Of a stretch of DNA of 44,149 bases, positions 1 to 44,149 are shown piece by piece; within the stretch, counting starts at the first letter, position 1; each line of letters opens with the position of its first letter. Under the pieces are notes generated by a model. It was given only the letters and a program-made list of their open reading frames with translations. It did no database searches and had not been told where the DNA came from. The DNA lies in IMG/VR virus record IMGVR_UViG_3300028393_000115, positions 1 to 44,149 of that record; one strand, 5' to 3'. The position numbers and the translations under genes are program-made. Origin of the DNA: a virus.

Positions 1-128
1 TCAATTTTATCAGGTTCGCCCGGGACTGTGACTTTAATAGTGTCGCCATCGTGCACGTCTGTGACGGTGGCTTCATAAGGCGGTGGCATGAACGCAAGAA
101 TCAGCGTTGTGAGGGTTGCAATCATCAT
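1..128 (-). CDS. Staphylococcal-nuclease-like protein, 5' part only (runs off the left edge)
   Basis: The visible 42 codons encode a hydrophobic N-terminus followed by VTDVHDGDTIKVTV, the first strand and metal-binding Asp region of the SNase fold. It is about 88% identical at DNA level (15 mismatches in 131 bases) to the start of the complete nuclease at 43613..44146, and most changes are silent or conservative. Two ATG codons stand in tandem (128 and 125). The upstream Shine-Dalgarno is weak. The catalytic Arg and Glu would lie beyond the edge. It is either a tandem paralogue, or the same locus from a diverged strain caused by closing a circular genome. Confidence 0.8.
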   Translation of the reverse strand, partial: MMIATLTTLILAFMPPPYEATVTDVHDGDTIKVTVPGEPDKI

Positions 129-131
129 TTG
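1..131. repeat. Left copy of imperfect terminal direct repeat
   Basis: Bases 1-131 align without gaps to 44019-44149, with 15 mismatches. The repeat reaches both window edges, so its true length is unknown. An exact assembly overlap is excluded by the mismatches. Confidence 0.85.
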
Positions 132-204
132 GGTATCGCTTTCTGAGTCGGTAAAAGGGCGGTACAAAGCATAAGACAAAGGCCGCAATGGTTGCAAAGA
201 TCAT
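73..204 (-). CDS. Possible 43-aa membrane peptide
   Basis: The ATG overlaps the stop of the 183-aa gene upstream in an ATGA junction, the coupling style used throughout this genome. The first 18 residues (MIFATIAAFVLCFVPPFY) form one hydrophobic segment, followed by a basic RLRKRYP stretch and a hydrophilic tail with two Cys. Its end overlaps the nuclease start by 56 bases, which argues against it, and no good Shine-Dalgarno is visible. If real, it would be a small membrane protein beside the lysis genes. It could be a chance ORF. Confidence 0.3.
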   Translation of the reverse strand: MIFATIAAFVLCFVPPFYRLRKRYPNDDCNPHNADSCVHATAL

Positions 205-752
205 ACAAGAGGCCCGTTTCCGTTTGATGGTGGTGGCCAGAGAGGTGGGAATTGTGCGAAGAATGCGGCCTTTGTAGGCACTTGCTGAGTACCGGCCTGA
301 ATTGCCGCAATGAGTCTTTTGTGCGTTATCCATACAAGATCTGAGTAAACGTTGGCTTGACTTGCCTCGACTACCCATTGTGGCTCGCTGCTGTCTAACC
401 AGCTTTTGGCCGAGACAATTGTATCGTAAGCAGGTTGTACTGCTTGATCCAAAAACGAGTCGATTGATTTTGCAATATCTGTCATCGTTGCGGTGGCGTA
501 AGCCAGAGCCTCAGCCGCTGTCATCGTTGATGCTGACCACGATTGCAATACCACGACGCCGCCAAATGTTCGCAATTCGGTTAGCTTTTGAACTGCTGGA
601 TTGATGATCGGCGGAGCGGTTTGCATAAATGGATACCAGCCGTAATTGGCTAGTTCAGGGTTTGTCAGTAGATGGAAATTGCTCACGTTGCCAAATACAA
701 TCGGCAGATTTTGAGGCTCTTGGATGATACCGTTGATAATCTGGCAGTGCAT
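201..752 (-). CDS. Tail-fibre-associated protein of unknown function, 183 aa
   Basis: The N-terminus (INGIIQEPQNLPIVFGNVSNF, then NPELANYGWYPF) resembles the short N-terminal module common in phage tail-fibre assembly and DUF4376-type proteins. The middle (about residues 75-150) is Ala-rich and helical, possibly coiled. The C-terminus is Pro-rich. It follows the fibre and lectin genes, so a role in fibre assembly or as part of the adsorption apparatus is the natural inference. I cannot assign the family firmly. Confidence 0.65.
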   Translation of the reverse strand: MHCQIINGIIQEPQNLPIVFGNVSNFHLLTNPELANYGWYPFMQTAPPIINPAVQKLTELRTFGGVVVLQSWSASTMTAAEALAYATATMTDIAKSIDSFLDQAVQPAYDTIVSAKSWLDSSEPQWVVEASQANVYSDLVWITHKRLIAAIQAGTQQVPTKAAFFAQFPPLWPPPSNGNGPLV

Positions 753-763
753 GGTTTAGAGCC

Positions 764-2161
764 TTATGTGTTAGGGAACGCGGTTGTTGGTGGTGTGAAG
801 TTTGCGGTGTATCGAGCTAAACCCTTGGTGACACGAAGATCGTCTAAATAGCCGTTAAACCAGCCTGTTGAGAAGTTAGGCGAAGCCCCGGCTACGAACT
901 GTTGTTGAGAGTTTAGATTGGATGCCGATGTCGTATTTGTTCCGCTTACGCCGTTGAGGTAAGGCGTGAAAACGCTTCCGTTTCTAACAATTGCAAAGTG
1001 ATACCATCCAGAGGTTGCCACTGATCCCATCAGCACGCCGCTAGCAAGATTCCACGAACTTCCGTTGCTTGAAAGATAGTAATTCAGTGTTCCAGAAGAA
1101 GCTGTGAAAATTGCAAAACTTATGGAGGTTCCGCTGTATATTGAGACTGGCTGTTGGCCTGATGCCACAGTATTAAAATAAATCCAGCCTTCGACCGTAA
1201 AATCCCCTGTGCTGATGTTTAGTAGTGCGTTATTTGCAACAATGTAGCTTGACCCGCCAAAGTATCCACTAGATCCGCCATACTTGCTTTGTGTCGTTGA
1301 AATCGTTGCGGACGATGATGTAACCGTCAGTGCATTCGGACCGCTGTCGGTAAATGTGGTCGAACCGTTGGTCCCATCCATGTGCAGCAGGAGCGAGACA
1401 TTATCAATCGACGCCATGCCCCATCTGTTTAGAAGGTAGGTCTTTATCGTTGCACACTCCGAATCCGTTAATTTGCGATTGTAGATTATAAGTTCGCCGA
1501 TTTGGCCAGTGAACCATTCCTGATTATAAGCGTGTTTACCGATGCAATCGGCTGTTTGTGCTGCACCACGCGAAGCGAATCCAGCGGTTGTAATTGTGCT
1601 AGGTGTGCCATATGGGCAATACTCGTAAGAAACGCCCACATTTGAGGCGAATTTCGTGAAGTTCCACCCTGTATATCCATCGTCGTTTGTGGTTGCAAAA
1701 CTACTTACGCCGTCACAGCCAGTGATAGATCGCGGGTGATAGCTGGTTATCGGGTAGTTAACACCACCACCCCCGTCATTTGATGACCAGACTTGTCCAG
1801 ATGTCCATTTGCAGATAGTAAATATCGTCACACCGCCCGTGCTGTAGGCACTAAAGTCGGCATGGGTCATGCCCTGAGTGCTTGCCCCGTTAAAGTCAAC
1901 GACCGGAAGGCCATATTTGCCGTTTGCCCCGTTTCGGTAGGTAGGGCCAGCACCCGACAGTCCCGATTTGTTGTAGTGTGTTCCACCCGACGCCTGATTC
2001 TGCCATGTGGCGATCTCTGTACCGTTGGCTGTAATTGCTGCCCCCGAACCGTCAAGCAGCCCTGCATCAGCCTTAAGCCATACGGTAAGACCAGAAATAC
2101 CACTTGGGCCGGTTGGAGCCGTTGAAACCGTTTGTATTTGTCGTAGCTTATCGGCGATCAT
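764..2161 (-). CDS. Two-domain concanavalin/LamG-like lectin protein, likely receptor-binding, 465 aa
   Basis: Translation is taken from the ATG that overlaps the stop of the preceding fibre gene (ATGA at 2158-2161). Upstream in-frame codons lie inside the fibre gene. Residues about 25-255 form a jelly-roll lectin module (GLTVWLKADAG near the start, EWFTGQIGELIIYNRKLTD near the end). Residues about 255-460 form a second LamG_3-type module (DNVSLLLHMDGTNGST, FTVEGWIYFNT, GYLDDLRVTKGLARY). Such modules bind glycans. Placed after a fibre shaft gene, it is probably the distal receptor-recognition protein of the virion. No enzyme motif is seen. Confidence 0.85.
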   Translation of the reverse strand: MIADKLRQIQTVSTAPTGPSGISGLTVWLKADAGLLDGSGAAITANGTEIATWQNQASGGTHYNKSGLSGAGPTYRNGANGKYGLPVVDFNGASTQGMTHADFSAYSTGGVTIFTICKWTSGQVWSSNDGGGGVNYPITSYHPRSITGCDGVSSFATTNDDGYTGWNFTKFASNVGVSYEYCPYGTPSTITTAGFASRGAAQTADCIGKHAYNQEWFTGQIGELIIYNRKLTDSECATIKTYLLNRWGMASIDNVSLLLHMDGTNGSTTFTDSGPNALTVTSSSATISTTQSKYGGSSGYFGGSSYIVANNALLNISTGDFTVEGWIYFNTVASGQQPVSIYSGTSISFAIFTASSGTLNYYLSSNGSSWNLASGVLMGSVATSGWYHFAIVRNGSVFTPYLNGVSGTNTTSASNLNSQQQFVAGASPNFSTGWFNGYLDDLRVTKGLARYTANFTPPTTAFPNT

Positions 2162-3363
2162 TGATTTTGCCCCGCAACATAAGCTCGCCACGTTGTTCCC
2201 GTGTCGGTTGTGTAGAAGATGAAAGTGTCTGTTTTTCCGCTTGTACTCGTCGGAACGGGAGCTGTGCCGCCTGTCCATTTGAATGCCGCAGGCCCCCATG
2301 TTATCGCGCGTGCCGTGCCGTCGGCTGTGAATTCCAGCGAAAAACTTGCCGCCACGCTCGCTGGCGTGTTGGTAATCGTGATTGTCGAGATTGCTGCATT
2401 CAGCGAAACCTTGAAAAAGTTGCTCGACGATAGATCAAGCGTTAATGTGCCCGATGTGATGGCAGGTGAGGTAAAGGTTTCCATCCATCCTTGCAATTTC
2501 GGCTGGCTTGTAATGTTTCCTAGAAAGCTCATTGTGCCGTTTACAGAAGTCGCACCTAGCGTCTTATTCGTAAGCGTTTGCGTGCCGGTCAATGTGGCAG
2601 TGGTTGAAATTGGCGCGTAAGTTGACGCCGCCGTACTGGAAAGGACCGCAATCCCGCCTGTCACAAAGGCCGTCGTCGCTACTTGAGTCGTGTTGGTTCC
2701 CGCCGTTGCCGTTGGGGCCGATGGAGTGCCTGTGAGTGATGGGCTTGCGATCGGTGCATAGGTGGAACTGGCGTTGGAAGTCGTCAGGTACAGCGTCAAG
2801 TTTGGCGTGCCAGTGATGTTGGCATAGGTCAGGTTTGCAGAGGTCAGAGCGTCCGTAATGTTGTAACCGCCCAGGGTGGTGGGCGTGCTGGTGATTGTTG
2901 ACCATGCCTGAGTATGGGCAAGTGGCGTGCGTGCGTCCGTCAGTGCGGAGTTGCTGGTCAGGACATAAGAGCCGGTAGCTTGTTTGCCGTCCAGTGCTGT
3001 TTGCAAGCCAGTCACGTTGGCGATGGCGTGCGTGTGCCCAAGGACTGAGTACGTCGCATTGGCCGTGGAAGTCAGCAGGTAGCCAGTCAGATTGGCCGCT
3101 GTCAGCCCGTCTGTGATACCGTGTAATGCCAACGTCGCTGGCAAGCCTGTCAGGTTGGCAAATGGCAGATTCGCCGTACCGTTGGCTGAAAGTAGACCGT
3201 TGGCTTGCACAGTCAGGCCAGTACCGACGATCACGCCGCCGATGGTTGTATTGGTTGCCGCTGTGGTCGATCCGCCATAGATTGTGACTGGTGCCGGATT
3301 GACAACAATCCTGGCCGGAATTGTCTGGGTGATTGTGATTTGTGTTGGATCAGCCACGGACAA
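2158..3363 (-). CDS. Tail fibre / stalk protein, 401 aa
   Basis: The protein is rich in Thr, Ala, Ser and Asn. It carries short beta-repeat units typical of trimeric phage fibres, for example NLTGLPATLALHGITDGL, ALDGKQATGSYVLTSNSALTD and SLTGTPSAPTATAGTNTTQ followed by VATTAFV. The C-terminal 110 residues (from about PKLQGWMETF) look globular and beta-rich. Its start overlaps the end of the 119-aa gene by 14 bases, and its stop overlaps the lectin start. The context (portal, small genes, fibre, lectin) suggests an adsorption module. Confidence 0.85.
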   Translation of the reverse strand: MSVADPTQITITQTIPARIVVNPAPVTIYGGSTTAATNTTIGGVIVGTGLTVQANGLLSANGTANLPFANLTGLPATLALHGITDGLTAANLTGYLLTSTANATYSVLGHTHAIANVTGLQTALDGKQATGSYVLTSNSALTDARTPLAHTQAWSTITSTPTTLGGYNITDALTSANLTYANITGTPNLTLYLTTSNASSTYAPIASPSLTGTPSAPTATAGTNTTQVATTAFVTGGIAVLSSTAASTYAPISTTATLTGTQTLTNKTLGATSVNGTMSFLGNITSQPKLQGWMETFTSPAITSGTLTLDLSSSNFFKVSLNAAISTITITNTPASVAASFSLEFTADGTARAITWGPAAFKWTGGTAPVPTSTSGKTDTFIFYTTDTGTTWRAYVAGQNQ

Positions 3364-3709
3364 TTACCTCCACATTTCCAGAGATGATTGTTCTTAGATA
3401 GCCCGTGGTTTGGGTCATATCGACTGCATGGGAACCGAATCCTATTCCAAGTGACGCAATTTGATCCTTGGTATAATCCACTGCAATTGATCCGTTGGCG
3501 GTGCTTAATATTCTTATGTTGCCAGTAATTACAACACTGTTAACTGTCATGTTTGCACTAAATGCACTACCAGTAATATTTGAAGCGACAAAAGATGTTG
3601 TATTATTCGTTGTAACACAACTGCCTATTGTAAAAGGCAATGTCAAATTGTTGCCCAATATTACTTGAACATTTTCGATAGCTGGAAGCTGTGAGAATAG
3701 ATAGGACAT
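3350..3709 (-). CDS. Virion protein of unknown function, probable fibre attachment or cap, 119 aa
   Basis: A beta-rich, Thr/Asn/Ile-rich sequence with a DYTKDQIASLGIGFGSHAVDM segment. No family was recognised with certainty; the composition resembles N-terminal domains of phage receptor-binding or baseplate proteins that handle dimensionless quantities (BppU-like). It starts in a TAATG junction with the 49-aa gene and overlaps the fibre gene by 14 bases, so it is translated as part of the fibre unit. Confidence 0.65.
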   Translation of the reverse strand: MSYLFSQLPAIENVQVILGNNLTLPFTIGSCVTTNNTTSFVASNITGSAFSANMTVNSVVITGNIRILSTANGSIAVDYTKDQIASLGIGFGSHAVDMTQTTGYLRTIISGNVEVIVRG

Positions 3710-3858
3710 TATTTAGACTCCAGTGGTTTGGATCTGGAATCAGTGATAGCTTTATAAGCGAGCTGTTCAGCCTGTTTGCGAGTCAGCTTGCCATCAAACT
3801 CGATGATCGCGGCCCGTTCTTCAAACCGTTCAGTTTCCGCTGGACTTAGCTGAATCAT
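3709..3858 (-). CDS. Small 49-aa protein between portal and fibre genes
   Basis: The ATG at 3858 has a strong GGAGG five bases upstream. The reading frame, MIQLSPAETERFEERAAIIE then FDGKLTRKQAEQLAYKAI, ends in a TAA sharing bases with the next ATG. The FEERAAIIEFDG...RKQAEQLA pattern is a recurrent short helical motif in small phage and plasmid proteins and at the end of some replication proteins; its function is not known to me. The start lies inside the portal 3' end (29-base overlap), as expected for tightly packed late genes. Confidence 0.8.
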   Translation of the reverse strand: MIQLSPAETERFEERAAIIEFDGKLTRKQAEQLAYKAITDSRSKPLESK

Positions 3859-5449
3859 CTGAGCCTCCGCTCTGTCCTTCAGGTGGAACTGGTGGGGCCA
3901 AAGGTGCTTGTGCCATTGCCAGCATCATGTTCTCCTGTTGAAGCAGGTCCATGGTCTGCTGTGTCTTGGCAAACGCTTCTTCGATAGGAATATTCAAGTC
4001 GTCTGCTGTCATCTCGGTGCGAGACTTTAATTGGAAGTTTAGCTGGAATGAATCGTGGGCGTCACGTTCAGGGCCAGGCCGATTCTTGGTCATGATCGGC
4101 CAGACAAGCCGAAATGTACTATCAAAATCGCTTAGAGCTTGTTGGATTACCATTATTTGTTGTTCGATGTAGCTTGCTGACTCAAAATCTTGCGGCTGTG
4201 CGGTTGCAAGTTGAGCAAGGCAGAACTCCATACATTTTTTGGCAATCTTTCTTTCAAAGTATTCGTACATTCGTTGTCGGGATTCGGCACGTTCGATCAG
4301 GGGAAGTTGTTCCGACATAATGGCAACACCGGACGTTCCTCCCTGTTGTTCCATGCGGATTGTTGAGGCAGGTACGCCAAGCATCTCGACAATATGGTCG
4401 ATGTATTGAGTCAGGTCTTGCCAGTCGTAATTTGTAAACGATAGGTCTGGGGCAAGAAATTCGGCAATCGCTTCATGGTTGGTAAGTTCTACATTTCCAG
4501 TTGATTCAAGCCTTGTGTATTGGCCTGGCTTTTGATCGCGTGGCAAGTTCCAATCTGCTTTTACGTTTCTGAGTATTCCTTTTGGTCGCCAGTGGACAAT
4601 CTGGTCTGCTAAATCCGATAAACGTCGATTGACATGAAGATTCAAATGAGCTAGTTGTTGTCCGATACCTGATACCCAAAATGTATTACGTGGTTGTTCA
4701 AAGTGAATGAACTCGAATGGCACCATTCCAAGGTAGTTGGGTTGTGGGTATCCAAAATCTTCCTTCATGCCCTGAGTCATGTTTGTTTGCTGCGCTTGCG
4801 TTACTTGAGACGTAAGAGTTGGAGAAGAATATCTGCAAACCTCTTCAGCCGTAAAGACACGGGCGACTTTTGTATCTCCAAAATTGGATAGGGTGGCAAC
4901 GCACCAAGGTTCCAATGGATCTTCGGAGCGAAAGATTGGTACAAATTCCGATGCGTCCCAAAGTCTCATCTTGACTGGTATTTTATAAGCATCTGGGCCG
5001 TTGTTTGGCAGGAATTCCAGAGCTGCTACGGTTGTGATGTAAGTTGTTCTATCTGCTAACTGCATAAGGCTATCAAAATTATTGGCACGGTAGATATCAC
5101 TGAGCATCTGGGTCGCAATCGGGTTTCCTGATATTTCCCGTTTTGGCCCTTTTCTATAAAGATGTGTTGAGAGAACGTCTACGGTTCGCCTCATAATCAT
5201 TGAAAAACGGATTGCCTGTTCTCTTGATCTGTCTGACCCTATCCAAGTGGTAAGGTAAGGCATAAAATTGCCATCGTAACAATCTCTACAAACGCCAGAA
5301 GATGTCAGCCTGATCTGGTCAGACTGGAACCCTTCACCAACAATCTCTTTTACCCGATCCATTGTATCAGCAACAAGAACCGAAGGCACTGCTCCTATGT
5401 TTCGGCTTGGACTGTCGTTTGGTGCAAATATGCTGCCGATGTTGATCAT
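3830..5449 (-). CDS. Portal protein, 539 aa
   Basis: Size, position directly after the terminase large subunit, and sequence style fit a dodecameric portal of the SPP1 gp6/DUF4055 kind. The N-terminal half has helical segments around SDRSREQAIRFSMIMRRTVDVL and membrane-distal wing-like beta stretches. A long helix near HLNLHVNRRLSDLADQIVHW and a Gln-rich, coiled C-terminal third follow. It would form the DNA gate at the procapsid vertex and dock terminase. The ATG has a weak AAAGG upstream. It is preceded by a 109-bp gap holding a promoter, tandem repeats and an operator-like palindrome. Confidence 0.85.
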   Translation of the reverse strand: MINIGSIFAPNDSPSRNIGAVPSVLVADTMDRVKEIVGEGFQSDQIRLTSSGVCRDCYDGNFMPYLTTWIGSDRSREQAIRFSMIMRRTVDVLSTHLYRKGPKREISGNPIATQMLSDIYRANNFDSLMQLADRTTYITTVAALEFLPNNGPDAYKIPVKMRLWDASEFVPIFRSEDPLEPWCVATLSNFGDTKVARVFTAEEVCRYSSPTLTSQVTQAQQTNMTQGMKEDFGYPQPNYLGMVPFEFIHFEQPRNTFWVSGIGQQLAHLNLHVNRRLSDLADQIVHWRPKGILRNVKADWNLPRDQKPGQYTRLESTGNVELTNHEAIAEFLAPDLSFTNYDWQDLTQYIDHIVEMLGVPASTIRMEQQGGTSGVAIMSEQLPLIERAESRQRMYEYFERKIAKKCMEFCLAQLATAQPQDFESASYIEQQIMVIQQALSDFDSTFRLVWPIMTKNRPGPERDAHDSFQLNFQLKSRTEMTADDLNIPIEEAFAKTQQTMDLLQQENMMLAMAQAPLAPPVPPEGQSGGSDDSAKSSGN

Positions 5450-5469
5450 GGACTATTGCCTTTTGTGTT

Positions 5470-5483
5470 CTGGTCAATACCAG
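5470..5483 (-). promoter_or_regulatory. Operator-like palindrome, site 1 (before portal)
   Basis: CTGGTCAATACCAG, a 5-bp inverted repeat around CAAT, lies 21 bases before the portal ATG and about +19 to +32 of the predicted promoter. It shares the GTCAATAC core with five other intergenic sites. Confidence 0.6.
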
Positions 5484-5520
5484 CATTACCAGCACTACCA
5501 GTATGAACAGTATGAACATA
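5478..5520. repeat. Short tandem repeats, 9-10 bp unit, before portal
   Basis: Successive units TACCAGCAT, TACCAGCAC, TACCAGTATGA and ACAGTATGA run from the palindrome into the -10 region of the portal promoter. The spacing near one helical turn would place protein contacts on one face of the DNA. Confidence 0.55.
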
Positions 5521-5537
5521 ATTGGATGTTGAGTCAA
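5509..5537 (-). promoter_or_regulatory. Predicted promoter for portal and downstream late genes
   Basis: On the minus strand, TTGACT (5532-5537), a 17-base spacer and CATACT (5509-5514). The predicted start is near 5502, giving a leader of about 50 nt that contains the tandem repeats and operator site 1. Confidence 0.5.
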
Positions 5538-5558
5538 TAGTTGATTGCTGTCATCTTT

Positions 5559-6953
5559 TTAGTCCAGAAAAGCGAATGATTGGCCAAGGCAGTCGGCTAG
5601 GTCTGGGGAGTGGCCGAGCATGTTGACGACCTCATCTTTATCAGTGATTCCGAGTGTATCTGTTGCGTTCAGGACGTATCTGATAGACATAAGTTCTCTT
5701 TTGAGTGGGGCAAGGAGTTGCTGAGGGATTGAGAATGGCCTAAACCACGATCCGTTTGGATCAAGTCTGCTTCTGAGTTGCCAGTAGGACCACGATCTTA
5801 TGTTTCGGAACTGTTTGTTAGCTGCACGGCCCCCAACGTAAGGGGTAGGGTTAAAGATTCCGACCGATCTTAGCCGGAATGCAAAATCTGCTCCAATACC
5901 TGCCTGATCGAATGTGATACGGTGATCAGATATGTCGTGCTGCCGTTTTAGTTCGAATGCTTTCCAAGCGGTCTGTTCAAGAGTCGCTGTGTTGGATTCC
6001 CAGTACGTGATGATCCCGTTGTCGTCGCGTACATAGACGACCGATCTGTCACCACCGCCGCCAGTCCCTAGGTCGATTGAGATCCGTTTTGGTCCACCAG
6101 GGATGTGCTGAGATTGTTCGCAAGCGTTAAACCAATCGATAGGGATAAGTGTTGCTGAATCCGCTTCGGGGAACTCGGCTTGAATGTGCGGTTTCCACCA
6201 TAACGAACCTTCCCCCCATTCTCGCCTCATTTTCTCTAGCCAACCCTTGCTTGCCATGCCCCTTGCCGAATGTTCGACGGTAATGTCGGGCGACATGGTG
6301 GACGGAATTTTGATGAGGTTGACCTTCTTGTCAGGTTGAGACATTTGCCTCATGCACCGCTCGTAGAAAACTCCTTCTGGACGGAGCGGGTTCCCGATAA
6401 GGAGCGTTCTATGAGGTGCAAGGGAGTCGAGTGCTTCGTAAATTTCTCTATCGACACCGGAGGCTTCATCGACGATGAAAGAGAGGTTTCCTGCATGGTG
6501 ACCGGAGAGCCGTTCCTTTTTCTTGGTGGAGTAGGCGAGTACCCACCAATCTTCTGCAATTTCTATTTTCATCGGCTGTTTATAGACTCTAGCTTTTGGG
6601 AATAGCTTGTAAGGGCATTCGTGAAAGGCTTTGAGTATATAAGACCAGCAGACTTCCTTGAGCTGTGTCTCGGATGGTGCTGTGACGATCACCTTACTGT
6701 TCTTATGGTACATCATGTACCAAAGAACCAATGCCGCGACGCTAAAACTCTTTCCTACAGAGTTACCTGCCATGCATAGCGTTGTCTCTTTTTGTCTAAA
6801 GCTCTCCGCAAGTTCTGCCTGTTTTGTCCAGAATGGTGGTCTGTTGAGCACGACTTTGTTAAATCGAGTAATAGAATTCTTGCACGGTTCGTATTCGTTG
6901 AATAACCAAGGCGGGGTAGGCTTGGAGATCATGAAGTCGGTAGATACCTTCAA
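5559..6953 (-). CDS. terL: Terminase large subunit, 464 aa
   Basis: A two-domain packaging motor. Walker A is GNSVGKS (63-69) and Walker B is LSFIVDEAS with D162/E163. An adenine-binding/motor region starts near FWTKQAELAESF. The C-terminal RNase H-like nuclease shows its acidic residues in ISIDLGTGGGGDRS (D294, D302), ITFDQAGIG (D349) and HSPDLADCL (D451/D454). It cuts and pumps the concatemer into the procapsid with the portal. Its ATG overlaps the stop of the 60-aa gene (ATGA). The length is normal and nothing is missing. Confidence 0.97.
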   Translation of the reverse strand: MKVSTDFMISKPTPPWLFNEYEPCKNSITRFNKVVLNRPPFWTKQAELAESFRQKETTLCMAGNSVGKSFSVAALVLWYMMYHKNSKVIVTAPSETQLKEVCWSYILKAFHECPYKLFPKARVYKQPMKIEIAEDWWVLAYSTKKKERLSGHHAGNLSFIVDEASGVDREIYEALDSLAPHRTLLIGNPLRPEGVFYERCMRQMSQPDKKVNLIKIPSTMSPDITVEHSARGMASKGWLEKMRREWGEGSLWWKPHIQAEFPEADSATLIPIDWFNACEQSQHIPGGPKRISIDLGTGGGGDRSVVYVRDDNGIITYWESNTATLEQTAWKAFELKRQHDISDHRITFDQAGIGADFAFRLRSVGIFNPTPYVGGRAANKQFRNIRSWSYWQLRSRLDPNGSWFRPFSIPQQLLAPLKRELMSIRYVLNATDTLGITDKDEVVNMLGHSPDLADCLGQSFAFLD

Positions 6954-7132
6954 GAGACATTACCTTTGCTTGCGATTGTTGCATTCAGGTCTGCAATCTG
7001 AGCCTCTAATTGGCGAACATACTTTAATATGCATAGATCGACAGCATCCTGTAATGTCGGATATTCCGGCGTCACTTCTTCTGTACGGGCTATTTCTCTC
7101 TTAGCTAGTGCGATCATTTCTTTGTCTGTCAT
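6950..7132 (-). CDS. 60-aa coiled-coil protein between terminase genes
   Basis: It starts at an ATG overlapping the stop of the small-terminase candidate (ATGA, 7129-7132) and ends overlapping the terL start (ATGA, 6950-6953). The sequence begins MTDKEMIALAKREIARTEEV and ends in a leucine-spaced helix (YVRQLEAQIADLNATIASK) that should form a short coiled coil. The position suggests a packaging accessory, but I do not recognise a family. A longer in-frame ORF upstream overlaps the neighbouring gene fully and is not believed. Confidence 0.75.
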   Translation of the reverse strand: MTDKEMIALAKREIARTEEVTPEYPTLQDAVDLCILKYVRQLEAQIADLNATIASKGNVS

Positions 7133-7521
7133 GATTCTTCCTCTGTTGTAACGTCGATGAATTCGATAGACGGCATAGGTGCATCGGATACGATAGGTTC
7201 CCTTGTAGGACCGTCCGCAAGCGAGTAAGCAATATTCTTTTCGAGGTTGCTGAGTATCTCGAACTTGTCTCGTTGAAGTAGTGCGTAGTCTACAGCAATA
7301 GCGTTCTTGATATTCGAGTTGGACATCTCGACGAGCACTTTTGTTGCAGAGATAACGTCCCTTGCAGGATGCCGACCGTCTACGTTTTCGATAATCTCCG
7401 AAACAATCCGTGCCGATCTCTCTTTCTGTTCCTGACTTACCGGCCATTCCTCCTTTACAGCTTTCTTTAGCATTCCCAAAATCTCGCGAGTTGTGAGTCC
7501 GTCGTAATTCCTGTCGCTCAA
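7129..7521 (-). CDS. Probable terminase small subunit, about 130 aa
   Basis: Assigned mainly from position: first gene of the late operon, two genes before terL. The N-terminal part (GLTTREILGMLKKAVKEEW, SQEQKERSARIVSEII) is helical and could be the DNA-recognition domain. A helical middle (DYALLQRDKFEILSNLEKNIAYSL) may be the oligomerisation region, and the tail is acidic. The TTG at 7521 has AAGGGG seven bases upstream and is preferred over the in-frame TTG at 7548. No ATG start is available. Family membership is not certain. Confidence 0.6.
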   Translation of the reverse strand: MSDRNYDGLTTREILGMLKKAVKEEWPVSQEQKERSARIVSEIIENVDGRHPARDVISATKVLVEMSNSNIKNAIAVDYALLQRDKFEILSNLEKNIAYSLADGPTREPIVSDAPMPSIEFIDVTTEEES

Positions 7522-7608
7522 TAGACTTACCCCTTCCCCTCTTGACAAGGACTAAAACGTATGGTACCCTAGGTATGGGCAGGCCGGAAACTTGTCCTGT
7601 ACCAACTT

Positions 7609-7622
7609 CCAGTATTGACCAA
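7609..7622. promoter_or_regulatory. Operator-like palindrome, site 2 (at start of late transcript)
   Basis: CCAGTATTGACCAA on plus, TTGGTCAATACTGG on minus. It covers about +2 to +15 of the transcript predicted from the 7631-7659 promoter, where bound protein would block initiation or escape. Confidence 0.6.
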
Positions 7623-7630
7623 CACACTTA

Positions 7631-7659
7631 GTATTACTCCATTACACGTTTACTGTCAA
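7631..7659 (-). promoter_or_regulatory. Late operon promoter
   Basis: On the minus strand, a perfect TTGACA -35 (7654-7659), a 17-base spacer and TAATAC -10 (7631-7636). The predicted start is near 7624. It lies between the last early gene and the first terminase gene, so it should drive the packaging and structural block. It is the best sigma-70-type match I found in the window. Confidence 0.7.
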
Positions 7660-7678
7660 CCTAGACAACGACGCTTCC

Positions 7679-7693
7679 TCAGACGATGTCTGA
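7679..7693. promoter_or_regulatory. Possible activator site upstream of the late promoter
   Basis: TCAGAC-GAT-GTCTGA is a perfect 6-bp inverted repeat with a 3-bp centre. Its centre is about 62 bases before the predicted transcription start, the classic spacing for an activator touching polymerase from upstream. No cognate protein is known. Confidence 0.4.
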
Positions 7694-7801
7694 CGACTGG
7701 CCGTTTTCTACAGTAAAACTTGACAATAAAAAAAACTGGAATTTTAGTGAATACTGGGAACGGGGTGGGTCATTGGATATGCTTAATCGCTTGGGTGCTG
7801 G

Positions 7802-7936
7802 TCAATTGGGTCGTGTGTTCTGGTTCATGTTGACAATGTTCCAAGTGGCCACTGTTTGAGGGTGGGCCACCTGGATGAGCGGCAAGCGGTGGACGTGATG
7901 TCCACCGTCACAACGCCCACAGTCACAACGACTCAC
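7802..7936 (-). CDS. 44-aa Cys/His-rich protein
   Basis: A GTG start overlaps the TGA of the gene upstream (GTGA, 7933-7936). The N-terminus MSRCDCGRCDGGHHVHRLPL carries three Cys and three His and could hold one zinc. The rest is short and hydrophilic. It is the last gene of the early block before the late promoter region. No family was recognised. The coupling and Cys pattern support it, but there is no independent ribosome-binding site. Confidence 0.5.
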   Translation of the reverse strand: MSRCDCGRCDGGHHVHRLPLIQVAHPQTVATWNIVNMNQNTRPN

Positions 7937-8136
7937 CAAGGAAACAACTTTTTGAAGAGTGGATGATCGCGTGCGCTGAATTGGTCGGTCTTGTTGAGTG
8001 CCCTGGTTGTCAGTTCCTCCAGGAGGGCTGCTCGTTCCTGGGGCGTGGTGGTCGGCTCCTGGGCGGTGAAGAAAATATCTCCGTAGGATTCCTTCTTCAA
8101 TCGCTTGGTCTTGCCGGTGTCTGTCGTGTAATTCAT
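7933..8136 (-). CDS. 67-aa early protein, unknown function
   Basis: The ATG overlaps the upstream stop (ATGA). The sequence is charged, with a basic start (TGKTKRLKKESYGDIFF), a helical ERAALLEELTTRAL centre and an aromatic end (DHPLFKKLFPW). Nothing identifies a function. A longer ORF in the same frame overlaps its neighbour and is rejected. Confidence 0.65.
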   Translation of the reverse strand: MNYTTDTGKTKRLKKESYGDIFFTAQEPTTTPQERAALLEELTTRALNKTDQFSARDHPLFKKLFPW

Positions 8137-8369
8137 AATTGAGTTCCTTGGTTTTTTGCGGGTGTGGCAAGCACTTCGATGAGCTCGATTAGTTTTTGGA
8201 TGCGGCTGTTTGCTTCGCTCAACCTGTCGGCAAGCTCGTCGCGCTCCGCACGGGCCTGGGCGTCCTGGCTTTTCCAATATGACCGGATTGCATCGGCCCA
8301 GCCAAGATTATAAGCCCTGGTCGCGCTCTCATCTGTTTTGATCGCTTCCCTGTCGGTAATGTTATTCAT
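8133..8369 (-). CDS. 78-aa early protein with C-terminal coiled coil
   Basis: It begins with an ATG after GGAGAG. Residues 40-70 (ERDELADRLSEANSRIQKLIE) form a heptad-like helix. It is the first gene after intergenic element A (8414-8535), which carries a promoter-like motif. The end is coupled to the 67-aa gene. Function unknown. Confidence 0.7.
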   Translation of the reverse strand: MNNITDREAIKTDESATRAYNLGWADAIRSYWKSQDAQARAERDELADRLSEANSRIQKLIELIEVLATPAKNQGTQL

Positions 8370-8413
8370 TGTTTCTCTCCGTCAGTGGTTTACCTTCTAT
8401 TATCCGCCCACAC

Positions 8414-8441
8414 TTATTACCGGAGTGGATAATCCATCGAC
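8414..8441 (-). promoter_or_regulatory. Early promoter-like element A
   Basis: On minus: GTCGATGGATTATCCACTCC followed by GGTAATAAG. This is one of six related sites upstream of small early genes; TAATAA could be the -10 hexamer. It ends about 45 bases before the 78-aa gene. Confidence 0.5.
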
Positions 8442-8535
8442 CCCAAAGCACTAAACCAGAACGGTTTAGGTTCTGGCTGAGTGCCGCATTACGGATGCAT
8501 TACGCGCGTAAAAAAGAGGAAAAAGAGGAAGAAAT
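8414..8535. repeat. Dispersed intergenic repeat, copy A
   Basis: Starts with TTATTACCGGA and ATAATCCATCGAC, has CTGGCTGAGTGCC in the middle, and ends with GCATTACGCGCGTAAAAAAG and a purine-rich AGGAAAAAGAGGAAG run. Similar in order and sequence to copies B (9285-9421) and C (10853-10990). Confidence 0.65.
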
Positions 8536-8807
8536 CATCCCGAAACACGTTTTTCATTGCGTTCCTTTTCCAGCCTGGCCAGTAATACTGGATTGATACT
8601 TAGTACAAAACACTTAGCGTGTAAACGGGCCGCAAAGTAATCTGCAAACTCGGCAAAGTGTACTTGCTGGCCCTCTTGCGTGTCAAAGCATCTGACAAGC
8701 ATATGTTTTTTCCCGTGTCTCCTGGTGATCGTTGCTTTTAGAGAATCCTCAATTGATTCGAAAGTTTCAACGTCTGTGTCTTCTGTTTGGTATTCTCTGA
8801 AAATCAT
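8535..8807 (-). CDS. 90-aa early protein, unknown function
   Basis: A mixed alpha/beta sequence, MIFREYQTEDTDVETFESIE at the start and a basic helical end (ARLEKERNEKRVSG). It is preceded by promoter-like element D about 80 bases upstream, so it may be separately transcribed. No motif points to a function. Confidence 0.65.
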   Translation of the reverse strand: MIFREYQTEDTDVETFESIEDSLKATITRRHGKKHMLVRCFDTQEGQQVHFAEFADYFAARLHAKCFVLSINPVLLARLEKERNEKRVSG

Positions 8808-8885
8808 TGTATCGCCTCATTCCATGATTCAAGGGCCTTGTGTATCTTTGCAGAGTTTGTTGTTTTCCGTCTCTTATCCGTCTGT

Positions 8886-8909
8886 ATATCTTACCGAACC
8901 CGATAATCT
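8886..8909 (-). promoter_or_regulatory. Early promoter-like element D
   Basis: On minus: AGATTATCGGGTTCGGTAAG then ATA, followed by ACAGACGGATAAGAGACGG. The downstream stretch is shared with element B. It abuts the stop codon of the 109-aa gene. Confidence 0.5.
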
Positions 8910-9239
8910 TCAGAATGCTTTCGAGCCGATTCCGTAGATGGCCTTGTGCTGATCTTTGTAAGCAGCCAGTTCCTCGTAGTCAGCTGGATACTCATACGAC
9001 GACACTGCGGGGTAGAAGTTCTTCCCTTGTTTCTTGTACTGCTTGCCGATTTTGAAGTTATCGGCATCGTCGGAAGCGATCACCTCAAAAAACACCCAAT
9101 GCTTGTTATTAGAGTCGTAGCAACACATTTTTGTTATGCGGGCCGTGATGGTCACATCTTTGACAAACTTGGCACTAAATCGAGTGCCTGAAAAGATGGG
9201 AAACTTGGCCGCAAAAATGGTTCCGGTTACTGCGTTCAT
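8910..9239 (-). CDS. 109-aa early protein, unknown function
   Basis: A beta-rich sequence (GTIFAAKFPIFSGTRFSAKF, then VTITARITKMCCY) with a hydrophilic end (SSYEYPADYEELAAYKDQHK). It starts at an ATG with GAGGG upstream and follows element B. It resembles small accessory phage proteins but no family was recognised. Confidence 0.65.
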   Translation of the reverse strand: MNAVTGTIFAAKFPIFSGTRFSAKFVKDVTITARITKMCCYDSNNKHWVFFEVIASDDADNFKIGKQYKKQGKNFYPAVSSYEYPADYEELAAYKDQHKAIYGIGSKAF

Positions 9240-9284
9240 CGTTTGTCCCTCGTTTGTTCCTTACCGTCTCTTTTCCGTCTGTGT

Positions 9285-9311
9285 ATATTACCGGAATCAA
9301 TAATCCATCGA
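9285..9311 (-). promoter_or_regulatory. Early promoter-like element B
   Basis: On minus: GTCGATGGATTATTGATTCC followed by GGTAATATA and then ACAGACGGAAAAGAGACGG. TAATAT is a good -10 candidate. It lies about 45 bases before the 109-aa gene. Confidence 0.5.
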
Positions 9312-9421
9312 CACAAAGCATTCGGCCAGAACGGGTTAGATCGTCCTGGCTGAGTGCCAAGTTTGCGGCTGCATTACGCGCCCCCGTACACGCGCAAAAA
9401 GAAGGAAAAAGGGAAGATCCC
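9285..9421. repeat. Dispersed intergenic repeat, copy B
   Basis: Same order of blocks as copy A: TTACCGGAA, ATAATCCATCGAC, CCAGAACGG, CTGGCTGAGTGCC, GCATTACGCGC, then CGCGCAAAAAGAAGGAAAAA. Copies differ by small insertions. Confidence 0.65.
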
Positions 9422-9739
9422 TTAGATTTCTCGCCACAATTGACTACGCAAAATTAGAAGCGCGTTGCAAGCGCTAATCATTTCGGCTATTCGCTCTTTG
9501 TCTGACAGTTCCGACCTGTCATAGGGTTCGACCTCGGTTGCTTGGGTGTGATCTTTAGAACAGATGTAAAACCCGCTTGTGGCGATTTGCCTAGTTTGCC
9601 ATTCTGTGCGTGTTGGGCAGTTCCAGCCATAGCCTTTACGCTCCCATCTATAGTGTTCATAATCAGCAAGCGCGCCCTCTTGCGACTTCCAGGGGATTAC
9701 GAGATAAGCCACATATTCGGGAAGTTGTTCTGCTGTCAT
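9422..9739 (-). CDS. 105-aa early protein, unknown function
   Basis: ATGA overlap with the 56-aa gene upstream. Trp/Tyr-rich centre (ADYEHYRWERKGYGWNCPTR). C-terminal helix DKERIAEMISACNALLILRS. No recognised family. Confidence 0.65.
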   Translation of the reverse strand: MTAEQLPEYVAYLVIPWKSQEGALADYEHYRWERKGYGWNCPTRTEWQTRQIATSGFYICSKDHTQATEVEPYDRSELSDKERIAEMISACNALLILRSQLWREI

Positions 9740-9906
9740 GATGATTTACCTATTTTAGAGTGCAATGGGTTGTGTTCTGTAACCAGTGCCAAGCATTTGG
9801 AACACTGTACGCCCTCGCTCACTGTTATTAGATCCCATACCGTACACGGCACGGACGACTTGATTTTGTTGTGTGGCCTGTAAATCGTCAATCTCTGCTT
9901 TTCCAT
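9736..9906 (-). CDS. 56-aa protein with CSKC motif
   Basis: Taken from the internal ATG at 9906, which has AAGGG upstream; the upstream in-frame start lacks one. QCSKCLALVTEHNPLHSK carries two Cys and two His that could hold zinc. It is coupled to the 105-aa gene by ATGA. Function unknown. Confidence 0.55.
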   Translation of the reverse strand: MEKQRLTIYRPHNKIKSSVPCTVWDLITVSEGVQCSKCLALVTEHNPLHSKIGKSS

Positions 9907-9971
9907 TGAATCATTTCCCTTAAAAGCTGTGAAAACCGGGCGCAAGAAACACCTTGCGCCCCTGTCGTCTA

Positions 9972-10799
9972 TTAGTTTGAACTGAATTCCAAGGCCAGTG
10001 GCTTCACCAGATCATCCATGCTTGACCTGAATTCCACGTCGATGATTTCATCCATAGCCTGAATCAACCGACTTGTTTGCGTGGAATATTCTATGATCCG
10101 TTCGTTGGCACGCTGACGCATCGCCGTGGTCACCACGTTAAAGGTTGACCAGATCGTCGGTTTGCCTGAAAAATCCTCAAAGGTGGGGTTTTTAATCTCA
10201 TCCAAGACCGAACGAATCGAGCGTAAACCGATCACACCCGTATCAATCAAGGCCAGAATAAGCGCATCACGTTGAGTTACGCTTAAATCTTTTTTCATCC
10301 AGCTTTCAATCCGTTGACTCTCAAGTGCCTGATATTGTGGCAGGCGTTCAATCGCCGATCCTACTTGATTTCGGAAATCATCAAGCCCAAATCGTGTATG
10401 CTTCCGCTTGTATGAAATATCACCGGCGAACGCCAGATTTGAACAGACAAACACCTTGGAACCGGCCACAATGCCCAGTGGCAGGCGTTTATCGAACGAT
10501 GAACGAATTCCCAGACTCACCGTTGCGCCTCTACCCGGCGAATCCCATCGGGCCAGAGGTAACGCCAGATCAACCACACCGAATAGCCTTTGATCTGCCT
10601 TGGATACCGTCCAACGTTCGCTCCTGACCGTATACCCGGCTTCTCTGAGTGTCTGAATAGTGGTATTGGCAACGGTCACATGAGGAACCGGATACCACGA
10701 AGATGTAGCTTCCGGTGTAGCGATATTCGCCAGCTCAAATCGCTCAACATGGCGATCTCCCTTGGCGTGACTGACGACTCTTGACTCTGTAGCGATCAT
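9972..10799 (-). CDS. DUF932 family protein, 275 aa
   Basis: The core SLGIRSSFDKRLPLGIVAGS, FVCSNLAFAGDISYKRKHTR and FGLDDFRNQVGSAIERL match the DUF932/phage-plasmid-related family often found in early regions of phages and in plasmids. Its biochemical role is not established. The start has AAAGGA nine bases upstream. Intergenic element C lies upstream, so it probably has its own promoter. Confidence 0.8.
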   Translation of the reverse strand: MIATESRVVSHAKGDRHVERFELANIATPEATSSWYPVPHVTVANTTIQTLREAGYTVRSERWTVSKADQRLFGVVDLALPLARWDSPGRGATVSLGIRSSFDKRLPLGIVAGSKVFVCSNLAFAGDISYKRKHTRFGLDDFRNQVGSAIERLPQYQALESQRIESWMKKDLSVTQRDALILALIDTGVIGLRSIRSVLDEIKNPTFEDFSGKPTIWSTFNVVTTAMRQRANERIIEYSTQTSRLIQAMDEIIDVEFRSSMDDLVKPLALEFSSN

Positions 10800-10852
10800 T
10801 GTCTAGTCCTTTATTTGTTGCTGCCTTGAGTGCCTGAATGACACTCTCGATG

Positions 10853-10880
10853 TTATTACCGAACCTGATAATCCACCGAC
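10853..10880 (-). promoter_or_regulatory. Early promoter-like element C
   Basis: On minus: GTCGGTGGATTATCAGGTTC followed by GGTAATAAC. Ends about 55 bases before the DUF932 gene. Confidence 0.5.
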
Positions 10881-10990
10881 CAACCGATCCGCACACGCGA
10901 GCGCATATACAGGCACTCTCGTCCCCGTACGCGCTCAGGCTTGCTATCGCCTGAGCGTAAAAAAGGAAGAAAGAAGAAGGAAGAAGAGCG
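10853..10990. repeat. Dispersed intergenic repeat, copy C
   Basis: Same frame of blocks as copies A and B (TTATTACCGAA, ATAATCCACCGAC, CGTACGCGC, GCGTAAAAAAGGAAGAAAG) but with a diverged middle. It also contains GCTCAGGC-TTGCTATC-GCCTGAGC, a perfect 8-bp hairpin stem, at about 10934-10957. No convincing gene lies in 10800-11066. Confidence 0.6.
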
Positions 10991-11066
10991 TCAGAAAAGA
11001 GGAAGGGCTGCAACCCCATACTTCGCTATTGTCGTCATGATCCTGTTCCTTCTTGGCTAATGAAAA

Positions 11067-11201
11067 TCATTCCGGTCTATACTGGCCTGCCTGTTTTTTC
11101 CCGAACTGGCGTATCTTTTTCAGCGAAATCGCCCGCTTAGGTGCTGACTTCTTCGAATAGCTGAAAGATATCCCGAAGAATGTTATTGAAATTTTCCACA
11201 T
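11067..11201 (-). CDS. 44-aa basic peptide
   Basis: The ATG at 11201 has a strong AAGGAGG with 8-base spacing. The product begins MWKISITFFGISFSYSKKSA and is strongly basic (Lys/Arg in about one quarter of residues) after a hydrophobic first 14 residues. It could bind nucleic acid or sit at a membrane; no family was recognised. Confidence 0.6.
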   Translation of the reverse strand: MWKISITFFGISFSYSKKSAPKRAISLKKIRQFGKKQAGQYRPE

Positions 11202-11229
11202 TGAAATGCCCTCCTTGGCACTGGTTGTA

Positions 11230-11523
11230 TCAGTCCTTGTAGCAGCCGGTCTCTGGATCAACGGGCCACGACTCTAGGCCACGACCTTGACCATCTTTCC
11301 AGTCGCATGAATCTACGTAACATTCGCTCACGTAAGAGCGCTCATTTTCGGTCAGATCCCTGATCTCACGTTCTAGGCTTTCCTTTGCGGCGTCTTTGGT
11401 CAACCAGTCTCCACGCCCCATTGATGGTTGGCCAGAGCGGATCATGTACCAGCCGTAAAGTATCCCGCAGTAAGTATCTGCATCAATTCCGGCTGCTTCC
11501 AGCGTGTTGTCTAAATCGCTCAT
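11230..11523 (-). CDS. 97-aa acidic early protein
   Basis: Starts MSDLDNTLEAAGIDADTYCG after AAGGGAGTCAG, a leader also seen before the next two genes. Acidic, with three Cys. No family was recognised. Together with the two genes upstream it looks like a set of small accessory genes sharing one ribosome-binding module. Confidence 0.7.
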   Translation of the reverse strand: MSDLDNTLEAAGIDADTYCGILYGWYMIRSGQPSMGRGDWLTKDAAKESLEREIRDLTENERSYVSECYVDSCDWKDGQGRGLESWPVDPETGCYKD

Positions 11524-11560
11524 CGTTCTGACTCCCTTGTTAGGTGTGATTAGTTGCGAA

Positions 11561-11821
11561 TCAACCGTTGATATAATCCAACTCTTCAGCCTTGACCGAC
11601 CTCCGCTCGCTTGCTGTAAGTGGCCGGACACCGAAGGTGGAAAAGATTGGAGTCACCTCGCCGGTGTCTCTGTTCTGACACCAGGTATCACCTACAGGCA
11701 GACCCCTTTCGAGGACTTCCAACTGCTCTTTTCGGCTTCGGCACTTATAGAGGCCCCAAGTGTTGGAAAAACCGTTTCCAGTGCTGGATCGGTAAGAGTT
11801 CACCGCGACGTAGTAATGCAT
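11561..11821 (-). CDS. 86-aa early protein, unknown function
   Basis: Starts MHYYVAVNSYRSSTGNGFSN, with AAAGGAGTCAG upstream and a TGATG junction to the preceding gene. The middle (RSRKEQLEVLERGLPVGDTW) may be an effector-like domain for small phage proteins, but I do not recognise it. Confidence 0.65.
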   Translation of the reverse strand: MHYYVAVNSYRSSTGNGFSNTWGLYKCRSRKEQLEVLERGLPVGDTWCQNRDTGEVTPIFSTFGVRPLTASERRSVKAEELDYING

Positions 11822-12048
11822 CAGACTGACTCCTTTGGATAACATTTTTTGCCGTCACGGTACTTGATTGTAGCTGCTTCTCTTTCAGAAATAACGCGCT
11901 GACTGCTCAAAGCATCAGGGTACGTGCCGCCCGAGTCGTCGTACAGTTTTTGGCCCGTTGTGTTGAGCCATTCAACGGCCTCTTTCTTATTGAAGAACCG
12001 CTCCCATCTGTGGTTTGTTGAACCAGGATAACCTATTATTGCGACCAA
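11821..12048 (-). CDS. 75-aa early protein, unknown function
   Basis: A TTG start with AAGGAGTCAG eight bases upstream. The sequence NHRWERFFNKKEAVEWLNTT resembles small phage proteins that carry a Trp-containing helix; function unknown. It shares its leader with the next two genes, and element E lies 55 bases upstream. Confidence 0.6.
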   Translation of the reverse strand: MVAIIGYPGSTNHRWERFFNKKEAVEWLNTTGQKLYDDSGGTYPDALSSQRVISEREAATIKYRDGKKCYPKESV

Positions 12049-12100
12049 TGTACTGACTCCTTGTTTCTTATGTTCGTTAGGAACTGTTTGACTTACACCC

Positions 12101-12123
12101 CTATTACCGGACTGATTAATCCG
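12101..12123 (-). promoter_or_regulatory. Early promoter-like element E
   Basis: On minus: CCGGATTAATCAGTCCGGTA then ATAG. It overlaps the last codons of the 117-aa gene. CCGGATTAATCAGTCCGG is itself an imperfect palindrome. Confidence 0.4.
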
Positions 12124-12469
12124 GCAATTCCTTATACTCTTTGATCCATTTATGGATCTCTTTTTCGATGTAAATTGACTTCGACGGCAGGAATTGATCC
12201 CAAAGAATCAAAAGTTCGTTTTCCTGACCCTGACCGATCCAGTAGATGACTGAATCAAGAAAAGAAGAAAATGCATCGTAAGTCTTGATCTTATTACTTT
12301 TTTCGTCTGGACTCTTAGGCTTGTACAACTGCATGTACCATCCTGTTTGGTCTGAATTGGCCTCCAGTGTCGCCTTGAGTTCAAACCGGCGAGCAACTTT
12401 GCACCACCTCTCAGCTTCGGCCTTGGTTGCCCAGTATTTGCGCCATTCTAGATGTTTGTAAGACCTCAT
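12116..12469 (-). CDS. 117-aa early protein, unknown function
   Basis: Starts at the ATG overlapping the stop of the ribbon-helix-helix gene (ATGA). The N-terminal WRKYWATKAEAERWCKVARR segment resembles the Trp-helix of the 75-aa neighbour (RWERFFNKKEAVEWL), so the two may be distant paralogues. The remainder is Trp/Ile-rich with no motif. Confidence 0.65.
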   Translation of the reverse strand: MRSYKHLEWRKYWATKAEAERWCKVARRFELKATLEANSDQTGWYMQLYKPKSPDEKSNKIKTYDAFSSFLDSVIYWIGQGQENELLILWDQFLPSKSIYIEKEIHKWIKEYKELPD

Positions 12470-12690
12470 GGCCCCACCTCTGGCGGCCATCGTCTCGGCG
12501 GAATCGGTTTCTTGTTCAATTTGACCCAATCTTTGATGATCTCATCGATTAAAGCGGATTGCGATAGGCCATGCTCTGAAGCTCGGCAATGAAGCCAGTG
12601 TCTCCACTGGCTCGATGCGCGTATGTTCAGAATTTGGTTTTTTGCATACTTGTTTTTTTCGTAGAATTTTGGCTCTTCAGGATCTTTCAT
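12466..12690 (-). CDS. Ribbon-helix-helix DNA-binding protein, 74 aa
   Basis: The ATG at 12690 has AAGGAG with ideal spacing. Residues about 18-55 (ILNIRASSQWRHWLHCRASE, then HGLSQSALIDEIIKDWV) match the strand-helix-helix fold of Arc/CopG-type repressors. The 21-bp perfect-arm palindrome just upstream (12706-12726) overlaps its likely -10 hexamer, so autoregulation is the obvious model. It may also set the level of the 117-aa gene to which it is coupled. It is the best regulator candidate in the early block. Confidence 0.7.
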   Translation of the reverse strand: MKDPEEPKFYEKNKYAKNQILNIRASSQWRHWLHCRASEHGLSQSALIDEIIKDWVKLNKKPIPPRRWPPEVGP

Positions 12691-12705
12691 GCTTCTCTCC
12701 TTAAT

Positions 12706-12726
12706 CTGTATAGACAGAGTATACAG
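12706..12726. promoter_or_regulatory. Operator and promoter for the ribbon-helix-helix gene
   Basis: CTGTATA-GACAGAG-TATACAG has perfect 7-bp arms. On minus it includes TATACT as a -10, with TTGATT 15 bases upstream. The site is 16 bases before the start codon. Confidence 0.6.
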
Positions 12727-12749
12727 ACTAAAGAGAGAAATCAAAAGAT

Positions 12750-13076
12750 TTAAAAGGCAAAATCGTCATCATTTTCGATAGTTTCCGGTGCTTGTGCTCC
12801 GGTAGGCGTTGTTACAATCTTTACGTCTCTACCGTAGAGCGATAGATTGCAGTATCCCTTTTCATTGATCTTGCCGCTAATCGAACCCGTGCAAGCCACG
12901 ACCGTACCGATTCCGGCAGTAGAATCCCATTCACTTGCCTTGAGGATGATCTCAAGCTGATCGGTTCTGTTCGCTTTCTCATTGCAGATCTCAATCCTTA
13001 TCTTGACATAACCTCCGGTGGGTAGAGTAACTGGCCGTTCGATTATCGTCCCCACGATTGCATACTGATTGATCAC
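12750..13076 (-). CDS. ssb: Single-stranded DNA-binding protein, 108 aa
   Basis: OB-fold pattern: NQYAIVGTIIERPVTLPTGG, then RIEICNEKANRTDQLEIILK, GTVVACTGSISGKINEKG and NLSLYGRDVKIVTT. The acidic tip ENDDDFAF matches the SSB C-terminal peptide that recruits partner proteins. It is shorter than bacterial SSB (no long linker). Overlap with the exonuclease gene upstream (ATGA-type) places it in the recombination/replication set. Confidence 0.85.
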   Translation of the reverse strand: MINQYAIVGTIIERPVTLPTGGYVKIRIEICNEKANRTDQLEIILKASEWDSTAGIGTVVACTGSISGKINEKGYCNLSLYGRDVKIVTTPTGAQAPETIENDDDFAF

Positions 13077-13978
13077 GCTGTCACCTCGCTCATGTCTTTA
13101 GGTAAAAACCGCCTCGTCGTATTGGTCCGCTGGTATTGGCTGATCATGGTTGGATTCGCAGATTTAAAAGCATCCATATCGAATGATCTGCTTGTCGTCT
13201 CCTTCCATGTGATGAGCGTTCTGCCATTCTTCAGCCCGATCTCTCGCGTTCCCATAATGTCTTTGACATCCTTTTCAAGAGCTTCTAACTCTTTCTTGAG
13301 TGGGTTAATCTCTGTCTTGATCCTTGCAATTTTTTGCAACTTCAAAAACGTATCGTCGTCCAGCTCAAAGCACGAACCAACATCGGCTCGAATCGCTTCT
13401 GTGAGCACCTTGTTTGTGCTTGTTCCCCAAGGTGGCTCGCTGCCCATAATGACATGGTTCTTCCACCATTCTTCAGCCTTGTTTACACAAGCCAGGAACC
13501 ATTCAGACTGAAGATCGATACTGACCTCAAAGACCTTTACCGCTAAAGATCCATTCAGGACTGCAATGTATGCCTGATCGATACCATGAACCCAGCACTG
13601 CCAATGGACTTGAAGGATGTAATTCTCTGGCACATAGTCCCATGCTTTTTCGTGCGTGCATTTGATCTCCAAAATGACGTTTCTTCCGTCCTGCTGGATT
13701 ATGCAATCAGGCGTTGCTGACGCCCAGCCGTTGGCATGTACAGCAAACGGCTCATCGGCGATGATTGCTCCGCCTATCTGGTTGATCGCTTCCATGGCGA
13801 CACCCCGCTGAAGGTAATTGCCCATCCGCATTGATTGCGTCTCAAGCGTGCTGTCCATGCCCATCTTGGATAGCCAGATATCGTGGGCATTTCCAAACGG
13901 ACTGATCTCCAAAATGATTGGCACATCAGACGCACCAAGCGTCTTCCGTCTCTTTTCAATCCATTCTTTCTTATGCAT
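13073..13978 (-). CDS. YqaJ-family (lambda-exonuclease-like) recombination nuclease, 301 aa
   Basis: Motifs in order: RRKTLGASDVP (GASD, 15-18), the catalytic core ATPD (D91) and VILEIKC (E104, K106), and the ENYILQVHWQ helix (about 118-127). All are diagnostic of YqaJ/exo two-metal nucleases. It degrades one strand of DNA ends to supply ssDNA for the RecT/Bet-like protein at 19923..20729. A C-terminal coiled segment (INPLKKELEALEKDVKDIMG) is typical of the family. Its start lies inside the end of the 76-aa gene. Confidence 0.9.
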   Translation of the reverse strand: MHKKEWIEKRRKTLGASDVPIILEISPFGNAHDIWLSKMGMDSTLETQSMRMGNYLQRGVAMEAINQIGGAIIADEPFAVHANGWASATPDCIIQQDGRNVILEIKCTHEKAWDYVPENYILQVHWQCWVHGIDQAYIAVLNGSLAVKVFEVSIDLQSEWFLACVNKAEEWWKNHVIMGSEPPWGTSTNKVLTEAIRADVGSCFELDDDTFLKLQKIARIKTEINPLKKELEALEKDVKDIMGTREIGLKNGRTLITWKETTSRSFDMDAFKSANPTMISQYQRTNTTRRFLPKDMSEVTA

Positions 13979-14201
13979 CGATTGTCTCTCTTTCTTTTAT
14001 AGCGATGTGATAGCCTTCGCACATTGCTTTTTGCAATTCCCTGTTCTCGTGCAGCATCTCGTCTAATACGAATACCTGTTCTTCCAACTTGTCTATTTGC
14101 GATTTCAGTGAGCTTCGCCGTTCTGCAATCTCGCACCGTCTGGCAATGTTTCGCGAAGCATATTGTCGATGCGATTTTTGTTCAAATTCCATGCTAATCA
14201 T
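13971..14201 (-). CDS. 76-aa coiled-coil protein
   Basis: ATGA-coupled to the gene upstream. The central part (SSLKSQIDKLEEQVFVLDEM) is a clear heptad helix. It lies immediately before the exonuclease gene. Function unknown; it may be a structural partner or inhibitor peptide. Confidence 0.65.
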   Translation of the reverse strand: MISMEFEQKSHRQYASRNIARRCEIAERRSSLKSQIDKLEEQVFVLDEMLHENRELQKAMCEGYHIAIKERETIDA

Positions 14202-14461
14202 AGAAGCATCCCCTTTGCGTGATGAAGGTTCCTTGCTGCTTCACGGTACGCTGACTCAGCGGCCCGTAAATACGGCAATGCTTTACCCGAATACCCTTTA
14301 TCGATCATGCCTGCAATAACCCAGGCTGTTTGATTCGTGTCTTTCTGAATCTCGGACAATTCTTCTTTAAGTGTTGGCCAATGAGCCACACTCGGCAGAA
14401 GCCCGATGCATTCGTTACCGTCATCAAAATCATTCAGATCATTCAGATCATGCCCGTCCAT
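14198..14461 (-). CDS. 87-aa early protein, unknown function
   Basis: The ATG at 14461 has GGAGG five bases upstream, better than the upstream in-frame start. The acidic N-terminus contains a 9-base direct repeat giving DLNDLND. A helical C-terminal half follows (RAAESAYREAARNLHHAKG). Promoter-like element F lies about 50 bases upstream. Confidence 0.65.
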   Translation of the reverse strand: MDGHDLNDLNDFDDGNECIGLLPSVAHWPTLKEELSEIQKDTNQTAWVIAGMIDKGYSGKALPYLRAAESAYREAARNLHHAKGMLL

Positions 14462-14510
14462 ACTGACCTCCGTTAGAAACTTGGTTCGTGTTTTCCATTC
14501 GGCCAACACG

Positions 14511-14526
14511 TATCTTACCGAAATGG
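14511..14526 (-). promoter_or_regulatory. Early promoter-like element F (partial)
   Basis: On minus: CATTTCGGTAAGATA. It keeps the TTCGGTAAGATA half shared with element D but lacks GGATTAT. Confidence 0.3.
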
Positions 14527-14539
14527 GAAAACTGTAAAA

Positions 14540-14896
14540 TCAATCGCTTTTTATAGCTGGTAAAGCTATATAACGCCAAAAGTTAGGACAAATACGACCG
14601 ATGCTCAGGTAGGTTTCTAACGACCTGTCTACAGACGCCATGTCTTCAGTCGAATAGGGGCCATCGCACATGCTTGCCCGTTTGTGCTGCAATTCAATGG
14701 CTCTACCTAAAGCAAACAGCGAAAACGCCTCATCGGTTTTGAATGGCTGGTTTGTACAGTAGTATGCTTGGATGAGCATATCTATTAAGCTGAATAACTG
14801 CACGTCAGTTTTTAGCGGTTGCCTTCTTTTCCTTTCTCTAGTGTTTGGTCGTAATCCACAATCAGTTTTACTCGCAAGATCTCTTTTTGAATCCAT
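14540..14896 (-). CDS. 118-aa early protein, unknown function
   Basis: The ATG at 14896 has AAAGG with 8-base spacing but overlaps the upstream gene by 85 bases. A GTG at 14803 would avoid the overlap and give 87 aa. The part common to both (LIDMLIQAYYCTNQPFKTDE, ALGRAIELQHKR) is helical and probably globular. No family was recognised. Confidence 0.55.
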   Translation of the reverse strand: MDSKRDLASKTDCGLRPNTRERKRRQPLKTDVQLFSLIDMLIQAYYCTNQPFKTDEAFSLFALGRAIELQHKRASMCDGPYSTEDMASVDRSLETYLSIGRICPNFWRYIALPAIKSD

Positions 14897-15015
14897 AGCC
14901 TATGCCTTTCATTACTTCCGCCTATCTTGAGATAGTCGTCAATTGCGTAGAATGCGTCTCTAATTGTCTTTGTTTCATCAGAATCCTTTGTTTTCTTGTT
15001 CATCTCGTTTGCCAT
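14812..15015 (-). CDS. 67-aa charged protein
   Basis: Its ATG shares bases with the resolvase stop (TAATG). Lys/Glu-rich helices at both ends (NKKTKDSDETKTIRDAFYAI; TLEKGKEGNR). Function unknown. Confidence 0.6.
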   Translation of the reverse strand: MANEMNKKTKDSDETKTIRDAFYAIDDYLKIGGSNERHRLWIQKEILRVKLIVDYDQTLEKGKEGNR

Positions 15016-15491
15016 TACACTTGGCTCCTCTTAAACTCGTGGTACTTGGCAATTGCAAACGCTGAACGCTTGTCGCTCGCTCCCCGTAGAAGGTATAGCG
15101 GGTCGCCCTTCTTGCTAGAAGGCCCGTAGATAGATTCTAAGCCAGCCCTGAGCGTTGTGTCGTTGAGCTTGCCGCCGGCAGTGATCCATTGGCCATATTC
15201 GCGGCGTGTGTAGATTGCAAGGGACAAGCCCTCGTATATGGCAACCCTTTTCAACTCCCCGATAAAGTACATCGTCTGAATCGACGATTCGCCAACCGGG
15301 CGGCCTTGGCAAGAAAACCCCTCAAGTGCAAATTCGTGAGGTTTTGCCCAGGGAGATTGCATGATTTTCACGAGTTCGGCGTTTTCAATCTTGTCGGCCA
15401 TTTGGATGTTTAAAGTCTTGCTTTGATCGCATGCAATTATCATGCACATGCCGCTGTGTGTGCTTCCGGGGTCGATTCCGATGATTATCAC
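15015..15491 (-). CDS. RuvC-like Holliday-junction resolvase, 158 aa
   Basis: From the GTG at 15491 (GTGA overlap with the upstream stop) the protein opens IIIGIDPGSTHSG, the first RuvC acidic motif (D7). The second acidic residue is in EFALEGF (E57). The C-terminal ASDKRSAFAIA segment (D140) matches the final acidic motif. It resolves branched DNA before packaging or after recombination. A longer reading with 11 more residues overlaps the upstream gene and is less likely. Length fits phage RuvC. Confidence 0.85.
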   Translation of the reverse strand: MIIIGIDPGSTHSGMCMIIACDQSKTLNIQMADKIENAELVKIMQSPWAKPHEFALEGFSCQGRPVGESSIQTMYFIGELKRVAIYEGLSLAIYTRREYGQWITAGGKLNDTTLRAGLESIYGPSSKKGDPLYLLRGASDKRSAFAIAKYHEFKRSQV

Positions 15492-15829
15492 GGTTGTAAC
15501 CCCGGAGAGGGCAACTTGGGGCAATCTAAGGCTTTTAGATAGTACAGAAACAGGGACAAAGCGGTGATTCCGTTCGTGCTAAGTATCGGATATCTCACTT
15601 TGGAGGGAGAGTGGTCAGGGAAAAAGAATTGAAGGCTCAGGCAATCGGCTGTGACCTTGGTTTTTTTGTTGATCACGATATCCCAGAGCAAACTGGTTTT
15701 TTCTAGTTCCGATAATCTTCCCTGATATTGCGAAGCGGCCTCTGAGAATTCGGTCATTGCGCTGAGAAGTCTGTCGTGTTCAGCACGGTCCATGTACTGA
15801 TAGTACAGTTGGTTAATGTGGATTATCAT
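15488..15829 (-). CDS. 113-aa early protein, unknown function
   Basis: ATGA-coupled to the DUF3310 gene and GTGA-coupled to the resolvase. N-terminal helix (QYMDRAEHDRLLSAMTEFSE), then a mixed region. No family was recognised. Confidence 0.65.
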   Translation of the reverse strand: MIIHINQLYYQYMDRAEHDRLLSAMTEFSEAASQYQGRLSELEKTSLLWDIVINKKTKVTADCLSLQFFFPDHSPSKVRYPILSTNGITALSLFLYYLKALDCPKLPSPGLQP

Positions 15830-16140
15830 TCATCCACCGCCTTTCTACGCTTAATTTCCTGATTAAGATACCAAATCGCCTTTTCCAAGTCTTCAATTGC
15901 GTTGCCCTTCAGGTCTGCACGCCATATATATTTCATTGCATTCCCAGTGTTAAACATCATGTGTTGGGTAATATCAATGCATTCAACGCCTGACGGGTGG
16001 CTTGTATAATGCTTCGGGTGGTTGATCGGGTCAGATGGAATCGGCACTGTTGCCCAACGATATTGCAGATGATTATCACTTTCGGCGTTAAACTTTGCCA
16101 AGAGTTCGTCTAATTCCTCTTTGCTCATGATATCGCTCAT
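15826..16140 (-). CDS. DUF3310 (SaV-like) protein, 104 aa
   Basis: The diagnostic core is present: INHPKHYTSHPSGVECIDIT and GNAMKYIWRADLKGNAIEDL, followed by EKAIWYLNQEI. This family occurs in many phage early regions and has been linked to nucleotide handling; its activity is not settled. The first 18 residues (MSKEELDELLAKFNAES) are not part of the family core and are nearly repeated at the start of the upstream gene. Confidence 0.85.
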   Translation of the reverse strand: MSDIMSKEELDELLAKFNAESDNHLQYRWATVPIPSDPINHPKHYTSHPSGVECIDITQHMMFNTGNAMKYIWRADLKGNAIEDLEKAIWYLNQEIKRRKAVDE

Positions 16141-16373
16141 TTCTGCTCCCCCGTATACTTCTCGAACTTACCCAATTCCATAATAGACATCGGGATTGAT
16201 CTATTAATCAGAAAGGCTTTAGCACTATCTGATGTCCACACAGCAATATGACCACTAGAACTTTTCTCATACTCACCCGTCTTATGAATCTTCCTACACC
16301 ACACAACAGGCCGTGACTCATCGACTACGGCATTAAACTTTGCCGCCAGTGCGTCTAATTCCTCTGTGCTCAT
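16137..16373 (-). CDS. 78-aa protein sharing its N-terminus with the DUF3310 gene
   Basis: Start at the ATGA overlap with the DUF551 copy upstream. N-terminus MSTEELDALAAKFNAVVDES is a close relative of the DUF3310 N-terminus (MSKEELDELLAKFNAES). The rest (VVWCRKIHKTGEYEKSSSGH) is unrelated and unassigned. Confidence 0.65.
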   Translation of the reverse strand: MSTEELDALAAKFNAVVDESRPVVWCRKIHKTGEYEKSSSGHIAVWTSDSAKAFLINRSIPMSIMELGKFEKYTGEQK

Positions 16374-16630
16374 GATATCGGCCTCCAATGTGTAGGCGTC
16401 TTGCCGACCTCTTGCGAAACTGGCCGAATGCATTTGCGGAAGATGCACCAGTATGCCGTTTTGCAATAACACCACTGCGGAGCCTCCCACTGCCGAGCCT
16501 CAGAATATTGCGCGTAGCGAAACTCGAACTCCTCGCCGCTGTCGCTGTCGGCATCCATGCGGACAAACACCGTCTGCCCCACTTCTGGAAGCTTTGCTGG
16601 ATCGTCTGTGATCTCAATCCATTCACTCAT
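16370..16630 (-). CDS. DUF551 paralogue 3, 86 aa
   Basis: Opens MSEWIEITDDPAKLPEVGQT and closes PVSQEVGKTPTHWRPIS, the DUF551 signature (Trp near the start, TH/TRW near the end). Start chosen at the ATGA junction with copy 2. DNA and protein similarity to copy 2 is very high. Function of the family is unknown. Confidence 0.8.
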   Translation of the reverse strand: MSEWIEITDDPAKLPEVGQTVFVRMDADSDSGEEFEFRYAQYSEARQWEAPQWCYCKTAYWCIFRKCIRPVSQEVGKTPTHWRPIS

Positions 16631-16887
16631 GCGATCGGCCTCCAGTGCGTGGGCGTCTTGCCGACCTCTTGCGAAACTGGCCGAATGCATTCGCGATAAC
16701 TACACCAGTATGCCGTTTTGCAATAACACCACTGCGGAGCCTCCCCCTGCCAGGCCTCAGAATATGGCGCGTATCGAAACCCGAACATCTGCCCGCCGCC
16801 GGTGTCGCCATCCATGCAAACAACCACTGTTTTGCCCAACTCCGGCAATGTTGCCGGATCGTCAGTGATCTCGATCCATCCACTCAT
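16627..16887 (-). CDS. DUF551 paralogue 2, 86 aa
   Basis: MSGWIEITDDPATLPELGKT at the start and IRPVSQEVGKTPTHWRPIA at the end; same length as copy 3 with no gaps. The middle varies (VCMDGDTGGGQMFGFRYAPY versus VRMDADSDSGEEFEFRYAQY). ATGA-coupled at both ends, so the three copies form one translation unit. Confidence 0.8.
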   Translation of the reverse strand: MSGWIEITDDPATLPELGKTVVVCMDGDTGGGQMFGFRYAPYSEAWQGEAPQWCYCKTAYWCSYRECIRPVSQEVGKTPTHWRPIA

Positions 16888-17219
16888 GATACTGGCCTCC
16901 AGCGCGTGGGTGTCTTGCCTGTCTCAAGCGAAACAGGCCTGATCGACTGACAAAAAACACTCCAGTAAGCTCTCTTGCAATAAAACCACTCCCATTCTTC
17001 GGGAATCCGCCCATCGCGCAATCCAAACTCCTCACCGCCGCCACTGTCGGCATTCATGCGGAGAATCACCGTCTGCCCTATTTCCGGTAGCGTTGCCGGA
17101 TCGTCAGTGATCTCGATCCACACCGGCTCTGGCTTCGCTTGCATCAGGTTGTAAACGGTCAGGGCCGCAGCCTTGGCCTCGCCATGCTCCAACGATGCGA
17201 TAAAATCAAGCGGTGTCAT
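16884..17219 (-). CDS. DUF551 paralogue 1 with N-terminal extension, 111 aa
   Basis: Residues 34-111 (WIEITDDPATLPEIGQTVIL ... GKTPTRWRPVS) are DUF551. Unlike the other copies it has an extra 33-residue helical N-terminus (TPLDFIASLEHGEAKAAALT). Its core is more diverged, so it is probably the parent from which copies 2 and 3 arose. Confidence 0.8.
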   Translation of the reverse strand: MTPLDFIASLEHGEAKAAALTVYNLMQAKPEPVWIEITDDPATLPEIGQTVILRMNADSGGGEEFGLRDGRIPEEWEWFYCKRAYWSVFCQSIRPVSLETGKTPTRWRPVS

Positions 17220-17463
17220 TTGTTGGCTCCTCGTTAGCCTGGATCTTCTGGATCATGGCTAGTAGTAAAGTTGTGGGAATAGTGATCTTTTCGCGTTTGT
17301 GTTGTATCTGATAAATTGCACAACGCTTCCATCCATCAATAACTTCTGGTGTCAGCAGTTCTTTCTCAATCGTTGTCTCTTCGCAACCGCAGCAATTCGT
17401 GCACAAGTTGCAGACCTTGCAAAGGTTGTAATCGCGGTGCTTGTGGCATTCCGGGCAGTTCAC
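17206..17463 (-). CDS. Zinc-ribbon-like protein, 85 aa
   Basis: GTG at 17463 with GAGGA upstream, eight bases after the stop of the preceding gene; a longer ATG frame overlaps that gene. The N-terminal cluster NCPECHKHRDYNLCKVCNLC, TNCCGC has eight Cys and a His, enough for two zinc sites. The rest is helical (VIDGWKRCAIYQIQHKREKI). It may bind DNA or act as a small adaptor. Not assigned to a family. Confidence 0.65.
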   Translation of the reverse strand: MNCPECHKHRDYNLCKVCNLCTNCCGCEETTIEKELLTPEVIDGWKRCAIYQIQHKREKITIPTTLLLAMIQKIQANEEPTNDTA

Positions 17464-17470
17464 TTTGTCC

Positions 17471-17701
17471 TCAGTTCTCGTTTCTTGTGTGCTTTTCAAG
17501 CCGTCGGGTTTTTGGTTGGATGAAACTTGCCTTGAGGCAGGCGTGGCAGTCGCAGCCCGGTACAATCTTATTTTTATGCCTCATGCAATCTGCAAGATGC
17601 TCGATTGAGCTTTGACCGTGAAAAGCCTGGAATCGTTTCTCTATTGTTTCCGCTTTTCTGCGGAATCTCTTAGATATTTGCTCAATTGATGTTTCTTTCA
17701 T
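17471..17701 (-). CDS. 76-aa protein with CDCHAC motif
   Basis: ATGA-coupled to csrA. Basic N-terminal helix (SKRFRRKAETIEKRFQAFHG), then PGCDCHACLKASF, a possible metal site together with the upstream DCMRHK. Function unknown. Confidence 0.65.
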   Translation of the reverse strand: MKETSIEQISKRFRRKAETIEKRFQAFHGQSSIEHLADCMRHKNKIVPGCDCHACLKASFIQPKTRRLEKHTRNEN

Positions 17702-17901
17702 GATTGCTTTTCCTTTTTAGTTCTGAGTTTTGCGTTATCCCGAACTATTGCAAACTCCCTTGGTGCAGATATTCCCATCCTAACTATCTTGTTATGGATT
17801 GGTTCGGCTATAACAACCGTTATTTTTTGTGCTTCTTCATACGTCCCTGGCGGGATCGTTATGAATATTTTTTGTCCGTGCTCGCGACTTAGAATAAGCA
17901 T
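17698..17901 (-). CDS. csrA: CsrA/RsmA-family RNA-binding regulator, 67 aa
   Basis: Starts MLILSREHGQKIFITIPPGT, then ITVVIAEPIHNKIVRMGISA and PREFAIVRDNA: the conserved MLIL(S/T)R start and the GI(S/D)AP-R/K-E-AI-R end that together form the RNA-binding surface of CsrA. A seven-residue upstream ATG is possible, but AAAGGAG sits at the right distance for 17901. CsrA dimers bind GGA in mRNA leaders and change translation or decay; a phage copy could act on host or phage messages. The insertion between strands 1 and 2 is slightly longer than usual. Confidence 0.85.
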   Translation of the reverse strand: MLILSREHGQKIFITIPPGTYEEAQKITVVIAEPIHNKIVRMGISAPREFAIVRDNAKLRTKKEKQS

Positions 17902-17915
17902 TCCTGTCATCTCCT

Positions 17916-18608
17916 TTACCAACGGTTTAAGGCTTCCATCTGATTCTGTGAGTTCTCTTGAATGACTACTGATCTCTTATCAGATGCATTAGAACTAAAC
18001 GGGGTCACGTTTTTGTATTTTCGTAGAGCGGCCCTAGCTATGGATAGCAATTTCTTTTCGCTATCTCGTGTGATATCGCCACCCAATAATTTGATCCATT
18101 CGGCGTGCTTCTCATCAGCAATCCTTTCTTGCTGCCTTCCCCAAAAAATCATTTCTGGTGATGCCTGATCAATTCCAAGGTACTTGAGGCTGTTGGTGCA
18201 TTCGCAACGATAAGTTGATGTCCTCTCGGTAACTTGATTGTTCTTGGTGCAAGTAACTGGCACAATCAGTACGCCAAGTCCTCCGCATATTCCACAAGGC
18301 TTCCATTCCAAACTGTCCATATGCTTCTGCTCTTGATGCACACGGATTGATCGTGGACGTTTTGCAACGAATTCCGCAAACTCCTCGTAAACCCTTTCTG
18401 GCTTGTAACAAGCAATCGCGGCAAACTCGAAAGCGATATCATCGGCCATGTTTTTGTCGGAATTGATGCCCGTCTTTACAACAAGCCTCTTCCATCCCTC
18501 TACCTGCAATGCGAACCAAGATGAGGAAGTGATTTCGGCCATGTCAAAACCACGTCTCTCATAAATCTTGTCGATGTAGTCAATCACCCAATCGTTCACG
18601 GTAATCAT
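17916..18608 (-). CDS. Zinc-binding replication-associated protein, 230 aa
   Basis: ATGA-coupled to the winged-helix replication gene, the usual place for a helicase loader or partner. N-terminal helical domain (residues 1-95). A Cys cluster follows: KPCGICGGLGVLIVP then YRCECTN, DnaJ-like in spacing. The C-terminal part (SEKKLLSIARAALRKY) is basic and helical. No ATPase motif was seen, so a DnaC-type loader is not supported. Function inferred only from neighbours. Confidence 0.6.
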   Translation of the reverse strand: MITVNDWVIDYIDKIYERRGFDMAEITSSSWFALQVEGWKRLVVKTGINSDKNMADDIAFEFAAIACYKPERVYEEFAEFVAKRPRSIRVHQEQKHMDSLEWKPCGICGGLGVLIVPVTCTKNNQVTERTSTYRCECTNSLKYLGIDQASPEMIFWGRQQERIADEKHAEWIKLLGGDITRDSEKKLLSIARAALRKYKNVTPFSSNASDKRSVVIQENSQNQMEALNRW

Positions 18609-19468
18609 TTTGATTCCCCCCTAAACAGTTCACGTCTTTTCAACTTCGCCTGATCTTCCTCCGAATGCTTTACTTGCCGATCTTTCAAATCAGCGATATC
18701 AGGATCAACCCATCGACCATCGTTCCATTGGTCGTCTCGGATCATGCATAACATTCCGATTCTGCTTCGCACCTTTTTTTTGACCAAAGATTCGATGCAT
18801 TTCTTCAAAACAAAGTCGATGAATCCGCTTTTCGATGATTGCTCCAATGTAAACAATGCTGGCACCTTGTTATCCTCGCCGGTTGATCCCAAATACTTGC
18901 TGGCCAATACCGCTTGATCATTTGTGAGTTGCACATACTTTTCGGCCTCCCTCGGCTTCAATCTGGGCCTGTGCAAAATCGGGGTCGTCGTCGTCTCGGT
19001 CGGGTATGTTGTCTCTGAATTACAAAGTAATTCTGAGGGAATATACTGGGTTACTTGAGTAGTATTACTTTTGCACTCCGCAATTTGCGGTGTGCCTCTA
19101 CACTCCGCAATTTGCGGTTTCACATGCTTTTTGGACTCGCACTTGCTAACGGTCGTTTCAAACGATTCCGGCTCAAGCAAATCGATTCTGGTCGAGTACC
19201 ATTGGCCGTTCGGTGTTCTTTTCTGGACTATCAATCCCTTGTGTACCAATACCCGAATCGCCCTGGTAATCGTATCGATTGATACGTTCAGTTCCAGACT
19301 CATCCTGCTAATGCCAGAGTGTAAATAAACCCTTGAGCGATTCGTGGAGTTCTCCCAACCACGTATGTAACCCCAGATCATTGCCTCAATCGGCTTATCA
19401 ACCTGGCCAATTATCTCCATCGGAATAGAGATGTATCGTTGACTCGTCTGCTCTATTTGTGGTATCAT
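18605..19468 (-). CDS. Winged-helix replication initiator-like protein, 287 aa
   Basis: The N-terminal 110 residues (EAMIWGYIRGWENSTNRSRV, then GISRMSLELNVSIDTITRAI, LVHKGLIVQKRTPNGQWY) form a clear winged helix of the phage replication/DnaD type. It is followed by a disordered Thr-rich linker with a repeated (P/T)QIAEC motif and a C-terminal domain ending in a basic tail (DQAKLKRRELFRGESK). It probably binds the origin and recruits host replication factors. The ATG at 19468 has AGGA at good spacing; a GTG at 19528 would add 20 residues. Operator site 3 lies upstream. Confidence 0.7.
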   Translation of the reverse strand: MIPQIEQTSQRYISIPMEIIGQVDKPIEAMIWGYIRGWENSTNRSRVYLHSGISRMSLELNVSIDTITRAIRVLVHKGLIVQKRTPNGQWYSTRIDLLEPESFETTVSKCESKKHVKPQIAECRGTPQIAECKSNTTQVTQYIPSELLCNSETTYPTETTTTPILHRPRLKPREAEKYVQLTNDQAVLASKYLGSTGEDNKVPALFTLEQSSKSGFIDFVLKKCIESLVKKKVRSRIGMLCMIRDDQWNDGRWVDPDIADLKDRQVKHSEEDQAKLKRRELFRGESK

Positions 19469-19532
19469 TTTGATACGTCCTGTAGTGATGAATGGGACGG
19501 TGAACAGCATTTTAATTCTTGCTGTCACAAAT

Positions 19533-19568
19533 GCCCTCAGTAGCCTTGAACGCTACGGGGGCTTTTTT
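19533..19568 (+). terminator. Strong rightward intrinsic terminator
   Basis: On plus: GCCC-TCA-GTAGC, loop CTTGAAC, GCTAC-GG-GGGC, then TTTTTT. The U-run is only on the plus strand, although all genes here are on minus, so it would stop antisense transcription. Confidence 0.7.
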
Positions 19569-19616
19569 GTCATCTAAGCGAGAATCATTACGATCATTCT
19601 GTCAATTACTGTTGTT

Positions 19617-19630
19617 CTGGTCAATACTAG
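19617..19630 (-). promoter_or_regulatory. Operator-like palindrome, site 3 (before replication gene)
   Basis: CTGGTCAATACTAG, between the 99-aa gene and the replication gene. On minus its TTGACC could be a -35 with CAGAAT 17 bases on, a weak match. Confidence 0.5.
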
Positions 19631-19926
19631 GTCCGAAGATTTCTCTTGCGAATCCTGATGATTTCCTGCCACATCCATTTGATCCGTTTTTGTTCGCTCA
19701 GATGCTTGTTAAAAGCATAAGATGTCGTTGTTGCACTTTGTGTAACACCTTCAAACCTTCGGAGCAATTGGTTTAGCTTCAAGACATGAAATTCTTTACG
19801 ATGGCAGATAATCGCCTGTCCGCCAGTCATCGGCACTAGGGTATAGTGGGGACAATTCGCCCCGACGATGACGAACAGACGACTATTTTTTTTCGTACTC
19901 AGGCAGGCAATATCGCCGATAATCAT
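19627..19926 (-). CDS. 99-aa small beta-barrel-like protein
   Basis: ATGA-coupled to the annealase gene. The N-terminal half (IGDIACLSTKKNSRLFVIVG, YTLVPMTGGQAIICHRKEFH) looks like an SH3/KOW-type barrel found in small phage proteins. The C-terminus is basic (SEQKRIKWMWQEIIRIRKRN). It may bind nucleic acid. Not assigned to a family. Confidence 0.6.
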   Translation of the reverse strand: MIIGDIACLSTKKNSRLFVIVGANCPHYTLVPMTGGQAIICHRKEFHVLKLNQLLRRFEGVTQSATTTSYAFNKHLSEQKRIKWMWQEIIRIRKRNLRT

Positions 19927-20729
19927 GCGGCTGAATACTCTTGCGGTGGTAAGAGATCTGCCAACGCTTTCACGGCCTCAATAATATCTACCCGATCATT
20001 GTCGTCTGAAGCGTCGAATAGCTTACCAATGGCTTCACCCTTTTTTTTCCAGTCACCTTCTTTTGCCACTGCCAGCACATCGTAATACGGCAGCAGGTAA
20101 GCAAACAGGTCGTTGGTGAACGTGGCAATTGGTTTGATATTGCCAGCCTTACTACTCTCTTCTAAAGCTGCTTTCATAACAGCACCGATCTTGATTCTAC
20201 AAGGTTTTGAGTCCAGCTCGACTGCTGGTTCTGGTGAGTATTCTATCTTCTTTGCGGATGGGATAGAATCTACTTCTGTTTCGTCAAGCATACCCAAGCT
20301 ACAGATCGATAAAGTAAGCCTTCTTTTGGCCTTGGTTTCGCATTTCAAGTAGGCGTTCGCCAACGCTTCACCCTTGAGGCCAGAAAGCGAGACGGCTCCT
20401 GACGCAATATCGCAACGGTTCTGACCGTCAATGCCTTTAACAGTGACAACAAGCATATCGCCGCCGATAACTTGCTGAGTCATTTCTGTAATAGAGACAT
20501 TCTTTATATTCCGAAGCTGTTCGGCGCAATTACGATTTGCGTAGAGAACCAGTTTTCCATTGAGAACCATATAATCAAATGGTTTTGTCAATGGATTGAT
20601 TCCCAGTGATTCGCAAACAGTCATGTAATATTTGATTCTTTCGGGTGGAGACAGTTTGGATAGGTCTCCACCAATCAACGCATTTTCAATCTCGACGGGT
20701 AGCCATCCTGAGTTTTCAGTTGACATCAT
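19923..20729 (-). CDS. RecT/Bet-like single-strand annealing protein, 268 aa
   Basis: The segment CESLGINPLTKPFDYMVLNG, KLVLYANRNCAEQLRNIKNV and AYLKCETKAKRRLTLSICSL matches the pattern of RecT/Redbeta-superfamily annealases: an opening G(L/I)NP block, a substrate-binding barrel, and a Lys/Arg-rich ETKAKRR helix. It would pair ssDNA made by the YqaJ nuclease at 13.1-14.0 kb. In most phages the pair are neighbours; here about 6 kb separates them. ATG-ATG start with AAGGA upstream; the second ATG has better spacing. RecT-like assignment is probable, not proven. Confidence 0.65.
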   Translation of the reverse strand: MMSTENSGWLPVEIENALIGGDLSKLSPPERIKYYMTVCESLGINPLTKPFDYMVLNGKLVLYANRNCAEQLRNIKNVSITEMTQQVIGGDMLVVTVKGIDGQNRCDIASGAVSLSGLKGEALANAYLKCETKAKRRLTLSICSLGMLDETEVDSIPSAKKIEYSPEPAVELDSKPCRIKIGAVMKAALEESSKAGNIKPIATFTNDLFAYLLPYYDVLAVAKEGDWKKKGEAIGKLFDASDDNDRVDIIEAVKALADLLPPQEYSAA

Positions 20730-21048
20730 CTATTCCTTCTTCTTCTTGGATACTGTTCTTGCCAATGTTGGCAACCACCTTACCGAACATGGAAATCTGA
20801 TCCATGTTGACGATCACCGTACCTTGATCGATCTGAACAATCCGTTTTGATTCCCAATCAACTTGGAAAAACTCATCGCCTCGGTCAGTCCTCATCTGGA
20901 TTATCCCAGGCTTAATACATGCTTCGTGAAGAAGAGAAAAAATCTCTTTCTCAAGGCTTTCCCACTCATATTGAATGGATTTAGATTCGTTAGCGCACTT
21001 TTCAGCTCGACTGATAAGAATTCCCATTTGCAAAGATACGTCCTGCAT
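20716..21048 (-). CDS. 110-aa early protein, unknown function
   Basis: Starts MQDVSLQMGILISRAEKCAN after GGAG, which stands directly behind a terminator-like hairpin. Helical N-terminal half (WESLEKEIFSLLHEACIKPG), beta-rich C-terminal half. It overlaps the annealase start by 14 bases. No family was recognised. Confidence 0.65.
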   Translation of the reverse strand: MQDVSLQMGILISRAEKCANESKSIQYEWESLEKEIFSLLHEACIKPGIIQMRTDRGDEFFQVDWESKRIVQIDQGTVIVNMDQISMFGKVVANIGKNSIQEEEGIDDVN

Positions 21049-21058
21049 GGTTCACTCC

Positions 21059-21088
21059 AAAAAAGGAGCCATGTGGAAACATGGCCCC
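21059..21088 (-). terminator. Intrinsic terminator or attenuator inside the early operon
   Basis: On minus: GCCATGT-TTCC-ACATGGC, then TCCTTTTTT. It separates the first early gene from the second and lies just before the GGAG of the latter, so readthrough may be regulated. Confidence 0.7.
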
Positions 21089-21095
21089 AGATTGA

Positions 21096-21305
21096 TCAGG
21101 ATGGACTGTTCTTAGTGAAAATGTTTGCTAAAATTGCGTCCTTTGCCTCAATTGGCTGTTTTAGAAACCAGTCGATAACCTGTCCGCAGAGCTTTCCAGG
21201 ATTCACTTCCCGCAGTTGGCTTGTTGGATTCTTAGCTAAATGACGAAGTTGTTCGTCACGTAATAGTTCAGGTCCACCCTCATTGAGCTTGATCGATACC
21301 TGCAT
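21096..21305 (-). CDS. First early gene, 69 aa, unknown function
   Basis: MQVSIKLNEGGPELLRDEQL ... PIEAKDAILANIFTKNSPS. It is the promoter-proximal gene of the leftward early transcript and is followed by a terminator-like hairpin. Such first genes are often host-takeover or antitermination factors, but nothing in the sequence shows this. Confidence 0.6.
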   Translation of the reverse strand: MQVSIKLNEGGPELLRDEQLRHLAKNPTSQLREVNPGKLCGQVIDWFLKQPIEAKDAILANIFTKNSPS

Positions 21306-21379
21306 TCTTTATCGCCTATAATCTGGAATTTTCCAAAATGCTAATGATTCAAATCATTTTGAGCACATTGGACAATTTG

Positions 21380-21409
21380 ATCATAATCTACTTATCATTA
21401 TAAAGTCAA
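21380..21409 (-). promoter_or_regulatory. Leftward early promoter
   Basis: On minus: TTGACT (21404-21409), 18-base spacer, TATGAT (21380-21385). It stands in the AT-rich divergent gap before the first early gene. A second TATAAT lies inside the spacer region. Confidence 0.6.
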
Positions 21410-21471
21410 TCAAAAAATTATAAAGTTCAAAGTTTTTTTCTACCTCTTTTGTTTCTGTTCCAAATTTACTA

Positions 21472-21500
21472 TTGAAGAAGTTTTGTTTTTTGTGTAAATT
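21472..21500 (+). promoter_or_regulatory. Rightward promoter for the integration cassette
   Basis: TTGAAG (21472-21477), 17-base spacer, TAAATT (21495-21500), about 50 bases before the 104-aa gene. It is divergent from the early promoter, with about 60 bp between the two -35 boxes. Confidence 0.5.
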
Positions 21501-21553
21501 AGTTTCAGCGGTCTAGGTTTTGAGAATGCCATGTGTTTTACGGAGCAAGGGTA

Positions 21554-21868
21554 ATGCAGACACCAGTAGATGAATCTCGTCTGACTCATCAGGTAGATGA
21601 GCGTGTAAAACAGAGACTAAAACCATCAGCAGAGTTTAGGCTTCACGCAAATTCTGTTGAGCCTGTGCAAAACGAAATCAGAAAACTTGCTGCTAGGCAA
21701 GTTTTTAAGGGCGAGACTGGAAAGTTGAAGGATCTGATAAACTATACCCTGCTTGCGCTTGTTGCGTATCCAGATTTAGCCGATAAGCTCTATACTGAGG
21801 GTAAAGCAATGTTCAACGAAACACTCAATACAGGAGTTGTTCCAAAACAGTTGACGAACCCGTCATAA
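21554..21868 (+). CDS. 104-aa protein of the integration cassette
   Basis: ATG at 21554 has GGAGCAAGGG upstream; a 7-residue longer frame lacks it. Sequence is hydrophilic and helical (DERVKQRLKPSAEFRLHANS, IRKLAARQVFKGETGKLKDL, then a more hydrophobic LINYTLLALVAYPDLADKL). No helix-turn-helix is clear. As the first gene facing the early promoter and sharing polarity with the integrase, it occupies the usual place of a lysogeny regulator, but the sequence does not prove this. Confidence 0.65.
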   Translation: MQTPVDESRLTHQVDERVKQRLKPSAEFRLHANSVEPVQNEIRKLAARQVFKGETGKLKDLINYTLLALVAYPDLADKLYTEGKAMFNETLNTGVVPKQLTNPS

Positions 21869-21987
21869 TCTATTCGATATGACTTGTTGTACCTAAGCTA
21901 ATCCGTTTGCTTCCCTTATAGGATGTAAACCCTTTAGGATTAAGACTTACCCGCGAGGATTTGTTCCATGCTGACCATTGCGGAAAA

Positions 21988-22029
21988 CTCCGGAGCAAAA
22001 GGTCCCCCGTTCAAATCGGGGCGGGTGTA
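21988..22029 (+). other. attP core: 3' half of tRNA-Arg(CCG)
   Basis: CTCCGGA is an anticodon loop (U33, anticodon CCG, G37). It is followed by GCAAA, AGGTC (variable loop), T-stem CCCCG, T-loop TTCAAAT, CGGGG, then acceptor strand CGGGTGT and discriminator A. The upstream bases cannot complete the anticodon stem, so no functional tRNA is present. A tRNA 3' half beside the integrase gene is the hallmark of a phage attachment site. No CCA is encoded. Confidence 0.8.
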
Positions 22030-22036
22030 TTTGGTT

Positions 22037-22059
22037 AAGCCTTTACGATACGGGCTTTT
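22037..22059 (+). terminator. Weak terminator hairpin after the tRNA half
   Basis: AAGCC, 11-base loop, GGCTT then TT. Could be carried along from the host tRNA locus as part of the shared att region. Confidence 0.35.
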
Positions 22060-22133
22060 ATGGCATGGATGTTTAAATTGGTATTGGCTCGGATTGTTTG
22101 ACAAAGATGTTGAGAATCTTCGACGGTGGCGGC

Positions 22134-23222
22134 ATGTCAAGACCGCCTAACCCTATACCACGGTATGTCTTGCATAGTTCTGGCCGCGCCAGAATATACT
22201 TTGACAAGGTTTTTCAATACCTGCCAGGTTCTTATGGCTCGCTTGAGTCATGGGCACGGTATCATGAGCTTTGCGAGGTTGTCGCCGCAACAGGCAAGTT
22301 GCCATTGGATGATGCAAAAAAACAACATCCGTTGACCGTCTCTGAACTCGGACACCGATACTTGACCTATTGTGTCGAATACTATGGTTGTAACGGTGGT
22401 AGGACTAATGCTGTCAACCTCAAATATGCGGTCGAAGCGATCGCCTTGCTATTCGGATCGCGCCTGGCTGATTCGATAGGCCCTGCTGATATCAAGGCGG
22501 TTCGCAAGTCGTTGATCAATAAAGGAAGTGTGCGCCGGTCTGTCAATAAACGCGCCACTCAGATAGTGACCATGTTTAAGTGGTCAGTCGAGGAAGGATT
22601 GATCCCGGCTGAGGTCTGGCACCGATTGCAGGCTGTCAAGCCGATTGCGATCGGTCGAGAGGGTGCTGTTGATAACGAGCCTGTCAAGCCTGTCGATGAG
22701 GATGTCTTGGCCGCCACTCTTGCCGAGCTGCCACTGGACAAACAAGCCGCGATCAAGGTTCAACGCCTGACCGGCATGCGGTCCGGCGAACTGGTGAGGA
22801 TGATACCGAGCCAAGTTGATATGACCGGCCCGCATTGGATTTACACGTTGTCAAGCCATAAAACCCGTTCGCATATTGGCGACACCTTCATTTTGATCCC
22901 CGCCCCTGCTGTGGCCATCCTCTTGGATTGCATGCCTGCCAAGCCTGATCAGCCTTGGTTCCCGTGGTCTGTGGACTGGCAAGGCAAGTCTGTGGCGTTT
23001 GCGGCAAAACGTGCCGGCGTTGCCCATTGGCATCCGCATCAGTTGCGGCACAATCTGGCAACCGAAATTGCCGAGCGGATCGGGTTGGAAGCGGCTCAGA
23101 AGGTTCTCAGGCACACCAATTCAAAGATGACAAGGACCTATGCTCGCGACACAATTGACGGTTTAAAGTCTGTAGCCGATAGGCTTTATATAAATTTCGG
23201 CAAGGTAGAGGAGGGGTCGTAA
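22134..23222 (+). CDS. int: Tyrosine-family site-specific integrase, 362 aa
   Basis: The catalytic set is complete: R216 in TGMRSGEL, K243 in SHKTR, H302-x-x-R305 in HQLRHNL, H327 in LRHTN, and the nucleophile Y336 in TRTYAR. The N-terminal region (PPNPIPRYVLHSSGRARIYF, then PGSYGSLESWARYHELCEVV) is the arm-binding domain in a style I associate with Planctomycetota integrases. A SAM-like core-binding domain spans about 65-165. It recombines attP with host tRNA-Arg. Start chosen at the ATG preceding SRPPNP; ATG 22107 and TTG 22098 are alternatives. Confidence 0.95.
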   Translation: MSRPPNPIPRYVLHSSGRARIYFDKVFQYLPGSYGSLESWARYHELCEVVAATGKLPLDDAKKQHPLTVSELGHRYLTYCVEYYGCNGGRTNAVNLKYAVEAIALLFGSRLADSIGPADIKAVRKSLINKGSVRRSVNKRATQIVTMFKWSVEEGLIPAEVWHRLQAVKPIAIGREGAVDNEPVKPVDEDVLAATLAELPLDKQAAIKVQRLTGMRSGELVRMIPSQVDMTGPHWIYTLSSHKTRSHIGDTFILIPAPAVAILLDCMPAKPDQPWFPWSVDWQGKSVAFAAKRAGVAHWHPHQLRHNLATEIAERIGLEAAQKVLRHTNSKMTRTYARDTIDGLKSVADRLYINFGKVEEGS

Positions 23223-23240
23223 AGGCAGGTTAGCAGAGTT

Positions 23241-23477
23241 CTAGTGCTTAATTTTGTTATGTAACAATATGTTTTTAAGCCTATCATTTTCTTTAGTTAT
23301 ACTTAGATGCTCTCTGTTTTGCTTTTCGTATCTTATCCTACCAGAAGTCAACATTTCTGCTATAGTTTTTTGCAATGCTACATTTTGTTTTGTCAATCCT
23401 TCTTCGGATTCTTCCAAAGTAAAGATTCGATTTCGCAGCAGTTTGCAATTCTTGCATGATTCTTGATCTTTACTCAT
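23241..23477 (-). CDS. 78-aa coiled-coil protein
   Basis: Convergent with the integrase, 18 bases apart. SCKNCKLLRNRIFTLEESEE starts a long helix that runs to the end (NREHLSITKENDRLKNILLH). The CKNC may bind metal. Weak Shine-Dalgarno (AAGAAAG). Function unknown. Confidence 0.55.
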   Translation of the reverse strand: MSKDQESCKNCKLLRNRIFTLEESEEGLTKQNVALQKTIAEMLTSGRIRYEKQNREHLSITKENDRLKNILLHNKIKH

Positions 23478-23681
23478 GGTCGCTTTCTTGTTTAATGGAT
23501 CACGCTTGCTGATCGCTCAATCACGCCTAGATTGATTTGTTTGGGTCGTGAAGTCAATGTCAACGGTCTTCCACACGATCAGCACTGTCAGAACACTACA
23601 GTCTACGTGTCCAGAATAGTTGCTATAACAAGCAACAAGTTCAATGGCTATGCATTCGGAAAACATAGTCTATCATAGATC

Positions 23682-23695
23682 TTGGTATTGACCAA
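23682..23695 (+). promoter_or_regulatory. Operator-like palindrome, site 4 (over ncRNA promoter)
   Basis: CTTGGT-ATTG-ACCAAG (23681-23696) is the most perfect copy, with 6-bp arms. It covers the -35 TTGACC. Confidence 0.6.
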
Positions 23696-23716
23696 GACAA
23701 AAACGTGTGCAATAAT
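23688..23716 (+). promoter_or_regulatory. Promoter of the orphan RNA
   Basis: TTGACC (23688-23693), 17-base spacer, AATAAT (23711-23716); predicted start near 23723. Confidence 0.6.
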
Positions 23717-23722
23717 TATTTT

Positions 23723-23913
23723 TCACAAGAACCGGCGAAGGCCGGATGCGACGTGACCAATTGGCACTTTGCTAAAAGGTTGCAGAGCAAAATAAGAGGT
23801 CATTCAAAGATTTTTGGGTAGTTGTTTCTGTGGATTTCTCTCGGTTTGGTTGTTCTATGTATTGCTGCCTTTTCGACCATTGGCGGATTTAAGAGGTCTT
23901 TCAATGGTTTTTT
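23723..23913 (+). ncRNA. Candidate orphan small RNA, about 190 nt
   Basis: Bounded by the promoter above and the terminator below, with no ORF. Near the 5' end CCGGC-GAAG-GCCGG (23732-23745) is a perfect hairpin. A 14-base element AAGAGGTC-W-TTCAA occurs once in the body and once in the terminator loop. It is transcribed against the direction of all late genes. Candidate roles are an antisense or trans-acting RNA, or a CsrA-binding decoy. No known RNA family was recognised. Confidence 0.5.
23876..23913 (+). terminator. Intrinsic terminator of the orphan RNA
   Basis: ACCATTG (23876-23882) pairs with CAATGGT (23902-23908), with a long loop containing AAGAGGTCTT, followed by five further T. The U-run is on the plus strand only. 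Confidence 0.6.
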
Positions 23914-23941
23914 GTTATTAAATCCTGTTTATACTTGTAGT

Positions 23942-24994
23942 TTATGACCAAGTATAGGTTACGTTTGCGGTAGTCAGAATGGTTTCATATGGACCAGTCT
24001 CCAAGGCAAAATCGTAATCGACCAGGGTTATTTTACTTGCAACTGTGATGTTTCCACTACCAATAAAAAGGTTCTCTCTCCAGTCAAATGCGTAAGGGTC
24101 GATTTGAAAACCAATGTAAACATACCTTGGGTTTAGGTTTGTATTCCTCCCCCTTTTGCCAAAAGCACCAACGCCTATGCCGAATGGTATCGGGTATAGG
24201 CCATATCCGCTGCCATCGGGCCGCATTAACCCGGAAATTGCGTTGAATCCACCTAATACATTATCCCAGTACAGTTGAGTTACTACGCCCCAGGCGTATT
24301 CCGATCTCCAACTTCCAGATGCGTTCACTATGTTATATGTCCAGTAATCAGTATACATGCTTGGCTGGTTCTCTTGCCCGCCCTGAAGCTTTGTTAGATT
24401 AAAGGTGCGTCCGTTCATATAATCCATGTAATCATTAAGAAGATAAAGATATTGTAACGTAGGTACTTGAGTCATATTTATACTATTGTTGGCTCTCGCC
24501 CTTAAAGATGTGTCCCAGCTCGCCATGACAGACAGCGTGCTAAAGTTCCACGGGTATAGATTTGATGTGGGACGATTATTTGTACTACTGAGTTTCAAAA
24601 AAAAAATCCACTGACTTGTGTCAGCGTTCCACTTTGCAGGATATCGTGTTGCCCCTATCCCCACATCATCATTGTTTAGTCCGGTTGCCGGATGGTAGTC
24701 AAGTGTTCCAGAATCTCCGTTGTCGATCCAGACGTACCCCTGTTGAGTCGCCAGCTTGACTTGTCGTCGCCATCCAAAGAAGATTTGCCCGTTTGCAACC
24801 CCTCTTGAGGTCATCCTGATCCAGATAAGTTCACCCGTTACGGTTGGATCTTCTTGAGTTTGATTACGACTTGGCAAACTATATCCAGCCTGGCCCTGAG
24901 CAGCCAGTTGAGTTAGCGACTGATTTACAGAAAAATCCTTCATATTGCGGAGTTGCTGTTCGACTTCGCTCATCCAGCTTTCGTTCGGCCCCAT
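23942..24994 (-). CDS. Tail-tip or virion protein, 350 aa
   Basis: Last gene of the late block, with GAGGTGATTC before the ATG. Gln-rich helical N-terminus (SEVEQQLRNMKDFSVNQSLT), then Trp/Tyr/Asn-rich beta structure (ELIWIRMTSRGVANGQIFFG, TLQYLYLLNDYMDYMNGRTF). No enzyme motif. Placed behind the tail hub protein, it is probably a distal tail component. Confidence 0.7.
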   Translation of the reverse strand: MGPNESWMSEVEQQLRNMKDFSVNQSLTQLAAQGQAGYSLPSRNQTQEDPTVTGELIWIRMTSRGVANGQIFFGWRRQVKLATQQGYVWIDNGDSGTLDYHPATGLNNDDVGIGATRYPAKWNADTSQWIFFLKLSSTNNRPTSNLYPWNFSTLSVMASWDTSLRARANNSINMTQVPTLQYLYLLNDYMDYMNGRTFNLTKLQGGQENQPSMYTDYWTYNIVNASGSWRSEYAWGVVTQLYWDNVLGGFNAISGLMRPDGSGYGLYPIPFGIGVGAFGKRGRNTNLNPRYVYIGFQIDPYAFDWRENLFIGSGNITVASKITLVDYDFALETGPYETILTTANVTYTWS

Positions 24995-25002
24995 GAATCA
25001 CC

Positions 25003-27492
25003 TCAAAAAGATATCGGGTCTCTTGCCAGATGGTCTTCAAAGCTATGGAAGTCACGCATCGGGACTCCTACTCTTGGCTTTGCAGTTGTGAACCCGACGA
25101 CTGTAAACGGCATTCTATTTTGTTGAAACTGGATCTGGCATGAAGACATGATGAGTGGGCAGTCTTCTATCCCGCTTCCTGTTGTTGAAACGCATGTTTC
25201 GTTGGCTGTTACCGTGAAAGCCTGAAGTCTACGTACTGGATTGCTTGATTCTACAGAACTTATCAAGCCTCGGTAATCCCATTCCAGAGGAATATTTGCG
25301 GTCGGAGTTGGATCGGGTATCCCGTTGACATAGCCAAACCCCCCTTCTACTTGTGGCATCTGAACAGAATCCCAAAGTTCTTTTGCGTACTGGTCAGCAA
25401 ACGACTGGTCACGATTATCGTACCAGTCTGGAATGCTTACGATAAGATCACGACTGATTCCGTAGATACTTTTAATCTTGCTCTCAGTCTCTCCTGCGGC
25501 GATGGTTCCGTTTGCATCGTAGTGAGGATATACCGCTTCTTGCGTACCCTCGTAGACTGGCAGGAGAGCTTTGATATTGTATGGGATAATCTGGAACGGC
25601 TGATCAGTTGTCCCGTTTGCTGCCCCAGTATCCCACGGGGGCGTTTTGTCTGTGTAGTTGCCAGTAATTCCGTTGTTGTTTGCGTCTGTAACCGACGGTC
25701 GATTCAGGACGACAATATTATTTGTAGAGTCAATTCTGAACGATGTCCAGAACGAATTGTAACCCCATGTTGTTCCGATCCGTTGGCGATACTCCACCAA
25801 GCATTCTGGATACCAGGCTTTTCTCATGCGGGCAGCATCGTAGGATGTCGAGTTTGCGCCGAGTTGAGAGAAGCTCAGACCATCAGCACCTGTAGGGAAT
25901 ACGGAGCCGAGAACTCTTCGCATCCCTTTTTGGGTTGTCCTTAATGGCGAATTGATAGATACAGAATCAAACTGAACTTTATATTTTCTCCATGTTGCAG
26001 AACCTTTAATCGTGTATCCATAGATTTCATATGTTGTAGAATAAAAATATCCACTTGGATCAGATGGTGGTCGGTCCACGTTTGGTGCAGTAGTAATATT
26101 ACACGACGTAGCATTAGATAACAGAGCATCGTTTGCTGATATGATGAACTCGCCTGAGTCTACTCGCACATCGATATTTGGCGACCCTGTTTTAGTGAGC
26201 TTTCTTCTGACAACGATCCGGCATTCCCTGCGATTGAGACTAGTTCCATCCATCATTGTCAGTTCGTTTGCACTCCATGTTTTCATGTTTGGAGTAAGTC
26301 TGCCTGAAATGTTGCCTGTATCTGGTGTTACCCTTATCAGGGTTGACGCAAGCGAAATATTGCCTGTCGAAAAGCTGACATTCCCTGTAGATAATAGGGT
26401 TCTACCCCATGTGAAGTCACTATGTTGATATCCGATCTTGGCATTTGTATTGGTGATGCCTTCCGTGTCAAATGACTCCACAAGAGAACCGTTAAACTTC
26501 AGCAGGTCGGGAGAATCGTCGAGATTATAGGTGGAATTGGATCTTGGAATCGACCATTGGCAGTAGTAAGGAACAACTCTTGGACCGCCCCGAACAATAA
26601 CCCTTGAGTAACTTCCAAGCGTTGACTTTGTAAATCTGAATCCATCGATTGGATCGGACATAAGATCTATTGACTTAGATCTATAAGTGCGAATATCAAA
26701 GATTCTGATGATACCTGAAGGGAGCACGACAAGGCCAAAACTGGGGCAGCATGTGTCAATAATCTGCTGAATAGCTGCAATTACGTTGTCGCCACCGATC
26801 CGAAACTCGAATGGAGTCACAACTGTAAGCGTTGATAAATCGTTGAGCGTGTCTGAGGGGAGTGACGCCAGTTCATTAACGGAATCGATCGTATAACCAC
26901 CTATCCCCAAGCTGTACAACCTGAATGCCACGGCATAGTTTTCGAGAATCATCCTGATCGCATCGCCGACCGATTTCCCGCCAGTCGTTGGCTGGTACTC
27001 GGCAAGCATTGCATTCATGTTGAATCGAACTGTATCCCCGTTATCGATTGGACTGGTGACTGGTACACGTTCTGCCCGATTGATCAGTCCACGGGCGGTA
27101 CAGGCGAATGCATACCAGGGAGAATCCATTGTTTCGACTGGCCGAATCTCATGGATATCGCCACAAAATACAAGTAGACAATCAGATGATCCGTTTGGGC
27201 TGAATGCGGTTTTAGTGGTCCTATAATCAAGATAGGCTCTAACTTCTGCTCCTTGTAGCGACCAAACGTCCATCGGATTTACAGTCGATGGTGCTGTTGT
27301 TGGGCTTGATCTTGGTCCAGATCCAACAACTGCAAACTCCATTAATGGAGTGCCTTGCATGACCCACGTCTGGATAGAGCTTACCTGAATGCCTAGCGTT
27401 GATGGCTTGCAATCCGATGGGTTTATCGTTGATGGGATTGTGCTGGATCTGAGTCGGAAGTAAACGTAGAGCGTAGGACTATTGTTAGCCAT
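25003..27492 (-). CDS. Large tail hub / baseplate protein, 829 aa
   Basis: Follows the tape measure in a TAATG junction, the usual place for distal-tail and hub proteins. N-terminal region (YVYFRLRSSTIPSTINPSDC ... GAEVRAYLDYRTTKTAFSPN) reads like a beta-rich hub domain. A central part, QQIIDTCCPSFGLVVLPSGI then RIFDIRTYRSKSIDLMSDPI, resembles gp27/late-control-D type folds. Long beta-rich C-terminal half. Such proteins join the tube to the host-contact apparatus. Family assigned by context, not by a definite motif. Confidence 0.7.
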   Translation of the reverse strand: MANNSPTLYVYFRLRSSTIPSTINPSDCKPSTLGIQVSSIQTWVMQGTPLMEFAVVGSGPRSSPTTAPSTVNPMDVWSLQGAEVRAYLDYRTTKTAFSPNGSSDCLLVFCGDIHEIRPVETMDSPWYAFACTARGLINRAERVPVTSPIDNGDTVRFNMNAMLAEYQPTTGGKSVGDAIRMILENYAVAFRLYSLGIGGYTIDSVNELASLPSDTLNDLSTLTVVTPFEFRIGGDNVIAAIQQIIDTCCPSFGLVVLPSGIIRIFDIRTYRSKSIDLMSDPIDGFRFTKSTLGSYSRVIVRGGPRVVPYYCQWSIPRSNSTYNLDDSPDLLKFNGSLVESFDTEGITNTNAKIGYQHSDFTWGRTLLSTGNVSFSTGNISLASTLIRVTPDTGNISGRLTPNMKTWSANELTMMDGTSLNRRECRIVVRRKLTKTGSPNIDVRVDSGEFIISANDALLSNATSCNITTAPNVDRPPSDPSGYFYSTTYEIYGYTIKGSATWRKYKVQFDSVSINSPLRTTQKGMRRVLGSVFPTGADGLSFSQLGANSTSYDAARMRKAWYPECLVEYRQRIGTTWGYNSFWTSFRIDSTNNIVVLNRPSVTDANNNGITGNYTDKTPPWDTGAANGTTDQPFQIIPYNIKALLPVYEGTQEAVYPHYDANGTIAAGETESKIKSIYGISRDLIVSIPDWYDNRDQSFADQYAKELWDSVQMPQVEGGFGYVNGIPDPTPTANIPLEWDYRGLISSVESSNPVRRLQAFTVTANETCVSTTGSGIEDCPLIMSSCQIQFQQNRMPFTVVGFTTAKPRVGVPMRDFHSFEDHLARDPISF

Positions 27493-29342
27493 TAACGCAT
27501 CCCTCTAAGCCCAAATCTGGATCTTGATAGGGCTTGCATCCGCAATGCCCGCTGGTGCATCTGGATCTGCATTCGATTTTGCTGAAACTCGCCAAAAGAT
27601 TGTTGTTGCTCATCTCCCATCATAAGCATCATGTTTTGCATTGTATTTAGCCCATTTTGCATACCCTTAGCAGTCCCTTTCATTCCCTGATAGGATGTCT
27701 GTCCTTGTGTATAGAGCTGGTTTGCAAGGTTTCTAGCTTCCGATTGCGGAACGCCTTGCGAAAGTAAATCGGAGTAAATTTGCCCTTTGAGGTTATTCCT
27801 TTGCGACGCCCTTGCGTTTCCTCTGCTTTCATTTGCTTCAATTCCTGCGAGTGAAGCAGCAATATTTTCTTTATATCTTCCACTGTTCGCATCGAAATTC
27901 TTTTGCCAGTCAAAAGGTGCTCGTTTCTTCATCTCGGCCATTTCTTCTGTATGGCCACCAAGAATGTTTTGCTTGTCATCGCCACTAATACCCACCTTAT
28001 CCATGTATGAGCCTATCTGCTCACTGATATCGGATAGGTTTGAATATGGGTTTGCTGAAGACGCACGAAGCGATGAGATTCTTCCTGCATCGAATGAGCT
28101 GAGGCCAGTCATTTTCAAGACTGACTCCGATAAAGTTTTATCTTTGCCGGTCAACTTGTTTTCTGACAAGTCTTTTTTAAGGGCTTCAATTGCGTTTGCA
28201 TCCCCAGCCATAACTTTAGAGATCCGGCTTGCCGATTTGAATGATTCATCGCGTGCTGCATCATCGGCAGCTTTTACGGCTTGACCTCGATTGGCAATAT
28301 TCATTGACGCCGTAGGGGGAGTTTCAAAACCGAACATTCTGCTTATTGGATCAAAAGTTTGTTCTGCCCCAATGCTCTTGAGATGGCTTGCAATCTCCGC
28401 TTCTGTCCCTTTGCGTGGATTTTGGGCTAAATATGACGCCATTCTGTCGCCACCTAGCCCCATTTTCTGTAATAATTCACCTGATGCCAAGGAATCTGAC
28501 GATGGTAAAGAACTAATTCTTGCTATGTCAGTCGGAGTGGTGCTTCTTGCGTTTGCTTCGTTTAACTTAACCATTTGATCGATTGCCTGTGATTGATACC
28601 TTTTCCCAGATACAGAATTTTCGCCATACTTGTTGACGTAATACATCGCATTGTTAATTTCTTTTTGTGCTTGTTGCGATTGGCTAAGATCCGGTAAACC
28701 TAAAAAAGACTGTTCTCGGCTACCAAGATTGTATCCCATTTTTTTGGATATTTCTTCTCTATTGTCATAAGCCACCATGCCAGCCGTACCTACCAAAGCA
28801 GAAACCCCTGCAATATTGTCAACATATTTAGAGTTCATGCCCGTCAATGCCGCTAATCCAGTGGCAGCAAATGGAAGGTTGTTCAACGCGCCTCTTGCGC
28901 CTGAGTAGTACATATCTTCCAACCCATAGCCGACCGCTTGAAGGCCCACCGTCATCTGCCATCTACGCAATCTCCTTGCTGCAACCTGTTCGTGCGTAAG
29001 ACCTGCATTTTCATCTTTGCCCTGCTTTGCTACGCTGCCCAAACCTTTATTATAATCTTCAAACATTGCGTCACCTGGGCTTGCAACAGAGGATTGCCCT
29101 AATCCAGCAGCAAAAGCTGCTTGATCAGAAACACCACCACTGGCACGCCCACCACCGCCACCTCCACTACCACCTCCACCAAAGCCGCCTCCGCCTCCGC
29201 CGCCTCCACCTCCACCTCCACCTCCACCAGCCCTGTTTTTAAGCTCAATCATCCGTTCCAATTGGTAATTTATCTCTTTTAAATTGCTTAACGAAGTATC
29301 GCCTGTGGAAATGTTGATCTTAAAATCGGCAGTTTGGAACAT
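27492..29342 (-). CDS. Tape-measure-like tail protein, 616 aa
   Basis: Position between tail tube and hub, a helical Ala/Gln/Ser-rich body, and two hydrophobic stretches (LPFAATGLAALTG; NIAGVSALVGTAGMVAY) support a tape measure. An almost pure glycine tract (about residues 39-62) follows an N-terminal helix, then a Gly/Ser linker; this low-complexity start is unusual. At about 1.5 angstrom per residue it would give a tail of roughly 90 nm. Start has GAGGA upstream. No tail-assembly chaperone pair precedes it. Confidence 0.75.
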   Translation of the reverse strand: MFQTADFKINISTGDTSLSNLKEINYQLERMIELKNRAGGGGGGGGGGGGGGGFGGGGSGGGGGGRASGGVSDQAAFAAGLGQSSVASPGDAMFEDYNKGLGSVAKQGKDENAGLTHEQVAARRLRRWQMTVGLQAVGYGLEDMYYSGARGALNNLPFAATGLAALTGMNSKYVDNIAGVSALVGTAGMVAYDNREEISKKMGYNLGSREQSFLGLPDLSQSQQAQKEINNAMYYVNKYGENSVSGKRYQSQAIDQMVKLNEANARSTTPTDIARISSLPSSDSLASGELLQKMGLGGDRMASYLAQNPRKGTEAEIASHLKSIGAEQTFDPISRMFGFETPPTASMNIANRGQAVKAADDAARDESFKSASRISKVMAGDANAIEALKKDLSENKLTGKDKTLSESVLKMTGLSSFDAGRISSLRASSANPYSNLSDISEQIGSYMDKVGISGDDKQNILGGHTEEMAEMKKRAPFDWQKNFDANSGRYKENIAASLAGIEANESRGNARASQRNNLKGQIYSDLLSQGVPQSEARNLANQLYTQGQTSYQGMKGTAKGMQNGLNTMQNMMLMMGDEQQQSFGEFQQNRMQIQMHQRALRMQALSRSRFGLRGMR

Positions 29343-29399
29343 GGTATCCTCTTGTAATCAATCATTTTGTTGCGTGTCATCTGTTTTGCCGGAGCTGTC

Positions 29400-30527
29400 T
29401 TAAACTCCATCGTCGAGATACCAGTCAAACACATTGCAAGTATCTGGGTCGTACATGGCCGATCCCGATATCTGAGCGGAAAAAATCTCTGGGAGAGGCG
29501 TTATATTTTGGACGCTATCAAATCCAGTTTTCTTGCCAAGATTGAACCAGATTCGTTTACCGCCTGAGCCTGGATTGATGATGACGGCAATCGCAACGGT
29601 TCCCCCGTTGATGCTATCTCGCATGAGCCTATAGCGTCTTCGCCAGATCAGGGATCCATATCCGCCGTCAGCACTCCCTGCGTTGCCGTCAGGGTCGGAT
29701 AGATCGACTACAAGCGAATAGGATACAGATGTTACTGTCCTTTGAATCCGGTCGAGGACTCCATCACTATGACTTGTACTTGCAAGCATGTTCTGAAACG
29801 AGATGCTTACGGATCTGACCGTAATGAGTTTATTTGTAGACGGGACGGTATAGGTCGTATTTCCACCCGATATGGCAAATAGGGATGTGCCTGTAAAATC
29901 TGCATAAACCGATACCATTTTGAAAGTATAAGGAAGGATTGGATAGGCCGTGCAAGCTGGATCTTTTCCATACGATGGAATTGTTCCGTTGGCCGTTGTT
30001 GGAGCAATCTCTGTGCATGTAGAACCAGTGAGTTGCATATTGACCTGCACCATTGGAGATGACGCACCTACCGTCAACCCAAGCTGGCCGATCTTAACGC
30101 CCTTGTAGCTATCTGCATAGAGACGTGGGGCGACTGGATCGGAGTCAAGATAGCACCTGTCGATCTGAAGGCTTGGGATATCGCCAAGCGGGTTTGTTGC
30201 CGGATCGGTCTTTGTAAGGGCATTGGTCAGGATAAAGTTTGCCTGTTCGCTGTAAAGTTTTCCACTGTACGAACCGTTTACAGTGTACCCAACAACCGGC
30301 ATGAGACGGACTCCGCCCTTAGATCCGTAGCTTACGATTGGATAGTTGTTGTTTGTGTCAGTGATCGTAAGCGATGAATCTTCAATGTCTGGTACAATAT
30401 ATGTACTGTTAAGAGTACCGTTAGAATACCCTTGCGTTGTTGGACCTTTAACAGTAGCACCACGGAATTCATTTAGAGTTCCGTTGGCGTTGTATTCTTG
30501 TAGGATGTGCGCCCAGTATCGTGCCAT
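29400..30527 (-). CDS. Major tail protein / tail tube, 375 aa
   Basis: From the ATG at 30527 with CAGGAG upstream (the longer frame overlaps the preceding gene). MARYWAHILQEYNANGTLNE, beta-rich body (FKMVSVYADFTGTSLFAISG, TVTSVSYSLVVDLSDPDGNA). Location one gene before the tape measure fits the tube subunit. Somewhat larger than typical (150-250 aa), which may reflect an added surface domain. Confidence 0.65.
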   Translation of the reverse strand: MARYWAHILQEYNANGTLNEFRGATVKGPTTQGYSNGTLNSTYIVPDIEDSSLTITDTNNNYPIVSYGSKGGVRLMPVVGYTVNGSYSGKLYSEQANFILTNALTKTDPATNPLGDIPSLQIDRCYLDSDPVAPRLYADSYKGVKIGQLGLTVGASSPMVQVNMQLTGSTCTEIAPTTANGTIPSYGKDPACTAYPILPYTFKMVSVYADFTGTSLFAISGGNTTYTVPSTNKLITVRSVSISFQNMLASTSHSDGVLDRIQRTVTSVSYSLVVDLSDPDGNAGSADGGYGSLIWRRRYRLMRDSINGGTVAIAVIINPGSGGKRIWFNLGKKTGFDSVQNITPLPEIFSAQISGSAMYDPDTCNVFDWYLDDGV

Positions 30528-30529
30528 GA

Positions 30530-31015
30530 TTATCTCCTGATTGAAAGTGTGATATTGACTGACCCTGTACCGATCATGCAAGGCGGGTTTTTGTACTTGG
30601 CGTGATTGATGGCAGGCGACGAAATGTAGTGTGTCCCAAAGATAGCCCTCTGGTCGCCCGCCAAAGAACTTCTGATCGATTTTTCGCCTGATACAAATTG
30701 ATCGATGGCAACTTCTATAAGTTCCCATAGATCAAGCACAACATACTGGTTTGTACCAGGCACAATCACTTCCATAGAGATTGAAAAATCGGCTGTGGTA
30801 GATGTAAAGGTCTGTGGGGCTTGAGATGGTGCCGAGTATGTAAACCGGATAGCAGGGCATTTTTCAAGTGGGATGATTGCATGATCGTGCGCAGTCCCGT
30901 TGTAATCGTCAAACGTCTTTATGACTGACGACAATTGAGGATGCTCTTTAAGGTGACGGATAAACGCCTTCATGATTGTTGAACGGATGCCTTGCGGGAT
31001 GTTTGGGTTAAACAT
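30530..31015 (-). CDS. Tail terminator / completion protein, 161 aa
   Basis: MFNPNIPQGIRSTIMKAFIR, FSISMEVIVPGTNQYVVLDL and a C-terminal strand (GTGSVNITLSIRR). The helix-then-beta pattern and location directly before the tail tube match the tail terminator of siphoviruses (gpU-like). It would cap the tail and join it to the neck. Confidence 0.65.
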   Translation of the reverse strand: MFNPNIPQGIRSTIMKAFIRHLKEHPQLSSVIKTFDDYNGTAHDHAIIPLEKCPAIRFTYSAPSQAPQTFTSTTADFSISMEVIVPGTNQYVVLDLWELIEVAIDQFVSGEKSIRSSLAGDQRAIFGTHYISSPAINHAKYKNPPCMIGTGSVNITLSIRR

Positions 31016-31745
31016 TGGATCTCCCGTTAGCTATCACGTTTAACCAAGCGTAGATCTGCCGTCCTATCTGCACTGATTCGTAGAGTGTTGCGCCTCGCAA
31101 ATCTCTTGCTGGCACTCCCTTTTTGCCTTCAAATAGCGTTTCAAGAAATGGTTCGTTGTTGTCGTTTGTGATGTCATCCCATCCGCATTCGCCATGAACA
31201 CCTGTTATTGATCCATCAAACGAGACGCCGTAATTGGTAATTACCCGCGATAGTTCTCGGTGTGGGGCAAGTGGAGGGCCGGTGTAGTCTTTGTATTCTT
31301 CGTATGGGGCATGGATTGGAGATGGATCGTAGTCGCTTGATCGGCTTATGGAAACAAGTTGCGAATCGCCGTATTCGGGAGGAGCAATTGTAGATTTGGA
31401 TTGCTGTTGAAGCGTGCTGATGTCCGTTGGTAAATTCATTGTTGGGGCGGTAGTGGATGGCATACTATCACGGTAACTTAACGACGTTGGCTCCATGTTC
31501 CCACCGTTAGCCTTGCCGCCTTGCTGACCTGCCATAATGCCCAGCTTATTGCAGATCATAGCCACGGCACCCACTCGATACTGAAGCGTTTGATAAAACA
31601 TTGGAATATTAAGCACGTTGAACAAGTTCGTTATAGTGATTGTTGAAAACGGATCGGCAGGTCCATCTTGGAATGCTTGTTGTGCTTTTTCTGAGCCAGG
31701 TGTTGTCGTGCTTTGATTGGGTATTTGGCTTGTATTGTTTGTCAT
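31008..31745 (-). CDS. Neck/connector-region protein of unknown fold, 245 aa
   Basis: Disordered N-terminus rich in Thr/Gln/Ser, then an ordered part (ITITNLFNVLNIPMFYQTLQ; LFEGKKGVPARDLRGATLYE). A C-terminal segment SRVITNYGVSFDGSITGVHG. Overlaps neighbours at both ends. Likely a head-tail joining protein by location. Confidence 0.6.
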   Translation of the reverse strand: MTNNTSQIPNQSTTTPGSEKAQQAFQDGPADPFSTITITNLFNVLNIPMFYQTLQYRVGAVAMICNKLGIMAGQQGGKANGGNMEPTSLSYRDSMPSTTAPTMNLPTDISTLQQQSKSTIAPPEYGDSQLVSISRSSDYDPSPIHAPYEEYKDYTGPPLAPHRELSRVITNYGVSFDGSITGVHGECGWDDITNDNNEPFLETLFEGKKGVPARDLRGATLYESVQIGRQIYAWLNVIANGRSNV

Positions 31746-32602
31746 AATGTGTCTCGCCCATCCGCAATACGCATATCTACTACATAAGATGCCGATCCAG
31801 TCCCGTTCTCATCAAACCTCACTACGGAACTTTGCATGATTGAATTCGCTCGACTAAGGTGTTTTCGAGCAATTTCCTGATAGCTTCCAGTAGTTGGAGA
31901 ACTTGAGAGCGAATCAGTGATCAGATAAAGTGCATAATGGGAAGAGGCATCGCATATTTCCGGAGTTATTATTAGCTTGTCGTTTTTAAGTAGATTCTCA
32001 ACATAATTGCTACCGTAAGATGTAGGAGAGATGACTCCATAGTATATGGCGTTTTTGCCATAAAAATTTGTGTTGGAGCTGCATCTTAGAATACAGGAAT
32101 CAACCCAGTTTTTTGCCCTGAATCGCTGTTTGCTAAAACCGGATAGGTCGTTGTCCGTGTGTGTTGATTCCAGATATGGGGCTAGCATGAGCATGTCGCT
32201 ATAGTCGCAATATAGCTTTAGTGTACCTATATGACCACTATTGGGGGACGGATTGACTCTTATAAAACCACGAAAAATTTCTCGTATGGAGGGCCAGCAA
32301 ACTTCCCCATTTGGATCGATCAGAACTCGGATTGAGTAGATGCCTTGACTGAGGTCAAGCTGGGGCAACTGGATCTGGTACTCGCCAATAGACGGTTGAG
32401 ACCAGACGGCAATAAGAGTGGAGTCATCCTCGCGAACAACTCCATCATTGCCAGACGATATTTCGACTGTGAGCTTTTCATTCCCAGTGAATCCGATGAT
32501 TGCATAGGAATTTTCATCGTAGATCTTGCGAGTGAAAGTCCGTGCCACGCCCTGGCTACAATCCAGAATCTTACGATCAAGAGGTTGAGGCTCAGAGAAC
32601 AT
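31742..32602 (-). CDS. Head-tail connector-like protein, 286 aa
   Basis: Gene directly after the major capsid protein. N-terminal half is beta-rich (KLTVEISSGNDGVVREDDST, YQIQLPQLDLSQGIYSIRVL), in the style of phage beta-sandwich domains. The C-terminal half is helical (ARKHLSRANSIMQSSVVRF) as in adaptor proteins. Overlaps the next gene by four bases. Function from position. Confidence 0.6.
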   Translation of the reverse strand: MFSEPQPLDRKILDCSQGVARTFTRKIYDENSYAIIGFTGNEKLTVEISSGNDGVVREDDSTLIAVWSQPSIGEYQIQLPQLDLSQGIYSIRVLIDPNGEVCWPSIREIFRGFIRVNPSPNSGHIGTLKLYCDYSDMLMLAPYLESTHTDNDLSGFSKQRFRAKNWVDSCILRCSSNTNFYGKNAIYYGVISPTSYGSNYVENLLKNDKLIITPEICDASSHYALYLITDSLSSSPTTGSYQEIARKHLSRANSIMQSSVVRFDENGTGSASYVVDMRIADGRDTL

Positions 32603-32636
32603 GGCACGGACTCCACGACAGGAGGGCTAGGAATGC

Positions 32637-33857
32637 TTACAGTGTGGTCAGCCAAGGGGTCGTATGACGGATAGCGAATTCAGGGCGATAGACCATCGCT
32701 CCAAACAGCGTGTCAAAGGTCAGAACGTAGGTGAACTGCTTTGGATCATAGGAGACCATGAAGCGGATCGGGATACCCTTGTAATAAGCCATTGATGCCT
32801 GAACACCTACGGCTGGGGGTGGCAGTTCCAGAGGACGATAGGCAACGGCGAATGCTCTCTTGTGGAACATGATGTTGTGGTATCGGATTTCTGCGTACTT
32901 ACCACCATTTGTACCAGCAACAGTTGGAGTACCGGATGATCCATTTCCGACTTCCTTTGGAATATCCAGATCCCAATCGACATTGATCCCGAATGTCGTG
33001 TTGATCCGTGCCGATTGACGGATACCGGCTGCAATTCCTTCGCCGACCGCTGACTGTGCTGTCCATGCCGTATCCGTAATGATGTTCCGGAATGTGCTTG
33101 GTCGGACAAGCAGGAACATATTCTGAGCATCATCTGTAGGGCATTTAGCTTCTGTCAGATTCTGCCACATTCTCGCAAGAGAGTTAATCCCAAGCGAGTG
33201 ATCTGTTGCACCAGAATAAGCGGATATCTCAGCAACGGGATCGCTACCCTTACCCAGAAACCCAAGCCATTCATTGGTACTCATCGTACTGTCGGTGTAA
33301 TCTTGAGATCCTGCTGCGCCATTCTTCTTGATTAGCGAATTTCGACCTGTTGTCGATGCAGTGGGAGTTCCAAACAGGACTCCACCGCTCGTATTGTAAA
33401 CAAGATTTAACAACCTTTGGTTTACATAGGTCGTAAACTTCTTGATTGCCTCATCAATGAACATTGTCCTGAGATCCTGTGGATTGGCTGCGAGAGCCTT
33501 ATCCATATCAGGAATTACAAACGCATATGTCGGGTGCTGATCCAGTGTAAGGAATCGACGGATCGTTCCTACTGGATTAATCGTGACGCTTGTGCCATAG
33601 GCAGTCGTCATGTTTGTAATCGTGCCAGCCGAGTCAGGGAAATTGATTTCAATCGTCTTGCCCTGATAGGCAGTGTTCGATGGATCAATATCGGTCATCA
33701 CAAGGTCAAGGAACTTGTTAGGACCAACCAGTGCTTCCTGAGAAGACTGGAATGCCGAAATGATATTGCCAAAGAACGCATCATAGGTATTTGTGGTTGG
33801 AGTGCTACCAGACCACTGATTAGCTGGTGTTCTTACGCCTGGATCGTATAGGCCCAT
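32637..33857 (-). CDS. Major capsid protein, HK97 fold (P22-coat type), 406 aa
   Basis: Follows the scaffold gene. N-terminal arm (ANQWSGSTPTTNTYDAFFGN), long spine-helix region (AIKKFTTYVNQRLLNLVYNT), and a C-terminal AYYKGIPIRFMVSYDPKQFT, TFDTLFGAMVYRPEFAIRH segment typical of coat proteins with the HN-x-x-FH-x-x-AFA motif (YHNIMFHKRAFAVAYRPLEL). It forms the shell with the scaffold at 33898..34725. Translation begins behind a strong hairpin that contains the Shine-Dalgarno. Confidence 0.85.
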   Translation of the reverse strand: MGLYDPGVRTPANQWSGSTPTTNTYDAFFGNIISAFQSSQEALVGPNKFLDLVMTDIDPSNTAYQGKTIEINFPDSAGTITNMTTAYGTSVTINPVGTIRRFLTLDQHPTYAFVIPDMDKALAANPQDLRTMFIDEAIKKFTTYVNQRLLNLVYNTSGGVLFGTPTASTTGRNSLIKKNGAAGSQDYTDSTMSTNEWLGFLGKGSDPVAEISAYSGATDHSLGINSLARMWQNLTEAKCPTDDAQNMFLLVRPSTFRNIITDTAWTAQSAVGEGIAAGIRQSARINTTFGINVDWDLDIPKEVGNGSSGTPTVAGTNGGKYAEIRYHNIMFHKRAFAVAYRPLELPPPAVGVQASMAYYKGIPIRFMVSYDPKQFTYVLTFDTLFGAMVYRPEFAIRHTTPWLTTL

Positions 33858-33860
33858 TGC

Positions 33861-33888
33861 GAGTCATCCCCTTACTGGGGCGTGACTC
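33861..33888 (-). promoter_or_regulatory. Hairpin over the capsid gene ribosome-binding site
   Basis: On minus: GAGTCA-CG-CCCC-AGTAA-GGGG-A-TGACTC, with outer 6-bp and inner 4-bp stems. The AAGGGG Shine-Dalgarno is in the 3' arm and the ATG is three bases after the stem. Confidence 0.6.
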
Positions 33889-33897
33889 AAGCTAAGG

Positions 33898-34725
33898 CTA
33901 GTCGTTGCTTTGTATATTTGCACCGTTGGCCACAGCTTGAGCCAACGCACCCTGATTTTGCGCCAACCATGCAGGGTCACGAAACCTTGCAGTAACAGTT
34001 GGTGAAATAGTAGGTGCCGGCCCGCCGCGACCTTGTAAATCGCCATAACCACGAAATTGCAGAGACGGTGTTTGAGGAGGCTGATACCCGTTAGCTTGTG
34101 GCATTGGGGGTCTCTGAGCCTGTGGGGATGGCATCCCGTTTCCTTGAGGTGCCATTTGCGGTTGCGGTTCAGCGAACATTTGCCGTTCTGGTTGTTGTTG
34201 CTGAACTGCGCCGTTCTCAAACGCTTGCGTCATCTGATTGGGTATGGAATTATCTGTTGGTTCGGCCTGAGTGTTTTGACTCGAAACACTCTGGAAAAGT
34301 TGGGGAAACTCGTCGAATGCTATTGAAAGCACATGCTGGATAATTTCCGGTGTCAAGTTATCGACATCCTCCGGATTGTATCCAACGGCACGCAAAATTT
34401 GCGTGGGCGTAACCCCTTCAGCTAGATAACCATCAAGCGCGCTCTTGAATTGGTTTTCATGCTGTGTCCACGATTGCTGACTTCTGTAGTCTTGATACTC
34501 GTTATACTGCTCATCCGTGTATTGAAGTCTAGGGTCGGCTTTCATATCCGTGTAAGCCGTTGCAAGCTGCCGCAGAAGGTTATCGCCCTCCACTTTAGCC
34601 GCCCTGATTTCCTCAAGTTCTTTCTCCATTCTCTGCTTTGCAGCACGGTAACGCTTTACCATGCTATTCTGCTTGGCATAGAGGTGATAAGGAACTGGTT
34701 GACCATCAAAACCACTGTCAGACAT
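33898..34725 (-). CDS. Scaffolding protein, 275 aa
   Basis: Charged helical N-terminal half (SMVKRYRAAKQRMEKELEEI, then QYNEYQDYRSQQSWTQHENQ) with coiled-coil heptads, and a Pro/Gln-rich disordered C-terminal half ending in a basic segment (TVTARFRDPAWLAQNQ) that could bind coat protein. Directly before the capsid gene. This is the standard scaffold arrangement. No protease domain is fused to it. Confidence 0.8.
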   Translation of the reverse strand: MSDSGFDGQPVPYHLYAKQNSMVKRYRAAKQRMEKELEEIRAAKVEGDNLLRQLATAYTDMKADPRLQYTDEQYNEYQDYRSQQSWTQHENQFKSALDGYLAEGVTPTQILRAVGYNPEDVDNLTPEIIQHVLSIAFDEFPQLFQSVSSQNTQAEPTDNSIPNQMTQAFENGAVQQQQPERQMFAEPQPQMAPQGNGMPSPQAQRPPMPQANGYQPPQTPSLQFRGYGDLQGRGGPAPTISPTVTARFRDPAWLAQNQGALAQAVANGANIQSND

Positions 34726-34747
34726 CGTGAAAACTCCTGTTGTGAGT

Positions 34748-34777
34748 ATTATGGATCATTATTAGGGTTCTAGTCAA
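34748..34777 (-). promoter_or_regulatory. Promoter for the scaffold/capsid unit
   Basis: On minus: TTGACT (34772-34777), 18-base spacer, CATAAT (34748-34753). The -35 lies inside operator site 5; the start codon is about 20 bases downstream of the -10. Confidence 0.55.
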
Positions 34778-34783
34778 TACCAG
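34770..34783 (-). promoter_or_regulatory. Operator-like palindrome, site 5 (before scaffold)
   Basis: CTAGTCAATACCAG; covers the -35 box of the scaffold promoter. Confidence 0.6.
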
Positions 34784-34877
34784 ATTTGGAGTGCCGTTGA
34801 TCAGAAACGTCAGGGGATAGCTTCCGGGTGGTTCTGCGTTGCAGATCATTTAATACATCTCGGCAAGTTGAAGAATA

Positions 34878-37800
34878 TCAATCTAGAGTCTTTTGAATCC
34901 GTTTTACGAGATCTACATAGCCCGGAATGTCGCCAATTCGGCCTAATCCATGCTGGCCGCCTTTTACCCTAACCGCTCTAGTGGCAAGGTAATCGGCTAC
35001 CTTTGCTAATCTTTTTGCCGTCGCGTTCTTTTTATTTTTAAAAAGCACAAGCCCAGACTGAAAATCAGTGACGCTGCTTCTGCCTTTAGTTCCTGGTTCT
35101 TTCTGGATTGCCGCAGAGGTTCCGACACGTTTGACATTTTTTATAATGTGGCTTGTGCCGTTTCCAAAATGTGTCGGGTGGTGATAAACTTCAGCCGTAA
35201 GCCCCTTTGGGACGTTTGACCTAAAAGAGAGCGGAACAGCGTCTCGTTTTAATTCTCTCTGGAGAGTTTTATCAGCCCTCTTCTCTATGGCATAGGCAAC
35301 TGCACGGGATCGCTCCGCCGTCCCTTTGCCCGGTGCGAGTTGCCCGCCAAGAGAGTAGCGGGCTGGAGCGGGGGTGGGGGTGGAGGCGAGATAGTTGGCC
35401 AAGACTTCGGGTGGGACGGGCTTGCCTTCGCGGAGGGCATCGGAAATCAGTTCACGGTGCAACTCCTTGTCAATCGCAAGTCCCTCTGAATTGCGAACAA
35501 TATACTCAGGCTGCCCCTCGTTTTGTTTGCTGCGAAACTCAACCCAAGTCATCTCCCACGGCTGCTTCCCCTTTGCCCCTGTCTTGGCTGCCGCAGGATC
35601 AATATGGCTATTAACTTGGGCTAGGATATCAGCCTGCGGTTGGGATGTGGTATTTTTTCTCAGCTTTAACTGTGCATGCGACCATCCTAGGTACCATGCG
35701 TCCCTATACTTTTGTTCTTTTGCTGGAACTCCAGGTTGCTGAGTTGGTGGCAATGCTCCAGGCTTTTCGTTTGCCGCTTCAAATCCCCTACGGAATTCAT
35801 TTCCCTCTCGCTGAGTCTTGAACGATACGCGAGGTTTTCCACCAGGGCTGGATGGGGCATGCATAAGGACGTTTATCGAGTCATCTATTTCCGCTTTCGT
35901 CATCTTCGTCGGTGGAGGGGGTGCTTGAGGTTCTTGTGCTGGTGCTGGTGGGGCAACAGTAGGATCGTTGAGCGCAGCACGTGCGGATTCTTGGGCTGTC
36001 TGTTGTGGATTAAGCGAATCTTGTGGTAAAAAGTTCTGGACTCTATTGCCGATATCCTCTTGTGGTGGTGGTGCAGGTGCTGCTTGAGGTGCTGCTTGTT
36101 CGACAACTGGCTGCTTTCCTCGCCTTGCCAATCCGCTACGCATCGGAGCTTTAGGTACATCCTCTGGCACTGGTTCAGTCTGGACGTATGCTTCCCTTGC
36201 TCGCGGGGCGTTAAACTTGGCAAGTTCTTTAGCTTGTGCTAAGGCAAATATCTCTTCTGCACTTATATCTTTAACAAACGGACTGACGCCTTCAGTATTA
36301 TGTCCTTGCTGCGCCATATGATTGAAAACGCCAGCCGCCGCATTCTGAGATGCTGGATCGTCAGGGTTTTTTGCTAATCCTGCTTGATGGATATTAAACT
36401 GGTTTTCAAGGCTTTTTCTATCATAAGCGTTAATTTGTTGAATAATATTCTTAGTTGCTGGATCATCACTAAGAAGATCATCTATTGCCTTGGACATGGG
36501 ATTCTTGTGGCCCGTACTGCCGTAATGATCTGCCAGAGATATAAGATTGCGTGGATCAACTCCACCATTGGCCGTAAATATATTTGTTTCGCCGGACGTG
36601 TCCTGCTCAGGATTTGCATAGTTCGTTGCGTGTCGTCGAACCGTATCGTTCAGGTTTTGCTCAACCATCTTATCAATACGTCTGGATTGCTTTTTAGGAC
36701 GAAGTTTTGCAAGATTATCCGCATCCTCTTGATTGAATGTCTCAGCAAGGATTTTCCTAATTGAGTTGTATGAATCGCTTTCGCTTTTGCCAACAGATTC
36801 CTCCATTTTGTGGAGTCTTGCCTTTACCATTTCCTCCGTATTCATTATGGGCTTATCAGAGACAGTTTTACCTTCAGAGTCCGTGCTTTGCACAATCATT
36901 CCAGGCGTTGCAGGTGCAAATCTATCTGATGTGGCATTTGGATTATTGTCTACCATAGAGCTGTTAGCTGCTTGTAGACCTGCCAATCTAGCCAGTGGAG
37001 AAGCGATTCTGTGATGAAGCTCATCTATTGGAGTCGTAGGGACAGGAAGTTCCGCATCTGGTGCCAAGTTCCTAAAATACTGCTCAGATTGATAATTGTC
37101 GCTAACTTCTCTACCAAGTTGGTCGGTATAATGCGGTATATTTTCCTTAATGTATTCTCCGAAACTGCCATCAGGATTCCTTAGATTGGTTGGTACAGTA
37201 AGGGTTTTAAGTCCAATACCACGAGTGTTGTCCTCACTTTTGGTGCCCTTGTTGAATTGGCCTGTGCCTTTATTGATTGCTTCTATAATGTCACTTCCGG
37301 CTCCCGTTGACATCTCTAATGGTAATACTTGACGTTCAGGCTTACCGGTTTTCGGGTTACGAATTTTTGATGATTCAACGACTCCAGTTGGATCTGATGT
37401 TCTCCTAAGCTCTTTAGCGAGTGCGTCAGCCTTTTTTCTGGCTTCTCCCTTTTCTTTTTCTGTGCCAGCATCGGCTAGTACCTCCCTTTGTGATGTTAAA
37501 TTGTCTTGTGAAGTTCTGAGACGAACGATCACTTTACTTAAATTAGGGTCATTGAGTGCTTCAAGTCGGTCAGCAAGAGCTTGAAAACCTTCGATTCGGT
37601 CGTCACCTTGGGCTTTAGGAACCAGATACTTATGAACATCGTCAACGACATTTCCCCTAGGCATTCCTTTTCCAGATGCCACTGCTGCCCTGTTGCTTTC
37701 TCCAACCGCACGGGCTTGAACACTGTTATCTAATTCTTTCAACTTCTTAGGCGTGAGTGAATTAAGATCAAAATCAAGAGCGTTAAATTCTGGAATTTCT

Positions 37801-38942
37801 ACATTCTTTAATTTCTCGACAATCCGTGGGTCTAGGATTGTGGGGTTCTGAGACCCTCGCACATTATCCCTGGCAATACCCGCATTCCATGCTTTACCTT
37901 TTGATTCTTCTACAAGTCCCCTGATGTAATCCAGATGATCCTTACCTGTGGGGAGTTCTACTGCTTTAGCGGGTAGTTCTATTGGTGCTGTCGCGTTTTT
38001 TTTTACTGGTTCCCTATGTGTTTGGTCAGCCGGTGTGACCGTTGGATTTACTGTTGGATTTACTGTTGGCTTTGTAATAGGTACATCTAGTTTTACTGGT
38101 CTTCTTGTTTCTCTTGGCGCGATTGGCGTTGGATAGATCGGCCAGCCTTTAGGTGGCTTGGCAAGATAATCGGTTACGTTGGTTGCAATGTCCTTATTGG
38201 TCTGAGACGAACCTTTTTTGAGGTCGCTTTCTTCCCGTAACTTTTTGGCCAATTCCATCATGTCCGATTGGGAATGCCTTATTCCATCAGAAGGTCGTGG
38301 TAACTTATCTCCTGAAGTGCTTGGTGGTGCCTTTGGTGGTGATGGGTTATACTCAAGTGCTTTTTGAACTTGAGGTTTAGGTTTGTTTTGGGTTGACCAA
38401 AATCTATCGTTTGATTTGGCTTCATCTGATTTGGGTTTTAGACGAAGATAGTTCTCATATCTGTTCTCTGCATAAGTTGTGTTGTGTCGAGATAAAGGGT
38501 GTACCATATTGCCTTGAAAGACTGGTTTCTTGGCATTATTGCTTTTGTTGAGCGCATGGACATCGTAGCCGCCCGACCGCAGGTGCTCGACAACGGCACT
38601 TAACCCGCTGTAACTAATACCGCGATTTTCGCTATTGATCGGGTTTTCAGATTGCGTTCTTGTCCTTGTGTTTCCTGTATCTACTCTGGTAAAACTGCCT
38701 ACGGTGGCTACCTTTTTATACTTTGTAGTGGATTTGTCGGGATTATGATCCACGATATAAAGATCGTGTTCATTATTGTTTTTGGAATCTACAATAAAGT
38801 CGTTTGTGCCCCGTTTGTGGCGGGCGACTATGTTTGTGATCTTGTTGTTGTTCTCGTGCCACGCCGGTTTTGGCTTGGGAGGTTTCCATGAGGGGTTGAC
38901 TAATTTCCCTACCAGTCTTCCAGCAGATCGTGCGATTCCCAT
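34878..38942 (-). CDS. Giant virion-associated protein of unknown function, 1354 aa
   Basis: The longest gene in the window. N-terminus MGIARSAGRLVGKLVNPSWK, then long disordered stretches rich in Pro, Lys, Asn and Ser, with a PTVNPTVNPTVTP repeat near residue 290. Helical central part with many Asp/Asn/Lys (residues about 400-900). A second Pro/Gln/Ala linker, then a basic C-terminal domain (RYSLGGQLAPGKGTAERSRA ... VKGGQHGLGRIGDIPGYVDL). Placed before scaffold and capsid, it may be an ejected internal protein or polyvalent protein. No catalytic motif was identified by eye. Confidence 0.65.
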   Translation of the reverse strand: MGIARSAGRLVGKLVNPSWKPPKPKPAWHENNNKITNIVARHKRGTNDFIVDSKNNNEHDLYIVDHNPDKSTTKYKKVATVGSFTRVDTGNTRTRTQSENPINSENRGISYSGLSAVVEHLRSGGYDVHALNKSNNAKKPVFQGNMVHPLSRHNTTYAENRYENYLRLKPKSDEAKSNDRFWSTQNKPKPQVQKALEYNPSPPKAPPSTSGDKLPRPSDGIRHSQSDMMELAKKLREESDLKKGSSQTNKDIATNVTDYLAKPPKGWPIYPTPIAPRETRRPVKLDVPITKPTVNPTVNPTVTPADQTHREPVKKNATAPIELPAKAVELPTGKDHLDYIRGLVEESKGKAWNAGIARDNVRGSQNPTILDPRIVEKLKNVEIPEFNALDFDLNSLTPKKLKELDNSVQARAVGESNRAAVASGKGMPRGNVVDDVHKYLVPKAQGDDRIEGFQALADRLEALNDPNLSKVIVRLRTSQDNLTSQREVLADAGTEKEKGEARKKADALAKELRRTSDPTGVVESSKIRNPKTGKPERQVLPLEMSTGAGSDIIEAINKGTGQFNKGTKSEDNTRGIGLKTLTVPTNLRNPDGSFGEYIKENIPHYTDQLGREVSDNYQSEQYFRNLAPDAELPVPTTPIDELHHRIASPLARLAGLQAANSSMVDNNPNATSDRFAPATPGMIVQSTDSEGKTVSDKPIMNTEEMVKARLHKMEESVGKSESDSYNSIRKILAETFNQEDADNLAKLRPKKQSRRIDKMVEQNLNDTVRRHATNYANPEQDTSGETNIFTANGGVDPRNLISLADHYGSTGHKNPMSKAIDDLLSDDPATKNIIQQINAYDRKSLENQFNIHQAGLAKNPDDPASQNAAAGVFNHMAQQGHNTEGVSPFVKDISAEEIFALAQAKELAKFNAPRAREAYVQTEPVPEDVPKAPMRSGLARRGKQPVVEQAAPQAAPAPPPQEDIGNRVQNFLPQDSLNPQQTAQESARAALNDPTVAPPAPAQEPQAPPPPTKMTKAEIDDSINVLMHAPSSPGGKPRVSFKTQREGNEFRRGFEAANEKPGALPPTQQPGVPAKEQKYRDAWYLGWSHAQLKLRKNTTSQPQADILAQVNSHIDPAAAKTGAKGKQPWEMTWVEFRSKQNEGQPEYIVRNSEGLAIDKELHRELISDALREGKPVPPEVLANYLASTPTPAPARYSLGGQLAPGKGTAERSRAVAYAIEKRADKTLQRELKRDAVPLSFRSNVPKGLTAEVYHHPTHFGNGTSHIIKNVKRVGTSAAIQKEPGTKGRSSVTDFQSGLVLFKNKKNATAKRLAKVADYLATRAVRVKGGQHGLGRIGDIPGYVDLVKRIQKTLD

Positions 38943-38957
38943 AGCGATGCCCCTTTT

Positions 38958-40331
38958 TTAATACGCTCTGTAATCTTTAGTTCTTTGATTCGGCCTGTCC
39001 CAAGGAGCCGTTCTAAAAGGATTCTGAGCGTTTCTTATTAACCAGTTATCTGGCGCAGGTACTGGAAGTTGTGGTCGCTGTGGCCCTTCTGGACTAGTGA
39101 ATAAACCTGGCGCAAGCCATTTTTTATCTATTGCTATCGGGAACCCAACTCCTGGTGTGGCTGATGGAGATGCTGCCTGAGCAAAAGGATTGACCGAAGG
39201 CGAGGTAGGAGAGAATTGCTGTCCTTCAGGCTGAGACAACATATTTCCTTGGTTTAACCAATTGTTGGCTGCAACATTAGAAGTATTTATAGCTGCTTGG
39301 TTTGCAACTGCTTCTTTTTGCATGAGTGCCATTGGATTTGTAGCACGCCACTGGGCGACATCTGATCCCCGAACTCCTCTAGCACGAGCATTCCGGTTTG
39401 CAATCGTTGCCTGTCGTGATGCTTGTCCATCAGTTGGTTGCACGCCCGAAGGGACATATGGAATCATTGGCTGACCACCTGTAGCGACTCGAAACGCATC
39501 AGGCGATATGCCATGCATATCTCCCTCTGCTGGAGTCATTCCACGAAAAGCACCTGGAATCACGCCTTCCTGCCCATACCTTTGAGGAGGGCTAACAACT
39601 TGACCACCAAGTGTTTGCGTTGCGCCGGGTACGTTCATGGGCTGACCGAATGATCGTGAACCACCTTCTGGTTGTCCAGCCATGAGATTGCGAGCCATTG
39701 AAATGTCTTGACGTGGCTGAGTCTGGCCACCTTGGTCAACGAAGTTTCCACTGCCTGGCTGGATGTTTTGTGGAGCAAACTGGCTTGGATTTTGTGGATC
39801 TCGTCCTTGCGGTTTAAGGAATGGGTTGATCCTTGGTCCATCGTAGCTTTTATCTGCTGCCGGATTTACATATGTAGAGTCTTGAGCTAAGGCCGTTTCC
39901 AAAGAAGAGGCCTGCATAGGTTTAAAAGGGTTTCCCTGTAGCAACATAGCCCGACTGGGACTACTGACGGGCTGTCTCATATAAGGATTTGCTTGTATCA
40001 AGCTGGCTCTACTTGGAGTCGTAGGTCCATCTGGCATAGAAGGAGCCATAGGCTGGAATGCACTTGGGCCATTCGGCATAGAAGGAGCAACAGGCTGCAT
40101 AACCTGTTGCACTCCTTGAGGGTTGTTGTTCATCGCTGCGGAAGACATAGGTTGTAGATTAGACAAATTAGGTCTTTCTACAGGATTTGATGCAATAGGT
40201 TGTTGGGCTCCCGGGTTTATCAGTCTTCCACGAGACGGACTTGATACAGCAAGACTATTCACGGAAGGAGGGGTTACAGGCTGCATTCGGGATCTATAAC
40301 CGACCCTTGCATTATATCCTGGTACTGGCAT
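38958..40331 (-). CDS. Pro/Gln/Ser-rich disordered protein, 457 aa
   Basis: Almost entirely low complexity, with internal repeats: SSPSRGRLINPG / TTPSRASLIQANPY / SSPSRAMLLQGNPF, and PVAPSMPNGPS / PMAPSMPDGPT. The C-terminal 60 residues may be more ordered (FPIAIDKKWLAPGLFTSPEG). It precedes the giant protein and shares its Pro-rich style, so both are probably packaged or scaffold-like. Start ATG has AAAGGTG upstream; operator site 6 lies 27 bases upstream. Confidence 0.6.
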   Translation of the reverse strand: MPVPGYNARVGYRSRMQPVTPPSVNSLAVSSPSRGRLINPGAQQPIASNPVERPNLSNLQPMSSAAMNNNPQGVQQVMQPVAPSMPNGPSAFQPMAPSMPDGPTTPSRASLIQANPYMRQPVSSPSRAMLLQGNPFKPMQASSLETALAQDSTYVNPAADKSYDGPRINPFLKPQGRDPQNPSQFAPQNIQPGSGNFVDQGGQTQPRQDISMARNLMAGQPEGGSRSFGQPMNVPGATQTLGGQVVSPPQRYGQEGVIPGAFRGMTPAEGDMHGISPDAFRVATGGQPMIPYVPSGVQPTDGQASRQATIANRNARARGVRGSDVAQWRATNPMALMQKEAVANQAAINTSNVAANNWLNQGNMLSQPEGQQFSPTSPSVNPFAQAASPSATPGVGFPIAIDKKWLAPGLFTSPEGPQRPQLPVPAPDNWLIRNAQNPFRTAPWDRPNQRTKDYRAY

Positions 40332-40357
40332 AAATCACCTTTTTTCTTATTTGGGTT

Positions 40358-40371
40358 CCAGTCAATACCGA
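40358..40371 (-). promoter_or_regulatory. Operator-like palindrome, site 6
   Basis: CCAGTCAATACCGA on plus, in the gap between the 43-aa and 457-aa genes. On minus it reads GGTATTGACTGGAACCC, and the same extended flank (GAAC after the core) is seen at sites 1, 3 and 5. Confidence 0.55.
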
Positions 40372-40372
40372 T

Positions 40373-40504
40373 TTAGCACTTTTTTGACTTGTAGCTTTTT
40401 GATTCCATGCTTTTGACTTGTTTTGACTCGCTCTTTTCATGAGCTTTTGTCTCTTTTTTTTCAACTGGCTTGTACTCATTCTTCTTTGCTATTTTCTTCG
40501 CCAT
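40373..40504 (-). CDS. 43-aa lysine-rich peptide
   Basis: MAKKIAKKNEYKPVEKKETK ... SYKSKKC; about one third Lys. ATG with GGAG six bases upstream, 10 bases after the stop of the peptidase gene. Extremely basic, so DNA or RNA binding or charge neutralisation of packaged DNA is possible. No family was recognised. Confidence 0.7.
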   Translation of the reverse strand: MAKKIAKKNEYKPVEKKETKAHEKSESKQVKSMESKSYKSKKC

Positions 40505-40514
40505 CGGTGACTCC

Positions 40515-41309
40515 TCATTTGAGATGCAACGGACCATTTTCAAGGCTTTCTCTTGTCGCTATAACACTATAGCAGTCAAAGCCCCACCCTTCAAGATTCT
40601 TTTCGCCCATCCAAGCATAGCCGTTTATGCCCCATCTATTTCCCCACGAATTCGGAAAGAGGAAATACCACTTCCCATTAACCCGCTTCATTCCAAGGCC
40701 ACCGCAACCGGCATGATTGTGTTCTCCACTGATATTAGACGGACAACCGTTCTTATCCAGTGAATTGAATCCCGTATTGACCGGCATCGAGAAATTGAAA
40801 GGTTGTCGCAATTGTGCCGATATGCACAAGTCTCTGAAACTTGTCAGAGTGTGACCTATTTCGATCCGGTGTTTTGTGGCTTCGATTGTCGCGACCGGCT
40901 TGATTTGTGACGGGTTGATTGTACCGTAGGGTACGCTGGCATCGTTGCAAACGCCCTTTGATTCAAGGAATTGCAAAGCGTCCGCAATGCTTGCGCCAGT
41001 GTCCCATCCTCGACATAGGTTCGCGTAAATAAACCATGCGGATAGGTCTAGGTGTGGTAGGCCCGAAATCCATCTCGCCACCTCTAGGCTGGTTGCCGCC
41101 GCATGCCCGTCACATGCGTTATACTGGCCTTGATCCTTAATTTTGACCGGGAAACTGGGATCTTTTGTATAGTCGAATTCCCGCCATTCCGATTCGGGAA
41201 TGTCAGGCAATGGCTGGCTGGAGCCCAGTTTGAGGCTGATCGACGGCGGTTTGTTGCCCATGCCCCGCCACTGGTCGCCAAGAACGGGCCAGAGTTGGTT
41301 TTCGATCAT
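40515..41309 (-). CDS. Papain-like (C1) cysteine peptidase, 264 aa
   Basis: Catalytic order is that of C1 peptidases: oxyanion Gln60 and Cys66 in DQGQYNACDGHAAATSLE, His199 in EHNHAGCGG, and Asn220 in FPNSWGNRWGINGYAW. The fold core lacks a propeptide and signal peptide. It starts at the ATGA junction with the PAPS-reductase-like gene and stands in the lysis-like cassette near holin candidates. It may cleave cell-surface or virion proteins, or replace a classical endolysin; both are inference. Confidence 0.85.
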   Translation of the reverse strand: MIENQLWPVLGDQWRGMGNKPPSISLKLGSSQPLPDIPESEWREFDYTKDPSFPVKIKDQGQYNACDGHAAATSLEVARWISGLPHLDLSAWFIYANLCRGWDTGASIADALQFLESKGVCNDASVPYGTINPSQIKPVATIEATKHRIEIGHTLTSFRDLCISAQLRQPFNFSMPVNTGFNSLDKNGCPSNISGEHNHAGCGGLGMKRVNGKWYFLFPNSWGNRWGINGYAWMGEKNLEGWGFDCYSVIATRESLENGPLHLK

Positions 41310-42076
41310 TTTCCACACACGCAACTAAGTTCAAGTTGGTCATCATGGAATAAAGACGGTTGCTCTGTGTCATTGTCTACAAGAGTTTTCCACGAATACT
41401 GACGACCTAACCCTTTGATGGTTGTTAGGTTTTCTTTTGCTGCGTTCTCCATCGCAACGGCGCGTGCAAAAAGCGCAGGGTGTTTTTTTGACATTTCAAT
41501 TACTTCGTTCTTTCTATGGGCAGGACAAAAGAAACAGCATGACTTTTCTGGAACTCCTATTCCCTCGTTCTTGATGAGCAATTCGCAATGCTTTCTGTCT
41601 AGCTGCATCTCAATTAAAGGGTATCGTAGGTGGTATTTGCCTGGATAATCATCGCGGAATTTTTTAGCTCTAACTTGGTCTCGTATCCCGTTATCAAAAC
41701 CGATGCACTTGATGACTTTCTCTTTACCGCTCCAGCATTTGATCGCCGGTTCCCAGTTTTTTACCCACCTGTGAATCGGCTTGATCTTGTAATCGCCGGA
41801 ACATTGGTTGAAGCCGTAAGCTAGTGACGGTAACATCTTGCGTTCCAAACAGTATTCTTCAAGTGATTCCTCTTTTCTGACTTGAATGATCTTTGGATAT
41901 CCGTTTGAAACTAGCCAGTCAGATAGTGTTAAAACCGTTGCATAAGTCGAATCTTTTTCGCCGCCAGTGTCGGCAAAAATTACAGCATCAAAAGATTGTT
42001 CCATCTTGACCATTGCTATCACAAGTGCCGTGCTATTGACTCCACCACCGTAACTGATGATTGTTGGCTGGCTCAT
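41306..42076 (-). CDS. PAPS-reductase-like (PP-loop ATPase family) protein, 256 aa
   Basis: PP-loop SYGGGVNST (8-16) and ADTGGEKDSTYA; the C-terminal part holds KSCCFFCPAHR and SCVCGK cysteines, which could bind a metal or Fe-S cluster. This family includes PAPS reductases, DndC and phage proteins of unknown substrate. The ATG at 42076 has GGAGG upstream and overlaps the lipoprotein stop (ATGA); a 31-residue longer frame is rejected. It probably modifies a small molecule, nucleic acid or protein by adenylation; substrate unknown. Confidence 0.8.
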   Translation of the reverse strand: MSQPTIISYGGGVNSTALVIAMVKMEQSFDAVIFADTGGEKDSTYATVLTLSDWLVSNGYPKIIQVRKEESLEEYCLERKMLPSLAYGFNQCSGDYKIKPIHRWVKNWEPAIKCWSGKEKVIKCIGFDNGIRDQVRAKKFRDDYPGKYHLRYPLIEMQLDRKHCELLIKNEGIGVPEKSCCFFCPAHRKNEVIEMSKKHPALFARAVAMENAAKENLTTIKGLGRQYSWKTLVDNDTEQPSLFHDDQLELSCVCGK

Positions 42077-42555
42077 CGAATGGCCTCCGCAATCGCCACA
42101 ACGTCCGCCAGGGTGGTCGGTCGTATCGCCCTGACCAGTTTTCCGTTTGCGTCCTGAAGTATCACGCACGGCACGCCCACGCCCCGCACCGTCGCACGGT
42201 ATCCAAGCTGATCAAGGTCTTCCTCGGTCGAGACGTATGAGCGGATCTGGACACCCTTGGAGGCGAGCGCATCCCGCAAGCCTCTGTCGGTGCGCCAAAT
42301 GGCTTGTGAGATGTCGGACGGGTCAACGACCACAACAAACCACTTGACGCCACTGGCAAGCGTTTCTGGCGGTTTAACCGGCTCTACCGATGGCTCCACC
42401 GTTGGAGTCACGACCGGTACGACGGTTGGCGTCACGACCGGTGTAACGACCGGCACAATGGCTGGCGTCACGGCTGGCGTGCTACATCCGCAATTGACTG
42501 AGAACGTGCAGCCGGATAGACCGATCAGGAGTACAGCAAGCAGCCGGATTTTCAC
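42073..42555 (-). CDS. Lipoprotein with VTP repeats and thioredoxin-like domain, 160 aa
   Basis: Signal sequence with lipobox (RLLAVLLIGLSGC), then a spacer of repeated VTP/VTPT/VEP units (about residues 27-58), then a domain (WFVVVVDPSDISQAIW ... GVGVPCVILQDANGKLVRAI) with thioredoxin-like order but without a CxxC. It would be anchored in a membrane and face outward, a spanin-like arrangement, although the fold differs from known spanins. ATGA-coupled both sides. Confidence 0.75.
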   Translation of the reverse strand: MKIRLLAVLLIGLSGCTFSVNCGCSTPAVTPAIVPVVTPVVTPTVVPVVTPTVEPSVEPVKPPETLASGVKWFVVVVDPSDISQAIWRTDRGLRDALASKGVQIRSYVSTEEDLDQLGYRATVRGVGVPCVILQDANGKLVRAIRPTTLADVVAIAEAIR

Positions 42556-42845
42556 GGTTTGTGGCTTTCAAAGTGGACTTGCATGGCTTGCTTGTGGCTA
42601 TCCACGAGGCTCATCAATTCGTCTTCGCTAATCGTGCCTGGCTCGCCCGAATCGAGCGTATCGGCAATCTTGCGAAGCAGGGCTGGCAACACCTTGCGAA
42701 GGAGTGGTACAACGATCACACGTAGCACTGGCCAGAGTAGGGCAAACGCAATCGGGAACCCCACCGGCCCGCCTGTCAGTGGCGGGGGTGGCGATTCTTC
42801 ATGTTCCGAGGATTGCTCGGTAGTTTGGTTGTCACTCATTTGCAT
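42552..42845 (-). CDS. 97-aa single-pass membrane protein, holin/spanin candidate
   Basis: Acidic N-terminus (SSEHEESPPPPLTGGPVG), one long hydrophobic segment (FPIAFALLWPVLRVIVVPLL), basic RKVLPALLRKIAD, then a soluble tail. Coupled to the lipoprotein. Role in lysis is inferred from the cassette. Confidence 0.6.
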   Translation of the reverse strand: MQMSDNQTTEQSSEHEESPPPPLTGGPVGFPIAFALLWPVLRVIVVPLLRKVLPALLRKIADTLDSGEPGTISEDELMSLVDSHKQAMQVHFESHKP

Positions 42846-43057
42846 CCCCTAGAAGTGCAAGCTGAATAAGCAGCAAACTTCCGAACGTGATGAAACGGCC
42901 CAATTATGGGCAGCGGTCGCCACTTTGGCTGAGCGATTGCCAGAAACACAATCGGCTGAATCGGTTGCGTTTGTACGATGGTGTGCGTTGTTTGTGTTGC
43001 CGGTTGGCAAGCGGATTCGCGGCATTCGGCAGCGGTTGCAAAGAGGATTTCAAGCAT
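42836..43057 (-). CDS. 73-aa protein of the lysis cassette
   Basis: AAGGCAATCATC before the ATG. Overlaps the next gene by 10 bases. Pro/Thr/Gln-rich centre (THTIVQTQPIQPIVFLAIAQ). Not assigned; could be a small exported or membrane peptide. Confidence 0.5.
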   Translation of the reverse strand: MLEILFATAAECRESACQPATQTTHTIVQTQPIQPIVFLAIAQPKWRPLPIIGPFHHVRKFAAYSACTSRGCK

Positions 43058-43089
43058 GATGATTGCCTTATTTCAAGGAGTATGGAAGT

Positions 43090-43117
43090 ATGTTCCCGAA
43101 ACAGTTTTCGGGAACAT
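43090..43117. promoter_or_regulatory. Perfect 12-bp inverted repeat in a 69-bp gap
   Basis: ATGTTCCCGAAA-CAGT-TTTCGGGAACAT: 12-bp arms and a 4-base loop. No U-run on either side, so not a standard terminator; may be a processing/stability hairpin or protein-binding site. Confidence 0.7.
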
Positions 43118-43126
43118 CGGGGAACG

Positions 43127-43399
43127 CTATTCTGGCGTTGGGGATCGCCGCTCAAGTTCTTTGAGTTTTAACTCCCGTTCGAACGCCATTTTTTCACGCT
43201 TCAAGCGAATCGAGTAGACCGCTTGAATTACGCCCGCCGCCGTTGCGAGGATGGCTGGGATTGACCTGATTAATGCAATCACGACTGATTCCTCCGGTTG
43301 AACTGCGATATCCGCAATCGTCCAACCGGAATATACGATCCAGAGCGGGATCGTGAGAATAGAAAGATCAGAATCAGCCGGAATATCAGGCGTTTGCAT
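43127..43399 (-). CDS. 90-aa holin-like protein, two membrane segments
   Basis: ATG at 43399 with AAGGG upstream. Hydrophobic segments LTIPLWIVYSGWTIADIAV and ALIRSIPAILATAAGVIQAV, then a charged C-terminal helix (RLKREKMAFERELKLKELER). This is the typical holin plan. It overlaps the preceding holin-like gene stop. Confidence 0.65.
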   Translation of the reverse strand: MQTPDIPADSDLSILTIPLWIVYSGWTIADIAVQPEESVVIALIRSIPAILATAAGVIQAVYSIRLKREKMAFERELKLKELERRSPTPE

Positions 43400-43400
43400 C

Positions 43401-43616
43401 CTATTTCCCTTCAGGCGGATTGGCCCCGCTTGATAGGTAGCTTTGTAATTGAGCAATCACAACAGCAATGATTACGCCCGCCGGTGTTGCTGCCGACACG
43501 TATAGCGGCGCGTCAGTTGCAACCACGCCCAGAACAGCCACAAGGCCCGCTCCGATGGCTCTGATCGCTGTAGCGCGTGCCTGAGCACGGTTTATTTGTC
43601 CTATCCAGTTATTCAC
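43401..43616 (-). CDS. 71-aa holin-like protein
   Basis: GTG start, GTGA overlap with the nuclease stop. Basic N-terminal helix (INRAQARATAIRA), then two hydrophobic segments (IGAGLVAVLGVVATDA; ATPAGVIIAVVIAQLQSYL). With the next gene it may form a holin/antiholin pair. Confidence 0.65.
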   Translation of the reverse strand: MNNWIGQINRAQARATAIRAIGAGLVAVLGVVATDAPLYVSAATPAGVIIAVVIAQLQSYLSSGANPPEGK

Positions 43617-44146
43617 TTTGTCGCCTCCCTATTCTTCTTGCGGTATTCCCAAGGTGCAATAGTATTAGGATCGCTCCAGATACCTATCTTGGCTGCTTTG
43701 GCCTTGGCTTGTGCCGATTGCAATTCGGTATCGTGCTTGGCATATTGTTCGTACCAGTGTGCCATGCCCAATTCGACCATGGCCGTATTGATATCCACAC
43801 CATCGCATTTGATGCGGGCTACGGTACGGCCATAAGTCTTGGCATTTGTTTCGGTTATTACCGTCACCTTTTTGCCATAAATGAGTTGCGACAGTTTGGC
43901 ACGAGCGATAAAGCCGTATGGTTGCGTACCATTATTATACTTGGTTTCGACTCGTTTCCCATCAACGATTTTTGTGCTGACTTTGATTTCAGGACAGTCG
44001 ATACCATAAAGCCGGATTTCGATTTTATCGGGTTCGCCCGGAACTGTGACTTTGATTGTGTCGCCATCGTGTACATCGGTGACGGTGGCTTCGTAAGGCG
44101 GTGGTATGAACGCAAAAATCAGCGTTGCGAGGGTTGCAATGATCAT
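43613..44146 (-). CDS. Staphylococcal-nuclease-family secreted nuclease, 177 aa
   Basis: Signal-like N-terminus (MIIATLATLIFAFIPPPYE), then the SNase fold with its full active set: D29 in VHDGDTIKV, R45, D50 and E53 in IRLYGIDCPE, R107 in TYGRTVARI. Metal-dependent hydrolysis of DNA/RNA, probably outside the cytoplasm. It leads the lysis-like cassette, coupled to a holin-like gene. In the reversed circle it may be the same gene as the left-edge fragment. Confidence 0.92.
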   Translation of the reverse strand: MIIATLATLIFAFIPPPYEATVTDVHDGDTIKVTVPGEPDKIEIRLYGIDCPEIKVSTKIVDGKRVETKYNNGTQPYGFIARAKLSQLIYGKKVTVITETNAKTYGRTVARIKCDGVDINTAMVELGMAHWYEQYAKHDTELQSAQAKAKAAKIGIWSDPNTIAPWEYRKKNREATK

Positions 44147-44149
44147 ACG
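44019..44149. repeat. Right copy of imperfect terminal direct repeat
   Basis: Counterpart of bases 1-131 with 15 mismatches; both copies contain the first 42 codons of a nuclease gene. Confidence 0.85.

Follow-up and report, generated by a model that had tools for sequence, protein, structure and literature searches.

The window analyzed here is the complete 44,149-base virus record of an uncultured phage. A gap of 464 bases separates a small leftward ORF, for which no family was found, from the last gene of the leftward late operon, whose product is probably a tail protein, and a candidate RNA unit lies inside this gap (Table 1). The unit is on the plus strand and the late genes are on the minus strand; it is thus directed against them, as had been stated in an earlier note on this DNA. 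The terminator of the unit closes 28 bases before the end of the last late gene. A 128-base stretch recurs at both ends of the record (1–128 and 44019–44146) with 90% identity, which reads as a diverged terminal duplication. A tandem array of ~250-base units (70–76% identical) occupies 16369–17120, inside small leftward ORFs, and a further diverged repeat pair is found at 8365–8532 and 9235–9417. In the reference phage collection, the 829-aa marker protein of the phage family was without any match.

Table 1. Features of the gap and its neighbors, and the remaining copies of the directional motif in the window. All motif copies lie in gene gaps or at gene starts.
Feature	Position	Strand	Details
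Tyrosine integrase gene	22098..23222	+	Pfam PF00589, 8e-14; PHROG 1, 1.6e-31; convergent with the late operon
Small ORF, 78 aa	23241..23477	−	Relatives have small ORFs at the matching place (coiled-coil-like, CxxC)
Candidate leftward promoter, TTGTCT-17-TATGAT	23672..23700	−	Towards the small ORF; 9/12; −35 overlaps the 23680 motif copy
Motif copy, operator-like, TCTTGGTATTGACCAAGACAAAAA	23680..23703	+	Relatives-only matrix score 24.0 (shuffle peak 16.6)
Candidate rightward sigma70-type promoter, TTGACC-17-AATAAT with TGn	23688..23716	+	10/12; extended −10; −35 is the motif core
Predicted RNA, ~190 nt	23723..23914	+	Deduced from promoter and terminator; start set 7 nt past the −10
Perfect 5-bp GC hairpin, CCGGC-GAAG-GCCGG	23732..23745		5' part of the predicted RNA; followed by TTCTTGTG on the minus strand
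Repeat copy I, GTGACCAATTGGC ... AAGAGGTCATTCAAAGATTTTTG	23753..23818	+	39-nt direct repeat, 74% with copy II; similarity of the 5' arm seen by eye
Intrinsic terminator, repeat copy II	23875..23914	+	15 pairs interrupted by a single 1x1 loop; triloop AAG; T-run downstream
Last gene of the late operon, 350 aa	23942..24994	−	N-terminus conserved and C-terminus variable across relatives
Motif copy	5462	−	
Motif copy	7607	+	
Motif copy	19609	−	
Motif copy	34762	−	
Motif copy	40350	−	

The promoter match TTGACC-N17-AATAAT described in the earlier note was present, with TG in front of the −10 hexamer. When the 464-bp gap was shuffled, the expected number of such sites was 0.009 with the TG and 0.13 without it. 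As TTGACC is the core of a motif that recurs across the phage family, the −35 hexamer is not independent evidence and only the −10 hexamer is; the chance of finding a −10 with at least 5/6 matches at a spacing of 16–18 after the motif was 1.3%.

The perfect 5' hairpin and the intrinsic terminator reported for the unit were both recovered. The terminator (23875–23909 plus the T-run) had a folding energy of −13.8 kcal/mol (z −4.1) and ranked fourth among the 137 T5 runs on both strands of the window; among 60 shuffled gaps, only one had a T5 run with a hairpin at least as low as −12 kcal/mol. A 14-base element had been placed in the RNA body and again in the terminator loop. Its copies at 23794–23807 and 23891–23904 are the two exact ones of the window, and the body copy stands as described, but the second copy consists of the final loop bases and the 3' arm of the terminator stem. 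A repeat of 13/14 bases was found in approximately 1% of gap shuffles. The repeat looks more like two copies of one hairpin-plus-T-run, of which copy I carries an insertion and is possibly a decayed first terminator. Read on the minus strand, the 5' hairpin followed by TTCTTGTG resembles a weak terminator that would serve the late operon. The fold of the whole RNA body was unremarkable (z −2.35), with 8.7% of the window tiles scoring as well against their shuffles.

Within 23682–23913, there is no complete ORF of at least 60 codons. The absence of an ORF, as claimed earlier, is therefore correct for long frames, but short open frames exist at 23681–23821 and 23822–23947. The former is a 46-codon open stretch with a borderline codon score and without ATG; the latter, a TTG-started frame of 41 codons, scored as non-coding. 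Between the promoter match and the terminator, nothing is convincingly coding.

The motif at 23680 was analyzed across the window and six related records. It is directional and approximately 20 bases long, with the consensus (C/T)GGTATTGACCRGnACMC, and it is conserved at the centre (A-T-T-R) and in the 3' flank ((A)C), while its arms are often unpaired. A matrix was trained on the relatives only and applied to the window, with 40 shuffled windows as the control (peak score of 16.6). Six window sites beat every shuffle, with scores of 17.1–28.1. The earlier note had described the −35 region as covered by the best copy of a phage-wide palindrome; the motif is indeed there, and the 23680 copy is the sole perfect 6+4+6 palindrome, but the motif is directional and this copy ranks third by matrix score. 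A palindromic operator was dropped as an idea because the centre and flank are asymmetric, and an operator acting as an RNA hairpin was dropped because the arms are often unpaired. A T7-like promoter was also considered, as GGG follows the motif in some copies; no single-subunit RNA polymerase was found using PF00940, and since the control search was matchless too, this absence is unproven. No family was found for two candidate regulator ORFs (21096–21305 and 21533–21868).

In the window, the motif also stands in front of late genes, namely the portal gene (5462) and the genes starting at 34725 and 40331, which is consistent with the control shared with late genes that had been proposed for the RNA unit. 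Two sites, 7607 and 23680, have the reverse orientation, and some of the weaker motif hits fall inside ORFs. The reversed copy at 7607 is found immediately beyond a leftward TTGACA-18-AATACT promoter located ahead of the terminase genes, and a motif copy of the related record G002 at 10278 apparently occupies the matching place.

At a matrix score above 17, the seven records contained 49 motif hits, 35 of them distinct. Family-wide, many copies lie 25–36 bases upstream of the start codon of a gene on the same strand, which is too close for them to act as the −35 of that gene. At some copies, a −10-like hexamer follows TTGACC at a spacing of 17; this was observed for 6 of the 35 distinct sites (two of the six are orthologous), compared with an average of approximately 0.8 at other spacings. 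As these hexamers pile up at a spacing of 17, some motif copies are probably promoters, and the rightward promoter at 23680 gains support from the family-wide recurrence of this spacing. The motif is thus probably an operator-like site that doubles as a −35 in places, 23680 among these. This motif network is a sturdier result than the RNA unit.

The gap with matching neighbors was present in G002 and its close kin (G003 and G007), in G004, and in G005. All of these relatives carry the motif in the gap, oriented as it is in the window. A leftward promoter at the gap motif was observed in three distinct types of relatives (TTGATC-17-TATTCT once and TTGACG-17-TATACT twice; 8–10/12). No rightward promoter using the gap motif was observed in the relatives; elsewhere in its gap, G005 shows a single rightward match of 9/12. 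In G005, a methyltransferase-like gene comes before the small ORF downstream of the leftward promoter. This gene, identified by eye as DNA cytosine methyltransferase-like, occupies 3858–4808 of L007 in the gap between the tail gene and the small ORF, and its presence there indicates that the gap takes up cargo in this phage family.

No DNA similar to the RNA body was found in the relatives covering the gap. Searches of reference phages, plasmids, and viral contigs, for which the 14-mer pair, the terminator, and the 5' hairpin also served as queries, returned no homologue of the RNA beyond one near-identical contig (99.95% identity over 22 kb, with zero differences in the RNA stretch). Three matches in the genome collection were repeats or repeat-coding DNA and were rejected as homologues. 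Three matches to the terminator pattern were likewise rejected, as all three lay within homologues of a single gene, a nucleotide-sugar-enzyme-like ORF, in other phages. The Rfam covariance models had no match in the window at an E-value of up to 1. As the motif is found in the gaps of the relatives and the RNA is absent there, the collections searched point to an old operator and a lineage-specific RNA unit. The RNA sequence is a singleton, and hence nothing shows selection on the RNA. The phage small RNA proposed in the earlier note therefore survives as a candidate self-contained, rightward, RNA-only unit, but its conservation is unsupported and no diverged homologue exists in these collections. 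That note had named stems unconserved in homologous phages as one outcome that would speak against its proposal, and the situation found is close to this, with relatives that carry the gap motif and lack the RNA. We regard the RNA as a plausible but unproven singleton.

The best explanation for these features, to which we give slightly less than even weight, is an operator-controlled, lineage-specific, RNA-only transcription unit that is antisense to the 3' end of the late mRNA. A phage-encoded DNA-binding regulator would occupy the directional motif at 23680. When this regulator is absent, host RNA polymerase would start rightward at approximately 23723 and stop at the terminator at 23914, and the resulting RNA of ~190 nt would stay untranslated. 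As late transcription would cross the same DNA leftward, the RNA would have full complementarity to the late mRNA in its 3' untranslated end; this complementarity to the opposing transcript follows from the layout if the late mRNA extends past 23942. The most likely effect would be a local one, namely a boundary shielding the late genes from rightward transcription, with the RNA also acting as an antisense partner, or as an opponent at the level of transcription, when late transcripts read through into the small ORF and the integrase gene. The window bears both leftward and rightward promoter matches at the 23680 motif. The operator overlaps the leftward small-ORF promoter too, and the relatives suggest that control of this promoter was the older function of the operator.

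The nearest competing explanation, quite possible if doubtful, is an ordinary boundary where two convergent operons meet. Here, the motif would be the operator of the leftward small-ORF promoter, the rightward match would be accidental, and there would be no dedicated small RNA; the terminator and the decayed copy I would stop integrase transcripts, and the 5' hairpin would be the leftward terminator of the late operon. The gap motif of the relatives has leftward promoters only, which fits such a boundary. In addition, the minus-strand TTCTTGTG after the 5' hairpin resembles an arrangement in G002, where a strong hairpin (−23.8 kcal/mol) is followed by TTGTTCTTGT in the matching direction. A simple scan found no terminator-like site between the end of the integrase gene and the terminator at 23875–23914, and the 39-nt repeat takes in the T-run, as a duplicated terminator would. 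What speaks against an accidental rightward promoter is the low chance of a 5/6 −10 at the proper spacing, the extended −10, and the other motif copies that have the same −10 spacing.

It is distinctly improbable that the RNA acts in trans as an antisense or decoy RNA, with the repeated AAGAGGTCWTTCAA as the active element for pairing with messages of the phage or host or for binding a protein. The unit is discrete, the repeated 14-mer is rare in shuffles, and 13/14 bases are complementary between the stop-codon region of the integrase gene (23215–23228) and the stretch before the terminator (23865–23878). However, the RNA shows no conservation in the collections searched and belongs to no Rfam family, and the terminator stem engages the second of the 14-mer copies. 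The trans-antisense or decoy function suggested earlier was not borne out in the phage genome, which gave no target signal; the best duplex there (−58.8) was stronger than that of a single one among seven shuffled RNAs (range, −55.8 to −68.0).

It is very improbable that the unit is a short-peptide gene with the hairpins as its leader. The 41-codon frame is open and would encode a hydrophobic, membrane-like peptide, but its codon score (−0.54) is below the 5th percentile of coding sequences (−0.06), its TTG start has no visible ribosome site, the frame traverses the terminator, and T-rich DNA yields such peptides by chance. A part of the attachment site with the 14-mers as integrase arm sites is scarcely credible. 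Direct repeats near an integrase gene and a tRNA-end-like sequence in the gap of G002-type relatives would fit it, but the repeats form a terminator, and the tRNA-end-like sequence of the window lies 1.7 kb away, upstream of the integrase gene.

The latter sequence was recognized by eye at approximately 22000–22035, where GGTCCCCCGTTCAAATCGGGGCGGGTG resembles a tRNA 3' end just upstream of the integrase gene and is a candidate attP core. Another candidate attP is a tRNA-like sequence of ~58 bases at ~11530–11595 of L005, in the G002-type gap between the tail gene and the small ORF. It has GTCACA...TGTGAC ends and a TTCGATT loop, and ARAGORN called no tRNA there.

In cluster A mycobacteriophages (L5, Bxb1, and TipsytheTRex), short asymmetric operators or stoperators are scattered over the genome. 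They occupy promoters and short intergenic gaps and mostly face the same way with respect to transcription (PMC9283540, PMC6550527). The window motif is similarly asymmetric, with many sites in promoters or short gaps before start codons on the same strand. As in cluster A, some copies overlap a promoter −35, while others, 25–36 bases before a start codon, have no visible promoter at that spacing. In contrast, its consensus is unrelated, and there are six strong sites here versus more than 20 in L5 and 26 in TipsytheTRex (PMC9283540). The resemblance is one of layout, and the motif system is not classed as a stoperator system. A stoperator-like network in which one controlled unit yields nothing but an RNA, one that would mark the late-operon end and police it, is unlikely in this full form.

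Lambda OOP RNA, aQ, and P22 sar are short, independently promoted, and terminated RNAs directed against a phage operon (PMC12197685). The candidate RNA appears similar in being short, with its own promoter match and terminator, and in opposing a phage operon; however, OOP, aQ, and sar pair with the mRNA of named genes (cII, Q, and ant, respectively), whereas the candidate RNA can pair only with a 3' untranslated end. DicF, PreS, and VpdS are trans-acting small RNAs of phages and prophages with defined targets; PreS and VpdS bind Hfq (PMC12197685), and DicF controls metabolism and cell division (PMC5069750). The candidate, predicted here from sequence, would likewise be an RNA-only gene in a temperate phage, but it has no Rfam match.

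If the RNA is real, it would be a noncoding member of a one-motif phage regulon, and its expression would be predictable from the motif. The motif is a first handle on gene control in this uncultured temperate phage family and points to promoters and genes. Elsewhere in the window, the gap at 19528–19627 contains a motif copy with a leftward TTGACC-17-CAGAAT. Its T5-run terminator hairpin (19533–19563) is the top-ranked one in the window, and it is possible that this gap is another short RNA unit.
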